Below are positions 1 to 64,000 of a stretch of DNA of 64,000 nucleotides, piece by piece. Every line of letters starts with the position of its first letter. Position 1 is the stretch's first letter. The stretch is from Flavobacterium cauense R2A-7 (GTDB lineage: Bacteria > Bacteroidota > Bacteroidia > Flavobacteriales > Flavobacteriaceae), in contig NZ_AVBI01000019.1 of NCBI RefSeq assembly GCF_000498475.1, positions 434,001 through 498,000 of the forward strand, given 5' to 3'. A program made the translations under genes and the position numbers. The notes beneath the pieces were generated by a model. It was given only the letters and a program-made list of their open reading frames with translations, was not told the origin of the DNA and searched no databases.

Positions 1-1041
1 AGTTACCTTGATATGATGAGGTCTAAGGTTTTGAGTGCCGAAATGGAATTACTACATAAAGAAGAGGAATTATCCATTGAAAATTTCCAATCAATACTGC
101 TTGAGAACAATAAGAATCATAGAATGTTGATACCGGTTTTCCAAGATCATAATAATAAAATGAAAGAGCTTTTAGGTAAGAAATATGCTCCTGGAACATT
201 ACAGCGCTTTGAGGTTACTTTAAATCATATTCAGAACTTTCTTCAATGGAAATACAATGTAACAGATATTCGAATCGATAAAGTAGACCATTGCTTTATT
301 ACCGAACTCGAATTCTATTTAAGAAGCGTAAAAAATTGCAGTAATAACACTTCCGTGAAGTATGTGCGCAATTTTAGAAAAATTATAAAGATTTGCCTAA
401 ACAATGACTGGTTAGAAAAGAATCCGTTTAGCAGATACGAAGGAAAGGTTATTGAAGTCGATAAAGAATTTCTAACCGAAGAAGAAATACAAAAAATCTA
501 CAATAAGAAATTTAGTAATACGCGTCTGGAATTAGTTAAGGACATATTCATTTTCTGCTGCTTCACCGGTTTGGCCTACATTGATGTTCAACAATTACGA
601 AAAGACCATTTAGGGATTGGTATCGATGGTAATAAATGGATATTCAAAAACAGGCAAAAGACAGATACTAGATCTAAAATTCCCTTACTCCCTATTGCTG
701 AAGAATTGATAGAGAAGTATTCTGACCACCCGAAATGCCTAAATGAAGATAGAATTCTGCCAGTATTGAGCAATCAGAAGATGAATAGCTATCTAAAAGA
801 AATTGGAGACGTCTGCGGCATTCCAAAAGAAATAACCTTCCATATGGCTAGACACTCTTTTGCAACCTCTGTAACACTTACTAATGGCGTGCCAATTGAA
901 AGTGTAAGTAAAATGCTTGGTCATAAAAGTCTTAGAACTACTCAGCACTATGCTAAGATTGTAGACAAGAGAGTGAGCGATGATATGGCTATACTAAAGC
1001 AAAAATTATCAATACAAAATCTTCAAACCAAACAAGCATAA
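1..1041 (+). CDS. Tyrosine recombinase / integrase, 5' end outside window
   Basis: Site-specific recombinase that would integrate and excise a mobile element. The frame is already open at base 1, so the usual N-terminal arm-binding domain is outside the window. Counting from the first ATG at 13, a SAM-like core-binding domain covers about residues 35-140 and the catalytic domain follows from about 150. Visible catalytic residues are K216 in the beta-hairpin, H277-x-x-R280, H304 in LGHKS, and the nucleophile Y313 in HYAKI. The first catalytic Arg position (normally TGLRxxD) reads TGLAYID, a substitution seen in other Bacteroidota element integrases. A 15-bp inverted repeat follows the stop codon. 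The tRNA-like fragment at 55.18 kb may be the other end of the element it mobilises; that link is inferred. Confidence 0.93.
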   Translation, partial: SYLDMMRSKVLSAEMELLHKEEELSIENFQSILLENNKNHRMLIPVFQDHNNKMKELLGKKYAPGTLQRFEVTLNHIQNFLQWKYNVTDIRIDKVDHCFITELEFYLRSVKNCSNNTSVKYVRNFRKIIKICLNNDWLEKNPFSRYEGKVIEVDKEFLTEEEIQKIYNKKFSNTRLELVKDIFIFCCFTGLAYIDVQQLRKDHLGIGIDGNKWIFKNRQKTDTRSKIPLLPIAEELIEKYSDHPKCLNEDRILPVLSNQKMNSYLKEIGDVCGIPKEITFHMARHSFATSVTLTNGVPIESVSKMLGHKSLRTTQHYAKIVDKRVSDDMAILKQKLSIQNLQTKQA

Positions 1042-1043
1042 TT

Positions 1044-1086
1044 AATATTCTAGGCGATTTACTAAAAATTTATCGCCTAGAATATT
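1044..1086. terminator. Bidirectional terminator between integrase and small HTH gene
   Basis: A perfect 15-bp inverted repeat, 1044-1058 against 1072-1086, with a 13-base loop. It sits exactly between the convergent ends of the integrase and the 67-aa minus-strand gene. U-rich sequence follows on the plus side, so it can serve both. Confidence 0.7.
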
Positions 1087-1101
1087 TCTTTAATATACCT
1101 T

Positions 1102-1305
1102 TTAGCCAATAATATGCTGTTCAATATCTTCATACTTTAAGCCTGCATATTGACAGAACTCTTCAATACTTACAAAGTTGTCTTTGGACTTATTTAAACC
1201 CTCCTTTATCTTCTGGAGAAGTCTTGTACTTTGACGGTAACTTTTCCCTGTAATACGTTGTATGTCCTTTGGGTAAATACATACTCTTTTAGGCTCTGAT
1301 TTCAT
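1102..1305 (-). CDS. Small DNA-binding-like protein next to integrase
   Basis: A 67-residue basic protein of predicted helices, with YPKDIQRITGKS near the N terminus and FVSIEEFCQYAGL near the C terminus. I recognise this type as common beside integrases and mobile modules in Bacteroidota, but I cannot assign a named family. The arrangement of two short helices looks like a minimal helix-turn-helix, so roles as an excision factor or local repressor are possible, though neither is proved here. It is transcribed toward the integrase and shares its terminator. Length and start (ATG at 1305) are consistent with a complete gene. Confidence 0.6.
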   Translation of the reverse strand: MKSEPKRVCIYPKDIQRITGKSYRQSTRLLQKIKEGLNKSKDNFVSIEEFCQYAGLKYEDIEQHIIG

Positions 1306-1571
1306 ACTTTATCTATGCTTTTGATATGGCTTTGCTATACTCTATTTGTTGTCTTGAAGAGCTAAAATAGATAATTATTAGAATCGTTTTCGATGGTCAT
1401 TTATGTTTTGTTTGGACATTTATATCATTTGATGTCATTTGGTTTAATATGATTAATTAAAGTGTTTTATTAATTATAATATTTGTTCTCAAATCCTTCA
1501 GGAATTGTTGCAACAAGATGAAGATTTATGAATTTGAACACGAATTATTAATCTAATCTATTTAAAATATT

Positions 1572-2327
1572 ATGGCTAGACAGAAAGGCATAATTAAACT
1601 AAAAGGTACTATCGGGGATATTACTTTTTATAAAACACAAGACGGGCATTTGGCTCGAGAAAAAGGCGGAATTGATGCGAGCAGAATTGCGAGTGATCCA
1701 GCTTTTCAGAGAACAAGAGAAAACGGTTCTGAGTTTGGAAGAGCCGGAAAAGCCGGTAAGGTTTTGAGAACATCATTAAGAGGTTTGCTTTTAAATTCTG
1801 CCGATGGTAGAATGGTAAGCCGATTGACGCAGCGAATGGTAAAAGTTATTCAGGCTGACACAACCAGCGAGCGTGGTTTAAGAAATGTTATCGATGGTGA
1901 GGCTGAATTGCTGGCAGGTTTTGAATTCAACATTAGAGGAAAGTTGGGAACCAGTTTATTTGCTCCTTTTGTAGCAACCATTGATAGAGTAACTGGGGAA
2001 ATCAAAGTTGATTTGGCTTCATTTATACCATCGAATATGATTGCTGCACCAACTGGAACAACGCACTTTAAAATTATTTCTGCGGGTACTGAAATCGATT
2101 TTGAAGCAGAAACTTTTGTTGAAGCTCATTCCGAAACGGCTATTTTGCCTTGGGATACTACAGCAACTGCCGCTATCAGTCAAACGAATTTGGTAACTGC
2201 GAATAGTACACATCCTTTATTTTTAGCATTAGGGATTGAGTTCTATCAACAGGTAAATGGTCAGATGTACCCTTTGAAAAATGGGGCTTTTAACCCATTG
2301 GCTTTGGTTTCTGTAAGCGGATTGTAA
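1572..2327 (+). CDS. Unrecognised 251-aa protein, first gene of a three-gene cassette
   Basis: I do not recognise a functional family. The N-terminal 75 residues are basic and Gly/Arg-rich (KGTIGDITFYKT, then DPAFQRTRENGSEFGRAGKAGK), followed by Ser/Thr-rich, beta-prone sequence to the C terminus. There is no signal peptide, membrane segment or obvious catalytic motif. Two small membrane proteins follow on the same strand, 28 bases away and then overlapping, so the three are probably co-transcribed and end at the 2857-2886 terminator. The composition would suit a nucleic-acid-binding or structural protein, but that is only an impression. ATG at 1572 is the first in-frame start. Confidence 0.7.
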   Translation: MARQKGIIKLKGTIGDITFYKTQDGHLAREKGGIDASRIASDPAFQRTRENGSEFGRAGKAGKVLRTSLRGLLLNSADGRMVSRLTQRMVKVIQADTTSERGLRNVIDGEAELLAGFEFNIRGKLGTSLFAPFVATIDRVTGEIKVDLASFIPSNMIAAPTGTTHFKIISAGTEIDFEAETFVEAHSETAILPWDTTATAAISQTNLVTANSTHPLFLALGIEFYQQVNGQMYPLKNGAFNPLALVSVSGL

Positions 2328-2355
2328 TAATGTCTAATCTTAAAATAGAGAATTT

Positions 2356-2634
2356 ATGAACATTGTAGAGAGAGCTAAGGCTCCAACACCAAAGTTTTTC
2401 AGAGTTTTGAGAACCGTAGGTTTAGCATTATTGGCGGTAAGTGGTAGCATTGTTGCTGCTCCAGTAGCTTTGCCTGCGATTGTAGTTACAGTAGCTGGTT
2501 ATGCTGCAGTTGCTGGTACTGTATTATCTGCTGTAAGTCAGGTTACGGTTGATGATGATGCAAAGCGTGAGCAGGAAATTGTAAAACGACTGCAGGAAGA
2601 AAACAAATATTTACCTCGTGATGGAATCAAATAA
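2356..2634 (+). CDS. Small membrane protein, 92 aa
   Basis: A short basic N terminus (about 20 residues) is followed by two Ala/Val/Gly-rich hydrophobic segments at roughly residues 22-42 and 44-64, then a charged tail beginning DDDAKREQE. That is the layout of a small helical-hairpin inner-membrane protein. The family is unknown to me. It lies 28 bases after the 251-aa gene and its last codons overlap the start of the next small membrane gene, which implies one operon and translational coupling. A holin-like or membrane-anchor role is conceivable but nothing in the sequence decides it. Confidence 0.65.
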   Translation: MNIVERAKAPTPKFFRVLRTVGLALLAVSGSIVAAPVALPAIVVTVAGYAAVAGTVLSAVSQVTVDDDAKREQEIVKRLQEENKYLPRDGIK

Positions 2635-2797
2635 TTCAATCCATGCGGGAACTGCAGCCGGAACCGTTTTAAGTATAGTGCCTAATATCAGTTCCGAAGA
2701 TATTTTAAAAACGATTGTTTTGGCAATTGTCGGAGCAATTGTAAGTTTTACAGTCTCGTTACTATTAAAGAGGCTGACAAAATTCAAAAATAAATAG
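2621..2797 (+). CDS. Small single-span membrane protein, 58 aa
   Basis: A short ORF starting ATG at 2621, inside the last codons of the 92-aa gene, and ending TAG at 2795-2797. The product has a polar N terminus, a hydrophobic helix at about residues 30-49 (rich in I, V, L, A, G) and a Lys/Arg-rich tail ending KRLTKFKNK. The start overlap of 14 bases suggests translational coupling with the upstream membrane protein. Overall it resembles small holin-like or toxin-like peptides. The reading is supported by its position in the cassette and by the terminator that follows, but the function is unknown. Confidence 0.55.
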   Translation: MESNNSIHAGTAAGTVLSIVPNISSEDILKTIVLAIVGAIVSFTVSLLLKRLTKFKNK

Positions 2798-2856
2798 TGC
2801 TTCGATGTACTCAGCAACCATCCGGTTTTGATTGGTAACCTTTTCCGGATAATTAG

Positions 2857-2886
2857 AAAGCCTGGTCACGTGATCAGGCTTTTTTG
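2857..2886. terminator. Rho-independent terminator, bidirectional
   Basis: Eleven-bp near-perfect palindrome (2859-2869 with 2870-2880, one G-U pair) flanked by an A-run on the left and T6 on the right. It lies between the plus-strand cassette ending at 2797 and the minus-strand gene ending at 2891, so it can stop both. Confidence 0.85.
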
Positions 2887-2890
2887 TATG

Positions 2891-3070
2891 CTATCCTTCC
2901 TGAAATTGATTTAACGTTACTTCTTCAATTACTACCTCAGCATCTGAAGTATACAATCCGTTATACTTTGCAATATCGACGGCTTTAATTCTGCTGTCGA
3001 ATATTCCAAAATAAATTCTCGATGATTTGGTTTTCCAAACATCTGTTCGGTACAAAATAAATAGTGTCAT
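2891..3070 (-). CDS. Small hypothetical protein, 59 aa
   Basis: An ORF from ATG at 3070 to TAG at 2891. The product begins MTLFILYRTDVWKT and ends TLNQFQEG, and is mixed alpha/beta-prone with no signal peptide or membrane segment. It follows the DUF6943-like gene by 27 bases on the same strand and ends right at the bidirectional terminator, which supports a real two-gene transcript. I do not recognise a family. Confidence is moderate because the gene is short. Confidence 0.5.
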   Translation of the reverse strand: MTLFILYRTDVWKTKSSRIYFGIFDSRIKAVDIAKYNGLYTSDAEVVIEEVTLNQFQEG

Positions 3071-3097
3071 AGGCTGGTTATGTTATTGGCTTTTACT

Positions 3098-3520
3098 TTA
3101 TCGCTTACAGTACCTGTACAGGATAGTTCTACGCAAATCATTAATAAGATTGATATTTTCGTGAAATTGCTTTTCCTTTAATTCCAAAAGGCGTAATGCC
3201 TGAATGTTTTTTTTGTGCTGTTCGTAATCTTCATAAATTTCTGTTACTCTTGGAAATAACTCTTTTTTAAATTCCTGCAATCGAATAAAAGGAATAACAG
3301 AACCTATTAAAAATTGATGCCAAAATTTTGATTTCCATAAACTGAAAGTTACCCAGTAGATATTTTCGCAATCTTCTTCGTTTTGGAAAATGAGTACAAA
3401 GCTATTTGTAAATGGTTCCTTCTGCGGTTTACCGCTGTTAAGTCCTTTGTTAAGGATAAATAAATGAGGTTTGCTGTAAATAGTGTCCTTTCTGTGGGTT
3501 TTAACGATGTAATTTATCAT
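3098..3520 (-). CDS. DUF6943-like protein
   Basis: A 140-residue soluble protein with an N-terminal beta-prone part (INYIVKTHRKDTIYSKPHLF, then LNKGLNSGKP), a central aromatic segment YWVTFSLWKSKFW, and a long helical charged C-terminal half. I match this by memory to the DUF6943 proteins found in Bacteroidota accessory regions; their function is not established. It is the upstream member of a two-gene minus-strand unit with the 59-aa protein, and it points away from the large structured-RNA region that begins about 80 bases upstream. No catalytic motif is visible. Confidence 0.6.
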   Translation of the reverse strand: MINYIVKTHRKDTIYSKPHLFILNKGLNSGKPQKEPFTNSFVLIFQNEEDCENIYWVTFSLWKSKFWHQFLIGSVIPFIRLQEFKKELFPRVTEIYEDYEQHKKNIQALRLLELKEKQFHENINLINDLRRTILYRYCKR

Positions 3521-3600
3521 GGCTTCGGATTTTAGTTTAATGCTCAGTCCCTTCCTTACACAACATTTTTTTCAAAAGAAAAAAGAGTAAAAAAGAAAGC

Positions 3601-4711
3601 CTACTACCCCTGTGGAGGGGTTCAGAAAAGCAAGTTTTTCTGGAAAAATACTACCCGGATGGGTGGAGATTTTTACAGAAACCCGTAGGGTTTGAACTTG
3701 CTTTTTTGAAGACCGGAACTAATCTTTGCCTTCTTTTTTTCTCTTTTTTGTTTTGATTACGAATTGTTTCTTCTGAAATCCTGATCTTCATGAATTGAGA
3801 GCTAATCGTCTTGAAAGGGTTAGAAATTTTTGGGCATTTTGAATAAAAGAAACTTGTCAGTAAAACCAGAGTGCGTTTCAAAATGCCCAAAAATTTGTAA
3901 CTCTTTCTTAGGACTTGATTTTTGGGGATGCCAAAAGCAGTGTTCAGTGAACAGTTAGCAGTATGCAGTGAGGTTTTTGTTCTGAAAATGGAAGGCATCT
4001 CCAAAAAATAACTATAAACCACTCCTAGTGCGGTGGCAGTAGCGGAAGCATGGGTATTGTTTCTTTATTTGTCAACTAAAGGTCTTCTGATTGGTTTTAT
4101 GCCGGCTTGATGCCTTTATAGGTGTACAATATTCCGAACTTCGTTTACAAGAAATTGTGATTATGGAATTGTAAGGCATTGAGCTGGCGTGAAACCAATT
4201 ATGGCAATGCTACTGGCAAATAAAGAAACAATACTTATGCGGGCAAAATTTGGCTTTGTGGGTGCTGTTTGGTTTCTGCGGTGGGATTAACTTGAATTAA
4301 AGAGAAAAGTTGCTTAGGAATTGTTACAGCGCTTACAAAGGCAATGCAAACACTACCGCTTTAAACACAAAGAAGCTAAAAACAGGAAACGGAAACTTCT
4401 TCTGGAATGAATTTAGCCTAAAAATTTCTGTTGAAAAACTGCGCTTGTTAAAGGTAGTGGCGAAGGGCGGTGTTTTTGGTAGCTGGTTGGTGCGATGGAA
4501 GCTGCCAAAAATGTTGCCCTGGAGCCACTACCCTGCGCGGCTGTTTTACATAATGACATCTTATAGTGCTTGGCTTTCCAAAAATACAATAACTAGGTCT
4601 GGCATGAACTATAAGACTGCATTATGTAAAACAGCTTGGGGAAAAAAATTACTGGCACAAGTTGCGAAGCATACGTGTTTTTGTACTAAAAACTGTGACA
4701 GTAATTTTTTT
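3601..4711 (+). ncRNA. Candidate large structured RNA, about 1.1 kb
   Basis: This stretch has no convincing gene and is instead full of long inverted repeats. Arms: 3621-3636/3695-3710, with 3637-3642/3676-3681, 3644-3649/3669-3674 and 3651-3656/3661-3666 nested inside; 3813-3843/3877-3907 (20 bp perfect core); 3919-3932/3994-4007; 4055-4071/4217-4233 (17 bp perfect) enclosing 4090-4114/4175-4199 (25 bp); 4278-4284/4353-4359; 4453-4461/4524-4532 enclosing 4473-4484/4500-4511; 4540-4555/4620-4635 (16 bp perfect); 4642-4654/4699-4711. Almost every imperfect pair in these arms is G-U when read as a plus-strand transcript and would be A-C on the other strand. That favours a functional plus-strand RNA over transposon ends. 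I cannot place it in a named family, and no clear promoter is visible. The exact ends are estimates. Bases 3521-3600 and 4712-4875 hold nothing I can name. Confidence 0.6.
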
Positions 4712-4875
4712 AAAGCGTTGGAAAATAATTCTATTGAGCTACTCTAAAAAAAATGAAACGATTAATAATTACACTTAAGGAAATTAGCGAAATGAAGCAA
4801 ACAAAGAACCGACTTTAGGAATACTTGGACTAAAGACAGTTTTTGTGTAGCTGAATGAGATAATGACTATTATGC

Positions 4876-4911
4876 AAAAAAAAAGATGCTTACTTATTAC
4901 AGCAAACATCT
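4876..4911 (-). terminator. Rho-independent terminator of the zinc/cadmium efflux operon
   Basis: On the minus strand, an 11-bp stem (4901-4911 with 4884-4894, two G-U pairs) and a 6-base loop are followed by a run of nine T. It lies 28 bases after the P-type ATPase stop codon. Confidence 0.85.
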
Positions 4912-4938
4912 CTTTCATTTGAATAATATAACTAACAC

Positions 4939-6930
4939 TTAAAATTTCATTTTTTGAATCCGAACCGCATTAAGGATTGCCAATAAAGCCACACCTACAT
5001 CGGCAAAAACGGCTTCCCACATCGTGGCTAAACCTCCTGCACCGAGTATAAGCACAATCGCTTTTACGGTAAATGCTAATCCAATATTTTGCCACACAAT
5101 TTTTTTAGTTTGTTTCCCAATATTGATTGCCATTGCAATTTTACTTGGTTTATCGTCTTGTATCACTACATCAGCCGTTTCTATGGTGGCATCGCTTCCT
5201 AATCCTCCCATAGCAATACCTACATCACTTAAAGCTACTACCGGAGCATCGTTTACACCATCACCAACAAAAGCGACGGTTTCCTTTTTAGACTTAATTT
5301 CTTTTACCTTGTTTACCTTGTCTTCGGGAAGTAAATCGCCAAAGGCATTGACAATTCCGAGTTTTTGAGCTACAAATTGTACCACTGTATTTTTATCGCC
5401 ACTTAACATTGTTGTTTTGACACCTAACGATTTGAGCATTTCAATGGTAATTTGAGCATCTTCTTTGATACTATCGGCAATGGTAATGTATCCCGCAAAT
5501 TTAGAATCGTATGCAATAGCGATTAAAGTATAAACAATACTTGTTGGATCAATATCATACGAAATAGAAAATTTGTCCATCAGTTTGAAATTACCAACCA
5601 ATAATTCTTTGCCGTTTACAGTGGCTTTTAATCCGTGACCTGATATCTCTTCTGTATTTTGCAAAACTATTGATGTATCAATTGTTCCAACAAATTGATG
5701 AATAGCTGTAGCAACAGGATGGGTACTTTGTCCTTCAAGTGCATTGACCATTCGTAAAATTTCATTTTTATCGAATTCTGGCTTAATGACAACCTCCTGA
5801 ACATTAAAAACGCCTTCGGTCATTGTTCCGGTTTTGTCCATTACTACGTTCTGAATAGTTGCCATTACATCAAGAAAATTGCTTCCTTTGAAAAGGATTC
5901 CGTTTTTACTGGCTGCACCAATTCCTCCAAAATATCCTAACGGAATACTGATTACTAAAGCGCAAGGGCACGAAATAACCAAGAATACTAGAGCTCTGTA
6001 TAGCCATTCACTAAAAACATAATTATCAACAAACAGCATTGGCAAAACACAAATAGCAACAGCTAAAAACACTACAATAGGCGTATAAATTTTGGCAAAC
6101 TTCCTTATGAATAGTTCTGTAGGTGCTTTTTGTGCGGTGGCATTTTGTACTAATTCTAAAATTTTACTTAGCTTACTGTCTGTATATGCCGTGGTTACTT
6201 TTACTTGCGAAACAGTATTCAGATTTATCATTCCCGCTAAAACTGTTTCGCCTTTACTTTTTGTATCGGGTTTACTTTCTCCTGTTAAAGCCGCTGTGTT
6301 GAAGGATGCCGTTTCAGAAAGCAGTTCACCATCTAAACCCAATTTCTCCCCTGCTTTAAGCTGAATAATATCTCCAATTTTAGCTTCCGAAGCTTTTATG
6401 ATTTTAGCCATCTTATTTTCAAGAATGGTTACTTCATCCGGTCGCTGGTCAAGTAACGATTTAATATTGGATTTTGCTCTTGTAACGGCTAATGTTTGGA
6501 ATATTTCTCCAATGGCATAAAATAGCATTACCGCAACACCTTCGGGGTATTCACCAATAGCAAATGCTCCAATAGTTGCAATACTCATTAATAGAAACTC
6601 TGAAAATATTTCGCCTTTGCGCATACTTCCTACGGCTTCTTTTACTACCGGTAAACCGACAGGAATATAAGCTAAAATATACCACCCAATTCGCACCCAA
6701 CCCTTAAACCAAGTTTGAGTAAAATAATTATCAAAACCTATTGCCACAAGTAACAATGTAAAGCTTATAATCGCCGGGACAAACATTTTAAAAGTACTTG
6801 TACTTTCGTGCGAATGTTCGTGATTATGACCATCGTCATCAGAATGCTTCTCGCTTTCGTGATTTATTTTATCCTCAAGTGTGCAGCATAGCTGCTTACC
6901 TGTTGCATCGTATTTATGCTGATGTTCCAT
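4939..6930 (-). CDS. zntA: P1B-type ATPase, Zn2+/Cd2+/Pb2+ exporter
   Basis: ATP-driven inner-membrane pump that exports divalent soft metals from the cytosol. Family motifs are all present: phosphatase TGES at 216-219, transmembrane CPC at 321-323, phosphorylated D365 in DKTGT, the HP locus in STHPVA, and GDGVNDAP in the hinge. The C-terminal membrane segment carries DVGVALLAILNA, where the conserved Asp points to the Zn/Cd (P1B-2) group and not to copper. The N terminus lacks an HMA domain and instead has a His/Asp-rich stretch (residues 25-43) plus CC at 15-16, a plausible zinc-binding tail. At 663 residues it is of ordinary length. It is the last gene of a minus-strand operon with DUF3703, CzcB and CzcA and ends at a strong terminator. 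Confidence 0.95.
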   Translation of the reverse strand: MEHQHKYDATGKQLCCTLEDKINHESEKHSDDDGHNHEHSHESTSTFKMFVPAIISFTLLLVAIGFDNYFTQTWFKGWVRIGWYILAYIPVGLPVVKEAVGSMRKGEIFSEFLLMSIATIGAFAIGEYPEGVAVMLFYAIGEIFQTLAVTRAKSNIKSLLDQRPDEVTILENKMAKIIKASEAKIGDIIQLKAGEKLGLDGELLSETASFNTAALTGESKPDTKSKGETVLAGMINLNTVSQVKVTTAYTDSKLSKILELVQNATAQKAPTELFIRKFAKIYTPIVVFLAVAICVLPMLFVDNYVFSEWLYRALVFLVISCPCALVISIPLGYFGGIGAASKNGILFKGSNFLDVMATIQNVVMDKTGTMTEGVFNVQEVVIKPEFDKNEILRMVNALEGQSTHPVATAIHQFVGTIDTSIVLQNTEEISGHGLKATVNGKELLVGNFKLMDKFSISYDIDPTSIVYTLIAIAYDSKFAGYITIADSIKEDAQITIEMLKSLGVKTTMLSGDKNTVVQFVAQKLGIVNAFGDLLPEDKVNKVKEIKSKKETVAFVGDGVNDAPVVALSDVGIAMGGLGSDATIETADVVIQDDKPSKIAMAINIGKQTKKIVWQNIGLAFTVKAIVLILGAGGLATMWEAVFADVGVALLAILNAVRIQKMKF

Positions 6931-6941
6931 ATTGGATTATT

Positions 6942-7307
6942 TTAAGAATTAGCATTGATAATTTCCTGAATGTCTTTTGGTATTTCCATCGATTTTAATG
7001 GTGGCACATTTGAACCACCTGTATTACCCACCGGAATATGACCTACAAATGACTTAACGCCTCCAATGAGTAATCTTGGTATTTGTCCGATTACCTCTCT
7101 GGTACTTTTTATTTTAAAGCCAAATTGCAACATTTTCCAATGCACATAGGAATGCTCATAAGGATACTTTTGCCCTATAATGTGCGCCCGCTCTAAGTGA
7201 TACCAAGCCATATTTAGGTTATCTATCTGTAAATTGTCCTTGAATGCTTCTAACTCTTTTTTATAAAAAGGAATTAGAATACTTGGCATTATTGTGTTAA
7301 TTTTCAT
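6942..7307 (-). CDS. DUF3703 family protein
   Basis: A 121-residue soluble protein with the DUF3703 hallmarks: WYHLERAHIIGQ in the first third, a HSYVHWKML segment, then REVIGQIPR and a C-terminal GNTGGSNVPP. Family members recur beside heavy-metal efflux genes, but their biochemical role is not established; conserved His residues make metal binding plausible. Here it sits between the ATPase (11 bases downstream) and the CzcB adaptor (16 bases upstream), all on the minus strand, which supports membership of the metal operon. No signal peptide is evident. Confidence 0.85.
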   Translation of the reverse strand: MKINTIMPSILIPFYKKELEAFKDNLQIDNLNMAWYHLERAHIIGQKYPYEHSYVHWKMLQFGFKIKSTREVIGQIPRLLIGGVKSFVGHIPVGNTGGSNVPPLKSMEIPKDIQEIINANS

Positions 7308-7323
7308 AACATTAAAGTATTAG

Positions 7324-8592
7324 TTAGTGTTCGTGTTCTCCACCTCCTTTAGAAGTTGCTAATAGATAGAACGCCCCTTTGATTACTATTTTTGCATCCG
7401 CAGGAATTTCCCCAACCAATTTGACTTCGGTATAACCTAAATCTGTAGTGCCAGGAACTACTTCAATGGCTTTAAAGTGAATTTCATTGTGTCCTTCTTC
7501 TTCGCCTTCTGCGTGTTCCGAATGGGCTTCGCCTTCTTTGTGTATATGCTCTTCTACTTTAGCTTTTGGTGCTTCTTCGCTGTGTTCTTCTTGAATGTAA
7601 ATAAAATATTTATCTCCGTTTCTAACAATGGCATCTTTTGGCAATGCCTGAACCGTTTGATTGGTAATATTGATATTAGCAGCTACATACATTCCTGAAA
7701 TTAAATCTTTAGCATCGCTTGGATTAATTTTTGCGTGTACGGCTACCGACTTACTTTCATTAGAAAAGGATTTATTAATACCGAATATTTTCCCTTTGAT
7801 GGATTTGTTGGATTGATTGGTTAAAACAAAATCGACTTCCTGACCTACTGAAATTTTGCCTAAATCTTTTTCAAATACATTCAAATCCAAATGCATTTGG
7901 CTATTGTCAACCACTTCAAAAAGTGTCACTCCTGTTTCTGCAAAAGCGCCTTTGGTTATGCTTATTTTACCTACGTAACCACTAATTGGAGAAACAATAG
8001 GAATAAGTGAAGTACTTCCGCTTAAACTTACGTGTAATGCTTGTAGTTTATTTTTAGCGGCTTGTGCTCTTGCTCTTTCAACTGCTAATTTTGACTTTAC
8101 TTCCTGAAATGTTTTGCGAGGATTTACATTTTCATCGCTCAATGTTTTTTGACGGTTGTATTCCAATTGCAGGTATTCAATGTTAGCAATGGCAGAATTA
8201 TAATCTTCCTGCATTTCTGTAACTTCAAGATTTTGAATGGTTGCCAATGTTTTGCCTTTTGCAACAAATGTACCTTCTAACACATAAATATCTTTAACAA
8301 CGCCTCCTATTAAAGTTGAAATATTAGCCATATTTTGTGGCGGAACTGCTGTATATCCGTTAGCTTTAATTACGGTATTAAGATTTTTCATTTCAATACT
8401 ACCCGTTACAATACCAATGGTTTTGAATTGCGCTTCGGTCAACGCTACTTCGGTTTCTGACTTTTCTTCCTCGTGGGCTTCTTCGGTTTTCTTCTCGCCA
8501 CAAGAATTTAGAAAAAAGAGAAAAGAAAATAGAACAAAGAGATTGAAGAACGAACCCAGATTATAATTTATTTTTAAAAATATATTTTTCAT
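7324..8592 (-). CDS. czcB: RND efflux periplasmic adaptor (CzcB-like) lipoprotein
   Basis: Membrane-fusion protein that links the RND pump to the outer-membrane channel. A hydrophobic leader ends in a lipobox (FFLNSCGE), so it should be a lipoprotein anchored on the periplasmic side. The order is then biotin-lipoyl-like half, alpha-helical hairpin (about residues 125-175), second lipoyl half, beta-barrel, and C-terminal domain. A His/Glu-rich insertion near residues 330-370 (HIHKEGEAHSEHAEGEEEGH) is probably a metal-binding loop. It ends 12 bases after the CzcA start region, between CzcA and DUF3703, in the order pump, adaptor, accessory protein, ATPase. The pump type suggests Zn, Co or Cd substrates. 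Confidence 0.93.
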   Translation of the reverse strand: MKNIFLKINYNLGSFFNLFVLFSFLFFLNSCGEKKTEEAHEEEKSETEVALTEAQFKTIGIVTGSIEMKNLNTVIKANGYTAVPPQNMANISTLIGGVVKDIYVLEGTFVAKGKTLATIQNLEVTEMQEDYNSAIANIEYLQLEYNRQKTLSDENVNPRKTFQEVKSKLAVERARAQAAKNKLQALHVSLSGSTSLIPIVSPISGYVGKISITKGAFAETGVTLFEVVDNSQMHLDLNVFEKDLGKISVGQEVDFVLTNQSNKSIKGKIFGINKSFSNESKSVAVHAKINPSDAKDLISGMYVAANINITNQTVQALPKDAIVRNGDKYFIYIQEEHSEEAPKAKVEEHIHKEGEAHSEHAEGEEEGHNEIHFKAIEVVPGTTDLGYTEVKLVGEIPADAKIVIKGAFYLLATSKGGGEHEH

Positions 8593-8603
8593 TTTGTTGA
8601 GTA

Positions 8604-11600
8604 TTAATTATTGCTAAAAGATGGGAATTGCAATTGAATAGCGCTTTGATTATAAGCATTTACCGCTTCGGCATTTTGCTTTTTTATATCGATTGCCTGA
8701 TTTAAAAAACTGATGTACGACCAGTAACTCATATCGCCATTGGCATAACTTTTTTGTGCCGTTGTTATGATTTGGTCTGCGTATTGCAATCCTTCATTTT
8801 GATAATACAGCATTGCTTTGTTCTGTTTATCGAACTCGCTTTTCAATTCTTCTTTTTGCAGTTTTAAAGCTAATTTACTTTTATCTAATTCCAGTTGTGC
8901 CTGTACCACACTTATTTCTGAAGCCTTGGCACGAGCCGAATTTACACCTCCAAAAAGTGGAATTTGTAGCCCCGCCGTAAATCCTTGGAAATAAGATTTT
9001 GTATCGATGGTCTGTCCAAAATAACCTAATCCTAATTTTGGTGTTCTCATTGCCTTGAAAATATTGGCTTCTTTTTGATAAACTGAAATTTGTTGGGTGT
9101 AATAATCGTTTACCAATCCTTGCACTTTATCCTCGGCAATTGAAACATTCTTTTCATACTTTAACGGAGTTGCGGCATCAGGAACAATATTTTCATCGGT
9201 TTGGATAAAATACTGTAACTGCTTTTGATACACCGCCAAATCGTATTCCAACTGTAATTTTTGGGTTTCAATTTCTTTTACCTTGGCTTTGGCACTTATG
9301 ACTTCTATATTACCACTTTCACCTGTTTGAAAACGAAGTTCAGCATTTTTTAAAAACTTGATATAAATGTCACTCAATTCGTTGTTTAACTTTTGAATGG
9401 AAACACCATACAAATATTGATAGTAAGCTAATGTTACCGCTTTTTCAATTTCGTATTCTGATAAGGCTTTTCTTTTCTCAGCTAATTTTGCCAATTCTTC
9501 CTGTAATTGTCTGTTTGCCTTAGTGATTTTACCAATTGGGAAATATTGCTGAACAGAAACATTATGGTCATAATCAACACTATTAAACTGTCCGCCTTGG
9601 TATTGGACTTGCAAAGGATCTACTTGAAATGCCGCTTTTTTAAGCGTCGTTTGTTTTTCAATTTCTTTATCGGCAATTTTTAAATCGATATTGCTTTTCT
9701 TGGCTAAGGTAATTGCTTGGTCTAAAGTTACCGTTTGCTTGTTTTGTGATAATGCTACACAGCTAATCAATAGAAACCAAAGGGTTACAAATGGTTGTCT
9801 TTTTTTAAATTTTCTTATTTTCATTCCGTTTTCAAATAATAAATAAAGTATTGGTAATACTATTAATGTCAGTAATGTTGCCGAGAACAAACCGCCTATA
9901 ACTACTGTTGCCAATGGTTTTTGTACTTCGGCACCGCCACTGGTTGATAATGCCATAGGCATAAATCCTAAAGAAGCCACTGCCGCTGTCATTAACACAG
10001 GTCTAAGTCTTGTTTTTGTCCCCATTAATACACGTTGCAACGGATCGGTTATACCTTCTGATTTTAGTTGATTGAAATAGGAAATCAATACAATTCCGTT
10101 TAAAACGGCAATACCAAACAAAGCAATAAATCCAATTCCTGCTGAAATACTAAAAGGCATTCCTCTAAGCCATAACGCAAAAACACCACCTATCGCTGAT
10201 AAAGGAATCGCGGTGAAGATTAACAAGGACTGTTTCACACTGTTGAATGTAAAAAACAGTAAAACCATGATAAGTCCTAATGCAATGGGCAACGCTATTG
10301 AAAGACGCTTATTGGCTTCAACCAAATTTTCAAATTGTCCGCCATAAGTAATATAGTAACCCGCAGGAAGCTTGAAATTGGTTTCCAGTTTTTGCTGAAT
10401 TTCTTCTACCACACTTTTTATATCACGACCACGAACATTTAACCCAACTGTTATTCTACGCTTTCCATTTTCACGAGAAACTTGTACAGGACCTTGCTCA
10501 TAACTAATGGCAGCCACTTGGGATAGTGGTACTTGCTGACCATTTGGCAATGGAATAAACAAATTGCTTACGTCTGTAATATCGCTTCTGTTGGCTGCAT
10601 CCATTCTAACCACAACATCAAAACGCTTACTCTCTTCATAGATTTTTCCTGCGCTTTCCCCTGCAAACGAGGAACGAATAATTTTATTGACATCAGTAAT
10701 ATTTAAACCATACAATGCAATTTTATTGTAATCGTATTTTACAGTTATTTGTGGGAGTCCGGTTACTTTATCAGCCTTTAAATCGCCAATACCTTCTATT
10801 TTATTTATTTTAGAAATCAATTCTTTGGCTTTTGTATCTAAAACTTCTAAATCGTCACCAAAAATTTTAATGGCTATATCGCTTCGGCTACCCGTCATTA
10901 ATTCGTTAAAACGCATTTGAATAGGCTGTGAAATTTCGATATTCGCCCCAGGAATAGCTTCCATTTCTTCTTTCATCAAATTGGCTAAATCTTCCCAATT
11001 ATCGGCAGATGTCCACTCAGATTTGTCTTTCAAAACAATAATCAAATCGCCACTTTCAATTGGCATTGGGTCGGTTGGGATTTCTCCACTTCCAATTTTG
11101 GTAACGATGGTTTTAATTTCTGGGAATTTTGCTTTTAGAATTTTCTCATATTTGGTTGTTGTTTCTACCATTTGGGTTAATGAACTACCTGTCATAATGG
11201 TAGCATTAATGGCTAAATCGCCTTCTTCAATGGTTGGAATAAATTCGCCACCCATATTTTGAAAAGTTATTACAGCCAAAGCAAATAATCCTAATGCGAT
11301 TACTAAAACCGATTTTTTAATTTGCAATGCTTTTTCTAAAAAAGGGGTATATATCTTCTCGAACCACGCCATCATTCTATCGCTAAAATTCGATTTATGC
11401 TCAGTATTTTTCGATAAGAACATAGCACTCATCATTGGCACATAAGTCAATGATAAAATAAATGCTCCAATAACTGCAAAACCTACTGTCATTGCCATTG
11501 GTTTGAACATTTTACCTTCTGTTCCTACTAAGGCTAATATTGGCAGATATACGATAAGAATTATTATTTCCCCAAATGCTGCACTATTTCTGATTTTTGA

Positions 11601-12923
11601 AGCAGATTTATATACCTCGCTATCCATTTCGGATTGGGTTAAATCCTTTTGCCTTTTGAGTTTTTGTAAATGGTGCATTGTGGCTTCGACAATAATAACT
11701 GCCCCATCGACAATGATACCAAAATCGATTGCACCTAAACTCATTAAGTTTCCACTCACACCAAAGTAATTCATCAGGATTACTGCAAAAAGCATTGACA
11801 AAGGAATTACGGAAGCTACGATTAATCCGGCACGAAGATTTCCTAAAAATAATATCAGTACAAAAATTACGATTAAAGCTCCTTCCAATAGATTTTTTGT
11901 AACCGTTCCTATGGCGTTGTCTACTAATTTACCTCTGTCAATAAAGGCTTCGGCAACTACTCCTTCAGGTAACGTTTTATTGATTTGAACCATTTTTTCT
12001 TTCACTCTTTCCACTACAGCACTGGAATTTTCGCCTTTTAACATTAATGCTAAACCGCAAACAATTTCTCCTTTACCGTCTTTTGTAGAGGCACCATATC
12101 GCAATGCAATACCTTCACGTACTGTTGCAACGTCACGCACTAAAACAGGAGCACCATTTCGGTTTTTGACTACTACATTTTCTAAATCCTTGATGCCCGT
12201 TGCCATACCCACACCACGAATGAAATAAGCGTATTGGTCTTTTTCAATATAGGCACCACCAGTATTTTGATTATTTTTTTCTAACGCATCAAAAATCTCA
12301 GTGATAGTAACGCCTAAACTATTGAGTGTGTTTGGATTAACTGCAACTTCATATTGTTTTAATTTTCCACCCCAAGTGCTCACTTCAGCAACGCCTTCAA
12401 TACCTTGTAATTGTGGTATAATTATCCAATCTTGAATGGTTCTTAATTTGATGGCATCGTACTTATCTTCATACCCTTTTTTAGCATATACATCATACTG
12501 ATAAATTTCTCCAAGACCTGTTGAAATTGGTGCCAATTCAGGCGAACCAGCATAGTCAGGTATATTTTCTTCGGCTTGCTTTAATCGTTGAAAAATTTGT
12601 TCCCTTGCCCAATATATATCTACATCGTCTTTGAAAACAACCGTAACTACCGAAAGCCCGAAACGAGAAATACTTCGTAACTCAATTACTTTGGGGATGG
12701 TTTTAACGGATTGCTCTAACGGATAGGTAATTAATTGCTCCACTTCCTGACTGGCAAGAGTGGGCGCAGTAGTAATAATTTGTACCTGATTATTGGTTAC
12801 ATCAGGCAAAGCATCAAGCGGTAATTGTTTAATAGAATAGCTACCCCACGCTATAAGGACTAAGGTTAGCAATAGTATAATGAATTTATTCTTTATACTG
12901 AATTGTATTATTTTGTCTAACAT
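8604..12923 (-). CDS. czcA: CzcA-type RND metal pump fused to TolC-like channel
   Basis: A 1439-residue fusion. Residues 1 to about 1045 are a full heavy-metal RND pump: TM1 at about 11-31, two large periplasmic porter loops, and the TM4 motif DFGIIVDGAVIIVEAT near residue 403 typical of HME-type pumps that use proton motive force. After a short basic linker (about 1050), a hydrophobic segment ending LISCVALSQ is followed by about 375 residues of coiled-coil outer-membrane factor sequence (TolC/CzcC-like, two repeats). The whole envelope path is thus encoded by this gene plus czcB. Such fusions are known in Bacteroidota. How the TolC part reaches the outer membrane (processing at the internal signal-like segment) is an open question. 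It is first in the operon. Confidence 0.94.
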   Translation of the reverse strand: MLDKIIQFSIKNKFIILLLTLVLIAWGSYSIKQLPLDALPDVTNNQVQIITTAPTLASQEVEQLITYPLEQSVKTIPKVIELRSISRFGLSVVTVVFKDDVDIYWAREQIFQRLKQAEENIPDYAGSPELAPISTGLGEIYQYDVYAKKGYEDKYDAIKLRTIQDWIIIPQLQGIEGVAEVSTWGGKLKQYEVAVNPNTLNSLGVTITEIFDALEKNNQNTGGAYIEKDQYAYFIRGVGMATGIKDLENVVVKNRNGAPVLVRDVATVREGIALRYGASTKDGKGEIVCGLALMLKGENSSAVVERVKEKMVQINKTLPEGVVAEAFIDRGKLVDNAIGTVTKNLLEGALIVIFVLILFLGNLRAGLIVASVIPLSMLFAVILMNYFGVSGNLMSLGAIDFGIIVDGAVIIVEATMHHLQKLKRQKDLTQSEMDSEVYKSASKIRNSAAFGEIIILIVYLPILALVGTEGKMFKPMAMTVGFAVIGAFILSLTYVPMMSAMFLSKNTEHKSNFSDRMMAWFEKIYTPFLEKALQIKKSVLVIALGLFALAVITFQNMGGEFIPTIEEGDLAINATIMTGSSLTQMVETTTKYEKILKAKFPEIKTIVTKIGSGEIPTDPMPIESGDLIIVLKDKSEWTSADNWEDLANLMKEEMEAIPGANIEISQPIQMRFNELMTGSRSDIAIKIFGDDLEVLDTKAKELISKINKIEGIGDLKADKVTGLPQITVKYDYNKIALYGLNITDVNKIIRSSFAGESAGKIYEESKRFDVVVRMDAANRSDITDVSNLFIPLPNGQQVPLSQVAAISYEQGPVQVSRENGKRRITVGLNVRGRDIKSVVEEIQQKLETNFKLPAGYYITYGGQFENLVEANKRLSIALPIALGLIMVLLFFTFNSVKQSLLIFTAIPLSAIGGVFALWLRGMPFSISAGIGFIALFGIAVLNGIVLISYFNQLKSEGITDPLQRVLMGTKTRLRPVLMTAAVASLGFMPMALSTSGGAEVQKPLATVVIGGLFSATLLTLIVLPILYLLFENGMKIRKFKKRQPFVTLWFLLISCVALSQNKQTVTLDQAITLAKKSNIDLKIADKEIEKQTTLKKAAFQVDPLQVQYQGGQFNSVDYDHNVSVQQYFPIGKITKANRQLQEELAKLAEKRKALSEYEIEKAVTLAYYQYLYGVSIQKLNNELSDIYIKFLKNAELRFQTGESGNIEVISAKAKVKEIETQKLQLEYDLAVYQKQLQYFIQTDENIVPDAATPLKYEKNVSIAEDKVQGLVNDYYTQQISVYQKEANIFKAMRTPKLGLGYFGQTIDTKSYFQGFTAGLQIPLFGGVNSARAKASEISVVQAQLELDKSKLALKLQKEELKSEFDKQNKAMLYYQNEGLQYADQIITTAQKSYANGDMSYWSYISFLNQAIDIKKQNAEAVNAYNQSAIQLQFPSFSNN

Positions 12924-13021
12924 TGAAAATATTGTAATGAATTAGAAATTAGCAAATTAAAGTACTTGCCATTATATGTGATTAAAACACACTTTTCTAA
13001 CCCGAAATTACTCGGGCATCA

Positions 13022-13348
13022 TTATACTATTTGAGGAGGTTGCCAAATACTTCCAAAGAAATAGGAAGCAAAAACTGGCTTATAAAATGGCTCTTTGGTC
13101 TTTATAACTGTAGCAATTACAGGAAAATCATAACTGATGGAAGGAAAGTAACTCAAAACCTGCGCTCCACAGCAATTGCAAATGCAAAAAGGCGAACACA
13201 AATCTTTACTCTTGTCGTGTGAATGGTTGTCATGGTCAGCCCGATGCGCTTCCAAAGAATGCCCAGCACTATTTACTTCCATATCAGCACAAGGCATAGA
13301 TGCCAAGACTATTAAATAAATTGATAATATGATATTTAACCATTTCAC
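13022..13348 (-). CDS. DUF6660-like Cys/His-rich secreted protein
   Basis: A 108-residue protein with an N-terminal signal segment (MKWLNIILSIYLIVLASMPC), then a His/Asp-rich stretch (HSLEAHRADHDNHSHDKS) and a Cys cluster CSPFCICNCCG, ending in a hydrophobic, aromatic tail. I match it by memory to DUF6660, small proteins found next to metal efflux genes in Flavobacteria. The His and Cys clusters suggest periplasmic metal binding or sensing. It lies upstream of czcA on the same strand (gap 98 bases) and diverges from the di-heme oxidoreductase operon. Confidence 0.75.
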   Translation of the reverse strand: MKWLNIILSIYLIVLASMPCADMEVNSAGHSLEAHRADHDNHSHDKSKDLCSPFCICNCCGAQVLSYFPSISYDFPVIATVIKTKEPFYKPVFASYFFGSIWQPPQIV

Positions 13349-13408
13349 GAGTGTAAAAATAGCAATAAAATTTATATGAACTAATCACATTTAATTTTTT
13401 TAATGCAA

Positions 13409-13441
13409 TTTGATGCGATTCGAAATATTTTTTTAGCTTTG
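13409..13441 (+). promoter_or_regulatory. Bacteroidota-type promoter of the oxidoreductase operon
   Basis: TTTG at 13409-13412 and TAGCTTTG at 13434-13441 are separated by 21 bases, matching the Bacteroidota consensus TTTG-N19-21-TAnnTTTG without mismatch. The start codon is 29 bases downstream. Confidence 0.75.
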
Positions 13442-13470
13442 CCTAAAAATAATATTAAGCATATATAAAA

Positions 13471-14673
13471 ATGAAAAACAAGGCATATCTAATTTTAATT
13501 GTTATGACTTTAGGGATAAGCACCCTAACCTCTTGTGAAGATATATTAACAGATGCTCCTGCCGATGAAGAAATTTTAGACGGGCCCGTTGAAGGATTGA
13601 CTTCTTCGGAAATGTTAGAATTCTTAGAAGGTGATGTTGCTTTCAATGAAGAAGTATTTACAACCGAAACAGGTTTGGGACCATTATTTGTTTCTACCAG
13701 TTGTGTGTCCTGTCATGCGGGGGACGGAAAAGGACATCCTTTTACTACTTTAACCCGATTTGGACAAACAGATGCCACAGGTAATCAATTCATGCATTTG
13801 GGTGCGCCACAGTTGCAAAACAGAGCCTTACCGGGGTATTTACCAGAGCAAATTCCTGCGGGAGCTACTTCAGCTAAGTTTATGCCTCCTGCAAATACAG
13901 GTTTAGGTTTTTTAGCCGCTTTAACCGATGCACAAATTTTAGCAAATGCAGACCCCAATGATAATAATGGAGATGGAATTTCAGGTGTACCAAACTATAT
14001 TACACCTCCAGCTTTCTTTTTGCCAAAATGGTTTCATCAGGAAATTAACGGAAAATACATTGGTCGCTACGGAAAAAAAGCGGCAGCTATCGATTTGTTG
14101 CATCAAACCGTTAATGCCTATAATCAGGACATGGGAATTACCTCTTCTTTTTCTCCAATCGACACCTATTCGGGATTAGAAATTGACCCTGAAGTTTCAA
14201 ACAAAACAGTAAACAGTGTAGTGTTTTACTTGAGAACCTTAAAAGCACCCAAACGAAGAAATCAAAATGATGCTGAAGTTCAAGCAGGTGAAGCTTTATT
14301 CTCAAATTTAAAATGTGCAGAATGCCATAAACCGCAATGGACAACACCAAACAGTGATATTGCCAGTTTATCCAACAAAACTTTTTACCCATATACCGAT
14401 TTACTGTTACACGATATGGGAAGTGGCTTAAACGACGGTTATACAGAAGGAACTGCATTAACAAGCGAATGGAGAACTCCGCCTTTATGGGGAATTGGGC
14501 TGGCTAAAAAATCGCAAGGTGGACAATATTTTTTACTGCATGACGGTAGAGCCAGAAGTATTGAAGAAGCAATTTTAATGCACGGCGGTGAAGCTAACAG
14601 CAGTAAAAATGCGTACCAGCAATTAACATCGGGTGAAAAACAAAAACTGATAAAATTCATTGAAAGTTTATAG
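13471..14673 (+). CDS. Di-heme oxidoreductase (DUF1111/thiol oxidoreductase-like) lipoprotein
   Basis: Periplasmic c-type cytochrome of the di-heme oxidoreductase (DHOR) family; family members carry electron-transfer or peroxidase-like activity, and the substrate is not known. A signal peptide ends in a lipobox (STLTSCED, Cys22). Two heme attachment sites are visible: C78-V-S-C81-H82 and C282-A-E-C285-H286, so the protein binds two hemes c. The length (400 aa) is a little short for the family. It is the first gene of an operon with a Rieske protein (1 base gap) and an outer-membrane porin, behind a consensus promoter, and diverges from the zinc efflux genes. The context suggests an envelope redox function linked to metal handling; that link is inference. 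Confidence 0.88.
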   Translation: MKNKAYLILIVMTLGISTLTSCEDILTDAPADEEILDGPVEGLTSSEMLEFLEGDVAFNEEVFTTETGLGPLFVSTSCVSCHAGDGKGHPFTTLTRFGQTDATGNQFMHLGAPQLQNRALPGYLPEQIPAGATSAKFMPPANTGLGFLAALTDAQILANADPNDNNGDGISGVPNYITPPAFFLPKWFHQEINGKYIGRYGKKAAAIDLLHQTVNAYNQDMGITSSFSPIDTYSGLEIDPEVSNKTVNSVVFYLRTLKAPKRRNQNDAEVQAGEALFSNLKCAECHKPQWTTPNSDIASLSNKTFYPYTDLLLHDMGSGLNDGYTEGTALTSEWRTPPLWGIGLAKKSQGGQYFLLHDGRARSIEEAILMHGGEANSSKNAYQQLTSGEKQKLIKFIESL

Positions 14674-14674
14674 T

Positions 14675-15115
14675 ATGGACAGAAAAGAATTTTTAAAGAT
14701 TTGTGGCTTTTCCTGTTTAGGAGTTTTGGGATTGTCTGGGATGATGCAAAGTTGTGGAACAACTCATTATGCTTCTACAAATGTTCAAGGCAATCGATTG
14801 ATTGTGTCTAAAAAAGAATTTGAAATAATCAAAAACGACACCATTCGTTACAGAAATCATGTTGTTAGCAAAATAGAAGGTATCAACTATCCGATTATCA
14901 TATACAAAAACCTAAATGATACTTATTCAGCATTTTTGTTAAGATGCTCTCATCAAGGAGCCGAACTTACCGTTAATGGTGATGTATTAACCTGTTCAGC
15001 TCATGGAAGCGAATTTGGTAAAAACGGTGAGGTTATTCAAGGACCCGCAGAACAACAATTAACCGCATTTAAAGTGCAAACCGATGCACAAAACATTTAC
15101 ATTCAATTATCCTAA
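14675..15115 (+). CDS. Rieske [2Fe-2S] protein
   Basis: Small exported iron-sulfur protein. The cluster ligands are C91-x-H93 and C107-x-x-H110 in the two classic Rieske loops. The N terminus (MDRKEFLKICGFSCLGVLGL, then MMQSC) is a signal sequence with a likely lipobox Cys27, giving a periplasm-facing lipoprotein. I chose ATG at 14675, one base after the previous stop, over an in-frame TTG at 14660 that would run back into the upstream gene. It lies between the di-heme protein and the porin, so it is a likely electron partner of the di-heme oxidoreductase. Confidence 0.87.
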   Translation: MDRKEFLKICGFSCLGVLGLSGMMQSCGTTHYASTNVQGNRLIVSKKEFEIIKNDTIRYRNHVVSKIEGINYPIIIYKNLNDTYSAFLLRCSHQGAELTVNGDVLTCSAHGSEFGKNGEVIQGPAEQQLTAFKVQTDAQNIYIQLS

Positions 15116-15116
15116 A

Positions 15117-16343
15117 ATGAAATCACTATATATAACTGTATTAATCTTATTTTTTAATTTTTCAGTACTGGCACAGGTTGATTCAACAAAAGTCGTAACG
15201 ACACAAAAAGACACTACAAAATTAGCTTTGAATATGGATGCAGTTTATGCACGTCCGTTTTTGAAATTAGGGAAACTTCCCATTTCCATAGGTGGTTATG
15301 TTGAAGCCAATACGAGTTATTTTGCTACTGATGGAGTCACAGAAGGTATGTCTTTTCAGATGCCGAGAATGACATTATTTGTTTCATCCACCATCAGAAA
15401 CCGAATTAAATTTTTATCGGAAATTGAGTTTGAAGAAGGCGGAAAAGAAATAAATATTGAATTTGCTTCGCTTGATGTGGAGTTACATCCACTATTCAAT
15501 TTGCGTGGTGGTATTATTATGAACCCTATTGGCTCTTTCAACCAAAATCACGACGGTCCAAAATGGGAATTCATTGACCGTCCAATATCTTCAACAACCA
15601 TAATCCCATCTACATGGAGTAATGTTGGTTTTGGTTTTTTCGGAAAGTATGCCAAAAATAATTTGGTTTGGGCGTATGAAGGTTATTTCTCCAATGGTTT
15701 TGATGATACGATTATATCGAATACCGAAAACAGAACATGGCTTCCTGCTTCAAAAGAAAATAAAGAACGCTTTGAGGAAAGTTTTAACGGAGTACCATTG
15801 ATTACCGCCAAGACTGCATTAAAACACAGAAAAATAGGTGAATTTGGTATTTCTTGGATGGGTGGTGTGTACAACAAATTTCAGGAAGACGGTATTCAAA
15901 TTGACAAAAAACGTAGAGTGGACTTATTCGCATTGGATTTTAACACAGTGCTCCCGAAACTAAAAACATACATCAATACGGAATGGGTTTGGGCTTATAT
16001 AGATGTTCCTGACACCTATACTCAACAATTTGGCTCAAAACAAAAAGGGGGCTTTATCGATATTGTGCAACCCATTTTAAAGCGCGATGTATTGGGTTGG
16101 CAAAACAGCACACTTAATTTGGCTTTTAGAATGGAATACACAGATTATAATGTTGGAACGTTTAAAGAAACTAACGAGAATATCCACGATGATGTAATGG
16201 CTATAACTCCGGGAATCAGTTTCAGACCCTCTTCACAAACGGTTTTCAGAATGAATTACCGCTATATTTGGGAAACAGATATTTTTGGTAATGATCCTTC
16301 GAAGACAGCTGGGATTCAATTTGGGTTTTCCACTTATTTTTAG
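15117..16343 (+). CDS. Outer-membrane porin-like beta-barrel protein
   Basis: A cleavable signal peptide (MKSLYITVLILFFNFSVLAQ) is followed by a mature protein made of alternating amphipathic strands with many aromatic girdle residues, ending in an aromatic residue (FGFSTYF) as expected for a barrel recognised by BAM. The overall look is that of the phosphate-selective porin O/P group. Start: ATG at 15117, one base after the Rieske stop; an upstream in-frame start at 15084 would overlap the Rieske gene and bury the signal peptide. It is last in the operon and ends before a 13-bp hairpin. The substrate is unknown; the neighbours suggest a redox-active or metal ligand. Confidence 0.82.
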   Translation: MKSLYITVLILFFNFSVLAQVDSTKVVTTQKDTTKLALNMDAVYARPFLKLGKLPISIGGYVEANTSYFATDGVTEGMSFQMPRMTLFVSSTIRNRIKFLSEIEFEEGGKEINIEFASLDVELHPLFNLRGGIIMNPIGSFNQNHDGPKWEFIDRPISSTTIIPSTWSNVGFGFFGKYAKNNLVWAYEGYFSNGFDDTIISNTENRTWLPASKENKERFEESFNGVPLITAKTALKHRKIGEFGISWMGGVYNKFQEDGIQIDKKRRVDLFALDFNTVLPKLKTYINTEWVWAYIDVPDTYTQQFGSKQKGGFIDIVQPILKRDVLGWQNSTLNLAFRMEYTDYNVGTFKETNENIHDDVMAITPGISFRPSSQTVFRMNYRYIWETDIFGNDPSKTAGIQFGFSTYF

Positions 16344-16347
16344 TCTG

Positions 16348-16393
16348 ATTTGCATGAAAATCACCCAAGATCAGAAAAGTTTTTCATGCAAAT
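16348..16393. terminator. Hairpin between convergent operons
   Basis: Perfect 13-bp inverted repeat 16348-16360 with 16381-16393, loop of 20 bases, located just after the porin stop and before the MerC-like gene's 3' end. The AT-rich stem makes it a weak but well-placed terminator for both sides. Confidence 0.55.
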
Positions 16394-16426
16394 TAACTAT
16401 GTTTTTCCCATGACTAATAAATTTTG

Positions 16427-17035
16427 CTAGCAACAATCTCCGTCTGCTTGTATGGGTGGACATTTTACAGTTCCGTAACTGCAATAAACGCAACAATCAC
16501 CCTGTTTCGGTTTTAATACTGTTTTGCATTTTTCACATTCGTAAAAATACTGACATGCATCAGTAGGCATCATTTCTTCCTTTTTATGCCCGCAATTGGG
16601 ACAAGTAATCGTAGATTTTAATTCAACCTCTTTTCCTCCATACGAAATACAGGTATTACAATTACCCTGAACTTTATTTTGATAATAATTTGCTATTGTA
16701 GCAATAAAAAGCCCAAGCATACCAGAATAAATTAAATAGACTGCATTTTCCGATTTACTAAAATAATATGCGAAGAATATTAATATTCCACTTGGTATTG
16801 CTATTAATAAAGGATACACGCAACGATGTTTACGGTAAGAAATGATTAAGCCAACAATTGAAATTAAAACCATTGCTTGAAAAATCCACATCGTCCATCC
16901 ACCAAATAATTCAAAGCTGCCGAGTCCAAGAGCTGAAGCACCAAATGCAAATAGGGGAAAACAGCAAGGCGAAAATAGTGCTGTGAAGAAAAGTCCAATC
17001 GTACCTAATTTATCAATGTTATTAATTATTTTCAT
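16427..17035 (-). CDS. MerC-like membrane protein with Cys-rich tail
   Basis: About four transmembrane helices (roughly residues 10-35, 45-65, 72-92, 97-115), with SPCCFPLF in the first helix as in MerC-type mercury/metal importers. The C-terminal 85 residues are a cytosolic Cys-rich region: CNTC, CPNCGHKK, CEKCK, then GDCCVYCSYGTVKCPP and a final DCC. These pairs look like zinc-ribbon or soft-metal sites. The gene is immediately downstream of copA (14 bases), so it is probably part of copper homeostasis despite the MerC resemblance. Direction of transport cannot be read from the sequence. Confidence 0.8.
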   Translation of the reverse strand: MKIINNIDKLGTIGLFFTALFSPCCFPLFAFGASALGLGSFELFGGWTMWIFQAMVLISIVGLIISYRKHRCVYPLLIAIPSGILIFFAYYFSKSENAVYLIYSGMLGLFIATIANYYQNKVQGNCNTCISYGGKEVELKSTITCPNCGHKKEEMMPTDACQYFYECEKCKTVLKPKQGDCCVYCSYGTVKCPPIQADGDCC

Positions 17036-17049
17036 TTTTGTTTTTGTTT

Positions 17050-19584
17050 TTAAATTTTTAAATTTCGTAATCTCAGGGCATTTGCAATTACTGATACAGA
17101 ACTAAAAGACATTGCTAATGCGGCAATCATGGGTGATAATAAAATTCCGAATGCCGGATATAAAACGCCTGCCGCAATAGGCACTCCCAATACATTGTAT
17201 ATAAAAGCAAAGAATAAATTTTGCTTGATGTTTTTCATCACGGAATGGCTTAGATTTTTAGCCTTTACGATTCCCTGCAAATCACCTTTTACTAATGTAA
17301 TTTTAGCACTCTCTATGGCTACATCGGTTCCGGTTCCCATTGCAATTCCTATATCGGATTGCGCTAAGGCTGGTGCGTCGTTTATTCCGTCGCCTGCCAT
17401 TGCAACAATTTTGCCTTCGGATTGTAATCGCTTAATTTCTTTAAGTTTATCTTCTGGTAAACAACCGGCTTTGAAAGAACTTAAATGCAGTATATCGGCT
17501 ACAGCTTTAGCAGTATTAGCATTATCGCCTGTAAGCATAATTACCTCGACTCCTTGGCGCATTAGTTCTTTAATCGCTGCTGCACTAGATGATTTAATAG
17601 CATCGGTAATCGATACAAAACCGACTGCTATATTATCCACTGCTATATAGGATACTGTTTTTCCTAGTTTTTGTTCGGTTATAATTCGATTTTCTATGTC
17701 ATCCGAAACAACTACATTCACTTGCTCCATTAGCTTTTTATTTCCTAATGCTACTATTTTACTGTTTACTGTACCAACAACTCCTTTTCCAGTAACATTT
17801 TCAAAATCTTTAACCTCGATCAAAGAAGTGTTTTTTGTTTTAGCGTAATTTACAACGGCCTGTGCCAATGGATGTTCGCTATATTGATTTAAAGAAGCAA
17901 TATTTTGCAATAAACTATTTTCGTCACTATTAGAGGCATAAATTTTTTCAACCGATGGTTTTCCTTCTGTGATGGTTCCTGTTTTATCGGTTATTAAAAC
18001 ATCAACTTTGTTCATGTTTTCTAACGCTTCTGCATTTTTTATCAAAACCCCAGATTGAGCCCCTTTACCAACTCCAACCATTACTGACATTGGCGTTGCC
18101 AACCCTAAAGCACATGGGCAGGCAATAATTAAGACAGCAACCGCATTGATGAAACCGTAAACTAATGCCGGATCAGGTCCGAATTTTGCCCAAACTAAAA
18201 ATGTTAGTACTGCAATAATTACCACAATGGGGACAAAGTATTTTGAAATACTATCCGCTAATTTTTGGATTGGTGCTCTTGAGCGACTCGCATCATTCAC
18301 CATTTTAATAATTTGTGACAATAGTGTTTCTGAACCAACTTTCTCGGCAACCATTACAAAAGATCTATTTCCGTTGATAGTACCGGAAGTCACCTCATCT
18401 CCTGTTTTTTTATCAACCGGAATGGGTTCTCCGGTAATCATGGACTCATCAATAGTACTTGCTCCCTCCATGATTTTCCCGTCAACAGGAATTTTGTCTC
18501 CGGGTTTTACACGTAATAAATCCCCTTTCTTAATATCGTGAATGGAAATGACTTTATCTGTTCCGTTTTCCACCAAAGTTGCTTCTGTGGGAGCCAGTTT
18601 CAATAATTCTTTTATCGCTCCGCTGGTTTGGCTGTGCGCTCTTGCCTCTAAGAGTTGTCCCAACAGGACTAATGTAATAATTACGGTTGCCGCTTCGAAA
18701 TAAAGGTGAATGGTTCCGTGTTCGGTTTTAAATTCTTCCGGGAAAACATTCGGAAACAACATCCCTACAATGCTAAACAAAAAAGCTACTCCGGTTCCTA
18801 TTCCGATAAGGGTAAACATATTCAGATTCCATGTGATAATTGATTTCCAGGCACGGGTAAAAAACATCCAACCTGCATAGAATACAACCGGAATCGAAAG
18901 CAGAAATTGCACCCAATTCCACTTGTTGTTGTCCATTATCTGAAACAACGGATTGTTATGCATCATTTCCATCATGGCGATAATGAAAATCGGAACCGTA
19001 CAAAGCGTGGCAATCTTCATTTTTTTCAGCAAATCCAAATAGGTTCTGTTTTCTTCGGTATCCGTTGGTTCCATCGGAACCAAATCCATTCCGCAAATAG
19101 GACAAGAACCTGGTCCTTCTTTAATAACTTCGGGATGCATCGGACAGGTATACATTTTTGGGATGGTATCCAATTCAACCAATTTTTCCAGATTCATTCC
19201 ACAAACCGGACAATTACCTGGTTTGTCATAAGTTTTATCTCCTTCGCAATGCATCGGACAATAATATTTCCCTTTGGTATTTCCGGAAACTGCCATTGTC
19301 ATTTTGGAATGATGAGTATGGTGTTCAACAGATGCTTTTTCTCTCGCGGCTTCGGATGTTTGATGGTTATGAGCTAAATTGCTCATAGTTATGGTGTAGT
19401 TACCGGCAATTGCAAGCGCTTGCTGAAGCTGTTCCGTCGGTATGTGCTTTTCCATAGTTATAGTGGCTATCGGTGGGTTTAAGGAAACTGTAGCTTCAAC
19501 CCCATCAATAGTATTTAATGCATTTTCTACTTTTGACTTGCAGTTATCACATGTCATGCCAGCTATATTATACGTATGTGTCAT
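17050..19584 (-). CDS. copA: Copper-exporting P1B-type ATPase
   Basis: Inner-membrane pump expelling Cu+ from the cytosol. An N-terminal HMA domain carries C12-x-x-C15. Two tandem heavy-metal-binding modules follow at about residues 108-130 and 146-166, each of the form CPMH...CPxCGM. Catalytic features: TGEP at 384-387, CPC at 489-491, D533 in DKTGT, and GDGINDAP. The last helices contain [13 protein letters not shown], the M-x-x-S-S signature of Cu+ (P1B-1) pumps. Length (844) is usual for this architecture. It is upstream of the MerC-like gene and downstream of the P-loop gene and the Cus efflux operon, all on the minus strand. Confidence 0.96.
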
Positions 19585-19656
19585 CAGTTTAATTGTTTAA
19601 AATAATGGGATTTATAAATTATTGGATAGTTTTAGTAATGTTTATTTTTTTTATCA

Positions 19657-20211
19657 TTAAAGATTTTTCAAAATAAAATCTACCCTTTCTTCAGCCGATA
19701 GAACCGGAACATGAACTACCGGAAAGGGTAAGGATTCATATACTTCGGTAATTAACTCATGAATTTTTTTTTGCGCCTGTTCATCTTCACTTCGGGCATA
19801 ATCATTTTTTAATGGAAGGGGATCCAGAATAAAAATCTTTTTATAAGAAACCATTTGTAGTGCTTTAGCTAACTTTTCATCTACCGATAGGTTTAAAAAA
19901 CGATAGTAGGCAAGAGCGTCCGGAATTGCTCTATCAAGAAACACCTGAACGTTTGCTGCAATTTCATTTTCTTGTTCAATCTGCATATCCAATACTCCTA
20001 ATTGAAATTCTCTTTGGTTTTTTCTAGTTTCTTCAATTGTTCTTCCTTTTAATCGTTGCGTATCTAAATAATGCCGTGCATGCTCAAAAGTAGTTATATA
20101 CCCTATTTCTTTCAGTATATTGACAGTGGTTGTTTTACCCGAGCTAGGACCACCTGTAATGACATACCAATTTGTTTTTCTTTGTGGAGTATTTATAATA
20201 TTAGTTTCCAT
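19657..20211 (-). CDS. P-loop NTPase (AAA_28-like)
   Basis: A 184-residue ATP-binding protein with a Walker A motif GGPSSGKTTT near residue 20. The fold resembles the NadR/AAA_28 kinase-like group: a conserved FLDRAIPDALAYY segment (substrate or Walker B region) and DPLPLKNDYAR downstream. Members are thought to act as small-molecule or nucleotide kinases, but the substrate is unknown. It lies between copA and the CusB-like genes, with a 28-base gap to the upstream adaptor, so it is probably in the copper transcript; why a kinase-like protein belongs there is unclear. Confidence 0.8.
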   Translation of the reverse strand: METNIINTPQRKTNWYVITGGPSSGKTTTVNILKEIGYITTFEHARHYLDTQRLKGRTIEETRKNQREFQLGVLDMQIEQENEIAANVQVFLDRAIPDALAYYRFLNLSVDEKLAKALQMVSYKKIFILDPLPLKNDYARSEDEQAQKKIHELITEVYESLPFPVVHVPVLSAEERVDFILKNL

Positions 20212-20239
20212 AGTTTCATTTTGGATTCTTATAAAAGAC

Positions 20240-21460
20240 CTACATCTTCATTCCTTCCATGGGGTCAGTCCCTTTTCGGAATTTATATTCACTGTTTATG
20301 GCATACGCTCCAGTAATTACTACCTTTTTTGAAGCATCAATTGCTGATTTTATTTCTATCAATCCATTGGTTTCTATTCCCGTTTCCACCATAAGATTTT
20401 CAAATATCCCCGGACTTTTTTCTATCCAGATGTAAGAGGTTTTTTCTTCTCTGATAACCGCATCCACCGGAATAAAAAGCCCTTTTATATTGGATTGGTT
20501 TAGTTTAACGAAGGCCTGCATTCCCGGTTTCAATACAAAATTTTGGTTTGGTACTTGCAATCGTATTAAAAGCAATCGCGTATCCGGATTGATTTCGGGA
20601 TTGATAAACGTAACTTTCGCATTGATTGTTTTAGCAGGGAAATCAGTAAAAGAAACTTTGGCGTTTTGTCCAAGGTTAATACTTTTTGCATAGTTTACGT
20701 TTACTTGTGCTTCGAGCCAAAGATTGCTTAAATCAGCCAATTTAATTACAGGAGAACCTTCCATCATATAGCTCCCTTCAGTTGCCATTATCTCAGAAAT
20801 ATAACCACTGGCGGTACTGTAAAAGGTTGTATAGGGTGAAATTACCTTGTTGTTTTTTATGTTCTCGATTTGAGCATTTGACAACCCGAAGAACAAAAGT
20901 TTTTGTTTGGCCGCATTAAGCATATTTTGAGCATTCTTTCCAAAATCGCCCGGCATGGAAAGCTGTTTGTAAGCCGTAAAATAATCCTGTTTGGCTATGG
21001 CTATATCTTCACTGTATAAAGAGTACAAGGCATCATTTTTACTGACATATTCTCCAATCGTTTTATAATAGAGCTTTTCAATACGTCCCATTGCTCTTGC
21101 TGAAATGGTATTAATCTTCTCTTGGTTAAATGTTAAAATTCCCGTATAGCTTTGTTCTAAATTGTTTTGGGTTGCTGCAATAGTTTGCGTGGTAATGTTT
21201 CCCAGCTGTATTTGCTGTTTGCTCAAACTTATTTCGTTTGCATTTGTGTCGTTGTTTTTTATTGGCGTTAAAGGCATATGACAAATAGGACATTTTCCAG
21301 GTTTGTCTTCTTTCACTTGTGGATCCATCGAACAGGTGTAGAAAGTAGTTTCTTTCCCCATATCATGTCCTGAATGGTCTTCTTTGTTTTTAGTAGTACA
21401 GGCCATTACCACCATGAATAATAGTAGTATTGTAATACTGTAGTTTATTCTCTTTTTCAT
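20240..21460 (-). CDS. CusB-like RND adaptor lipoprotein with metal-binding module (copy 1)
   Basis: Periplasmic membrane-fusion protein of a copper-type RND efflux system. A signal peptide ends in a lipobox (VVMACTT). Then comes a heavy-metal-binding module CSMDPQ...CPICHM at about residues 43-63, where the usual GM is HM. The lipoyl, helical hairpin and beta-barrel domains follow (first part around QIQLGNITTQTI, barrel near LWLEAQVNV). It directly follows a second, homologous adaptor (2-base gap), giving two CusB-like proteins for one pump. CusB homologues hand Cu+ to CusA through Met residues; the last residues DPMEGMKM fit that. Confidence 0.9.
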   Translation of the reverse strand: MKKRINYSITILLLFMVVMACTTKNKEDHSGHDMGKETTFYTCSMDPQVKEDKPGKCPICHMPLTPIKNNDTNANEISLSKQQIQLGNITTQTIAATQNNLEQSYTGILTFNQEKINTISARAMGRIEKLYYKTIGEYVSKNDALYSLYSEDIAIAKQDYFTAYKQLSMPGDFGKNAQNMLNAAKQKLLFFGLSNAQIENIKNNKVISPYTTFYSTASGYISEIMATEGSYMMEGSPVIKLADLSNLWLEAQVNVNYAKSINLGQNAKVSFTDFPAKTINAKVTFINPEINPDTRLLLIRLQVPNQNFVLKPGMQAFVKLNQSNIKGLFIPVDAVIREEKTSYIWIEKSPGIFENLMVETGIETNGLIEIKSAIDASKKVVITGAYAINSEYKFRKGTDPMEGMKM

Positions 21461-21462
21461 TT

Positions 21463-22707
21463 TTATTCGGTTTTAATGAAGCTTTCACTGTCTATTAAAT
21501 ACTGTGCGTTTTTGGCAATAACATCATGAACTGAAATCCCGTTGATGACTTGAATATAATCCCCCATTTCAATTCCGGTTTGTATTTCTTTAGCCTTAAA
21601 GCCGTTATTCATTTTTACAAAAACTATTTTCTTATTTCCAATACTGACGAATGCTTGTTTGTGCAACCAAGTACCTTTAATTGGGTTGGTTTTTACACTA
21701 CCCTGCAAACGTAACCCTATAGGTAATTTCAAGGCATTGTTGTTTAAATACACCCTAATTCTATTGGATTTATCTGTTGCGCTAAACTGTGTTTCTATGA
21801 AATTTATTTGAGCGTTGATATTGTGATTTTCATCTAATTCTGTTGTAATTGTTATGGGTTGGTTCCTCTTTAGCAATCCGCTATATCCTTGTAAGACATT
21901 AAAAACACCCCAGACTTTATCAGTATTGACTAATTTAAAAACAGTTTCTCCTTTTTTTATATAATTCCCTTCTTTAAAATTTAATACTTCGGAAGCAGCA
22001 CTTGCATTAGACATCGTATTGGTATTAGCATCCATTGTTTGCGTTGCGTCAATTATTCCATACGCAGGGCTATAAATTGAAATTACAGGATTTGCCCTTT
22101 TTGTTGCGATTAAAGCATTAATCTGACTCATATTCATACCATAGAGCTTTAATTTTTGTTTTGAAGCCTCGACAATTGAAGTATTATCGGCATCATTTGA
22201 AATTAAATAAATGAAGTTTTGTTGTTCCGTAAGTAATTCCGGGCTGTATAAATCAAAAAGTTTTTCTCCTTTATTTACTTTTTGATATTTGTAATTCACA
22301 TACATTTTTTCAATTCTTCCACTTGCTCTTGCCGCAATGTTTACAAATGAATTTGGATCGTAAGCCACAATACCGGGTAAACTGATTTCACTGCTTATTG
22401 TTGTGTCTTTCACCGATGTTGTTTGAAAATTTCCGACAATAAAATTATCCGTTGGCTTTAAAACATTTTCAATCGAATTACTTTCTTCTGTATGATTGTT
22501 TGTTACTTTTTTCACTAAAATCATTCCGCAAATAGGACAATTTCCGGGTTTGTCCCGAATAATCTCAGGATGCATCGGGCAGGTATAAATAGCCGCTTGT
22601 TGTTCGTGACCAGAATGATTATCCGATTTGGTTGCAAAATAATAGATTGCAAATCCAATGGCTAAAATCATAATGGTTAGTAAACTGTATTTTAAATATC
22701 GGTTCAT
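21463..22707 (-). CDS. cusB: CusB-like RND adaptor with metal-binding module (copy 2)
   Basis: Second membrane-fusion protein of the copper efflux set. The N-terminal hydrophobic segment (about residues 6-25) lacks a lipobox Cys, so it is anchored as a signal anchor and not as a lipoprotein. A heavy-metal-binding module CPMHPE...CPICGM lies at residues 42-62. Adaptor domains follow, with a Met/Asn-rich loop (TQTMDANTNTMSNAS) typical of copper adaptors. It is two bases from the TolC gene upstream and the other adaptor downstream. The paired adaptors may form mixed hexamers or act at different steps; the sequence does not tell. Confidence 0.9.
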   Translation of the reverse strand: MNRYLKYSLLTIMILAIGFAIYYFATKSDNHSGHEQQAAIYTCPMHPEIIRDKPGNCPICGMILVKKVTNNHTEESNSIENVLKPTDNFIVGNFQTTSVKDTTISSEISLPGIVAYDPNSFVNIAARASGRIEKMYVNYKYQKVNKGEKLFDLYSPELLTEQQNFIYLISNDADNTSIVEASKQKLKLYGMNMSQINALIATKRANPVISIYSPAYGIIDATQTMDANTNTMSNASAASEVLNFKEGNYIKKGETVFKLVNTDKVWGVFNVLQGYSGLLKRNQPITITTELDENHNINAQINFIETQFSATDKSNRIRVYLNNNALKLPIGLRLQGSVKTNPIKGTWLHKQAFVSIGNKKIVFVKMNNGFKAKEIQTGIEMGDYIQVINGISVHDVIAKNAQYLIDSESFIKTE

Positions 22708-22709
22708 AA

Positions 22710-23963
22710 TTATTTAGTTTCCAATTGTTTTTCAATTTCAACTTGTGTTGCCAAAATGGCCTGTAATTTATCTAACGAATCCATTTGTGCCATATTTAAC
22801 GCCTCCCAAGCATCGAGTACCACAAACAAATCTCCGGTATTATTTTGCCAGGCGATAATCGCTGTGTCGTAGTTTTTACGCAAGGCCGGAATAATATTTT
22901 TCTCGGCAATATCATACTGTTTTTTGAGGGTTATCAGTTCAGTTTGCATTCCGGAAATCATTCCTGAGGCTTCATTCAGTATCATTTGTTTTTGCCAATT
23001 CAGACTTTCGTTTTTAATTTGAAAGCTACTGATATTAGCTTTGTTCATTTTGGTTGACCAAGGCATTGGGATGGTAACCATTCCCATTAAAGAGAATTGT
23101 TGTGGTTGTTGCCCAAACGCAAACATATGGTCGTATTTAACTCCAAATTCCGGTAAAAATTTTGTCTTTTCGGCTTCTATTTTCAACTGATTTAATGCCA
23201 TTGTTTTTTCAATCGCCTTAATGTCACTTCTGTTTTGGGAAAGCTGTGTTGTATCGGTTTTTATTAGATTAAAATCGGTCAGTTTATATGTTGTATCAAT
23301 ATCAAATACGGTATTTTTATCTCTTGCCATCAGCATATTCAGTACAATTCGTTTTTGTGCTATATCATTTTGTAACATAACAATCATACTCTGTAATGCA
23401 CTGTATTGCGATTTTGCTTTGTAGTAGGTTGGTAATTTATCCATGTTGTATTGATAGCGTATCTCCATGCTTTTAATCATATAGTCTAAAAGGAGTAAAT
23501 TATCATCGGCAATTTTTATTTTCTTATTCAAAACAAGCCATTGGAAATAGTTCGTTTTCGCCAGAGCATTGAGTTGATTAATCGTATAGTTTTTGTTCTC
23601 CTTTTCCACAGAAGACATTGCGCTCATATACTTAAAATCGGCGTTCAGCTTTTTGGAATTCGGAATCATTTGTGTGACTCCCAACATATATGACCCCATG
23701 CCGGGTGACATTTCATCAGCCTTCCACATTTTGGAATTGTAGGGTGTCATAAAGAAACCTGTTTCCACTTGTGGTGGCATCCAACTTTTGGCGCCTTTTG
23801 CAGCTGCTTCCATACTCTGTATGTCGGCATCATACATTTTTAGTTGTGGATTATTTGTTTCGATCTTTTTCAAAACTTCATCCAACGAAACTGTTTGAGC
23901 CCTACTTGAAGCGAAGCTTAAAATCAAACAACCTATTGCTATATAATACTTATTCTTTAGCAT
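22710..23963 (-). CDS. TolC-family outer-membrane efflux channel (CusC-like)
   Basis: Outer-membrane factor of the copper efflux system. It has a cleavable signal peptide (about residues 1-22, ending SSRAQ) and two internal repeats of long amphipathic helices flanking beta segments. No lipobox is seen, unlike E. coli CusC. Met-rich stretches (SLMGMVTIPMPWSTKM) suit a copper path. Its first codons overlap the end of the downstream half of cusA by 14 bases, indicating tight coupling. With the two adaptors and CusA it completes a tripartite pump. Confidence 0.9.
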   Translation of the reverse strand: MLKNKYYIAIGCLILSFASSRAQTVSLDEVLKKIETNNPQLKMYDADIQSMEAAAKGAKSWMPPQVETGFFMTPYNSKMWKADEMSPGMGSYMLGVTQMIPNSKKLNADFKYMSAMSSVEKENKNYTINQLNALAKTNYFQWLVLNKKIKIADDNLLLLDYMIKSMEIRYQYNMDKLPTYYKAKSQYSALQSMIVMLQNDIAQKRIVLNMLMARDKNTVFDIDTTYKLTDFNLIKTDTTQLSQNRSDIKAIEKTMALNQLKIEAEKTKFLPEFGVKYDHMFAFGQQPQQFSLMGMVTIPMPWSTKMNKANISSFQIKNESLNWQKQMILNEASGMISGMQTELITLKKQYDIAEKNIIPALRKNYDTAIIAWQNNTGDLFVVLDAWEALNMAQMDSLDKLQAILATQVEIEKQLETK

Positions 23964-25887
23964 CTAAAATTTCTATTTTACCATTTGTTTTCAGTTCACG
24001 AAGTTTTACGATTTCAAAAACAACTGGTGTTACTAACAAAACATAAATTGTGGAGGTAATTGTACCACCAATGAGCGGAACGGTAATAGGAAGCATCACA
24101 TCGGCTCCTGTTCCTGTTGCCCACAGAATAGGTATCAAACCAAATAATGAAACCGAAACGGTCATTAGTTTTGGTCGCAACCTTTTTGCTGATCCATCAA
24201 TGATATATTGTCTCAATATTTCTTCGGTGATAACCTCTTTGCTGTTTCCGTATTTTGCCACCATTTTGTTCATGGATTCATTCAAATAAATGGTCATTAA
24301 CATTGCCGTTTCTATGGCCATTCCAAACAAGGCAATAAAACCGACAGCCACAGCAACTGACAAATTGATGCCATAAAAATAGACCATGAAAATTCCGCCA
24401 ATTAATGCAAAGGGAACTGTTATCATCGTGATTAATGCTTCTTTCATGGAACGATAGGTGAAAAACAGAATTAGGAAAATAATAACAACTACTATAGGCA
24501 AAATCAAACTCAATGTTTTGTTGGCTCTGATTTGATTTTCCCATTGTCCGCTCCATTCGATATAATATCCTTTGGGCATTTTGGTCATCATGGCGTTTAA
24601 TTTCTTCTGTGCCTCTTTTACCGTACTACCCAAATCCCGTTCCCGAACATTAAACAACACGCTCCCTCGAAGCATCGCATTTTCACTGTTTATCATGGGA
24701 GGTCCATCGCTTATCCTAACATCAGCAACCGTTTCTAAAGGAATGGGACCATATTGCATCGTTTGTACTTGCAATTTTTTTAAAGCATCGAGGCTATTTC
24801 TGTATTCCTGAGCATATCTTGCGTTTACAGAGAAACGTTGTCTTCCTTCAATAGTTGTAGTTAGTTTCATTCCGCCAATAGCCGCTTCTACAACGTTATT
24901 GATATCATCAATAGAAAGTCCGTATCGGCCAATAACTTCGCGTTTTGCTTCAATGTCTATATATTTCCCTCCTGTGATGGGTTCTGCATATAAATCTTTT
25001 ACCCCGGAAGTACCTTCCAACGCTTTCTTGATTTTTTGAGATAACACATCAATAGTATCTAAACTTGCTCCGTAAATTTTTATTCCAACATCTGTTCGGA
25101 TACCGGTAGAAAGCATGTTGATACGATTGATAATAGGCTGTGTAAAACCGTTTGTTACTCCAGGAATTTGCAGTTTATTATTTATTTCAGTTATAATGTC
25201 ATTTTTTGTTTTGTCCTCTCTCCATTCTGTTTCGGGTTTTAACAAAATAATAGTTTCAATCATACTTATCGGGCTGTTATCGGTGGCTGTGTTTGCCCTA
25301 CCCGCTTTTCCTAAAACATGATCTACTTCTGGTACTGATTTTATTAGTTTGTCCTGTAATTGCAAAATCCTTTTTGCTTCAGAATTTGATACATCCGGTA
25401 ATGTTACCGGCATAAATAAAATGGAACCTTCATCTAATGGAGGCATGAATTCTGACCCTAAACGGGTAAACATCAACACTCCAATTAGTAATGCAACAAT
25501 ATTAAAACCTAATATTGTTTTACGCCATTTCAGACAAAAGGTTAGTATAGGTGTATAGATTGTTTCCAGTTTGCTATTGATTGGATTTTTTTCTTCCGGA
25601 CGTAGTTTTCCTTTGAGTAAAAAGCTAATTAGTACTGGTGTTAGCGTGATTGCCAAAAAAGCATCGACAATAAGAATAAAGGATTTTGTATACGCTAACG
25701 GACTAAACAGTTTTCCTTCCATTCCCGTGAGAAGAAATACAGGTAAAAAAGATGCAATTACAATTATTGTTGAATAAAAAACACCCGGTCCCACTAATTT
25801 AGAGGATGATTCAATTATCTTGAGTTTTTCTTCAGAAGACAATGGATCCTGTTCTTTTTTGAATATTTTAAGTAGTCTCTCTTTCAT
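23950..25887 (-). pseudogene. cusA: CusA RND pump, C-terminal part separated by frameshift
   Basis: Residues equivalent to the second 60 percent of a CusA/CzcA pump: TM5-6 (YSTIIVIASFLPVFLLTGM), the second porter loop and the last six helices, ending with a short tail. The part before its first Met is continuous in this frame across the junction (reading L-T-A-K-N-R-F-K before MKERLL), which shows that both parts were one gene. An extra base in the T6 run at 25898-25903 (A6 on the coding strand) explains the shift. The ATG at 25887 follows the upstream stop by one base, so restart translation is possible and a two-chain pump is not excluded. Copper-type substrate is inferred from the neighbours. 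Confidence 0.85.
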
Positions 25888-25888
25888 C

Positions 25889-27178
25889 TTAAACCGATTT
25901 TTTGCTGTTAACCATTTCTTCCTGTTTCTCCGAAATATTTCGATATGAATTTTCCACCATTACAATACCATCATCGACAACAACTCCTATAGCCAGAGCA
26001 ATACCCGTTAATGACATAATATTGGAAGAGATACCGAAAGCTTCAAGTAAAATAAAGCCCACTGCTACTGATATAGGAAGCTGTATAAGGATAATTAAAG
26101 CGCTTCTCCAATGAAAAAGAAAAATGAGTATGACAAGTGATACAACAATCATTTCTTCAATTAGTGTTCCTTTAACGGATGCTATGGCTTTTTCTATCAG
26201 TTCACTTCTGTCGTAGGAAGTTTTAAAAGAGACTCCTTCCGGTAAACCTTTTTCGACTTCTTTCATTTTTTCTTTTACGGCATGTATTACTTTGTCGGCA
26301 TTTTCACCGTAACGCATCACTACAATTCCACCAACAACTTCTCCCTTTCCATTTTCGTCAAAAATTCCCAATCGTAAATCGCCTCCCATTTGTATCGAGC
26401 CAATATCTTTTACTCTTACGGGAACAGCATTATAATTTTTTATGGTAATATCTTCGACATCTTTACTATTCTTGATATATCCTAAACCTCTTACGATGTA
26501 AGACATATCACTCATTTCAAATTTTCGCCCTCCAACATCGTTATTATTAGACTTTACAGCATTCATGACTTCCATCATGCTGACGTTATAATATTGCATT
26601 TTGAGCGGATCTAAGACCAGTTGGTATTGTTTTTCAAAACCTCCAAAAGAAGCTACTTCGGCTACACCGGGAACTGTTTGCAATGCAAATTTCACATACC
26701 AGTCTTGTAAAGCTCTTTGTTCTCCCAAGTCCATTCCATTGGTTTCAAAATGATACCAAAAAATATGACCTACTCCTGTACCATCAGGACCTAAGGTTGG
26801 AACAACATCTTGTGGAAGTAAGCGCTGGGCATAATTTAATCGTTCCAACACCCTGGTTCTTGCCCAATAGGTATCCACATTGTCTTCAAAAATGATATAG
26901 ACAAAGCTCATCCCAAACATAGAAGCTCCGCGTATATTTTTAACTTTGGGTATCCCTTGAAGATTAGAAACCAAAGGATAGGTTACTTGTGCTTCGATTA
27001 CCTGCGGGCTTCTTCCCATCCATTCCGTAAAAACAATAATTTGATTTTCTGATAAATCAGGAATGGCATCAATAGGATTCTGCTGAACACTGTATATTCC
27101 CCAACCAAATAAACCGGCTGACACAAGCAGCACAATAAATCGGTTTTTTAAGGAAAATGAAATCAATTTTTCGACCAT
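25889..27178 (-). pseudogene. cusA: CusA RND pump, N-terminal part ending at frameshift
   Basis: N-terminal 429 residues of a heavy-metal RND pump: TM1 (RFIVLLVSAGLFGWGIYSV), the first porter loop with WMGRSPQVIEAQVTYPL, and TM2-TM4 with the motif GVVVDDGIVMVENSY near residue 400. It then runs ISEKQEEMVNSKKSV and stops, where intact homologues continue into the sequence found in the next frame. The break falls in an A6 run. Either this is a real inactivation, a phase-variable tract, a programmed frameshift or a sequencing error. It is the first large gene of the Cus transcript, downstream of the small lipoprotein gene. Confidence 0.85.
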
Positions 27179-27266
27179 ACTATTTTCGTGTTTGTTAGTT
27201 AGGTAGACCTACAAAATCCCTGAAGCTTTTGCAGGCTATATTTAACTAACTAGATTGATTTACAAG

Positions 27267-27476
27267 TTATTTTTTAACTTCTTCAGTCAAGTCCATGCCG
27301 CATTTTGAGCATTTATCGCCTTTTTTGCCGGTAACTTCCGGGTGCATTGGGCAGGCATACATTTTTTCGGATGAATTAACAGGAGTTTCTGTGGTTTGTT
27401 TTTCTGTTTCTTTAGCTTTATCGTTGCAAGAAACTAAGGTTATTGCTAATAAAGCAGTGATAATTAGTGTTTTCAT
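27267..27476 (-). CDS. Small heavy-metal-binding lipoprotein
   Basis: A 69-residue exported protein. The signal peptide ends in a lipobox (AITLVSCND, Cys17), followed by a short Thr/Glu-rich linker and one heavy-metal-binding module CPMHPE...CSKCGM at residues 42-61. The same module occurs in copA and both CusB-like adaptors nearby. It probably buffers or passes copper in the periplasm. It lies between the cusA start and the upstream barrel-like gene on the minus strand; the gap to cusA (88 bases) has a short 8-bp inverted repeat (27194-27201/27243-27250). Confidence 0.85.
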   Translation of the reverse strand: MKTLIITALLAITLVSCNDKAKETEKQTTETPVNSSEKMYACPMHPEVTGKKGDKCSKCGMDLTEEVKK

Positions 27477-27495
27477 AATCGATTATTTTTTTAAA

Positions 27496-28311
27496 TTATT
27501 TCTTGTTCTTTAAGTCGAAAAAAGTGTAGTACAAATTAAAATAGAACCCATTTGGCGCAGAACGTATCATTGAACTCATTAATTCCTGACGATACGCCAA
27601 GTCCAATCGTGCCTGACTATTGAAGATAAATTGAACAGCAGGTACAACATCTAAGTACGATTTACCATTTTCATTAATGGTTTGCCCTACAAATTCAACC
27701 ATCAAATTGATATTAGTTTGTTTATAGCTGGTGTATTTTTTAGGGTACATCAGTTTACCAATCGACAAAGTATAATTGGTAGCATTATCGCCAATAGTAT
27801 CGGGAAATGGATAGTTTGGTTTGTTGTCGAATGCTTTCTCAAAACTAACGGAGGAACTGATTGCGACTTTTTTAATCAGCTTTGTTGCAATTATTCCTGT
27901 TTCAAAACCCGAATTGTGTCCCATAATCTCAATTTGTTCCTGATGAATATCAGCGTTATTAAAACTATACCTACCATAAGCCGCCAATCGAAAATGGCTG
28001 TTTAAATCATCGGAAGAATAAAAACGATATTTTGTCATAAAACTACCTCCCTCAGTTACCAGATCATTATTCCTGTTACTTACAAAAGCTGAAGCCCGAA
28101 ACATGATATTTTTATTTAATCCATAGGTCACCTCGGGCATAAAATGGTAGTTGTAACCCGATTTCATTTCTTCTTTGAATAATGACTGCATTACATTAAC
28201 AGCAAGCGAGTTTGCCGGAACATTACTTGCAGGATCTGTAACCACAAACAATTCTTGAGAAAGAGCATTTTGACAAAATAAAGCTACGAAAAATAACAAA
28301 CAATTTCTCAT
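27496..28311 (-). CDS. Outer-membrane beta-barrel-like protein, unknown function
   Basis: 271 residues with a cleavable signal peptide (ending NALSQE). The rest is rich in alternating strands with aromatic residues (YNYHFMPEVTYGL, FRLAAYGRYSF, PNGFYFNLYYTFF), ending close to the C terminus in aromatic residues before a Lys-rich tail. This suggests a small outer-membrane barrel of about 12 strands. I do not recognise a named family, although such proteins recur in Bacteroidota copper clusters. Its ATG overlaps the stop of the upstream HMA gene, so they are translationally coupled. Confidence 0.75.
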   Translation of the reverse strand: MRNCLLFFVALFCQNALSQELFVVTDPASNVPANSLAVNVMQSLFKEEMKSGYNYHFMPEVTYGLNKNIMFRASAFVSNRNNDLVTEGGSFMTKYRFYSSDDLNSHFRLAAYGRYSFNNADIHQEQIEIMGHNSGFETGIIATKLIKKVAISSSVSFEKAFDNKPNYPFPDTIGDNATNYTLSIGKLMYPKKYTSYKQTNINLMVEFVGQTINENGKSYLDVVPAVQFIFNSQARLDLAYRQELMSSMIRSAPNGFYFNLYYTFFDLKNKK

Positions 28312-28808
28312 TAATTCAGGATTTTAATATGGAAATCATCCTCATTGTCAACTAGATAAGTAGCGATATCCTTGTAGGATTTGGATACTTTTTTAAACTC
28401 TTTGTCCGTTACATAACCTTTGTCGACTACTTGAAATTGCACTTCAGAACCAGTACCTGAATTCTTGCCTACCAAAATGTACGGGCTTTTAGTTATGGTT
28501 TCTGATTTTGCTGTAATTACTAGAGAACCAATAAAGAACCCTGCTTTTTCCACTTTCTCTTTAAATACTTTAGGACTTAATTCGTTACCTTCTTTAAGGG
28601 TTACGGTAAACGTGTTTGTATTTAGATCGGTTTCTACATTAATAACTTCTGGTAATGATTTAAGCTGTTTGTTAATTGCATTTGAACACATAGAACAAGT
28701 TAAACCAGTTGCTCTGATTTCTGCTTTTGAAATTTGTGCATTACTTTTCATTGAAAACATCAAAACTATTGATGCAACTAAAACATAACCTTTATTTATT
28801 TTATTCAT
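28311..28808 (-). CDS. Secreted heavy-metal-associated (HMA) domain protein
   Basis: A signal peptide (about 24 residues, ending SNAQ) precedes an HMA fold with the metal site TGLTCSMCSNA at about residues 33-43, the ferredoxin-like beta-alpha-beta order being visible to about residue 100. The last 65 residues are an extra domain (QVVDKGYVTDKEF) without recognisable motif. Periplasmic copper chaperone is the best guess. It starts 1 base after the TlpA-like gene stop and overlaps the barrel-protein start, so it is in one operon. Confidence 0.85.
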   Translation of the reverse strand: MNKINKGYVLVASIVLMFSMKSNAQISKAEIRATGLTCSMCSNAINKQLKSLPEVINVETDLNTNTFTVTLKEGNELSPKVFKEKVEKAGFFIGSLVITAKSETITKSPYILVGKNSGTGSEVQFQVVDKGYVTDKEFKKVSKSYKDIATYLVDNEDDFHIKILN

Positions 28809-28809
28809 T

Positions 28810-29280
28810 TTATTCTTTTATTAATTTTATCATTTCTTCTTCCGTTGGATCTTTTGCAATTAGAATCCCTTTATCATTAAAGAGGAATTTAGATGGTACT
28901 TCATCAACACCAAATATTTCGGCAGCCTTTGCTTCAAAACCTTTTGGATCGATTAACTGTGTAAACTTGATTTTATCTTTTTCGATAGCTTTTAACCATT
29001 TAGAATTATCCGTATCAATTGATATTCCAATAATTTCAATTTTATCGGAACTCAATTCTTTATGAAGTTTTACCAATTTTTTATTGCCAATTCTGCACGG
29101 ACCGCACCAAGAAGCCCAAAAATCTATAAGTACATATTTTTCTTTAAATGACGAGGTGTTTACATCACTGTTCTTACTGCTTTTTAGCACAATTGATGGT
29201 ATTGTATCACCAACTTTAATCTGTGCAGTAGCAATGGAGATATTCGCAATAAACAAAAGCACAAAAACTATACTTCTCAT
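28810..29280 (-). CDS. TlpA-like periplasmic thioredoxin
   Basis: 156 residues with a signal peptide (ending ATAQ) and a thioredoxin fold. The redox motif is W-C59-G-P-C62 in FWASWCGPCR, and the cis-Pro loop is DEVPSKFLF. TlpA/ResA-like proteins reduce periplasmic disulfides. In copper clusters they keep Cys metal sites reduced or assist CuA/chaperone loading. Here it lies between two HMA proteins, whose CxxC sites would need to be reduced, which makes that role plausible. Confidence 0.9.
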   Translation of the reverse strand: MRSIVFVLLFIANISIATAQIKVGDTIPSIVLKSSKNSDVNTSSFKEKYVLIDFWASWCGPCRIGNKKLVKLHKELSSDKIEIIGISIDTDNSKWLKAIEKDKIKFTQLIDPKGFEAKAAEIFGVDEVPSKFLFNDKGILIAKDPTEEEMIKLIKE

Positions 29281-29285
29281 TTTAT

Positions 29286-30161
29286 TTAATTAATAGTTTC
29301 AACCGTTTTTCCACAACTTAACATCATCGAACCATAGTATGGATTTTTGACAGCATTTTCTTTACTTAACCAATTTGCTCCTTTTCCACCATTTGCCATA
29401 GGGCAAAACTGGTAGTAAACCGGAGTTTCATTTTTAGAAACTTTAATTAAAGTATAGATGTTTTTTGATAAAGTCATAAAATGTTCTCGTTGATGTTTTA
29501 CATCTTTTGTATCAGAAATATGTTCTGCATCTTCTTTAATTTGATTCAAAACTTTCATCCATACCATGTGAACATTCATTTCCAATTTGTCCATTTTTAC
29601 AGCGCTAACAGCTGTCAATAATTCTTTTGAAGCTATAGCCGTTGCATTTCCATCAGACTTAACCAAAGCATCTTTAACAATAAAGTAATTATCTAAAACT
29701 GTTTTTAACTGATTTTCATTTTGCACTTCAGTTACAGGTGTTGCTGAATGATTACCGTGATTAGAATGATTTTCATTAGTGGTCTTCATTTTAGTTTCCC
29801 CTTTAACAGTGACTTTTGCAACACGGTCATATTGGCAACAACCATGAAGATTATTATAGACATCATCGGGAGCAAGGAATTTATCACTATCATATCCTGC
29901 TAATGCAATTCTTTTTAGTATTTCATCCTGCGTTGTTTTTTTGGCATCATAAGTTACTATTGCCATTTTCGTATCTTGATCCCAATCTACTTTTGCGACT
30001 TTTTTCAAATTACCTGCTTTTTCGATAGTCGCCTCACACATGCCACAGTTACCATATATTTTAACGGTTGCTATTTTAGCGTTCTTAATTTGTGCGTTAG
30101 ACACAACTGCTGATAACAATAGTGTTATTACCACCATTGTTTTTATAAATGATTTGTTCAT
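29286..30161 (-). CDS. HMA plus DUF3347 secreted copper-binding protein
   Basis: 291 residues: signal peptide (ending SNAQ), an HMA domain with GNCGMCEATIEKA at about residues 37-49, a His/Asn-rich linker (ENHSNHGNHS), then a DUF3347 domain from about 155, including FCPMANGGKGANWL and a final MMLSCGKTVETI. DUF3347 is typical of periplasmic proteins beside Cus systems and has conserved Cys, Met and His residues. It is the first gene of the minus-strand run reaching to the barrel protein, 5 bases before the TlpA gene. Likely a two-site copper chaperone. Confidence 0.9.
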   Translation of the reverse strand: MNKSFIKTMVVITLLLSAVVSNAQIKNAKIATVKIYGNCGMCEATIEKAGNLKKVAKVDWDQDTKMAIVTYDAKKTTQDEILKRIALAGYDSDKFLAPDDVYNNLHGCCQYDRVAKVTVKGETKMKTTNENHSNHGNHSATPVTEVQNENQLKTVLDNYFIVKDALVKSDGNATAIASKELLTAVSAVKMDKLEMNVHMVWMKVLNQIKEDAEHISDTKDVKHQREHFMTLSKNIYTLIKVSKNETPVYYQFCPMANGGKGANWLSKENAVKNPYYGSMMLSCGKTVETIN

Positions 30162-30363
30162 TGAATTATGATTTTTAGAAACAATGCTCTAGCATGCACT
30201 GTTTCAATTTTATAAAATTGATTTAATTAAAGAATACAGATTGATTAAGTCAAAACAAACTATAAAAGAATGTCTTAAAAACAAAAATCATAAAACTGTA
30301 AATGAATTTGGAATAGCAATACCGCTATAGAATTGACACACTTATGGCTGTCAAAAAAGGAAT

Positions 30364-30735
30364 TTAGCTTATCTTAGGTATAAGCCATAAAGAATGGAAG
30401 CCAGAAGAGATATTGGCTTCATTGTGAAAAAAGTTTTGCTTTTTATCACTTATAACATAAAGATTGTTTTTAATTTCAATGTCGTTTAAAGTAACCACAC
30501 TGAAATGTATTGTGGAAGTAGAAGTACAATTTGAATTACCACATTTACCACCACACCCTTTTTCAGAATTATTTTTTTTATCGCAGCACGATTTTTTTTC
30601 AGATTTAGTATCTGTTTTCTTATTACTACAACATGATTTTTCTGTTTTTGGATTGTCCTTACTGCACGCAAAAGCCTCACCAGGCATAAAAAATATGCCC
30701 AATACAAAGATTAAAACTAGATGAAACTTTTTCAT
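30364..30735 (-). CDS. Secreted Cys/Lys-rich metallothionein-like protein
   Basis: A signal peptide (about 23 residues, ending GEAFA) leads into a Cys/Lys-rich region with repeated KSCC units (three CC pairs in about 30 residues), then GCGGKCGNSNC, and a C-terminal half (about residues 77-123) without Cys. Thirteen Cys in the mature part and no obvious disulfide domain suggest soft-metal binding. I know of no named family. It stands alone upstream of the DUF3347 gene, with about 200 bases between, so it may have its own promoter. Confidence 0.7.
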   Translation of the reverse strand: MKKFHLVLIFVLGIFFMPGEAFACSKDNPKTEKSCCSNKKTDTKSEKKSCCDKKNNSEKGCGGKCGNSNCTSTSTIHFSVVTLNDIEIKNNLYVISDKKQNFFHNEANISSGFHSLWLIPKIS

Positions 30736-30859
30736 TTGTGCTGACTAACTAAAAACAAATTTATAAAAATTTAAATCAATTTGTATTAAATAATTGTAAA
30801 AAAGCTCATTCTTCTTTATTTTATCTAAAATCACTATTCTGAATACTTCTTCTACAGTT

Positions 30860-31516
30860 TCAACGCTTGTCTTTTGAATTTCTGTCAAAAGTTATAAGGT
30901 TTACCATACTTCTTAAACGACTTCTAAGCCGGTTTCCGTAGGCATTTTCTATTTCTGTAGCCGATAAATTAGTAGTAATATGTGTAACTGATTGGTTTTC
31001 GATAAAATGTTCATAACGACTAATTAGAATTTCCGCCATTACATTACACTCATTACCAAAGTGTTTAATTTGCTGTTCGGTTCCTAAATCGTCAAAGCAA
31101 TAACCGGTTAACCGGTGTTGCAAATTCGATTTGTGAATGTAAGGTTGTAAGGCCTCAAAACCTTTTTTGGCAAACTCGAAGGAAATCTCCCGGGTGGTTT
31201 TAATTTTATAATCGTGTTTGGTGTATATGAACGGTTTTATCAAATGCATAATTGATGTTTTACCACAACCCACAGGTCCCGATAGTAAAATTCCTTTGTT
31301 GAGGTCTAAACCGAGTTTAGAGGCATTCTCTTTATCCCTGATGGAATATATTAACAGCTTGTAAATTGTTGGCTTATCATCATTATTGATTTTAAAAGAT
31401 TGCCCGTAAGTTTGCTTGCCGTGCAATTCGAGATAAGCAAAACATTTTTGTAAATCGTAGATCCTACAATTGTTCTTGATTTCGAACGTATTATTGAGGT
31501 TAAAGTGGTTCTCCAT
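30860..31516 (-). CDS. DnaC-like AAA+ ATPase
   Basis: 218 residues with Walker A LLSGPVGCGKTS at about residues 74-85, Walker B YCFDDLGTE, sensor 1 HITTNLS and an arginine-rich NRLRSRLRSM motif. It is closest to DnaC/IstB-type helicase loaders. On mobile elements such proteins load helicase or assist transposition; a replication role is favoured because the next gene upstream encodes a replication-organiser-like protein, with a 17-base overlap. Soluble and complete. Confidence 0.85.
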   Translation of the reverse strand: MENHFNLNNTFEIKNNCRIYDLQKCFAYLELHGKQTYGQSFKINNDDKPTIYKLLIYSIRDKENASKLGLDLNKGILLSGPVGCGKTSIMHLIKPFIYTKHDYKIKTTREISFEFAKKGFEALQPYIHKSNLQHRLTGYCFDDLGTEQQIKHFGNECNVMAEILISRYEHFIENQSVTHITTNLSATEIENAYGNRLRSRLRSMVNLITFDRNSKDKR

Positions 31517-32342
31517 AGTTTTTATGATTTGAAGTGTGTAAATGATTTGGCTGAGGTGGTGTGTTTCTTTTATTAAATTTTTGGCTGTTCAGCATCCAAT
31601 TTCTCGCAGCTGCTTTCCAGTTTTTCATTTTTGACTTTCCGCTTACCAGCCAGCCATTACTTTGAAAATGGTTGTAGTATTTTTGTGCTTCGATTTCAGA
31701 AACATTGCATTCGCTGAAAAACTGTACTACATTTTGCCATTGTGGCGGGATTGCATTTTCTGTTGCTTCACCTTTTTTTTCGCGCAACTTTTTTTTGGGC
31801 CCTTCGACAAGCTCAGGATAACAACTATTATCTGCTGACTGAATTTTGAACTCGTCTTTTTTTAAATCATTTTTGCTTTTGTCCAAGTTTAAAATGTTTG
31901 TATTGTTTGTACTGTTTATATTGTTTATAGAAGATACCAGCGCTTGTTCAGTAGCAGTCCCACTACTTGTTTGCTGCTTGTTTACTTCCTGTTCAATAAC
32001 TTGTTTATTTTTTGGATTGGTTTTATCGCTTCGCTTTAATGGTTTTAGCTCATGGGATAAATTGACCATTTGCAGCATGCTTCCTTTAAACGGATTGTAT
32101 GAAGGTTCGTATATGACATAGCCTTTCTCATGCAGCTCCCGCATGCATTTGTGATAGGTGGCTTTCGAGCATATCTTACTGATTCGCATTACCTCATCGC
32201 GAGTTATGCTTATGGGATTCTGAAACCGGTTAAGGTTCCAGAACTGAAAGAGTGCAATGTACAAACTGATGTGGGTTGGGTTTAGGGAATGGTCGTCTAC
32301 CACCCTATCGAAATAGGCTGTGAGGTGTTTTATGTAGTTCAT
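31500..32342 (-). CDS. Replication-organiser-like winged-helix protein
   Basis: About 280 residues. The N-terminal 100 (HLTAYFDRVVDDHSLNPTHI, then ITRDEVMRISKICSKATYHK) form a winged-helix DNA-binding domain. A low-complexity Asn/Lys/Ser linker follows. The C-terminal segment WQNVVQFFSECN...KMKNWKAAARNWM resembles the DnaD/replisome-organiser C terminus. I start it at ATG 32342 because the 29 residues upstream are encoded by intergenic repeat sequence. The linker carries an inserted dispersed repeat coding for CYPELVEGP. It precedes and overlaps the DnaC-like gene, forming a likely replication or transfer initiation pair. Confidence 0.75.
   Translation of the reverse strand: MNYIKHLTAYFDRVVDDHSLNPTHISLYIALFQFWNLNRFQNPISITRDEVMRISKICSKATYHKCMRELHEKGYVIYEPSYNPFKGSMLQMVNLSHELKPLKRSDKTNPKNKQVIEQEVNKQQTSSGTATEQALVSSINNINSTNNTNILNLDKSKNDLKKDEFKIQSADNSCYPELVEGPKKKLREKKGEATENAIPPQWQNVVQFFSECNVSEIEAQKYYNHFQSNGWLVSGKSKMKNWKAAARNWMLNSQKFNKRNTPPQPNHLHTSNHKNYGEPL
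31800..31821. repeat. Dispersed repeat inserted in frame in a coding region
   Basis: CCTTCGACAAGCTCAGGAT within the minus-strand gene; on the coding strand it gives the residues YPELVEG. I know this sequence as a frequent dispersed repeat of Flavobacterium-type genomes. Its presence inside a linker keeps the frame. Confidence 0.55.
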
Positions 32343-32397
32343 AATTTTTGAGGTTCTTAGGTTCTGAGGCGCTAAGGTTTTTTGTTTGTGAATTAGA

Positions 32398-32426
32398 GGT
32401 TGCTTCGTTGTACCTCCTCGCAATGA
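32398..32426. repeat. Intergenic repeat of the GTCATTGCGAGG type
   Basis: TGCTTCGTTGTACCTCCTCG followed by CAATGAC; its complement begins GTCATTGCGAGGAGG. Similar sequences are scattered in intergenic regions of Bacteroidota. Here it lies directly upstream of the replication-organiser-like gene and generates a spurious N-terminal extension. Confidence 0.5.
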
Positions 32427-32446
32427 CAATGGACAAAAGAATAGTC

Positions 32447-32487
32447 ATCCACCCCGCCCTGCGGGCACCCCTCCAAAGGAGGGGAAT
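32447..32487. repeat. GC-rich intergenic repeat with two hairpins
   Basis: Contains GCCCTGCGGGC and CCCCTCCAAAGGAGGGG, both able to fold. The high GC against an AT-rich background and the familiar wording mark it as a dispersed flavobacterial intergenic repeat. It sits at the 3' end of the excisionase-like gene and may also serve as a terminator. Confidence 0.5.
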
Positions 32488-32765
32488 TATCCAGCTGTAT
32501 TAATTTTATTCTGTGAAAGTATCTTTTCGATATCGTCGTGGGAATAAAAAAGGGTACCGCCGATTTTAGTATAGGAAAGGCTTCCGTTTATTCTATAATT
32601 TTGAAGCGTGCCGGAGGAGACACCAAGTAGTTTTCTAACCTCGCTAGATTTTAACCATTGTTTTGAGCTGGTAGTGGATTTGACTTCCAATAGTTTCTTG
32701 ATCTCTTCCAATAGTTCTTTCTTGAATTCTCTTAGATCTTCTGTTGTAATAATTGTTGCTGCCAT
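32487..32765 (-). CDS. Excisionase-like helix-turn-helix protein
   Basis: 92 residues. The N-terminal 30 are helical and charged (TTEDLREFKKELLEEIKKLL); the rest is a MerR-like HTH_17 domain: WLKSSEVRKLLGVSSGTLQN, then YRINGSLSYTKIGGTLFYSH. This layout is common in Bacteroidota element genes annotated as excisionase or DNA-binding protein. It lies 145 bases upstream of the replication-organiser-like gene, on the same strand and not overlapping, and is followed upstream by RteC, the known regulator of excision genes in tetracycline-type elements. Confidence 0.85.
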   Translation of the reverse strand: MAATIITTEDLREFKKELLEEIKKLLEVKSTTSSKQWLKSSEVRKLLGVSSGTLQNYRINGSLSYTKIGGTLFYSHDDIEKILSQNKINTAG

Positions 32766-32975
32766 TGTTCTTTTTTAATGGTTGGATTTTGAAAGACGTC
32801 ATTTCTTCTTATTTGTTTTGCTTTGTTCGAACAGTACAAATTTGTTGTGTTTTATTCTTTTCTTTTCCCAATGCTTATCGTAGTTACGAGAAAATTTAAC
32901 ATCAAAAAGCTCAAAAAAGCCTGTTTACAAGGCAATTGAAATCAAACTTTTTAATCGAATTGCTTTTATCCACCA

Positions 32976-33015
32976 ACAAAAAATCCGAATTGGTGTTTTA
33001 CTACCAATTCGGATT
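32976..33015 (-). terminator. Rho-independent terminator of rteC
   Basis: Perfect 13-bp stem, 33003-33015 with 32982-32994, loop of 8 bases, followed on the minus strand by T6. It lies 88 bases after the rteC stop. The remainder of 32766-33102 shows only an 11-base direct repeat CGTAGTTACGA at 32879-32889 and 33078-33088. Confidence 0.85.
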
Positions 33016-33102
33016 CCATACTCCTGCTTTAAAAAATGTAATTAACTCATAACCAATAATAAAAAGATGCTAAACTTCGTAGTTACGATTCCATACGAAA
33101 CC

Positions 33103-33969
33103 TTAAACACTCTCTTCTTTACTGATTTTCTGCTGTAAATTGAGCATTAATTCTTCAAGGAATTTTGTCTTACTACTCTTTCTTTCTTTTATCTCATTGT
33201 AAGTTTTGTACACATTGTCCAGCTTCACATTGAAGAAATCTTCGAAAGATGAGGTAATGGTATTAATGTCGGCTGCGCCATGATTTAACGCTCCACTTGA
33301 ATAAAGAGCATAAATAAGCTCAATCAAGGCCGTTTTTGGAGCAGTCCAAACCAAGACCTTATGCCTTTTTTCTTGAAAGATCTCCGCGTCGTTCACTTTT
33401 AGCTTTTTCAGTGCTTCCCTGATGTAGTGGATGAACCGATACATCGCTTTTACTTTAGACCAAAGCATATCCTGAGCAGTGGAAAATTCAGGAAACTGAT
33501 AGTAGTCAGTCATCGGTGTAAATGGAAAATTATCCCTTTGATTTCTTGTGAAAAACTGATGATCGAGGTAACTATACCCTTGCTCCATATAATGCACAAA
33601 ATCGGCATTTTTACAAAAAAACTTATTGACTTTTTTTAACTCCTTTTGAAGAAACTCAATTTTATACGAAGTTCCCGCTTTAGGCATACGCAGCTCGCAC
33701 GACCTGACTTCCGTAAAATAAATGAGGTAACTCATTGGAATGGGCTTGTGATTTTTGAAGAACTCGATTTCATCCGGTACGTTTTCGAAATCATGCTGTT
33801 CTACTTTATCTTTTAACACCGATAATGTTCGGTTACATAACTGAATGCCTTCATTTGCTTTTTTTAAATGGTTTTCATTAGTTTCTAAAATGGCATTGCA
33901 CTTTTGGTTGAAATCAGTAATGTGTACTGTAATAGTTTTCATTTGTTGTGTTTGGCTAATAGTGAACAT
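33103..33969 (-). CDS. rteC: RteC-like regulator of element excision
   Basis: 288 residues matching the RteC family: helical N-terminal half with a conserved region EIEFFKNHKPIPMSYLIYFTE and FKNADFVHYMEQGYSYLDHQ-like sequence (here KNADFVHYMEQGYSYLDHQF), and a C-terminal winged-helix-like part (KTALIELIYALYSSGALNHG, then ITSSFEDFFNV). In CTnDOT-type elements RteC activates the excision operon. Its likely target here is the excisionase-like gene just downstream, beyond a terminator. The first ATG is at 33969; an in-frame ATG at 33942 is equally possible. It is 10 bases after the oxoamine synthase gene, so the two share a transcript. Confidence 0.88.
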   Translation of the reverse strand: MFTISQTQQMKTITVHITDFNQKCNAILETNENHLKKANEGIQLCNRTLSVLKDKVEQHDFENVPDEIEFFKNHKPIPMSYLIYFTEVRSCELRMPKAGTSYKIEFLQKELKKVNKFFCKNADFVHYMEQGYSYLDHQFFTRNQRDNFPFTPMTDYYQFPEFSTAQDMLWSKVKAMYRFIHYIREALKKLKVNDAEIFQEKRHKVLVWTAPKTALIELIYALYSSGALNHGAADINTITSSFEDFFNVKLDNVYKTYNEIKERKSSKTKFLEELMLNLQQKISKEESV

Positions 33970-33979
33970 TGTTGGTTTG

Positions 33980-36406
33980 TTACTTTATATCATTTTGTAA
34001 ACTGTTTAATGCCTCGAATGAGTAATTGTCTTTGGCTTGTATGTAGGCAATTTTTGGTATTATTTCTGCTCCCAGTTTTCGTTTTTCGAATGTGGCCGAA
34101 AAGCCAAAATCTATTTTTGAAATGCCTAAAGTATTGGCTCTCTTAATAATCTGAAACAATAACTGACGGTACAAATGCAATTCCTGAACGTAGTTGTAAT
34201 TCATCCCTATTAGCGTTGGAACGTAAGCCCTTTTTAAATTTTTATACCCGAATACTACGCCAACCATTTCGGGTTCTTTTGATTCATTTTCTTTTAAATA
34301 TAGCACTATAAATTCCCATGAAGCATAGTCGCTCATTTTCTTGAAAGCACTTAATGGATAAGTGAAAGTGTTGATTGCAACATTGTTGTCTTTTACGTTT
34401 GTGTATAGCTGATATGCTTTCTCTAATTCTAAATCTGATAGATTACTTTTAACCTGAATATCAAAGCAAGTTTCAAAAGGAAGAACTTCTTTATTAAAAT
34501 GTTTTCTGGAACGAGGTGACAGCTTCTTTGTAAAATCTTCAATCGTTGACCAAGTGTTATCTGTTACGGTACAAGCTTCCGGCATAACTACTTTTACAAA
34601 GCCTTGATTGTGTAGCACATCATCCCAATTATTATCCGTTTCAAAATCCCTAAATACCAGCATATCCGCATTTACATCATGGTATAGCTCATCTGCTTTT
34701 GAAAGCAACATTTTTATTGCTTCGTTTTGCAACGGATGCTGATTATTACAGTAATAGTGTTGTCCCTCGGTAAAAAGCGAGCCCATGCTCACTACTTTTG
34801 AAGTATGGTACAATGGATTTGATTTCCGTTTTTCTTCCAGCTGTTTTGAAACGGATTCCGGTAACAGCATATCATCCTTCCATAATGAGCAAGTAAAGAA
34901 AGTAACGAGGATTGGCATGTTAGCGGTATCTCTTATAATGCAGTAATAAAAGTCCCAGTTGTCCTGTGGATTAGGATTGTTCTTGAAAGTTTCTTCTAAA
35001 TAACACATTCCTTCCCAATCGAAAACACTTTGCCCTCCCAGTGAAGTATTCCAAAAATCTTTATCTATGTTGTGAATTGAGGTTTCAAACTGGAATTTCA
35101 ACAAACCAGAATCGACACTCACTTTTTTGACTTTCTTAAATATTCTTTCAAGGCGAAAACTTCTTTGGATTTTATCCAGACTATTATCCGTTTCTTCCAA
35201 AGCTTTTGGTAAATGAAATTGTAAAGCTTCCGCCAATGCTTTAATATCTTCTTTCTGATTATGACGTGATATCGTTATACGAATCCCGGTATTTTTAACT
35301 GGAACAGCAGGATACAATCCTGGATTCACAAAAAAACCTTCTTTGAAAAGCTTTTGAGTAAGATTATAAGCTGTGGCCGGCATGCCTGTTCCTATAAAGA
35401 AAACCGGTGAATCATTCTTAACGATTAGCGGTACCGGTGAATCTTCTAATAATGAATTGAAATAAGATATTCGTTCCGTTAATTCATTTTGCATTACTGT
35501 GATTTCGGGTGATAAATGAATATCGGCTGAGCTAGATGCTGCGGCAAGTGAAGCGGGTTCCAGTTGTGCTGAAAATGTTAATGGTCCTCCAAAATTTTTT
35601 ATTTTGTCTCTTAGCTTTCCATCTGAACAAATTAACATTGCTCCGCTTGCTCCAAACGTTTTACTTAAAGTTGAAACAATTAAAACATTGTTTGGTAATT
35701 GGTTAAATGAATCAAAAACATAACCCGTACCGTTTTTACCTTTCCAACTCATGCCGTGAACATCATCAAAATATAAATGCAGTTGAGGGTATTTTTGTGT
35801 CAGTTTTATCAATTCCGGGATTGGTGCAAAATCGCCAAACATTGAATACACGCCATCGGCCATATACCATATTTTCCCGCCCCTATTGGCGAGTTCTTTT
35901 ATTTTGTCTTCTACCATACTGAGGTTGTTATGACGAACCATTTCTACGGGAATCCCTCTTAGTTTGAGCTGCTGACAAGCATTTTGCACGCTCCAGTGAA
36001 CCTGATGATCTAAAATAACGGCATCTTCGTCGCGAACCACGGTTGGAATAACTGCCAAATGTCCTAGCGTACTGTTTTTAGTAATCACTGGTGTTATGCC
36101 ATACATCTTTTCGATTTTTGCTTCCAATTCGGCATACAATGGATTTGATATATACGTTTTGGAAAGCGGGAATTGGGTACCGAATTTTTGAATAGCGTTT
36201 ATCGCCGCTTGCTTAATTCTTTCATCCTGCTCTAAACCAAGATACCCTGTTGTTCCGAAATGATACATCTGTTTCCCTTCTATTTGCAATGTTCTGCCGT
36301 TTAAGAAGGAATCTTCGGCATACAAATGAAGTACTCCTTCATTTTTTGCGCCCGAGATGACACTATTTACAGTGTCGATAAAGTTGTTGTGTTTAATTTT
36401 AGCCAT
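33980..36406 (-). CDS. Alpha-oxoamine synthase fused to N-acyltransferase-like domain
   Basis: 808 residues. Residues 1 to about 410 are a PLP-dependent alpha-oxoamine synthase (KBL/AONS/serine palmitoyltransferase/CqsA family): DDVHG at 214-218 and the PLP lysine K249 in STLSKTFGASGAM. These enzymes condense an amino acid with an acyl-CoA or acyl-ACP to a 2-aminoketone. From about 430 to 808 lies a GNAT-fold region of the FemAB/BioF2-like type (ending with SKIDFGFSATFEKRKLGA). The combination could make and then N-acylate an aminoketone, giving a ceramide-like lipid or signal; the exact product is not readable. It is divergent from a DUF7793 gene and a HAMP/PAS/AraC regulator and is followed by rteC at 10 bases. 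Confidence 0.88.
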   Translation of the reverse strand: MAKIKHNNFIDTVNSVISGAKNEGVLHLYAEDSFLNGRTLQIEGKQMYHFGTTGYLGLEQDERIKQAAINAIQKFGTQFPLSKTYISNPLYAELEAKIEKMYGITPVITKNSTLGHLAVIPTVVRDEDAVILDHQVHWSVQNACQQLKLRGIPVEMVRHNNLSMVEDKIKELANRGGKIWYMADGVYSMFGDFAPIPELIKLTQKYPQLHLYFDDVHGMSWKGKNGTGYVFDSFNQLPNNVLIVSTLSKTFGASGAMLICSDGKLRDKIKNFGGPLTFSAQLEPASLAAASSSADIHLSPEITVMQNELTERISYFNSLLEDSPVPLIVKNDSPVFFIGTGMPATAYNLTQKLFKEGFFVNPGLYPAVPVKNTGIRITISRHNQKEDIKALAEALQFHLPKALEETDNSLDKIQRSFRLERIFKKVKKVSVDSGLLKFQFETSIHNIDKDFWNTSLGGQSVFDWEGMCYLEETFKNNPNPQDNWDFYYCIIRDTANMPILVTFFTCSLWKDDMLLPESVSKQLEEKRKSNPLYHTSKVVSMGSLFTEGQHYYCNNQHPLQNEAIKMLLSKADELYHDVNADMLVFRDFETDNNWDDVLHNQGFVKVVMPEACTVTDNTWSTIEDFTKKLSPRSRKHFNKEVLPFETCFDIQVKSNLSDLELEKAYQLYTNVKDNNVAINTFTYPLSAFKKMSDYASWEFIVLYLKENESKEPEMVGVVFGYKNLKRAYVPTLIGMNYNYVQELHLYRQLLFQIIKRANTLGISKIDFGFSATFEKRKLGAEIIPKIAYIQAKDNYSFEALNSLQNDIK

Positions 36407-36576
36407 TTCTGTTTTGATTAGTAGTGTGTTACGTTTGGGTTATTAAGTCGCCAAAATTGTACATAAATTTTGATGTGTTTTACAGTGATTTGTGCATACT
36501 CCTATTTTGACAACTCATATTCCCGAATTGACAAACACTAATTGATTTTAGGGACAATTAGCCTGTTTTGTAGGTT

Positions 36577-36604
36577 TTTTAATTCAGTATTATTTTTATT
36601 TTTG
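36577..36604 (+). promoter_or_regulatory. Probable promoter of the DUF7793/AraC operon
   Basis: TTTG at 36577-36580 and TATTTTTG at 36597-36604. The -7 element matches TAnnTTTG fully; the 16-base spacer is shorter than the usual 19-21, so this is only probable. The start codon is 30 bases downstream. The 227-base divergent gap shows nothing else. Confidence 0.45.
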
Positions 36605-36633
36605 CAGCATTGTATCATTTTATCTAATACATC

Positions 36634-37017
36634 GTGAATGCAGCTCATGATTGTTACGAAAATGCGCATGCACGATTTTGCATAGCGCAAGGCATTCTTT
36701 ATTTTGAATATAAGCCGGAGACCGTTATTTCCTTAACTGTCGCCCGAAAAGTCGTATCTGACCGAATCCAATTTCAAAATGAAACGACTTATCCTGTTTT
36801 ATGTGATATCAGAGGTGTAAAAGATTCGGACAAAGCCGGCAGGGATTACCTGGCTCAATTTGGTTCGGTACTTACTAAAGCTGTTGCTATTCTTGGCAAT
36901 CCGCAAGTATCTGAAACTATGGGAGATTTTTATCTAAGGATAAACAAACCCTCTATTCCCACTTCATTTTTCACTAATGAAGAACAAGCATTAGCATTCC
37001 TGAAGTCTTATTTATAA
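36634..37017 (+). CDS. DUF7793 / STAS-like protein
   Basis: 127 residues with the pattern of DUF7793 proteins (STAS/SEC14-like fold): an initial strand ARFCIAQGILYFEYKPETVI, a helix KVVSDRIQFQ, a core strand TYPVLCDIRGVKDSDKAGR and a C-terminal helix FTNEEQALAFLKSYL. The role is not established; the fold suggests a protein interaction or regulatory switch. A GTG at 36634 is the only in-frame start near the promoter. It precedes the AraC regulator by 12-18 bases, so the pair are likely partners in one regulatory circuit. Confidence 0.8.
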   Translation: MNAAHDCYENAHARFCIAQGILYFEYKPETVISLTVARKVVSDRIQFQNETTYPVLCDIRGVKDSDKAGRDYLAQFGSVLTKAVAILGNPQVSETMGDFYLRINKPSIPTSFFTNEEQALAFLKSYL

Positions 37018-37035
37018 TTAAAATTTAAAGTGCCT

Positions 37036-37941
37036 ATGCATTGGGAAATCAATCAGAAAAGGATGCACAATATACGGCAAATGCTACTTGAAATGGCCAG
37101 TGGCAACTTTAGCCATCGGATAGTACGAACCGAAGAAGATGATGAATTGGAATCTTTAACGGTGCTTATCAATATGGTGGCAGAGGAAATGCAGGAAACA
37201 TTGTTTCCCAAAGGCTATATCAATACGCATCATTTGCAACAAAATTTGACTTCATTAAGTTTCATCGTAAATGAAGAATTTATTATTTGTAATTGTAATC
37301 CAGAAGCCTGTATCCTTTTAAATTACGATATAACTTCACTTGAAGGACTTGAATTTGCAAAACTTTTAACGGACACCTCATCTCAAAATTTTGACAGATT
37401 AATGCCATCCATTTTAGCCAATGAAAAGGTTTCTACTCTTCCTTTAAGCTATCTTACTTCTGACAAAAAAGAAGTAGTTTCATTGTTTAGCAGCATATCG
37501 AAAATATCCAATAAAAACCGTTTTATTATTCATTCCATTCTTGCTGATTCAACGGAGATCGATAACAACTCGGAGGATGTGAATTCCGCTTTCAGACAAC
37601 CTAAAACGAGACGGGACGATGCCCGATTAATGCAGCAGCTATATGATTATATTTTATCTAATTTAGAAAACCCGCTTCCCTCCCTAAAAGAGCTTTCAAA
37701 GACTTTTGGCACCAATGAACATAAGCTAAAAGAAGCTTTTAAGTACTTCTTTAATACGAGTATCTATCAGTTTTATAATGACGAACGGCTAAAAAGAGTC
37801 CATTTACTTATTGAGCAAACCAACATGCCACTAAAGAGCATTGCTTACATGAATGGTTTTAATACCTATCCTAATTTTTCTAAAGCTTTTAAGAAAAAGT
37901 ATGGGTATTCGCCTACTGATTTGAAAAGGGGGACTGTTTAG
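37036..37941 (+). CDS. HAMP/PAS-like AraC-type transcription regulator
   Basis: About 300 residues. Near the N terminus GNFSHRIVRTEEDDELESL resembles a HAMP signalling segment without membrane helices. Residues about 70-170 look like a PAS fold (FIVNEEFIICNCNPEACILL). The last 100 residues are an AraC/XylS DNA-binding domain with two HTHs (LKELSKTFGTNEHKLKEAF and SIAYMNGFNTYPNFSKAFKK). I prefer ATG at 37036 to the GTG at 37030. It probably senses a cytosolic ligand or partner such as the DUF7793 protein; the obvious target is the divergent oxoamine synthase operon. Confidence 0.85.
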   Translation: MHWEINQKRMHNIRQMLLEMASGNFSHRIVRTEEDDELESLTVLINMVAEEMQETLFPKGYINTHHLQQNLTSLSFIVNEEFIICNCNPEACILLNYDITSLEGLEFAKLLTDTSSQNFDRLMPSILANEKVSTLPLSYLTSDKKEVVSLFSSISKISNKNRFIIHSILADSTEIDNNSEDVNSAFRQPKTRRDDARLMQQLYDYILSNLENPLPSLKELSKTFGTNEHKLKEAFKYFFNTSIYQFYNDERLKRVHLLIEQTNMPLKSIAYMNGFNTYPNFSKAFKKKYGYSPTDLKRGTV

Positions 37942-38288
37942 TTTTTTTATTCCATATTTATTGGGTTTACCACTCCTGTTGAATTTCACTGGCAACTTAA
38001 TTATACTTGACACCCCTAATGAACTGCGTTCGCAACCTGCCACAAACCCTAGGCGGCTTTGTTCTGGTCGTCCTCAAGGGGACAATGCCACTAACATGTT
38101 TACTTTAGTATTAGCCACTCCACGCTCTTAGGTTGGGGTTTACTAAGAACATTTTGTTTTATTCGCATTTCATAATTTTCAAACTCGATGGGATTTCTCC
38201 TTTTTGGATAAGTTGTTGTCCCGAATTGAAAAGTCTTTATAGATTGTATTTCAGAATTTTACATCATTAAACTTAAATAGTTAATGCC
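37942..38288. other. Intergenic region without recognisable gene
   Basis: 347 bases between the AraC-type gene and MauE. I see a Cys/Gly-codon-free, GC-richer patch around 38030-38110 with small inverted repeats (GTCC/GGAC near 38070-38087, CTTA...TAAG at 38131-38151), but no ORF, tRNA or consensus promoter that I would defend. Confidence 0.4.
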
Positions 38289-39797
38289 ATGAAACTGAAT
38301 GCAAAAATAAAGAACGTTACTATTGAAATTATTTGTTTGCTGTATATCTTGCTATTCGTATATGCTGCGGTAAGCAAGCTTTTGGACTTTGAAAACTTTA
38401 GTGTTCAGATTGGACAATCACCACTTTTGAGTGCTTTTGCAGGATTCCTTTATTGGTTAGTACCGCTATTGGAAATTGGAATCGCCATTCTCCTAGTGGT
38501 TCCGGCTTTACGAGTAAAAGGATTAATCGCGGCTTTAATTATGATGGTCCTATTTACAACTTACATCATCATCATATTAAACTTCAGCTCTTTTATTCCC
38601 TGTTCCTGTGGCGGTGTCCTTGAAAAATTGGCATGGACAGAGCATTTGGTATTCAATTTATTTTTCGTGCTTCTTGCCCTTATCGGTCTCTATCTGAGCT
38701 TTGATAATGAAAACGCTACAACGTTCCCATGTAAAAAGTTTGGGATAATTTCATTGTCATCATTACTACTCGGGATTGTTCCTGTAGTTGTGCTGTTTCT
38801 ACTTTCAGAAGATATTATTCATCGCCATAACAATTTCGTAAGACGTTTTCCCCATCATCCAATAACTCTTGAACATCAAACAGACTTGGGGCTCAACTCG
38901 TATTATTTAGCCGGTATTGACCATGAAAACATTTACCTAGGAAACGTAACTGCTCCTCTTTTTATAAAAACCTTGGATTTTAATTTAGTAAAGAAATTCG
39001 ACACCGAAATAAAACTCTCAAAAATGGATTTGCCGTTCCGAACTCCAAGAATTTATGTTGGTTCATCTATGTCTTATTTCATTGACGGTACAGTGCCTTC
39101 TATTTTTTCAGGAAATAAAACTGATTGGAAAGCTGAGCAACACCGAACAAATGCATTTTTCTCTTTAGCAGTTCCTATTGATTCGGTAACCTTTGCCATT
39201 AGAGCGCGGGATAGTAAAACCAATGAAAATGTATTAGGACTTCTCAAAATAAGTCCTCCTTTTACCGTTAGATTATCAAAAGATGTATTGATAAAACAGC
39301 TTGACGGTGTTTTTGACACTGACGGAATGTTACTGTATAATGAACAGTTAAACAAGATACTATACACTTACTATTATCGTAATCAGTTTATTGTTTCAGA
39401 CCCCCAATTAGAACAAAAAGTTATCGGAAAAACCATAGATACAATCAGCAAAGCACAGCTTAAAGTTAGTTATATATCATCTAAAAAGACGAAAACGATT
39501 GCCGCCCCTCCATTGGTTGTAAATAAAGCGACCGCAACCTACGGGAACTATCTGTTTGTCCATTCCGGGTTAATGGGACGGTTTGAACCTGAAGATACCT
39601 GGAAAAGATCATCGGTGATTGATGTGTATGATTTGGTTAAAAACACCTATGCTTTTAGCTTTTATGTTCCGAACAGGGATAAAGATAAATTATCGGAATT
39701 TCGAGTTTATCAGAATCGATTAATTGCACAAATGGGGAATTATATTATGAGTTATCGACTGGATACCAAACTATTTGATTCGTCTATCACTAAATAA
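38289..39797 (+). CDS. MauE/DoxX-type redox-associated membrane protein
   Basis: 502 residues. The first 140 form four membrane helices of the MauE family, with a PCSCGG motif on helix 3 (around residue 106), a CxC pair thought to work in disulfide chemistry. A fifth hydrophobic segment (about 150-175) anchors a large, beta-strand-rich domain (about 180-502) on the outer face, for which I see no motif. Proteins of this kind occur beside small secreted NVEALA or DUF6520 peptides in Bacteroidota. Here the DUF6520 gene follows after 80 bases, so this protein may help form or transfer disulfides in that peptide. Confidence 0.82.
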   Translation: MKLNAKIKNVTIEIICLLYILLFVYAAVSKLLDFENFSVQIGQSPLLSAFAGFLYWLVPLLEIGIAILLVVPALRVKGLIAALIMMVLFTTYIIIILNFSSFIPCSCGGVLEKLAWTEHLVFNLFFVLLALIGLYLSFDNENATTFPCKKFGIISLSSLLLGIVPVVVLFLLSEDIIHRHNNFVRRFPHHPITLEHQTDLGLNSYYLAGIDHENIYLGNVTAPLFIKTLDFNLVKKFDTEIKLSKMDLPFRTPRIYVGSSMSYFIDGTVPSIFSGNKTDWKAEQHRTNAFFSLAVPIDSVTFAIRARDSKTNENVLGLLKISPPFTVRLSKDVLIKQLDGVFDTDGMLLYNEQLNKILYTYYYRNQFIVSDPQLEQKVIGKTIDTISKAQLKVSYISSKKTKTIAAPPLVVNKATATYGNYLFVHSGLMGRFEPEDTWKRSSVIDVYDLVKNTYAFSFYVPNRDKDKLSEFRVYQNRLIAQMGNYIMSYRLDTKLFDSSITK

Positions 39798-39877
39798 AAT
39801 ACATAAACATACTACGTAGTTCAGGGGAAAGCTGAAAACCTGCAAAAAGAGTAGGCTAAACATTTAATTTATTTATC

Positions 39878-40147
39878 ATGAAAACTAAATTCAGAAAATT
39901 CGGTTTGCCAATGGGAGTTGCGTTACTTGCTGTTGGTGGGGCATTTGCGAGTACTGTTTCCTCGCAAAGCAAAAGTGTTTTGGCTGACAGACAAGGCCAT
40001 ATTAAAGTGGGGAGTACATGTACTCCAACACAAATTACGTGTTCCAACGTTTTTAACCCTCAAATGTGTAGTGACGGATCGAACATTCTATACGACTGGA
40101 ATGGCACTTCCTGCCCACTGCCTTTGTACAAAAAGGTTACTCCGTAA
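39878..40147 (+). CDS. DUF6520 secreted peptide
   Basis: 89 residues: a signal peptide (KFGLPMGVALLAVGGAFAS), a short helix-like part to about residue 40, and a mature region with four Cys (TCTPTQITC, then MCSD and TSCPLPLYK). The pattern matches DUF6520 peptides of Flavobacterium by memory. Four Cys could form two disulfides, in keeping with the MauE-type gene upstream. Function is unknown. A terminator hairpin lies 20 bases after the stop. Confidence 0.8.
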   Translation: MKTKFRKFGLPMGVALLAVGGAFASTVSSQSKSVLADRQGHIKVGSTCTPTQITCSNVFNPQMCSDGSNILYDWNGTSCPLPLYKKVTP

Positions 40148-40166
40148 ACGGAACGTGAAGTAAATG

Positions 40167-40207
40167 ACAATGCCCGATTGGAATTCAATTCGGGCATTGT
40201 TTGTTTA
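40167..40207. terminator. Terminator between convergent DUF6520 and S9 peptidase genes
   Basis: Stem 40167-40180 with 40186-40200 (14 bp with one bulged base), loop of 5, followed on the plus side by TTGTTTATT. It separates the plus- and minus-strand operons. Confidence 0.8.
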
Positions 40208-42817
40208 TTCTAATCCTGAATTTGACGGAAAAGGAATTCCTTTTAAATAATGATCAAACCAAGCTTTGATTTTTATTGTTAAATCCTTTTGAAAAGCAGG
40301 TTGCAATAAAATATGTCCTTCGTTTGGATAGAGTAACAATGTATGTTGCTTTCTCAAATTTCGCATTGCCATGTGTATAGCAATACTTTGCTGAGGGTCT
40401 ACCATAAAATCGTTTCTGCCTGTCCAATTTAGTAAAGGAACAGTTGCTTCAGAAGCGTGTGCAATGGGTGAATTATTAATAAATCCCTCATAATCTTCAT
40501 ACAATGATTTTCCCATTCGCATTTGGTGGGTTTGGTACCGCCACATTTGTGAACGACCGGCAGCTTCTAATGTTAGGGAATGTCCGACCAAATCTGTGCA
40601 AGCAGCTCCCGCCACTACAGCGGCAAACATTTTGGATTGCGTGGCGATAAAAGTGGCTTCATACCCCCCAAAGGAATGCCCTATGAGTCCTACCCTATTA
40701 GCATCTACAAGACCCTGGCCTATTACTTCTTTTACAGCCGCTTCTACACAATCGACTGCTGCCAACCCCGGATTAGTTTCTTTGTATGTTATGTCCGGAT
40801 ATAAAACAAAATAACCATCACTCGTATAGTGTGTTGGGTTGAAACCATCGGGATTGCTAAATGAAGGATTGTAATAATGATGTAGCAAATGAGACTGGTC
40901 TTCGTAGATGTATACCACAAGAGGGTATTTTTTATTGGAATCGTATCCGGCGGGATATTGCAGCACTCCATGTAATTTTTTACCCTCACTATTTTTATAG
41001 TTTATTACTGCTGATTTTGTCCAATTAAATTTGCTTTGCTGGCTATTGGTTTTCACTACAACCTTTTCCTTATTTTTTTCCAAATAAACAATTTGTGGTG
41101 ACATATCGGCATTTTGCTGAACCAGAATATAACTGTCATTCTGCGCTGCTTTTTTTAATTGATTGATTCTCGCATTTTTAAATACCAGTTTTGAAATCCC
41201 TTTTTTTTGATTCCAAGTATAATATCCGCTTGCTTTTGTGTTGGTGTCGAAAGCATAGAGCAATACGCCTTTTTGTAAATCGAAATTTGTTCCAACGTAA
41301 TCATAGCTCCTGAAAAGCTTTGAATTTTCGTATTGATTTGCATAAACCCTGTAACGCTTACCATCAGTATAACCGTTTGTTATTCTTTGTTTTATTTTAC
41401 CGTTTGGACTGATTAACCAAACATCCTGCTTATCGTAAATAATTACAAACTCGCTGTCTGTTGACCAACCTGCAAAACCATGAGGTGTTGGTTCTCCACC
41501 CGGATAGGCTTCATCGTCTATGAGATTGGCAATGTTTTCGGTTATTAGTGTATTGGTTTTATGCTTGCAATCGTACACCCACCAATTATTATCTTTGAAA
41601 TAGTTAATGTAACGGCTGTTTGGTGCTATCCCCCAATTCCCAATTTTTTGAGATACTTTTGATAGTATTCGTTCTTTCTTATGCGATTCTACGTCTGTTA
41701 ACCAAAGGTCGGCTGGCCCCATCAATTCCTTTTGTGGTTCGTATTGATGTGGGTTGAAAACAATGGCTTTTTTGGTATCGGGCATCAATAAAACCGATGG
41801 GTGTTCGGTACTTGCTATTTCGAAAACGTTATTTGTAGCCGGTTGCCAAACTCCTAATTTTGGGCGTTTTGACGGGTTACCTTCCAATAGGTCTCTGCCG
41901 TTTTCTAACTTACTACTACTGTTCCATATTTCGACCTCATTCTTATCTGTGGAATGTTGATTAGCAACTGTTGTGTAAAAGAAGACCCGTTGTCCATCAT
42001 TTGAAATCATTAAAGGTGTGAAAGACGGATTGTACAGAACTGATTTTTCAAGCGTATTCCAATGACTTTCCAAATCCAAAGAATCGATTTTTTCATTGTG
42101 AAACGGGTTGCTTAGCAAGTAGATTTTGTTTCTTGAAACAGAAGTTTCTGTTGCAACTTTTTCCTCTAAAAAAGCTATTGCGTTGCCGGATTCATTCCAA
42201 ACCAAATTCTTTCTTACCGCTGCATCTGCATTAAAAACTGTTTTGCGGAAAATGACATCTTCTAATTTGATTAGTTCTACCGCATTATCTTTACTGATTA
42301 TACTCAAAGCCTTTTTATCGTTGCTGATTTTATACTCCCGTATGTTTTGGATTTTAAGAATTTGATTTGTTTTTAAATCCTGAATTACTACATCGTTTTG
42401 CTGGTTTTCGTTTACTTGCATTAAAAGGAACTTTCCGTTCGAGAGGAAAGCTTTGCCCGTGCCATTTTGTATATTTTGTTCCGTTCCCGAACTCAGATTT
42501 TTAAGGACAACTCCTCCATTTGCATTTATGAAAACCCATTTGTTATCTTCACTAAATGTAGTGCCATTACCTCCCGGAAAAGCATATTTTATTGGTTTGG
42601 AAACGTGTTTTACAAACAAGGTGTCTTTTCCAGTAGGATACACCAATTTATAGGAAATCCACTTGCCGTTAGGGGAAATACTTTCCTGCGTGAGTGTACT
42701 CCACAAATCGTAATCTTGTGGTTTTAATTGCTTTTTTGGGGCAGACTGGGCGAACGCAAATTGAACAGTTAGCAGCAGTAGATAAAGCAAAGCGTATTTT
42801 ATACTATTCTTTTTCAT
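40205..42817 (-). CDS. S9-family prolyl-oligopeptidase-like peptidase
   Basis: 870-residue exported serine peptidase. Signal peptide of about 23 residues (ending QFAFAQS), a long beta-propeller-like region (about 30-600) and a C-terminal alpha/beta-hydrolase domain with nucleophile GHSFGG (about residue 713), Asp in GRNDFMVDP (about 800) and His in EGHILLQP (about 835). S9 members cut short peptides, often after Pro or Ala. Its ATG overlaps the SusD stop, so it is the third gene of a SusC-SusD-peptidase operon that would take up and degrade peptides. Confidence 0.9.
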   Translation of the reverse strand: MKKNSIKYALLYLLLLTVQFAFAQSAPKKQLKPQDYDLWSTLTQESISPNGKWISYKLVYPTGKDTLFVKHVSKPIKYAFPGGNGTTFSEDNKWVFINANGGVVLKNLSSGTEQNIQNGTGKAFLSNGKFLLMQVNENQQNDVVIQDLKTNQILKIQNIREYKISNDKKALSIISKDNAVELIKLEDVIFRKTVFNADAAVRKNLVWNESGNAIAFLEEKVATETSVSRNKIYLLSNPFHNEKIDSLDLESHWNTLEKSVLYNPSFTPLMISNDGQRVFFYTTVANQHSTDKNEVEIWNSSSKLENGRDLLEGNPSKRPKLGVWQPATNNVFEIASTEHPSVLLMPDTKKAIVFNPHQYEPQKELMGPADLWLTDVESHKKERILSKVSQKIGNWGIAPNSRYINYFKDNNWWVYDCKHKTNTLITENIANLIDDEAYPGGEPTPHGFAGWSTDSEFVIIYDKQDVWLISPNGKIKQRITNGYTDGKRYRVYANQYENSKLFRSYDYVGTNFDLQKGVLLYAFDTNTKASGYYTWNQKKGISKLVFKNARINQLKKAAQNDSYILVQQNADMSPQIVYLEKNKEKVVVKTNSQQSKFNWTKSAVINYKNSEGKKLHGVLQYPAGYDSNKKYPLVVYIYEDQSHLLHHYYNPSFSNPDGFNPTHYTSDGYFVLYPDITYKETNPGLAAVDCVEAAVKEVIGQGLVDANRVGLIGHSFGGYEATFIATQSKMFAAVVAGAACTDLVGHSLTLEAAGRSQMWRYQTHQMRMGKSLYEDYEGFINNSPIAHASEATVPLLNWTGRNDFMVDPQQSIAIHMAMRNLRKQHTLLLYPNEGHILLQPAFQKDLTIKIKAWFDHYLKGIPFPSNSGLE

Positions 42818-44196
42818 TAGTAGCCTGAGTTTTGGGGTTGGAGATTCGGATTAAGAATCAGTTCTGATTCCGGCAGAGGAAGTAATACATCTGTATTTTG
42901 CCATGATGGTTTTATGGGTGCTACTACTGCTGCTGCCTGACCTGTTCGCTTTAAGTCGAACCATCTGTGTCCTACTTCTGTAAATAATTCCACTTGTCTT
43001 TCTTTGCTGATGGCCTGTAGCAAATCTGATTGTGTGGCAGCACCGGTATTACCCAGTCCTGCCCTATTTCGGATTATGTTTATATCGTCCTGGGCTCCCG
43101 ATATATTATTTTGATGTGCTCTTGCTTCGGCGCGGATTAGGTACTGTTCTTCTAGACGGAACAGAATGGAGTATTCCTGTGAAACCCCTGTGTTTGCATT
43201 TTGCTTGTATTTGTAGGGATGGTACCAAACATTTGTACCATCGGTAACGCTTTTTAACCAATGTGTTTTTCTAAGGTCGTTAGTTTCAAAAGCGTTCACT
43301 AACTCGTTACTTGCTGCCATGGAAACGGGCGGGCCGCTGGTAAAAATAAATAACCGTCCCTCATTTGTGTTTGCTCCTGCAATTCCTGAATGCATTTGTA
43401 AAATTGTTGAGGGATTGGTGTTTAGAAACGCTGCATCGAGATTGGTTTCCATATTGAAAGTTGGATTGTTTATTACCGATGTTGCTTCCGATTCTGCCAA
43501 TGACCATTGTTGCTGATACAAATAGACTCTGGCTAAAAGTGCCTGAGCAGCTGCTTTGTTGGCTCTTATTCTCTCGGTTGAGGTATAACTGTCCGGCAAT
43601 AAATTTTTGGATGTTTGAAGGTCGTTAATAATACGGTCGTAAACCAAAGTGGCCGGCATACGGCTGACGTGTGCATTTACCTGATAATTGGTAGTTTCGA
43701 TATATGGAATATCGCCATAAAGGTTGACCAAGTAAAAATGAATAAGTGCTCTTATAAACAAAGCTTCCCCTACTAACCGATTACGTGGTTCTCCTGAAAT
43801 TGCGGAATTTGAAACCCCTTCAAAAAGTGCATTGGCCGCATATATCTGTGCGTAACTATTACTCCACAGAGAGGAGACATAGGCATTTGAAGGAATTAAA
43901 GTATGGTTGTAAAAGTTATCCGCAGGTGCCATCGCATTTCCGTAAAATGTAAGTTCATCTGCATATAAACCCATTAGCGGACTAAGCCCATCGGTATTAC
44001 CGGAAACAACTCCGTTTTCGCGCATTCTGGCATAAATATCGGATAAGGCTGCCGTTGCAGTTACCTCATCCTGATAAACCGCTTCGCCGGTTAATTGTGT
44101 TTGGGGTAAGTCCACCTCTGTGAAACTATCACAGCTGTAGCACATTACCCCCATACACAACCCAAATATTGCTTTTGTATATTGTAGTGTTTTCAT
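42817..44196 (-). CDS. SusD/RagB-family nutrient-binding lipoprotein
   Basis: 459 residues with a lipoprotein signal (GVMCYSCDSF, Cys about 22) and the all-helical SusD fold: N-terminal TPR-like helices (YQDEVTATAALSDIYARM), an internal helical repeat region and the conserved FTEVGHRWFDLKRTG near residue 412. It forms the lid over the SusC transporter on the cell surface. It follows susC by 102 bases and is coupled to the S9 peptidase. The peptidase suggests peptide ligands over glycans. Confidence 0.93.
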   Translation of the reverse strand: MKTLQYTKAIFGLCMGVMCYSCDSFTEVDLPQTQLTGEAVYQDEVTATAALSDIYARMRENGVVSGNTDGLSPLMGLYADELTFYGNAMAPADNFYNHTLIPSNAYVSSLWSNSYAQIYAANALFEGVSNSAISGEPRNRLVGEALFIRALIHFYLVNLYGDIPYIETTNYQVNAHVSRMPATLVYDRIINDLQTSKNLLPDSYTSTERIRANKAAAQALLARVYLYQQQWSLAESEATSVINNPTFNMETNLDAAFLNTNPSTILQMHSGIAGANTNEGRLFIFTSGPPVSMAASNELVNAFETNDLRKTHWLKSVTDGTNVWYHPYKYKQNANTGVSQEYSILFRLEEQYLIRAEARAHQNNISGAQDDINIIRNRAGLGNTGAATQSDLLQAISKERQVELFTEVGHRWFDLKRTGQAAAVVAPIKPSWQNTDVLLPLPESELILNPNLQPQNSGY

Positions 44197-44298
44197 ATAT
44201 GTAAAATTTTATTTTTTAGCGGTCATATATGGAATCGCCATTCTTCATTCCAGATTGTGATTTAGAATCATGGCGATTTCATCTTTATCTTTTTATTG

Positions 44299-47200
44299 TT
44301 AGAAACTAAGTTGCAAGCCCAAAGTATACTGCCGCAAAGGAGGCAAATAAGACATGGATTGGTTCTCGGGGTCTACTCCTTTGTAGTTGGTGAATGTTAA
44401 CAAATTTTGCCCTTGGAGATATACTTTTCCTGAGAATGTTTTGGACCATTCGGAAGGGATTTTATAGGACAAACTCATGCTTTTTAACCTCGCGAAAGAA
44501 GCATCTGAAATGGTGGCATTGCTGTTTTGAAATCTGAAATAAGCATCTAAAGCTGCTCCATTTGCTCCGGTTGTATATACCTGAACATCTGGATTTGTTC
44601 CTCCGTCCGGCCAATGGTTTAGTGCGTATACCGGTAGGTTTGTCATAGTACCCGCTAAATTCATCGCATACAAATAGTTTTTACCGTTTTGCTTTACGAA
44701 CTGGAAGAGGAAATCCATTTCCCAATTTTTGTATCGGAACTGGTTGCTTAGGCCTCCAAACCATTTTTGGGAGATATCGCTGATGTACTGACGGTCTAAA
44801 GGTGAAGTGATTTGTCCGTCGTTATTATAATCCTGAAACTGATAGGTACCCGTTGCCGGATCTATGCCCGTATAATGATACCCTTTGATGATATTAAGCG
44901 GTTGCCCGACCACATAAGTATTGGCATAGGTTGAACCTTCCAATCCTTTAAATTCGAGTAATTTGTTTTTTGGAATGGTTAGGTTTAACGACGTTGTCCA
45001 TGTGAAATTTTTGTTTTTGAAGTTTGTTGTGCGAAGTTCTGTTTCTAAACCTCTGTTTTGCACCGATGCGTCGAGATTTGCCTGCATGGAAGGGAAACCC
45101 GTTGTTGCAGGTAACGGAATACCCACCAATTGATTGGAAGAGCGGTTTTGATACCAAGCCGTTGACCACATTATTTTATCATTAAAGAAGCCTAACTCGG
45201 CTGCAAATTCTAATTTCTTATTGGTTTCCCATCCGAATTTAGGATTGAATAGTTGGGTAGGCTGTAATCCGGTAACGCCACCATAGGTATTGCCGCTGAT
45301 GGAATAGGAATCCAGAAACTGATAGTCGCCTATTTGGTCGCTACCTGTGGTACCGTAACTGCCGCGTAGCTTTCCGAAGCTTAGCCATGAAAGGTTATCT
45401 GCTATTACCCTTTCTTTTGAAAACAACCAAGCGGCACCAATGGCTCCAAAATTTGCAAAGCGATTACCCGGGCCAAAACGGCTGGAACCGTCTCTTCTTC
45501 CGGTAAGGTTAATAATGTATTTATCGTTATAGTTATAATTTAACCTACCAAAAAATGCCTGGTATTTATATTCGGAAATTTGATTGCCGGTTGTTTGAAT
45601 CATGGATGCTGCGCCCAGACTGTGTATTAGACTGTTGCTGGCAAAACCTATCCCTAATTGTGATAGCCTTTCACTGTTTTGTGATTGGAAAGTAGTTCCT
45701 ACAAGCATGTTCACTTTATGTGCCGACCACTGTTTGTTCCAGTTTACTTGCGGCTCGATTATCCAGGAAGAACGTTTGCCGTTGTTTACAAAAAGTAAGG
45801 AACTTGCGCTGGTAACCCCATAGGCAGGATTGTACATGGTGGAAGGCATGGTACGGTTTTCGCTTAGATTTGTATCGTTATACCCTAAACTGGTTTTTAC
45901 CTCCCAATTTGGAAACAACTTATAGGACAGTACCGAACTTGCGATAAGATTAGCCGTTTTGTTTTCGTATTGACTGAGGGAATTGGCCAATGGATTATTG
46001 AATGTTCCGTTTTCCCAATTTAGGTTTCCTGAGCTATCGTACAACGCTGGTGCATTGGGTGCTAAGGTGTATGCCTGTGTGGTTAAATCGCTTGCCTGAA
46101 TGGTGTTTTTGTCTTTAGCATAATTGACCGAGAGATTGAAATTGAATTTATCATCGGAGGAGTGGTGTGTTATGCTGTTTAGCACTGCGCCTTTCGTATA
46201 ATGGTCGTCGCCGGGGAAAACGGTGGTTTCCTTACGGTAAGTACCACTTACTAAAAATTGGGTTGCTTTGCTACCGCCTGATAAAGTACCTTGGATGTTA
46301 TTGAAAAGGGCTGTCCCTCCTATCAGTTCTTTTCGCCAATCGGTATATCGGTTTTGATCCCAGATGCCATTGATATCGTAGGCATAGAACGGATAAGCCG
46401 TAATACCATCGTTTGCAAACGCTTCACGACGCATGGCAAGGTATTGTTGGGTATTCATCATTTTCATGGTTCTGGTAACATTACCGATACCTGAATAGCT
46501 GTGGAAACTGAACTTGGTTTTTCCTTCTTTTCCTTTTTTGGTTGTGATTAAAATTACGCCGTTTGCTCCGCGTGAGCCGTAGATTGCTGTTGCATCGGCA
46601 TCTTTTAATACTTCGATGCTTTCGATATCGGAAGGGTTGATACTGCTTAACGGGCTGCTGGTTCCGGCCAATATACTTGCCGAAGTTTGTATATCACCAA
46701 GGGACTGTGAACTATAGGGAACACCATCTACAATATACAAAGGCGTATTCCCGTCTGCCCGCAAGCTGTTTATCCCTCTGACTTGGATATCGAAACCGCC
46801 GCCGGGAGCGCCTGTATTTTGTACAATATTAACCCCGGACATTCTCCCCTGCATGGCTGCGAGTGGATTACTTACCGGTTGTTTTTCTATGTCTTTGGAC
46901 GAAATTTTGGCGATACTGCCCGTGCGTTCTTTTTCCTTAACGGAATAATAGCCTGCATTGACCACTACTTCCTGTAGCTGTGTGGCATCATTATCCTGTA
47001 ACTGCACATTGATAATCGAACGCCCGTTTACCGGAATGTAAAGCGGTTTATATCCTATGAAGGACATAACAAGCGTATCTGAAGCCGCGGCAGCGATTTG
47101 ATATTTCCCGTTTATATCGGACATGGTACCTGTGTTTTTTCCTTTTATGGTAACGGAAGCTCCGGGGAGTGTACCGGTAGTGTTGGTAATTATACCGCTG

Positions 47201-47337
47201 ACCTGATGTGTTTGTTGCAGTGTTTTGGCATTTGGCGAAGTTGCCATTGCCCTGACGGACGGACAAGTAAAGAGTATACCCAAAATAAAGGAATACCATA
47301 GCCTGCTCCATCCCTTGTGGAATGAAAAGTTTTTCAT
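44299..47337 (-). CDS. SusC/RagA-family TonB-dependent transporter
   Basis: 1012 residues. A signal peptide is followed by a carboxypeptidase-regulatory-like domain (VSGIITNTTGTLPGASVTIK, about residues 46-115), the TonB-dependent plug (DIEKQPVSNPLAAMQGRMSG, LYIVDGVPY) and a 22-strand barrel ending RQYTLGLQLSF. It imports its ligand across the outer membrane using TonB energy. It is first in the SusC-SusD-S9 operon and has an unusually long leader (see 47612-47747) with an alternative terminator fold. Confidence 0.94.
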   Translation of the reverse strand: MKNFSFHKGWSRLWYSFILGILFTCPSVRAMATSPNAKTLQQTHQVSGIITNTTGTLPGASVTIKGKNTGTMSDINGKYQIAAAASDTLVMSFIGYKPLYIPVNGRSIINVQLQDNDATQLQEVVVNAGYYSVKEKERTGSIAKISSKDIEKQPVSNPLAAMQGRMSGVNIVQNTGAPGGGFDIQVRGINSLRADGNTPLYIVDGVPYSSQSLGDIQTSASILAGTSSPLSSINPSDIESIEVLKDADATAIYGSRGANGVILITTKKGKEGKTKFSFHSYSGIGNVTRTMKMMNTQQYLAMRREAFANDGITAYPFYAYDINGIWDQNRYTDWRKELIGGTALFNNIQGTLSGGSKATQFLVSGTYRKETTVFPGDDHYTKGAVLNSITHHSSDDKFNFNLSVNYAKDKNTIQASDLTTQAYTLAPNAPALYDSSGNLNWENGTFNNPLANSLSQYENKTANLIASSVLSYKLFPNWEVKTSLGYNDTNLSENRTMPSTMYNPAYGVTSASSLLFVNNGKRSSWIIEPQVNWNKQWSAHKVNMLVGTTFQSQNSERLSQLGIGFASNSLIHSLGAASMIQTTGNQISEYKYQAFFGRLNYNYNDKYIINLTGRRDGSSRFGPGNRFANFGAIGAAWLFSKERVIADNLSWLSFGKLRGSYGTTGSDQIGDYQFLDSYSISGNTYGGVTGLQPTQLFNPKFGWETNKKLEFAAELGFFNDKIMWSTAWYQNRSSNQLVGIPLPATTGFPSMQANLDASVQNRGLETELRTTNFKNKNFTWTTSLNLTIPKNKLLEFKGLEGSTYANTYVVGQPLNIIKGYHYTGIDPATGTYQFQDYNNDGQITSPLDRQYISDISQKWFGGLSNQFRYKNWEMDFLFQFVKQNGKNYLYAMNLAGTMTNLPVYALNHWPDGGTNPDVQVYTTGANGAALDAYFRFQNSNATISDASFARLKSMSLSYKIPSEWSKTFSGKVYLQGQNLLTFTNYKGVDPENQSMSYLPPLRQYTLGLQLSF

Positions 47338-47611
47338 AATATTGGTTTGGTTAATGAAACGTTAGTTTTGTTTGCTTGGGCCTTCTGTACTTATGCGCCA
47401 ACACTAGGCAGGAGGCTCTTTTTATTTTAGATTATTTCATCATAGGCAACACTGTTATGGTTTGACATTGTTTAAAACAATGCCACTACACGCTTAATGC
47501 AGCTAAGCCATAGTGGCATATAACGGCAAGGTAAACCCAGCCGGTTTTATTATGATTTTGCGAGCCTGTGAATGTGAAGTTTTGCTTTGAAAAAAGGAAA
47601 GTTTAGCGCAT
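47338..47611 (-). other. Long structured leader upstream of susC
   Basis: Gene-free leader with additional inverted repeats: 47481-47488 with 47511-47518 (perfect 8 bp TGCCACTA/TAGTGGCA) and 47380-47387 with 47409-47416 (one non-Watson-Crick pair). Together with the adjacent candidate attenuator it makes a transcript leader of more than 400 bases. I see no ORF here that I would support. Confidence 0.45.
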
Positions 47612-47747
47612 AAAAAAGCGTGGAACTCAGCTTATCCGCTTCAGAGGTACTGGTATACCCTACACACGAATAAGTGAGCCCACGCCAAGGACGTGAGCAT
47701 CTTAACTTATCATCTCGTGTGTTAAAAATTACCAGTTTTCTGAAACG
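47612..47747 (-). ncRNA. Leader RNA with alternative terminator/antiterminator, or sRNA
   Basis: Read on the minus strand, GCGTGG (47685-47680) and CTCACTTAT (47678-47670) pair with ATAAGCTGAG (47635-47626) and CCACGC (47623-47618), followed at once by T6 (47617-47612): a Rho-independent terminator. A competing fold pairs 47747-47730 with 47655-47637 (TTTCAGA and ACTGGTA segments), 47722-47715 with 47669-47662 (8 bp perfect) and 47710-47705 with 47675-47670. The two folds use the same bases and cannot coexist. A TAATTTTG -7-like element at 47787-47794 lies just upstream on the minus strand; my placement of it is approximate. This may be an attenuator of susC or an independent small RNA. A 6S-type RNA is another possibility to test. 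Confidence 0.55.
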
Positions 47748-47839
47748 AGATTCAAAGCGAATGCTTCAATATTGTATTTGAAGAATCGCAAAATTAATGC
47801 TTTTTATAGCATTATGCTGACAAATATAAAAAACATTAC

Positions 47840-47853
47840 CGACATATATGTCG
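47840..47853. promoter_or_regulatory. Palindromic operator-like site upstream of XRE gene
   Basis: Perfect 14-base palindrome CGACATATATGTCG, 39 bases before the ATG of the XRE-type regulator. A plausible autoregulatory site; no experimental basis. Confidence 0.4.
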
Positions 47854-47891
47854 TTGCGTCAATCTTTTTTTCTCTGTCTATTTGAAAACAA

Positions 47892-48167
47892 ATGAAACAG
47901 TTAATAAATAATCAGCTATTATCGGCTATAAGAAAGGTTTTACAAGACCTACGTGCAGAAGCAAAGCTGACACAAGATGCTGTTATAACTGATATTTTTG
48001 ATTCAAAAAATGTAACAATCAACCTAGCAAGGATTGAAACTGGCACTGGAAACATTTCTCCAAGCACTCTATTTCTTCTCTGTGAATACTATAAAATTTC
48101 TATTTCAAACTTCTTTAAACGGGTTGAAGAAGTTGACAAAAAATTAAAGATATATGACAAAAAATAG
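47892..48167 (+). CDS. XRE-family helix-turn-helix regulator
   Basis: 91 residues with one HTH_3-type domain: AIRKVLQDLRAEAKLTQDAV, recognition helix region SKNVTINLARIETGTGN, and STLFLLCEYYKISISNFF completing the five-helix fold. The C-terminal tail is Lys-rich. It precedes the DUF4297/HerA pair and could control it, although a strong terminator between them means that they are not one transcript. A perfect palindrome upstream may be its own operator. Confidence 0.87.
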   Translation: MKQLINNQLLSAIRKVLQDLRAEAKLTQDAVITDIFDSKNVTINLARIETGTGNISPSTLFLLCEYYKISISNFFKRVEEVDKKLKIYDKK

Positions 48168-48191
48168 AAGATGCCTATGGCATCTTTTTTT
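48168..48191 (+). terminator. Rho-independent terminator after XRE gene
   Basis: Eight-bp stem AAGATGCC/GGCATCTT (48168-48175 with 48179-48186), a 3-base loop and a T-run, starting immediately after the stop codon. Confidence 0.88.
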
Positions 48192-48230
48192 ATTTACGGG
48201 AAACCGTAATGCAGTATTTAAGATTATTCT

Positions 48231-48238
48231 TATTTTTG
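48231..48238 (+). promoter_or_regulatory. -7-like element of the nuclease/HerA operon
   Basis: TATTTTTG matches TAnnTTTG; no clear -33 TTTG is found at the proper distance. The start codon is 64 bases downstream, leaving a leader with a small ACTTC/GAAGT hairpin. Confidence 0.35.
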
Positions 48239-48301
48239 ACAGAAACTTCATGTATTTAGAAGTTATGCCTCATACTAAAAAAATCAATACAACAAAATAA
48301 A

Positions 48302-49534
48302 ATGGCAGACAGAACAGCAATAGACACAATCCGAGGATATTTTTATCAATTTGACTATTCGATAATTTCCCTGCTTAATTTATCAAAAGACACAGATTCA
48401 ATTTTAGTTGAAGGTGTAGAAGATGTTGATATTACGACAGCAACTGAAACAACTGCAATACAATGCAAATACTACGAGAATACAGAGTATAATCATTCTG
48501 TTATTAAAAAACCAATAATGTTAATGCTTAATCATTTCAAAGATGTAAAATTAGGCAAGGAAACTGAAATAAAATACAAACTAAGAGGCTTCTATCAATC
48601 AGGTCAATCGAAATTATCACTACCATTAAGTGTTCAAAATCTTAAAGATGATTTCTTAACTTACACTCAAACTGAAAAAATTAATGGTGTAAGCACTAAA
48701 GTCAAACATTTCCACCATGATGATCTTAATCTTAACGATGCTGAATTAAATGAATTTATTGGGTTACTTGAAATAGATATAAATGCTATAGAATTTGAAA
48801 AACAATTTAAAGAAATTATTAATCTGTTCAAGACCAACTTTAATTGCAGTGATTTCTCAGCAGAATATTATTTTTACAATAGTGCATTAAGAGTTATTAG
48901 AGATATCTCAAAAGACTCAAACCAATTAAATAGAAATATTACCAAAGCTGAATTTCTAAGACGGGTAAATAATTCAAAAATATTATTTAATGAATGGTAT
49001 GTTTTAATAAAAGGCGAAAAAGCACATTATGCTAATTTAAGAAAAGAATATTTTGGCAATCTAAATACATTGTTCAAAGAACGATTTTTTCTATTTGAAG
49101 TTAATTCTAGTTCTTATTCAAGAAGTGATATAAAAACTCTTTTAAATTTAATAATTAAAAATTACACGAAAATAATAAACCAACCTACTCCATTTTCTCC
49201 TTATGTATACATTCATGGTATAGATTCTTTAGAATTAATTGAATTAAAAAAGGATTTGATTGAAGATGAAATAATAATTTCCGATGGTTTTGATTTTGAA
49301 GGAGCTGAATTCAATCCAAAATCTGTTATAAAAAAACCAAATTATTCAAATCAAATCAAACTAAAATTTCTAAATAAAATAGAATTTTTAAAAGATACTC
49401 TTGCAATAACTGGAAGAAAGTCTGAAATCTATCAATTTTACCTAAATGACATTTTTTTTGATTGTAACTCAAGTTCTGTCAAAGAAATAAAAATCCAAGT
49501 TGATAATTTAAATAAAATTAAAAATATAATATAA
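48302..49534 (+). CDS. DUF4297-like nuclease, partner of HerA
   Basis: 410 residues. The N-terminal 60 carry a PD-(D/E)xK-type nuclease core of the DUF4297/Cap4-like kind: GYFYQFDYSIISLL, then VEGVEDVDI (acidic E40, D41 and D43) and TAIQCKYY with Q54-x-K56 replacing E-x-K. The remaining 350 residues are helical and of no recognised domain. It is immediately upstream (2 bases) of a HerA ATPase. DUF4297-HerA pairs are known anti-phage systems in which the ATPase and the nuclease form one complex that degrades DNA. Assignment rests on the motif and on the partner. The sequence is notably AT- and Asn/Ile/Lys-rich, as is the next gene. Confidence 0.78.
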   Translation: MADRTAIDTIRGYFYQFDYSIISLLNLSKDTDSILVEGVEDVDITTATETTAIQCKYYENTEYNHSVIKKPIMLMLNHFKDVKLGKETEIKYKLRGFYQSGQSKLSLPLSVQNLKDDFLTYTQTEKINGVSTKVKHFHHDDLNLNDAELNEFIGLLEIDINAIEFEKQFKEIINLFKTNFNCSDFSAEYYFYNSALRVIRDISKDSNQLNRNITKAEFLRRVNNSKILFNEWYVLIKGEKAHYANLRKEYFGNLNTLFKERFFLFEVNSSSYSRSDIKTLLNLIIKNYTKIINQPTPFSPYVYIHGIDSLELIELKKDLIEDEIIISDGFDFEGAEFNPKSVIKKPNYSNQIKLKFLNKIEFLKDTLAITGRKSEIYQFYLNDIFFDCNSSSVKEIKIQVDNLNKIKNII

Positions 49535-49536
49535 CC

Positions 49537-51291
49537 ATGAGCATAGAAAATTCCACAGAGCAAAATGCTCAAGTTGTTGCCGTTTTCCCTGATAAAGTTA
49601 AAATAGTTGTTAAAGATCTGGAAATATTTAAAAATGTTGATGAGACATTGAAAGTAGGTTCATACTTAAAAATAGAAGATAGCGAAAATGCAAGTCTTAT
49701 TGCTATAATTGAAAATTTTCAAATTTCAATTCGAGACACCAAAGACGAAAAAGGAGAAATAATACATGTAAGAGAACATATTATCGAAGCTTTCCCTCTT
49801 GGTGTTTTAAGAAATGGAAAATTTGAAAGGGGTGGTGATTCTCTAGCTATACCACCAAAAGATGTATTTCCAGCAACAATTGAAGAAATAAAGAATATAT
49901 ACGAAGAATCTATTGCTCCAAATGAAAGTTTTTGTTTTTCATCTCTAGCTTCAAATCCTTCTGTTAAAGTCCCTATTAATGGCAATAAGTTTTTCAATAA
50001 ACATATTGCAGTAGTCGGTTCCACTGGGTCTGGTAAATCACATACCTTATCATCAATTATTCAGAAAGCAGTATCATCTAAAAATGGAAATTTCTCTTTA
50101 AATAATTCTCACATAATTATTTTTGATATTCATTCTGAGTATAAAGCTTCTTTTCCAGATGCAAATATTATAGATATTGGCAGCTTAATTTTACCTTATT
50201 GGCTTTTAAAAGGTGAAGAGCTAGAAGAGTTTTTTTTGGATACAGAAGCTAATGATCATAATCAAAGAGCAATTTTGAAAGAGGCAATTGTAAATAACCG
50301 AAAATTAAAATTTTTGGGAAGTGATGAAGAAAAAAATAGAATTCATTTCGACTCACCTCTTCCATTTGATTTAAAAGAAATATTACAATATGTTTCAAAC
50401 AGAAATAATGAAAGGAAAATTACTAATAATGATATAACTTGGGAAGATTCAACTGGTCATAAATTTATATTTAATGAAGAAAATTGTTTTCGCCTTTTCA
50501 CAGAAAAATTAATTCCAACTGGAACAGCTGCTGCTGGACACAATGGTAAATTAATAAATTTTATAAATAGACTTGAAAATAAACTTACTGATAAAAGATT
50601 AGATTTTTTACTAGGTGAAAAATCAACAAAAATATCATTTGAAGATACAATCAAGAATTTGATTGGTTACTCATCAACAAATTCAAACGTTACAATACTT
50701 GATTTAAGTGGTGTTCCTTTTGATGTATTAAGTATTACTGTTTCTTTAATATCAAGACTTGTTTTTGAGTATGGGTATATATATAAAAGACTAAGATGTT
50801 TAAAAGATACCAACGAGAAAATAAATAATGATATCCCTATTTTATTAGTGTTTGAAGAAGCACACAAATATGTGCCTGACAGTGATTTAGCCAAATATAG
50901 GTCTGCTAAACAATCAATAGAACGAATTGCTAAAGAAGGTAGAAAATATGGGGTAACTTTACTTTTAGCTAGCCAAAGACCTTCTGAAATTTCAGAAACA
51001 ATTTTTTCGCAATGCAATAATTTCATAGCAATGAGATTAACAAATCCTGTCGACCAAAGTTATGTCAAAAAATTACTACCCGATTCTTTGGGTTCATTAG
51101 TTGACAAAATGACTTCATTAAAACAAGGAGATGCATTATTAGTTGGGGAGTCTATAATTTTACCTTCAATTGTAACAATAGACAGATGTGCCCCTCAACC
51201 ATCATCAAATGATATTCCATATTGGGAATTATGGAAAACAGAATGGAAAGACATGAATTTTGAGAAATTAAAAGAAGAATGGTATAAATAG
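49537..51291 (+). CDS. herA: HerA-like DNA translocase ATPase
   Basis: 584 residues. An N-terminal HAS-barrel-like region (about 1-100) precedes the FtsK/HerA ATPase core: Walker A G161-STGSGK-S168, Walker B LLVFEEAH (E440/E441), sensor ILASQ-like LLASQRPSEIS and arginine-finger region FIAMRLTNP. HerA proteins form hexameric rings that move DNA and cooperate with a nuclease. The gene upstream provides that nuclease (2-base gap), so this is a two-gene defence module. A terminator follows at 51379. Confidence 0.92.
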   Translation: MSIENSTEQNAQVVAVFPDKVKIVVKDLEIFKNVDETLKVGSYLKIEDSENASLIAIIENFQISIRDTKDEKGEIIHVREHIIEAFPLGVLRNGKFERGGDSLAIPPKDVFPATIEEIKNIYEESIAPNESFCFSSLASNPSVKVPINGNKFFNKHIAVVGSTGSGKSHTLSSIIQKAVSSKNGNFSLNNSHIIIFDIHSEYKASFPDANIIDIGSLILPYWLLKGEELEEFFLDTEANDHNQRAILKEAIVNNRKLKFLGSDEEKNRIHFDSPLPFDLKEILQYVSNRNNERKITNNDITWEDSTGHKFIFNEENCFRLFTEKLIPTGTAAAGHNGKLINFINRLENKLTDKRLDFLLGEKSTKISFEDTIKNLIGYSSTNSNVTILDLSGVPFDVLSITVSLISRLVFEYGYIYKRLRCLKDTNEKINNDIPILLVFEEAHKYVPDSDLAKYRSAKQSIERIAKEGRKYGVTLLLASQRPSEISETIFSQCNNFIAMRLTNPVDQSYVKKLLPDSLGSLVDKMTSLKQGDALLVGESIILPSIVTIDRCAPQPSSNDIPYWELWKTEWKDMNFEKLKEEWYK

Positions 51292-51378
51292 AAGACCGAA
51301 AAAGCACGAAGGCATAACAGCGGTTTTAAGAAATTGTGGCTTTAGACAAACTAATTACTTTTTTACAGTTTATACATT

Positions 51379-51406
51379 AGATGCTTTAGGGCATCTTTTT
51401 GTTTTT
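51379..51406 (+). terminator. Terminator of the nuclease/HerA operon
   Basis: AGATGC/GCATCT stem (51379-51384 with 51391-51396), a 6-base loop and a T-rich tail, 88 bases after the HerA stop. Bases 51292-51378 and 51407-51510 contain no gene that I can support. Confidence 0.7.
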
Positions 51407-51510
51407 ATAGCACCATGTTATAGTTGTCAATTTGGAATAAACAGTTATCTAAAACGGAGCATTTACTTTTACCATAAACACCACTACCCTAGTTAGTGTA
51501 TTTTTGGGTT

Positions 51511-51645
51511 ATGGGATGGTATGAAATAATAGGGTTGGTTGTGGTTTGGGTTTTAGGGCTTTACTTGAGAGGAAAGCTTGTTGAGCATAGGAGGGATTTT
51601 TATAGGGGTTATAATGGGAGTTGGAAGAATAGGAAAAGGAAATGA
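51511..51645 (+). CDS. Small membrane protein, 44 aa
   Basis: A short ORF from ATG 51511 to TGA 51645. The product starts MGWYEIIGLVVVWVLGLYLR, a single membrane helix of about 17 residues, and ends in an Arg/Lys-rich tail (SWKNRKRK). A hairpin terminator follows directly. It could be a small inner-membrane peptide; the function is unknown. The gene is short, so confidence is limited. Confidence 0.45.
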   Translation: MGWYEIIGLVVVWVLGLYLRGKLVEHRRDFYRGYNGSWKNRKRK

Positions 51646-51673
51646 AAGGCGCTTTTGGGGCGTCTTTTTTTTT
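51646..51673 (+). terminator. Hairpin terminator
   Basis: AAAGGCG/CGTCTTT stem (one G-U pair) with a loop of about 9 bases and a T8-9 tail, immediately after the 44-aa ORF. The T-run also provides the TTTG of the following promoter. Confidence 0.75.
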
Positions 51674-51702
51674 GTAGGTAAAAGTTTAAATAGCTATATT
51701 CG
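51671..51702 (+). promoter_or_regulatory. Promoter of the cold-shock gene
   Basis: TTTG at 51671-51674, a 20-base spacer and TATATTCG at 51695-51702 (one mismatch to TAnnTTTG). The start codon is 28 bases downstream. Confidence 0.55.
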
Positions 51703-51730
51703 TATATTATACATCAACTAAATTTTTATT

Positions 51731-51922
51731 ATGAATAAAGGAATCATCAAATTCTATAACGAAACTAAAGGATTTGGATTTATTAAAGAAGATGAATCAG
51801 ACAAAGAATACTTCGTGCATGTATCTGGTTTGGTAGATCAAGTTAAAGAGAATGATAGTGTATCATTTGAATTGGAAGAAGGACGTAAAGGGCTTATGGC
51901 TGTTAATGTGAGACAAGTATAA
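51731..51922 (+). CDS. Cold-shock-domain protein
   Basis: 63 residues, a complete CspA-type domain: RNP1 KGFGFI (residues 13-18) and RNP2 YFVHV (27-31), binding single-stranded RNA or DNA. Its own promoter and terminator are visible, so it is a monocistronic gene between two nuclease loci. It may be an ordinary RNA chaperone carried on the island; a link to the neighbours is not shown. Confidence 0.94.
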   Translation: MNKGIIKFYNETKGFGFIKEDESDKEYFVHVSGLVDQVKENDSVSFELEEGRKGLMAVNVRQV

Positions 51923-51948
51923 TATTTTTTTAAAACAATTGTTACAGG

Positions 51949-51975
51949 ACTTGGCTTTGTGCCAAGTTTTTTTTT
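51949..51975 (+). terminator. Terminator of the cold-shock gene
   Basis: ACTTGGC/GCCAAGT stem (51949-51955 with 51961-51967), loop TTTGT and a run of nine T, 26 bases after the stop. Confidence 0.9.
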
Positions 51976-52053
51976 AGAAATAGATTGTGAATTTAAACTC
52001 AAATTGAATAGCTAAAATGACTCTATAAATTGCAAACTGACCGATAAATAATT

Positions 52054-53742
52054 ATGACAACTGATACAAAACTAATCTCCAGAATAGGATATAAAGACAT
52101 TTTTAAAAAATCAATTAATAAGGATAAACTAATTGAGAAAATTGAACTTGTACCCGCTCTTGAGTTTCTAACTGTATTAAATAAGTTTGAATATAAAGTT
52201 CATGAAAAAGACACAAGTGAATTACGTTTTATTTGTAATGATTGGTTAAAAAGTTCTGATGAAAAAATAAAAAAAACAATTATTGATTATTATACCAATT
52301 TTCTAACAGAAAATAAAAGGAAACAAAGAGATTTTACCGGTTTACAATCAATTAAAATAATAAACCAAACAGCAACACTTAGGGTAATCGAATTGCTTTT
52401 GGCTAAGGGAACCAATAATTGTAAAAGTGAGTATGACGAGGAAAATTTATTCAAATTATATTTAAGTGTAAATGATGAGATAGCCGAAAGAGAAAATATA
52501 TTTTTTGAAAAATGGCAGCAAATTTTTGGTACTAAACACAATGAAATTCGATTTCATATGTATCTTGGTATTAATCAAGCTATCATGAATCGTGAACCTC
52601 TAGGAAAAAAAATATGGGTTGAAGCTTTAAAATTTATTCAGTTTGAAAAGTGGATTAAAAATCAATCCAAATACGAAAATTTCACAAAAGACTATCTTAA
52701 AAAATTTGACTCTTCGGAATGGTACGAACTCTTTACTTTGATTTTTCATCTTAATAAATTAGCTATTAATAATTACAAATTTAATGTTGATGAAAACAGC
52801 AAAGATTTAAAACTCCTTTCGTATTTTTCAAATCATGAGGAAAAAACACCTAACTGGAATGAATTTTCGGAAATTAGAAAAAGGCCTCTCTTTAAGCTGC
52901 CAAATGGCGAATATTTAATTCTTGACTTTTCCTTTTTATTAGATAAATTTTTCTCCGGAATTTATCATGACATCCTTGAATTTAGTAATAATACCAATGT
53001 TAATGGGTTTCATCAGGACTATAGCACCAATTTTATTGAAAAACACTTATTAGTCAATACATTAAAAGCTGTTTTTGGTAAAAGTTATATTCAGTTTGAT
53101 GAAATAAAAATAAAGTCAGTTGGGAAAAAAGGAGTGGACAATATTGCACTCCCAGACTATTATGTTAGAAATGGAAACAAGATTTTCGTATTTGAATGTA
53201 AGAACTCCCTAATTTCTAATAAATTAAAAATTGAAGCTGATTGTGATGCAATAGAGAATGATTTAAAAAACAAATTTTATCATAACGGCACTAAAAACAA
53301 AGCCGTAAAGCAACTTCTTAACTTCGTTGAATTATCAGACAATGGCCAATATAAATTTTTCGATACTAACACAAAACTTGAAAAATGTATCTATTACCCT
53401 ATTTTAATTACTACTGACAACACACTAACGTCGTTGGGATTTAACGCTATCCTTAATGAATACATGTCAAATGATTTAAGAAATATCGATAATAGCCTTA
53501 AAAACAGAATAAAACCATTAACGATTATACATATAAACGATATATTACTTAGAACCACCCAATTGAAAAAACTCGACTTATTAATTGAGGATTACATTAA
53601 ATATTACAGAAGTAAAAAAGCAGTAGATTCTTTTATTTCGTTTTCTGATTATTTAGAAAGGGTTAAGTTTAAAAACAACAGTAGCCTTGATCATAAATCC
53701 TATAAAGAAATTTTAAACAATTCAATGTTCCCTGAAAATTAA
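52054..53742 (+). CDS. Predicted PD-(D/E)xK nuclease, 562 aa
   Basis: I recognise no named family. The N-terminal 350 residues are mainly helical and Lys/Asn-rich. Around residues 365-385 stands a nuclease-like core: LPDYYV (D368) and VFECKN with E381-x-K383, followed by helices (EADCDAIENDLKNK, then KAVKQLLNFVEL), matching the restriction-endonuclease-like order D...ExK-helix. It is single, with its own region, convergent with the Fic gene 16 bases away. The composition is as AT-rich as that of the HerA pair. In the light of the neighbours it may be a defence nuclease, which is only inferred. Confidence 0.65.
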   Translation: MTTDTKLISRIGYKDIFKKSINKDKLIEKIELVPALEFLTVLNKFEYKVHEKDTSELRFICNDWLKSSDEKIKKTIIDYYTNFLTENKRKQRDFTGLQSIKIINQTATLRVIELLLAKGTNNCKSEYDEENLFKLYLSVNDEIAERENIFFEKWQQIFGTKHNEIRFHMYLGINQAIMNREPLGKKIWVEALKFIQFEKWIKNQSKYENFTKDYLKKFDSSEWYELFTLIFHLNKLAINNYKFNVDENSKDLKLLSYFSNHEEKTPNWNEFSEIRKRPLFKLPNGEYLILDFSFLLDKFFSGIYHDILEFSNNTNVNGFHQDYSTNFIEKHLLVNTLKAVFGKSYIQFDEIKIKSVGKKGVDNIALPDYYVRNGNKIFVFECKNSLISNKLKIEADCDAIENDLKNKFYHNGTKNKAVKQLLNFVELSDNGQYKFFDTNTKLEKCIYYPILITTDNTLTSLGFNAILNEYMSNDLRNIDNSLKNRIKPLTIIHINDILLRTTQLKKLDLLIEDYIKYYRSKKAVDSFISFSDYLERVKFKNNSSLDHKSYKEILNNSMFPEN

Positions 53743-53758
53743 TTAGTTCTTATAAATT

Positions 53759-54841
53759 TCATTTAAGTCTATACGAAGTACTCCTACCCTTCCCTTCCTG
53801 CTCCAGGATATCTTTTTGCATAAGATCCTGAATATCGCGCAAAGCAGTATCTGTAGAGGTCTTGTTAATTTTTGCATATTTTGAAACATTGAGTACCCCA
53901 AAGAAATCGTCGAGAAGTAAATGAAGTATTTTTTGCTGTCTGACATTGAGTTGTGTCTCCTTGTGTGTTTCCCAAAATTTTGCGCGTATTAATGTTTTAG
54001 AAACTACCTCGTCTGTTTGTGCCATAGAATGCATAAGGCAATCCAGAAACCATTCTAACCATGGTGTTATGTCTAACTCGCCTTTTTGGGTGTTTTCCAG
54101 TATATCGTAATACTTATTTCTTTCTGCCTGTATTTGTGCTGACATGGAATAGAATCGCTGTGGGCTTTGGTCTGCTCGTGCTAATTGTAAATCGGCAATT
54201 GCTCGGGCAATACGTCCGTTACCGTCGTCGAACGGGTGTATGGTTACAAACCATAAATGTGCAATTGCAGCTTTTATTACGGGATCTATACCTTGGTCTG
54301 TTTCCATCCAGCCTAGAAACTGTTGCATTTCTGCGGGTACTTTGGTTGCTGGTGGAGCTTCAAAGTGTATTTTTTCCTTACCCATAGGTCCCGAAGTTAC
54401 CTGCATTACATCATCACGCCACGCGCCGACATTGATTTTATACATACCGCTTCTTCCGGTTGGAAATAATGCTGCGTGCCAATCAAAAAGCCGTTCGGCT
54501 GTTAATGGTTTGGCGTAGGATTGTGTTGCATCTAAAAGCATTTCTACAATTCCCTCGACGCTACGCTCTGCCGGTACAGCTCCGGCAATTTCAATACCCA
54601 AACGTCTGGCTATGGAGGAACGTACTTGTTCCGGATTAAGTTGTTCGCCTTCAATCTGACTTGTTTTTACCACATCTAAAGTAAGTGCCTTTAACATGGT
54701 TTCTTCCTGTAGTTTAAAACCTAAAGCCTGCATTTGGCCAAGTATTTTTCCTTGATTGTGCCTCACTGCTCCCAATAATGGAGAGATTTTATCGGCATCC
54801 CAAGTGAAGTTTGGCCAGTCTTTTCTTTGATGTATGTACAT
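53759..54841 (-). CDS. Fic-domain protein with DUF4172 and C-terminal HTH
   Basis: Fic enzymes transfer AMP or other nucleotide parts to target proteins. An N-terminal DUF4172-like region (about 1-60) holds an inhibitory-helix motif TSQIEG near residue 64 (S/T-x-x-x-E-G). The Fic motif H-P-F-D-D-G-N-G-R-I-A-R is complete at about residues 202-213. A winged-helix domain at the C terminus (KINKTSTDTALRDIQDLMQK) suggests DNA binding and self-regulation. I place the start at ATG 54841; a GTG at 54847 would add two residues. Repeated operator-like sites overlap and precede the start. Confidence 0.92.
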   Translation of the reverse strand: MYIHQRKDWPNFTWDADKISPLLGAVRHNQGKILGQMQALGFKLQEETMLKALTLDVVKTSQIEGEQLNPEQVRSSIARRLGIEIAGAVPAERSVEGIVEMLLDATQSYAKPLTAERLFDWHAALFPTGRSGMYKINVGAWRDDVMQVTSGPMGKEKIHFEAPPATKVPAEMQQFLGWMETDQGIDPVIKAAIAHLWFVTIHPFDDGNGRIARAIADLQLARADQSPQRFYSMSAQIQAERNKYYDILENTQKGELDITPWLEWFLDCLMHSMAQTDEVVSKTLIRAKFWETHKETQLNVRQQKILHLLLDDFFGVLNVSKYAKINKTSTDTALRDIQDLMQKDILEQEGKGRSTSYRLK

Positions 54842-54958
54842 AATCACCGCTGTTTTGCGGTAAATATAAGATTTTTTTACCGCATTATGATTGGTTTGCG
54901 GTGATTATTTGATTTTTTTACCGCATTTTCGCAGTGATTATGCGCGCTATTCACCGCA
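54840..54958. promoter_or_regulatory. Repeated operator-like sites upstream of the Fic gene
   Basis: GCGGTGATTAT at 54898-54908, its complement ATAATCACCGC at 54840-54850 and a one-mismatch copy at 54931-54941. A 17-base perfect direct repeat GATTTTTTTACCGCATT occurs at 54870-54886 and 54911-54927, and CACCGC again at 54952-54957. The clustering suggests binding by the Fic protein's own winged helix. The rest of 54959-55181 shows a small GGTTAC...GTAACC hairpin but no gene. Confidence 0.6.
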
Positions 54959-55181
54959 ATATGACAATAAATTTGTAAAAAAAAAGTTATTTAGATCTCA
55001 AAAATCTCTCAAAACCTGTTCGTTTTTTGGTCTGATTTAAAGCCTTTTATTTGGTCAAATTACCAATTATAACTATCTTAGCAATATAAGATTTGAAGAT
55101 GTTTGCAGTACAGATGCAAAATCGAGACCCTTGTTTTTTTGGTTACTTGTAACCCTTATAAATAAACGGATTAGTTAGGAT

Positions 55182-55202
55182 GTTCGAATCCTGCTCTCCC
55201 CA
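55182..55202 (+). other. tRNA 3'-end fragment, likely attachment-site copy
   Basis: GTTCGAATCCTGCTCTCCCC plus A has the form of the T-loop, 3' T-stem strand, acceptor 3' strand and discriminator of a tRNA. There are no D- or anticodon arms upstream, and the bases that would form the 5' T-stem strand (55178-55182) pair at only 3 of 5 positions. This is what remains when an integrase recombines in the 3' end of a tRNA gene and the intact gene is rebuilt at the other end. A typical tRNA terminator follows immediately. The identity of the parent tRNA is not determinable. Confidence 0.65.
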
Positions 55203-55204
55203 CA

Positions 55205-55234
55205 AAAGCACTTAGACAACTAAGTGCTTTTTTA
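55205..55234. terminator. Terminator, originally of a tRNA gene
   Basis: Eleven-bp perfect stem AAAGCACTTAG/CTAAGTGCTTT (55205-55215 with 55220-55230), loop ACAA and a T-run. It works in both directions and could also stop the sulfate operon. Confidence 0.9.
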
Positions 55235-55320
55235 TTTAGTTTCATTTTGAGTAAAGTTTCTTCTGTTTTCATCCTTCCCCTATTTATCGAAAATGATTAA
55301 AATTCTAAAATAACTCCTCT

Positions 55321-56775
55321 TTAAAATATTTTAAACAACATTCGAACACTAAATACAATTACCAGAAAAGCCACCGCAAGAATTGCCGTTTTCTGAGGCA
55401 ATTTCCCGGCTAATTTAGCAGCAAACGGAGCAGCAATCGAACCACCGAAAATAAGTCCTATCACAATGTACCAATGACTCACACCCAAGGACGCGAAAAA
55501 CGTTACCGAAGCCGCCAATGTAACGAAGAACTCCGCTAAACTCACCGTTCCTACCACATAACTCGATTTTCTTCCTTTGGCCAAAAGTGTTGAAGTCACA
55601 ATTGGCCCCCAACCGCCGCCGCCAAAAGCATCCAACAAACCTCCCGCAAATCCTAAAACCCCAGTATGTTTTATTTTTTGCTTTTCAATTTTCTTTCTGA
55701 AAGCAATACCAATCAATCGGATTCCGATAATCATCGTATACGTTGCCAAAACAGTATAGGTAATGGTTTCGTATTTAGTTCCGAGGTAAATCAGCAGCAA
55801 AGCACCAAGCACTGCACCGGCAACACCAGGAAGAGCCAACCATAGTAAAAGCTTCTTGTTTACATTGCCGAATTTGTAATGCGAAAAACCACTGATACCG
55901 CTGGAAAACATTTCAGCAGTATGAATGCTTCCGCTAATGGCCGGTAATTTGATTCCGAAAAGCATCATGCTGGTCGCACATGTTACACCATATCCTAAAC
56001 CAACGGCGCCATCAACCAATTGTGCAAAAAAACCAACCAAAACCATTGCGTAAAAAGCAGGTGGAATTTCCTTTACGAAACTGCTGAAATTGTCCACGGA
56101 AACTATGGTAGACAATCCGTAACCAAAGAAAATCGCCAAAAAAACAACTGCAATTTCAAAAGTGAGTTTCTTATATCTTTTTGTTTCTTTTTTATTTTCG
56201 TGCGGATTAACCAATACCGCAGTAGCTTTGTTGAGTGAACTTAATTTTGTTTGCAAATCCCCTTTATGACGCGCCCTGAAAGCATTTAAATTTTCAATGC
56301 TGTCAGTAATATCATCCGGAATGGCTTCTTCCAGATGTTCGCGTAATCGTCGTGCCAAAACAGGCGACTTTCCGTTGGTGGAAATAGCAATTTTCAGATG
56401 ACCTTTATTAACAATCGAACCCAAATAAAAATCACACAAATCGGGCTGATCCGCGGCGTTAACTAAAATACCTTTCTTATTGGCAAGGTCTTTTATTTCA
56501 CGATTCAACTGAGTATCATCAGTAGCAATTATCACAAAATCAACCGCTTCCAAATCGTGATTCGCAAAAGATCGCTCTTCCCATTTTAAATGCGGATTCA
56601 AGTGCAAAAAGTCTTTAAAATCGGCATTAATTTGCTTGGCCACAATCGTAATTTGTGCCAATGGATATTGCCTCAAAAGCGTTTCTGTTTTTTCCAACCC
56701 TACTTTTCCGCCGCCTACAATGAGAAAACGAAATTTGTCGGTTTTTATAAATATTGGAAATAATGTATTTTCCAT
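55321..56775 (-). CDS. Siroheme synthase N-domain fused to TauE/SafE transporter
   Basis: Two fused parts. Residues 1 to about 190 are a precorrin-2 dehydrogenase/sirohydrochlorin ferrochelatase-like domain (RFLIVGGGKVGLEKTETLL for NAD binding, then STNGKSPVLARRLREHLE), the last steps to siroheme. From about 205 come eight or more membrane helices of the TauE/SafE family (GAVGLGYGVTCATSMMLFG; AGGLLDAFGGGGWGPIVTS), which moves sulfite or other organosulfur anions. The start is ATG at 56775, overlapping the DUF2490 stop by one base; a longer ORF upstream is spurious. It ends the sulfate-assimilation operon, so cofactor synthesis and sulfite transport are tied to CysIJ. Confidence 0.88.
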   Translation of the reverse strand: MENTLFPIFIKTDKFRFLIVGGGKVGLEKTETLLRQYPLAQITIVAKQINADFKDFLHLNPHLKWEERSFANHDLEAVDFVIIATDDTQLNREIKDLANKKGILVNAADQPDLCDFYLGSIVNKGHLKIAISTNGKSPVLARRLREHLEEAIPDDITDSIENLNAFRARHKGDLQTKLSSLNKATAVLVNPHENKKETKRYKKLTFEIAVVFLAIFFGYGLSTIVSVDNFSSFVKEIPPAFYAMVLVGFFAQLVDGAVGLGYGVTCATSMMLFGIKLPAISGSIHTAEMFSSGISGFSHYKFGNVNKKLLLWLALPGVAGAVLGALLLIYLGTKYETITYTVLATYTMIIGIRLIGIAFRKKIEKQKIKHTGVLGFAGGLLDAFGGGGWGPIVTSTLLAKGRKSSYVVGTVSLAEFFVTLAASVTFFASLGVSHWYIVIGLIFGGSIAAPFAAKLAGKLPQKTAILAVAFLVIVFSVRMLFKIF

Positions 56776-57563
56776 CACTGTTTCTTTTTTAATGTTATCG
56801 TATGAAACAAGGACAATCGTACAATGTCTCTGTCGTAATAATCCACTCCTGATGTGCGTTGCTGAAACCACTTCATATAGCCAACTTCAAAGGAAAAATA
56901 AGGGTTAATACAATAATGTAATCCCAACGAAATCCGATTCTGATCGAAAGTGTTTCTGACGATTTTACTTCCGGCATTGAACATTATTTCGTCTTTCAGT
57001 TTCACCGAAATCAGGTCTTCCTTATTTTTCTTCTTAAGAACAGGAATATCCAATCCGAGTTGATAGCGTATCCGTATATTCGAATAACGATAGCCGCCGA
57101 CCAACGCATTATTTTCAACATCATGAAAAAAGCGCGCTTCTACTTTATACCGATGGGAAAGTGTTAAAAATGATAACTGCTGTTTAGTATCTAAACCTAT
57201 ATTCGGACGCAATTCCGGAACCATCAAATGACTTTCCGATTCTGGATCCTGCGGACTTTGTAAAAAAAGCGTCATTCCCACCGAAGCATTCCAATTTTCA
57301 AAAATCTTTCGCTGAATGCCCGTCCGGAAAACCAACTGATGCTGTGCCGACGGGTTAATAAACTGACGTTCCTGAATCTCACTGTTCAACGTCCAATTCG
57401 CATTGAACTTTAAAGTATTATAATAACCGTACCACAATAATTCCTGATGGATTACTTTTTTTTGTGCAAACAACGAAAACGATGCAAACAACACATAAAT
57501 CACTAACGATTGTCTAATTCTTTGCAAAAAACTTCCTAAATGAGAAATCTCCAAATGTTTCAT
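56775..57563 (-). CDS. DUF2490 outer-membrane-like protein
   Basis: About 260 residues. After a signal segment (SLVIYVLFASFSLFAQ) come alternating strands with aromatic residues (LLWYGYYNTLKFNANWTLNS, then YSNIRIRYQLGLDIPVL), matching DUF2490, probably a small outer-membrane barrel. Its ATG at 57563 lies inside the end of cysI (50-base overlap); a later start nearer the signal peptide is possible. Function is unknown. It is found inside the sulfate operon, so a role in sulfur-compound passage is conceivable. Confidence 0.75.
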   Translation of the reverse strand: MKHLEISHLGSFLQRIRQSLVIYVLFASFSLFAQKKVIHQELLWYGYYNTLKFNANWTLNSEIQERQFINPSAQHQLVFRTGIQRKIFENWNASVGMTLFLQSPQDPESESHLMVPELRPNIGLDTKQQLSFLTLSHRYKVEARFFHDVENNALVGGYRYSNIRIRYQLGLDIPVLKKKNKEDLISVKLKDEIMFNAGSKIVRNTFDQNRISLGLHYCINPYFSFEVGYMKWFQQRTSGVDYYDRDIVRLSLFHTITLKKKQ

Positions 57564-59163
57564 TGTGCTTTCGTTCTTTAACGTATTGATGTAACAGGCT
57601 GTCCACTTCGGTTAAAATTTCTGCTTCGGTTTGTTTTTCCTTGTATAATTTGTTCAGTCGTTGTCCGTAACGATCGCCGCCTAACATGAAATTGTATTGT
57701 CCCGGTCCAGTGCCGATAAAACCTAATTCGGCAACATACGGACGACCGCAACCGTTAGGACAACCCGTCATTCGGATGGAAATTTCCTCTTTTTGTAGGC
57801 TGTATTTTTCCAATAAAGGTTCGATTTTCGTTACCAATTCCGGTAAATACCGCTGTGCTTCCGCCAAAGCTAACGGACACGTTGGTAATGCTACACACGC
57901 CATCGAATTTTTACGAAGTGTGCTGTCGTGTTTGTCGATTTCGTGTTTCTCCAGTAAGATTTCTGCTTTCGGCTTATCGCTTTCGCAGATTTCTCCTAAA
58001 ATCAAATTCTGATTCCCCGAAAAAATGAAATTGGAAATATTCAACTGTGCCAATTCATATAAAAATTGCTTCTGATACGGTTTCACTACACCATGTTCCA
58101 CAAATAAGGTGTAAAACCATTTTCCTTCATGGCTTTGTTCCCAACCAAATCGATCGCTTCTTTCCGTAAATTTGAAAGGCTGTGCCGGCAATAAATCAAA
58201 CCCGATTCGGCTTTCCAGTTCTTTTTTGAAACCTTCAACAGTTAATTTATCAACAGTATATTTCATACGGGATAACTTTCGGTCAAAACGGTTTCCGAAG
58301 TCTCTTTGCACCGTTAAAATCTCATAAACTGCCTTTAAGGTTTTTTCTTCTGTGTCGGTAAAACCGATAATCGATCCCAAACGCGCATAAGTATTTGGGT
58401 TTCCGTGTGTGGTTGCCAATCCGCCACCCACAGCTATATTAAAACCTTTTAACTGATTGTTTTCCACGATGGCTATCAGTCCGATATCATTGGTAAAAAC
58501 ATCCACATCGTTAGACGGCGGAATCGCAATGGCAATCTTGAATTTTCTTGGCAGATAACGGTCTTCATACAACGGATCGGCTTCGGCAGAACGTTCGTAA
58601 ATTTTCTCGCCATCCACAAAAACTTCATAATACGATTGCGTTTTAGGCAGCAACAACGTCGAAATCTTATCGGCATATGTATAAATCTCGCGATGCAAAG
58701 GCGAAAGTTGCGGATGCGAACTCACAATTACGTTTCGATTTACGTCGCCACAGGCCGCAATCGAATCTAATTTGGCAGTATTAAACGCCTGAATGGTCGG
58801 ACGCAATTGGTGTTTTAACAATCCATGCAATTGTACCGTTTGTCGCGTAGTAATTTTCAAAGTTCCTGTACCGAATTCCTCTGAAATATCGTGCGTTGCC
58901 AACCATTGTTCGGCAGTGATAACACCTCCCGGAATGCGCAAACGAATCATAAACGAATACAGTTTGTCTAATTTTTTCTCAGCACGTTCCACCCTTCTGT
59001 CACGGTCGTCCTGCACGTACATGCCGTGAAATTTAACTAATGTTTCATCATCCGGGCGTACATTTCCGGTGTGATTGTCTAAATCTATACTCTCTTTTAA
59101 AGTGCCTCTTAAACCGTCGCTTTGGGTTTTTATGGCTTCTATTGGTGATAATTTTTCGCTCAT
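57514..59163 (-). CDS. cysI: Assimilatory sulfite reductase hemoprotein
   Basis: Reduces sulfite to sulfide with six electrons using siroheme and a [4Fe-4S] cluster. 549 residues with the two-fold repeat of the sulfite/nitrite reductase family. The cluster/siroheme ligands are at CVALPTC (about 422 and 428) and GCPNGCGRPY (about 468 and 472). It lies 33 bases after cysJ on the same strand, so the two form the NADPH-sulfite reductase pair. Siroheme is provided by the products of cobA and the cysG-type fusion nearby. Confidence 0.95.
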   Translation of the reverse strand: MSEKLSPIEAIKTQSDGLRGTLKESIDLDNHTGNVRPDDETLVKFHGMYVQDDRDRRVERAEKKLDKLYSFMIRLRIPGGVITAEQWLATHDISEEFGTGTLKITTRQTVQLHGLLKHQLRPTIQAFNTAKLDSIAACGDVNRNVIVSSHPQLSPLHREIYTYADKISTLLLPKTQSYYEVFVDGEKIYERSAEADPLYEDRYLPRKFKIAIAIPPSNDVDVFTNDIGLIAIVENNQLKGFNIAVGGGLATTHGNPNTYARLGSIIGFTDTEEKTLKAVYEILTVQRDFGNRFDRKLSRMKYTVDKLTVEGFKKELESRIGFDLLPAQPFKFTERSDRFGWEQSHEGKWFYTLFVEHGVVKPYQKQFLYELAQLNISNFIFSGNQNLILGEICESDKPKAEILLEKHEIDKHDSTLRKNSMACVALPTCPLALAEAQRYLPELVTKIEPLLEKYSLQKEEISIRMTGCPNGCGRPYVAELGFIGTGPGQYNFMLGGDRYGQRLNKLYKEKQTEAEILTEVDSLLHQYVKERKHNETFGDFSFRKFFAKN

Positions 59164-59196
59164 TATTTTTTTAGCTTGCAGCTATTAGCTTCGTTA

Positions 59197-60852
59197 TTAA
59201 TACACATCTTTTTGGTATTTCCCAGTGGTTTCCAAATCGTCTAAAACTTGTTTAGCTTCTTCAATACTGATGTTTCTTTCTGTTGAAATTACTTCTATGA
59301 TGGTTTGCTCGACATCGCTACTCATTGGATTTTTCTGGCCGCAGATGTAAATGGATGCACCGTTTTCCAGCCATTCATTAAATTCACCTGCTTTTTGCCG
59401 GATACGATCCTGAACATAAATCTTCTCTTTCTGATCTCTTGAAAAAGCGGTATCTAATTGCGTCAGTACCCCTGTGGAAAGCCATTCCTGAATTTCCGTC
59501 TGATAATAGAAATCGGATACAAAATGCTGTTCCCCAAAAAACAACCAGTTCTTTCCTTCTGCACCGGTAGCATCGCGATGGGCGAGAAAACTTCTAAAGG
59601 GTGCAATTCCGGTACCGGGACCAATCAGAATAATATCTTTATCGTCTTCCGGCAATTTGAAATTTTGGTTTTTATGAATGTAAAATTCGATTTTGGTATC
59701 TTTTTCCAAATCGGCTAAAAACTGCGAACACAAGCCTGTTTTGATGATCCCATCAACCTGAAATGCATTCAGATTAACCGTTACGTGCACTTCGCCTTCA
59801 TGCGCTTCCAAAGCAGAAGAAATCGAATATAACCTTGGCGCAATCGGATGTAACAACGTAAGTACTTCATCGAAAGAAACGACTTCCGGTTTTGTATACT
59901 TCTTCAGAATATCCAACAAATCTGCTTTTTCTTCAGTGATTTCTATTCCGAATAATTTAGAGAATGTATCCAATGATTTTTCACTTAACCCCCTTATATT
60001 TTTATCAAAAAGGCGTTCTTTTTCACAATTTTCATCAAAAAACAATATAATTTCGGCAATTTCATCTTTATTGTTTTTCGGATAAAATCCGATTGCATCA
60101 CCCGGTTCATAACTCAATTCTTCCTCAGTTGCGATTTCGATATGATAGGTTGTTTTGTTAGATCCCATATCATTTAAAACCACTTTATGGCTGATAATTC
60201 CGGTATACGTTTTTTTTGCAGTTGCGGTACTTTCGATATTTTTTTTCTGAGGAATAACAGTTTTTCCCGAATGTTGAATTGCCGCTAACAGTTCATTAAA
60301 CCATAGTTCCGCCGTTTGTACATAATCAACATCCGCCTTTTGAAAAGCTACTGCCGGTTGTGCTCCCAAACGCTTCAGTTGTTCATCAATCGCTTCACCG
60401 GCGCGGCAAAAAAGCGGATACGAAGAATCGCCCAATCCTAAAACCGCGAACTGAGTTTTACTCAAATTCACTGAAGAATTACTTAAGTTGTCGAAGAATT
60501 TTATTGCGTTTTGCGGTGGATCACCTTCGCCTTGCGTACTCATGATTACAATCAGAAACGCTTCATTTTCAAGTTTTTCAATTGGATATTGAAACGCGTC
60601 TACGGCTTTCGACTGGATTTTATTTTTCTTCAGTAACGCTTGCAGCTGAGAAGCCAGTTTTTTCGAATTTCCGGTTTCAGTTCCGTACACAATAGTTGGT
60701 TTGATTACTACTGTCGTTGGAATTTCAAGTGTTGGTGTTATTTCCGTTTGGGCCAAAATTCCGGCCAGATACCCTTTTGTCCAGATAATTTCATCTCTGG
60801 AATACTGTTTTACCAAGTCTTTTAATACGGTTAATTTATTTTCAGCCAGCAT
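59197..60852 (-). CDS. cysJ: NADPH-sulfite reductase flavoprotein
   Basis: Passes electrons from NADPH through FAD and FMN to CysI. 551 residues: a short N-terminal stretch, flavodoxin domain (IVYGTETGNSKKLA, about 53-66; STQGEGDPPQNA), FAD-binding connector (RLYSISSALEAHEGEVHVTV) and NADP domain (LIGPGTGIAPFRSFL) with the final EEAKQVLDDLETTGKYQKDVY-like tail ending YQKDVY. Its start overlaps the end of cobA by 11 bases, which shows tight coupling. Confidence 0.95.
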   Translation of the reverse strand: MLAENKLTVLKDLVKQYSRDEIIWTKGYLAGILAQTEITPTLEIPTTVVIKPTIVYGTETGNSKKLASQLQALLKKNKIQSKAVDAFQYPIEKLENEAFLIVIMSTQGEGDPPQNAIKFFDNLSNSSVNLSKTQFAVLGLGDSSYPLFCRAGEAIDEQLKRLGAQPAVAFQKADVDYVQTAELWFNELLAAIQHSGKTVIPQKKNIESTATAKKTYTGIISHKVVLNDMGSNKTTYHIEIATEEELSYEPGDAIGFYPKNNKDEIAEIILFFDENCEKERLFDKNIRGLSEKSLDTFSKLFGIEITEEKADLLDILKKYTKPEVVSFDEVLTLLHPIAPRLYSISSALEAHEGEVHVTVNLNAFQVDGIIKTGLCSQFLADLEKDTKIEFYIHKNQNFKLPEDDKDIILIGPGTGIAPFRSFLAHRDATGAEGKNWLFFGEQHFVSDFYYQTEIQEWLSTGVLTQLDTAFSRDQKEKIYVQDRIRQKAGEFNEWLENGASIYICGQKNPMSSDVEQTIIEVISTERNISIEEAKQVLDDLETTGKYQKDVY

Positions 60853-61657
60853 GTTGTAAGTTTATTATGTGGTTATCGAAATACGATTTTGTATTGGACT
60901 CTTCTTCAAACCAAGCGTAGTCCGCATGAAGATTCACTACATTCCCGATAATTATTAATGTGGGAACATATTCGAATTTGGGCAATTGTTTTGTTTTTAA
61001 ATCTTCAAAGGAAAAAACACTGGTTTTCTGAAAAGGCGTTGTAGCCTGTTGCACCACCGCAATTCCTTTATTGGAATCAATTCCGCTGGAAATCAGGTAA
61101 TTTGTCAAAGCATGCAATCGTTGACCACTCATATAGAAAACCAAAGTATCCTCCGTTTTTGCCCAATCAGTCCATTGTGAAGGAATGATTGAACTCAGAT
61201 CGAATAATGTCAGAAAGCGCACTCCACGAGCATGTTCCCTTGCTGTTAAAGGAATTCCCGTGTAAGCAGCGGCACCAAATGCAGCAGAAATTCCCGGAAT
61301 AATTTCATACGGAATTTCATTTTCTTTTAGCACCTCCAACTCGTCCAAAATATTGGAGAACAGCGAAGCATCGCCTCCTTTCAGGCGCAATACCAGTTTG
61401 TTTTGTTGGGCAAATTCAACCATCAAATCGTTAATGTCGCCTTGTGGTGTATGAATTCCTTTGGAACATTGTTTTCCAACATAAAGTACCAAAGCCTCTT
61501 TTCGGGCGTGGTTAACTATCATTTCCGGTGAAACTAATCGGTCGGTTAAAACTACATCGGCAGTTTGCAGGTATTTCAGTGCTTTGACACTTATTAAATC
61601 GGGATCACCCGGACCTGCGCCCGCCAGAATGACTTTTCCTCTGTTTTCTATATTCAT
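60842..61657 (-). CDS. cobA: Uroporphyrinogen-III C-methyltransferase
   Basis: Methylates uroporphyrinogen III twice (with S-adenosylmethionine) to precorrin-2, the first committed step to siroheme. 271 residues with the SUMT signature near the N terminus (VILAGAGPGDPDLISVKALK), the LRLKGGDASLFSN loop (about 92-104) and the GIPLTAREHARG region. It supplies precorrin-2 to the siroheme domain of the TauE fusion. It is 22 bases after cysK. Confidence 0.95.
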   Translation of the reverse strand: MNIENRGKVILAGAGPGDPDLISVKALKYLQTADVVLTDRLVSPEMIVNHARKEALVLYVGKQCSKGIHTPQGDINDLMVEFAQQNKLVLRLKGGDASLFSNILDELEVLKENEIPYEIIPGISAAFGAAAYTGIPLTAREHARGVRFLTLFDLSSIIPSQWTDWAKTEDTLVFYMSGQRLHALTNYLISSGIDSNKGIAVVQQATTPFQKTSVFSFEDLKTKQLPKFEYVPTLIIIGNVVNLHADYAWFEEESNTKSYFDNHIINLQHAG

Positions 61658-61679
61658 TTCTTTATTTTTTTTTTGCGGA

Positions 61680-62591
61680 TTAATACAATCCTTCTATGGA
61701 TAAATAGCGTTCGCCTGTATCGTAATTGAAGGTTAAAACTGTTGCTCCTTCCGGTATTACTTCTATTTTTTTGGCTACAGCAGCTAACGAAGCACCTGTC
61801 GAAATTCCAACTAATATTCCTTCCTGTCTGGCAATTTTTCTGGCATAATCAAACGCTTCATCTTTACCAACTTGAATGATTTCATCAATCAATTCGTTTT
61901 GCAAAACGGAAGGCACAAATCCGGCTCCGATACCTTGTAAAGGATGGGGTCCCGGTGATCCACCACTCAAAACAGGAGACAATTCCGGTTCTACGGCGAT
62001 TACTTTCAGGTTGGGAAATTTGGCTTTCAATACTTTGGAAACACCTGTAATATGTCCGCCAGTTCCAACTCCGGTAATCAGATAATCAATCCCTTCCGGA
62101 AAGTCACTAATGATTTCCTGTGCCGTAGTTTTTTCGTGTGCTGTTACATTTGCAGGATTGTCAAACTGTTGCGGAGACCAGGCGTTTGGAATTTTCGCCA
62201 CTAGTTCATTGGCTTTTTCGATGGCGCCTTTCATTCCTTTTTCACGAGGCGTTAGTTCGAATTCCGCACCGTAGATTTCCATTAATTTTCTGCGTTCCAC
62301 ACTCATGGATTCCGGCATTACCAGAATGACTTTATATCCCTTAACGGCAGCTACCAAAGCCAATCCGATTCCTGTATTTCCCGATGTTGGTTCGATAATA
62401 ATACTATTCGGTTTTAAGATTCCCTTACGTTCTGCATCTTCAATCATTGCCAGAGCAATTCGGTCTTTGATGCTGTTTCCCGGATTGTTCTTTTCCAATT
62501 TAATCCACACTTTTTTAGCATTTCCAAACAAGTTTTGAAGTTGCACAACCGGTGTATTTCCTATCGTTTTTAAAATGTTATTTGCTTTCAT
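61680..62591 (-). CDS. cysK: Cysteine synthase (O-acetylserine sulfhydrylase)
   Basis: PLP enzyme that makes cysteine from O-acetylserine and sulfide. 303 residues. The PLP lysine is in [12 protein letters not shown] (about residue 42); the phosphate loop is [10 protein letters not shown]; the substrate loop is [11 protein letters not shown]. The C terminus ends [11 protein letters not shown], with a Tyr/aromatic end as expected. CysE and CysK normally associate; cysE lies just upstream (52 bases). CysM-type specificity cannot be excluded. Confidence 0.94.
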
Positions 62592-62643
62592 ATTCTTCAG
62601 TTATTAATAATTTTCTGTTTTTTATACTTCTCCTTCACCCTGC

Positions 62644-63459
62644 CTAAATCACAAAATTCAAAGGCTCGGGAAAGGGCAATTTGTTTTTAATGATAATTTC
62701 ACTTTTATGATACACCAAGGATTGTTTCGGAATGGAATGGGTTATCCAGACGTTACCGCCAATTACTGAATTCTCTCCTATTATTGTATCGCCTCCCAAA
62801 ACAGTTGCATTGGCATAAATGATGACGTTATTTTGAATCGTCGGATGGCGTTTACTCTCGGCTTTCTCTTTACTGACGGTTAATGCACCTAAGGTTACGC
62901 CCTGATAAATTTTAACATCGTTGCCAATTACCGAAGTTTCGCCAATTACAATACCGGTGCCGTGATCAATAAAGAAACGAGCTCCAATTTCTGCGCCGGG
63001 ATGAATATCGATTCCCGTTTTACTGTGTACATATTCCGAAATCAAACGCGGTAAAACCGGTACGTTGTTCTTCCAGAGTTGGTGCGCCAATCGGTATATC
63101 GCAATGGCAAAAAAACCGGGATAAGCCACGAGTACTTCATCTCGGGATTTCGTAGCCGGATCAAAACGAAACAGCGTTTCCAAATCAGCTTCCAACTGAC
63201 TGTGAATCGCAATAACAGCATCAAAAAACGTTTTTACTTTTGCTTTGATGTTTTCAGGATCGGTAAGAATATTGTTTAGAATTGCTGTCAATTCCGACTG
63301 CAATTCTGCTTCTTTTTTAAGGAAGAAATTATAATCCGCATAAGATTCTTCTATCGAAAAAAGCCAACTGAAAATGTTTTCAATCCAAGCTTCTGTCCTA
63401 GCTTTATCAGGTAGTTTTTTAACTTCCCGACTGTTTCTTTTGTAAATCGGATGTTCCAT
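62644..63459 (-). CDS. cysE: Serine O-acetyltransferase (hexapeptide type)
   Basis: Makes O-acetylserine from serine and acetyl-CoA, the first step to cysteine. An N-terminal helical region (about 1-130) is followed by left-handed beta-helix hexapeptide repeats: IDIHPGAEIGARFFIDHGTG, VIGETSVIGNDVKIYQGVTL, then NAT-VLGGDTIIGENSVIGG. The catalytic His is in IDHGTG. It is of the EpsC/CysE kind. ATG 63459 is preferred over the GTG at 63462. Three bases separate it from the cysN stop. Confidence 0.92.
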   Translation of the reverse strand: MEHPIYKRNSREVKKLPDKARTEAWIENIFSWLFSIEESYADYNFFLKKEAELQSELTAILNNILTDPENIKAKVKTFFDAVIAIHSQLEADLETLFRFDPATKSRDEVLVAYPGFFAIAIYRLAHQLWKNNVPVLPRLISEYVHSKTGIDIHPGAEIGARFFIDHGTGIVIGETSVIGNDVKIYQGVTLGALTVSKEKAESKRHPTIQNNVIIYANATVLGGDTIIGENSVIGGNVWITHSIPKQSLVYHKSEIIIKNKLPFPEPLNFVI

Positions 63460-63462
63460 CAC

Positions 63463-64000
63463 TTAAGCTAAAAACATGAGCGCGCCCACTGTATTAAAAG
63501 TCGTCTCATCTACTAAAATGGCGTTACCGCTTTTCGAATTTTCTTCGAACGAATCAAAGAACAACGGTTGATTTGCCCGTAATGAAATCTGACCAATGTC
63601 GTTAAGTTTGACTTCTTCTGCATCGTTAAATTGCCACTGATTAACATCCCATTTTCGGTCTACAGATTGGATTTTTATCCTTACACTTCTAAATCGGTGT
63701 TGCAGAATATAAGTTTTACCGATTTGCAACGGAGCGTTATCAAGCCAGCAAATCCAGGTTTTCAATTCGTTAGACGTAATAGGAAGTTCATCTGATTTAA
63801 CAATACTGTCACCCCGACTGATATCGATATTATCTGCTAAATGCAACACAACATTTTCACCCGCTATTGCTTTTTCAATGGTTTGTTGCTGCTTTTCAAT
63901 TTTCACAATGCTGGTTTCAATTCCGGAAGGAAGTATTTTGACTTGATCGCCAATCTGATACTGTCCGCTTAAAATTTGTCCGGCGTACCCGCGATAATCG
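63463..64000 (-). CDS. cysN: Sulfate adenylyltransferase large subunit, C-terminal part
   Basis: The reading frame is open to the right window edge, so only the last 179 residues are seen: DYRGYAGQILSGQYQIGDQV at the edge, then domain 2-3 of an EF-Tu-like GTPase and the C-terminal barrel (HRFRSVRIKIQSVDRKWDVN, then TFNTVGALMFL). CysN with CysD activates sulfate to APS using ATP and GTP. The G domain is outside. This is the upstream part of the cysteine operon; cysE follows three bases later. Confidence 0.9.
   Translation of the reverse strand, partial: DYRGYAGQILSGQYQIGDQVKILPSGIETSIVKIEKQQQTIEKAIAGENVVLHLADNIDISRGDSIVKSDELPITSNELKTWICWLDNAPLQIGKTYILQHRFRSVRIKIQSVDRKWDVNQWQFNDAEEVKLNDIGQISLRANQPLFFDSFEENSKSGNAILVDETTFNTVGALMFLA

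Follow-up and report, generated by a model that had tools for sequence, protein, structure and literature searches.

The first hairpin of a conserved element in Flavobacterium cauense R2A-7, denoted D1, is probably (about 0.6 on our estimate) a single-stranded DNA (ssDNA) promoter of CTnDOT-type mobile elements of Bacteroidota, with an action resembling that of the Frpo promoters. The element as a whole is best understood, by analogy, as the equivalent of Frpo in Bacteroidota, with an RNA candidate attached. The fold, its covariation, the promoter motif and the polarity of the adjoining genes emerge from comparison among homologous loci. All positions refer to the window, i.e. the whole stretch of 64,000 nucleotides that was analysed. 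A preliminary description of this window had proposed a plus-strand structured RNA of about 1.1 kb. A selected plus-strand fold of approximately 1.17 kb is indeed present, whereas the idea of one continuous RNA is not retained, as the stem of D1 holds the putative promoter.

Conserved fold of the plus strand

The conserved unit comprises positions 3558-4738 (approximately 1.17 kb), and conservation drops sharply at 4738. A homologue search across 150 related genomes yielded matches in 51 genomes, the source genome counted; according to a hand count, 47 of these 51 belong to the same genus as the source, which is again included. The alignment consists of the window copy and 24 homologues (25 sequences), the latter with 59-74% identity to the window. 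Neighbourhoods extend up to 20 kb and the extracted copies have a length of 1.2-1.6 kb. Not among the 25 rows are L059, which shares 99% identity with the window, L057, which is interrupted by an IS, and the short or split copies L060 and L066-L078. Two open reading frames of 123 aa and 145 aa overlap the folded region.

The earlier suggestion that the element matches no named class agrees with the Rfam searches, strict as well as lax. At the gathering threshold, none of the Rfam covariance models matches the element in the window, and a lax search of positions 3500-4800 returns only 21 sub-threshold matches, mostly to eukaryotic microRNA families. The same comparison for eight relatives of the element returns one tRNA and nothing else. 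The Rfam library presumably includes GOLLD, ROOL and OLE. A group II intron, the known large RNAs and riboswitches were rejected for lack of an Rfam match in these searches. A transposon end or IS was likewise rejected: the unit holds no transposase ORF, and the IS in L057 is a later insertion. A phage origin was rejected with 0 matches in 50,697 phage records at an E-value of 1e-5. The D1 core pattern is present in seven IMG/VR contigs, and those of sufficient length are included in the D1 locus counts given below. A blastn search of positions 3560-4740 against 72,556 plasmids retrieves eight records, all from Bacteroidota and none of them an enterobacterial plasmid.

All eight stems listed in the preliminary description are found in the sequence with the pair counts it gave. 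Stem 4055-4071/4217-4233 consists of 17 Watson-Crick pairs out of 17, stem 4090-4114/4175-4199 combines 20 Watson-Crick pairs with five G-T pairs, and stem 3813-3843/3877-3907 contains one G-T pair and one G-G mismatch. A single G-T pair occurs in each of the stems 3621-3636/3695-3710, 3651-3656/3661-3666, 3919-3932/3994-4007, 4278-4284/4353-4359 and 4473-4484/4500-4511. The claim that the non-standard pairs are all G-U is correct for the stems listed there, but does not extend to the AT-rich outer arms 3573-3600/3728-3755, in which 25 of 28 pairs are Watson-Crick and the others are one A-C, one G-G and one T-T.

The folding energy of positions 3567-4560 is -362.7 for the plus strand (shuffles -257.1 +/- 7.0, z = -15.2) and -279.0 for the minus strand (shuffles -200.3 +/- 5.4, z = -14.6). 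With z-scores this similar, the energy of a single sequence cannot choose the strand. Four of the six most structured 200-nt segments (GC-corrected, 319 scanned) fall within the element. For the 25 aligned sequences, RNAalifold reports -480.9 kcal/mol (plus strand) and -405.6 kcal/mol (minus strand). Forty shuffles in which the conservation and gap class of the columns are retained yield -152.5 +/- 7.7, corresponding to a z-score of about -43 for the real alignment. Compensatory change is observed in 136 of 316 consensus pairs (summed over helices), and several loops are more variable than their own stems. The longest stacked helices of the consensus comprise 30, 24, 20 and 19 bp, as compared with a maximum of 8 bp in RNase P and 9 bp in tmRNA. 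The gene-free stretch is a real, strongly conserved fold of one strand.

The plus strand is the folded strand and is under selection. The preliminary description had derived this strand from an excess of G-U over A-C pairs, an argument that is valid in principle. Raw counts are circular when the fold allows G-U: the plus-strand fold has a raw G-U:A-C count of 732:91, and this ratio is no evidence for a strand because shuffled alignments also arrive at 7.3:1. The plus-strand bias is nevertheless upheld by strand-neutral tests. Among 268 pairs obtained from G-U-free folds of both strands, G-U occurs 211 times and A-C 82 times (in 97 and 48 columns, respectively). A further 32 helix-internal columns are unpaired in both folds and contain 204 G-U, 117 A-G, 91 G-G and 51 T-T combinations, the remaining ones being A-A (43), C-T (24), A-C (14) and C-C (1). 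Purine-purine mismatches (251) thereby outnumber pyrimidine-pyrimidine mismatches (76). A shuffle of partners among these internal columns gives 186 G-U and 29 A-C, hence the signal resides in the composition of the columns and not in the pairing within them. The order of mismatches seen here is also their order of stability in DNA. The counts therefore show a folded plus strand, either as RNA or as ssDNA. The G-U:A-C ratio of the element is 4.3, compared with 7.9 for RNase P and 2.6 for tmRNA of the same genus, analysed in the same way (26 sequences each, kept from 30 RNase P and 31 tmRNA loci, the others ending at a contig edge).

Downstream of D1, the plus strand forms the hairpins D2 to D8. 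D2 (3813-3907) has a 31-bp stem with compensatory change in 21 of 30 pairs and a G-U:A-C count of 61:11. D3 (3915-4011) and D6 (4453-4532) are defined by the consensus fold together with the G-U:A-C count of the domain. D4 (4045-4242) is a two-stage hairpin assembled from the stems 4055-4071/4217-4233 and 4090-4114/4175-4199, with a G-U:A-C count of 138:13 over 4016-4245. D5 (4250-4344; G-U:A-C 57:5) is followed by a conserved linker (4345-4452) that is mostly unpaired in the consensus and has a conservation of 0.73-0.91 per 20-nt bin. D7 (4540-4635) has 15 of 15 Watson-Crick pairs at its base. D8 (4641-4711) consists of complementary arms (4642-4659/4694-4711, 94%), the 3' arm ending in a T run; the hairpin is a possible end of a plus-strand transcript, and a simple terminator scan does not call it. 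Parts of D2-D8 are also found in other genera (L139, L140), with weak matches to D7 in L144-L146 and L150. The G-U bias is weaker in D1 (44:21) than in D2-D8 (354:63), and by this measure D2-D8 look more RNA-like than D1. Judged from these sequence features, positions 3756-4711 are a good candidate for a structured RNA, and an RNA of about 980 nt, reaching from 3733 to 4711, is possible.

The D1 hairpin and its putative promoter boxes

D1 (3567-3762, plus strand), the candidate ssDNA promoter, is delimited by the alignment, a covariance model and a fold of the window copy with DNA parameters. The outer stem is formed by a polypurine 5' arm (3573-3600), conserved in the alignment of the upstream sequences and the putative template arm of the proposed transcript, and a 3' arm (3728-3755) identified by the consensus fold and the pair check. 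This polypurine character of the outer 5' arm (3567-3600 in the window) is conserved in the homologues, and the opposing arm, with which it is paired over 28 bp, is a polypyrimidine tract. The 5' arm of the inner stem (3617-3637) pairs with 3694-3714 in columns that covary, and faces the putative -33 box and part of the spacer. The apical hairpin (3638-3680) carries the motif AAATACTACCC...GGGTGGAGATTTT, an invariant or near-invariant core in the alignments A1 and A2. Alignment A2 (17 loci) contains 31 pairs, 14 of which have changes on both sides.

A covariance model of the D1 core (R1, positions 3601-3727, built on 17 sequences) has matches in 62 of the 299 family genomes searched (54 of 236 genera) and in 24 of the 395 genomes sampled from the phylum (12 of 170 genera). 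The core pattern is found in at least 116 stretches of named genomes; among the 80 matches listed by title, one is a metagenome-assembled genome (MAG) titled Clostridiales and the rest have Bacteroidota names. A profile of the complete unit reveals D1, i.e. its first 190 nt, without the remainder in L068-L070, L077 and L078, and the regions 3' of D1 differ widely across the phylum. In Bacteroidales, D1 precedes a different folded region (-506 versus -278 +/- 8.1 for shuffles; 12 nonredundant of 52 usable loci), with both-side change in 59 of 290 pairs and a neutral G-U:A-C ratio of 2.2. The G-U:A-C counts for Bacteroidales are 61:39 in D1 versus 130:46 downstream. Fold z-scores of individual loci are -7.7 (plus) and -5.2 (minus) for L036, and -12.7 (plus) for L038.

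We also note two arrangements with more than one copy. In three different records (L185, L215 and L244), the D1 core pattern occurs twice in tandem at a distance of exactly 363 nt. Divergent pairs of D1, approximately 3.5-4.1 kb apart and with the 5' genes between them, occur in G282:C8 (4665, minus strand; 8912, plus strand) and G409:C2 (206263, minus strand; 209919, plus strand).

The 3' arm of D1 looks like the carrier of a vegetative promoter box of Bacteroidota, and recognition of this box is predicted from its sequence. According to excerpts of PMC9723704 and PMC7366714, the motif for the primary sigma factor of Flavobacterium psychrophilum is TAnnTTTG at -12 to -5, the Bacteroides promoter combines TTTG near -33 with TAnnTTTG near -7, and F. 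johnsoniae yielded no identifiable -33 box. We scanned 124 nonredundant loci out of 201 D1 loci in bins of 60 nt, counted from the start of the D1 core. Plus-strand TAnnTTTG peaks at +60 to +179, with 70 and 19 matches in the two bins; the other plus-strand bins contain 0-8 matches, save 18 at +660 and 11 at +840, and the minus strand contains 0-1 per bin between -180 and +419. The exact motif is located on the 3' arm of D1 in 73 of 116 anchored loci, and is almost always followed by C among the 45 loci printed. The 43 loci without an exact box include the window copy and a subclade with TTTA. Of the 73 loci, 49 have a TTG at a distance of 21-23 nt ahead of the -7 box, even where the intervening sequence is fully replaced, while 16 of the 73 have no TTG at 15-24 nt before the box. 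Among divergent representatives the spacing of the boxes is 17-25.

In the window, the putative -33 box TTG (3698-3700, plus strand) lies inside the stem, 20 nt before the putative -7 box AATCTTTG (3721-3728, plus strand), which the motif scan and the published consensus place with one mismatch to TAnnTTTG. With the box at -12 to -5, the promoter as double-stranded DNA (dsDNA) would start a plus-strand transcript at 3733. The sole exact TAnnTTTG within 3541-4760 is located at 4586 on the minus strand and is taken as chance. Neither the upstream alignment nor the bin scan contains a conserved TAnnTTTG 5' of D1 that could yield an RNA containing D1. The -7 box is paired in Bacteroidales D1 versus mostly placed in an internal loop in Flavobacterium, so that the opening of the box would differ between the two groups.

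The segment that extends from -33 to -7 pairs with its own 5' arm at a mean of -18.6 kcal/mol (DNA parameters), as compared with -9.8 for the arms of dissimilar loci and -8.5 for shuffled sequences. Of 88 loci, 63 have an own duplex that is stronger than every cross pair, and in 69 it is stronger than 95% of them. For 17 divergent representatives, the own arm gives -20.2 versus -11.2 +/- 0.8 kcal/mol for permuted arms (z = -11); the lowest of 5000 permutations reaches -15.3, and the own arm is best in 14 of 17 cases. A control segment 3' of D1 yields -9.3 for own and -8.6 for cross pairs. The representatives of both the 88-locus and the 17-locus test were picked by the pattern TA..TTT[GA][CT], and the box is hence a selection criterion and not itself under test. 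The energies of own versus permuted arms imply that compensatory changes have maintained the pairing of the arms throughout the phylum.

A dsDNA promoter has no need of a covarying partner arm. The covariation would also fit an RNA that runs across D1 and is transcribed from a different type of promoter; a transcript starting at about 3733, however, could not include the covarying 5' arm, since the promoter is situated inside the D1 stem. On the 3' arm of the folded plus strand, the -33 box is nearer to the loop and the -7 box nearer to the base. In our model, RNA polymerase positioned in this way would use the 5' arm as template, pass the base of the hairpin and enter the genes located 5' of D1.

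Neighbouring genes and mobile-element context

In the window, transcription from folded D1 would first encounter the gene of a DUF6943 protein (3098-3520, minus strand; Pfam PF22105, E = 2.3e-56). We searched for five proteins up to 3.5 kb 5' of D1 in 97 of the 124 nonredundant loci, using one query each and with some contigs being short; of the early loci L035-L078, only the window copy entered this survey. The matches comprise DUF6943 (37), SSB (7), a 71-aa protein (9), DUF932 (8) and PcfK (11), and all of them (72 of 72) are encoded opposite to the D1 strand. At least one of the five proteins is present in 56 of the 97 loci, and none is matched in 41. The median distance of the gene start from the D1 core is 134 nt for DUF6943, 212 nt for SSB and 188 nt for the 71-aa protein. 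Pfam confirms DUF6943, SSB, DUF932, PcfJ and PcfK for examples. SSB adjoins D1 in L170 and, by similarity, in L178. Within the early loci, nearly all Flavobacterium copies have DUF6943 on the opposite strand 5' of D1, and it is not found there in L055, L070, L072, L076 or the plasmids. DUF6943, PcfK and the 71-aa protein may be establishment genes. On the other side of D1, the nearest downstream ORF of at least 150 aa is convergent in 87 of 113 loci.

The module that precedes the element in the window (1102-3520) and in many Flavobacterium loci consists of genes for a 67-aa HTH-like protein, a 251-aa protein, a small membrane-like protein and DUF6943. It often occurs together with DUF5675, which is absent in the window, and variable cargo of defence or metal type is found after the element. 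The 251-aa protein has no Pfam match and is presumably similar to DUF6266. Of 163 clustered loci, 36 have a DUF6266 gene 5' of D1, encoded opposite to it (e.g. L145, 936-1577). The loci L145, L146, L149 and L150 encode a 98-aa protein on the opposite strand, approximately 154-450 nt 3' of the start of D1; in L145 this protein is assigned to HTH_17 by Pfam and is excisionase-like.

Mob genes are present in six of the 14 regions examined (p214, G697, G774, G659, G682 and G609). These six regions share a common map: mobC, mobB and mobA are oriented against the direction of D1, ParA and the tra genes along it, and D1 follows. SSB/DUF932 or PcfJ/PcfK are located beside D1 and opposite to it in five of the six regions, with no match in G659. 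D1 is followed by an integrase in G682 and G697, and also in p214 if the circular record is read past its first base. Relaxase genes usually enter the recipient last; taken together with mobCBA opposite to D1, this rule designates the plus strand of D1 as the putative transferred strand. The gene order in six of six mob regions thereby points to transfer of the strand that folds. D1 and mobA are separated by 14-29 kb, hence D1 is not beside oriT. We take the circular record p214_V8GG_COL1 for CTn214 as described in an excerpt of PMC10865816.

The spans fetched for G262, G045, G270, G172, G392 and G770, as well as both D1 contigs of the window's genome, contain no mob gene. The island at this locus harbors an integrase, DUF6943 and RteC, with no tra or mob match over 144 kb, and a search of the window's genome for a PF03432 relaxase, a model that may not detect MobB, found none. 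The island would therefore need a helper or be a remnant. Elsewhere, the window contains a 1439-aa ORF (8604-12923) that looks, by eye, like a fusion of an RND metal pump with a TolC-like outer membrane factor, and an 808-aa protein (33980-36406) that consists of a BioF-like aminotransferase and a part weakly similar to an acetyltransferase.

Proposed action, alternatives and known systems

For the transferred strand, for transcription from ssDNA and for the D2-D8 RNA, we infer the following course. Transfer would leave the element single-stranded, upon which the plus strand would fold and its 3' arm (non-template) would pair with the 5' arm (template) to give a double-stranded promoter. On this duplex, RNA polymerase carrying the primary sigma factor would start opposite position ~3733, near 3595, leave the hairpin at its base and continue into the genes 5' of D1, with the plus strand as template. 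The genes served in this way would be DUF6943 in the window, and SSB with DUF932, or small genes with PcfK/PcfJ, in other elements, and they would be expressed in the recipient before second-strand synthesis. Once the element is double-stranded, the same boxes would point the opposite way and, as our best guess, give rise to a D2-D8 RNA of about 980 nt that ends at D8. Such a switch by strandedness, in which one pair of boxes serves establishment genes from ssDNA and a structured RNA of up to ~1 kb from dsDNA, is a tentative proposal that we consider possible but doubtful.

The observations have also been read in other ways. A single plus-strand structured RNA of about 1.1 kb, comprising D1 to D8 and transcribed from an unseen promoter 5' of 3567, would account for a plus-strand fold with compensatory changes throughout the unit, for the fall of conservation at its 3' end and for a G-U:A-C ratio between those of RNase P and tmRNA, and the covariation of the D1 arms fits it equally well. 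We nevertheless regard it as unlikely: the conserved promoter box lies inside the unit on the 3' side of D1, no conserved TAnnTTTG exists upstream, and the sequences that follow D1, itself with a weak G-U bias, vary widely across the phylum. As a weak argument in the same direction, position 3651-3666 holds a terminator-like hairpin (2 sites in the scan versus 1.3 +/- 1.1 expected). Somewhat less likely again is an ordinary dsDNA promoter for the D2-D8 RNA, the inverted repeat of D1 being a protein-binding operator. The boxes read towards D2-D8, whose RNA-like counts and terminal hairpin with T run would suit such a transcript, yet the -33 box and spacer covary in 17 divergent loci with a partner arm that a promoter of this kind does not need; the excess of purine-purine and G-T combinations on one strand and the opposite orientation of the neighbours in every match likewise speak against it.

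Long, near-perfect and strand-specific hairpins, well beyond the helix lengths of RNase P and tmRNA, together with the location on mobile elements would be expected if D1-D8 were an ssDNA element of other use on the transferred or rolling-circle strand, i.e. a site for sso/ssi priming or for a relaxase or SSB. According to the title of a paper that the excerpt of PMC11541004 cites, Frpo itself primes replication. Such a use alone leaves the constant place of TAnnTTTG and the fixed polarity of SSB, DUF932, Pcf and DUF6943 genes unexplained, and we consider it improbable. A target for cargo insertion, that is, a recombination hot spot whose hairpins guide integration, is highly improbable: the unit is interrupted by cargo or an IS in L057, L067, L071 and L175, but the break points differ (profile positions ~260-308, 536-559, 249-1054 and 1179) and 25 copies are aligned without such a break.

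The preferred reading of D1 as an ssDNA promoter builds on Frpo1, Frpo2 and the ssi promoters of F, ColIb-P9 and related plasmids. As described in excerpts of PMC9849209 and PMC11541004, these are, like D1, noncoding hairpins of one strand with the boxes in the stem; they have an AT-rich stretch beyond the -35 type box (UP element), as does D1, and are located directly upstream of establishment genes including ssb, as is D1 judged by its neighbour genes. In the F plasmid, ssb is downstream of Frpo2 (PMC9849209, excerpt), and in other plasmids ssb adjoins Frpo-like hairpins (PMC11541004, excerpt). For D1, comparison places the boxes in the stem, the -7 box of the window having one mismatch, and upstream of establishment-type genes on the opposite strand (72 of 72 matches opposite, in 56 of 97 loci, with 7 SSB). 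D1 differs from Frpo in phylum and sigma factor, with TAnnTTTG in place of TATAAT, in its distance of 14-29 kb from mobA, and in the up to 1 kb of additional hairpins that follow. No likeness in sequence to Frpo was found, as judged indirectly from the plasmid blastn, and the relationship is one of analogy.

GOLLD, ROOL and OLE have sizes comparable to that of the element and a mobile-element habitat. They are large, ornate RNAs (PMC12286853, excerpt), and the element is likewise large and ornate; unlike them, it has no Rfam match, consists of a row of long near-perfect hairpins and carries a putative promoter in D1. RteR of CTnDOT, likened here by description only, is also noncoding, belongs to the same element family and acts on the tra operon (PMC7366714, excerpt), but has a length of 90 nt.

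In Bacteroidota, tetracycline resistance and further cargo travel on CTnDOT-type elements. A narrow literature search found no account of how these elements express their genes in a recipient ahead of second-strand synthesis. If the switch by strandedness is true, the D2-D8 RNA would be among the largest ornate bacterial RNAs. A promoter on the folded strand, if true, would explain early expression in the recipient and mark the transferred strand, and it would extend a mechanism of enterobacterial plasmids to another phylum with another sigma factor.
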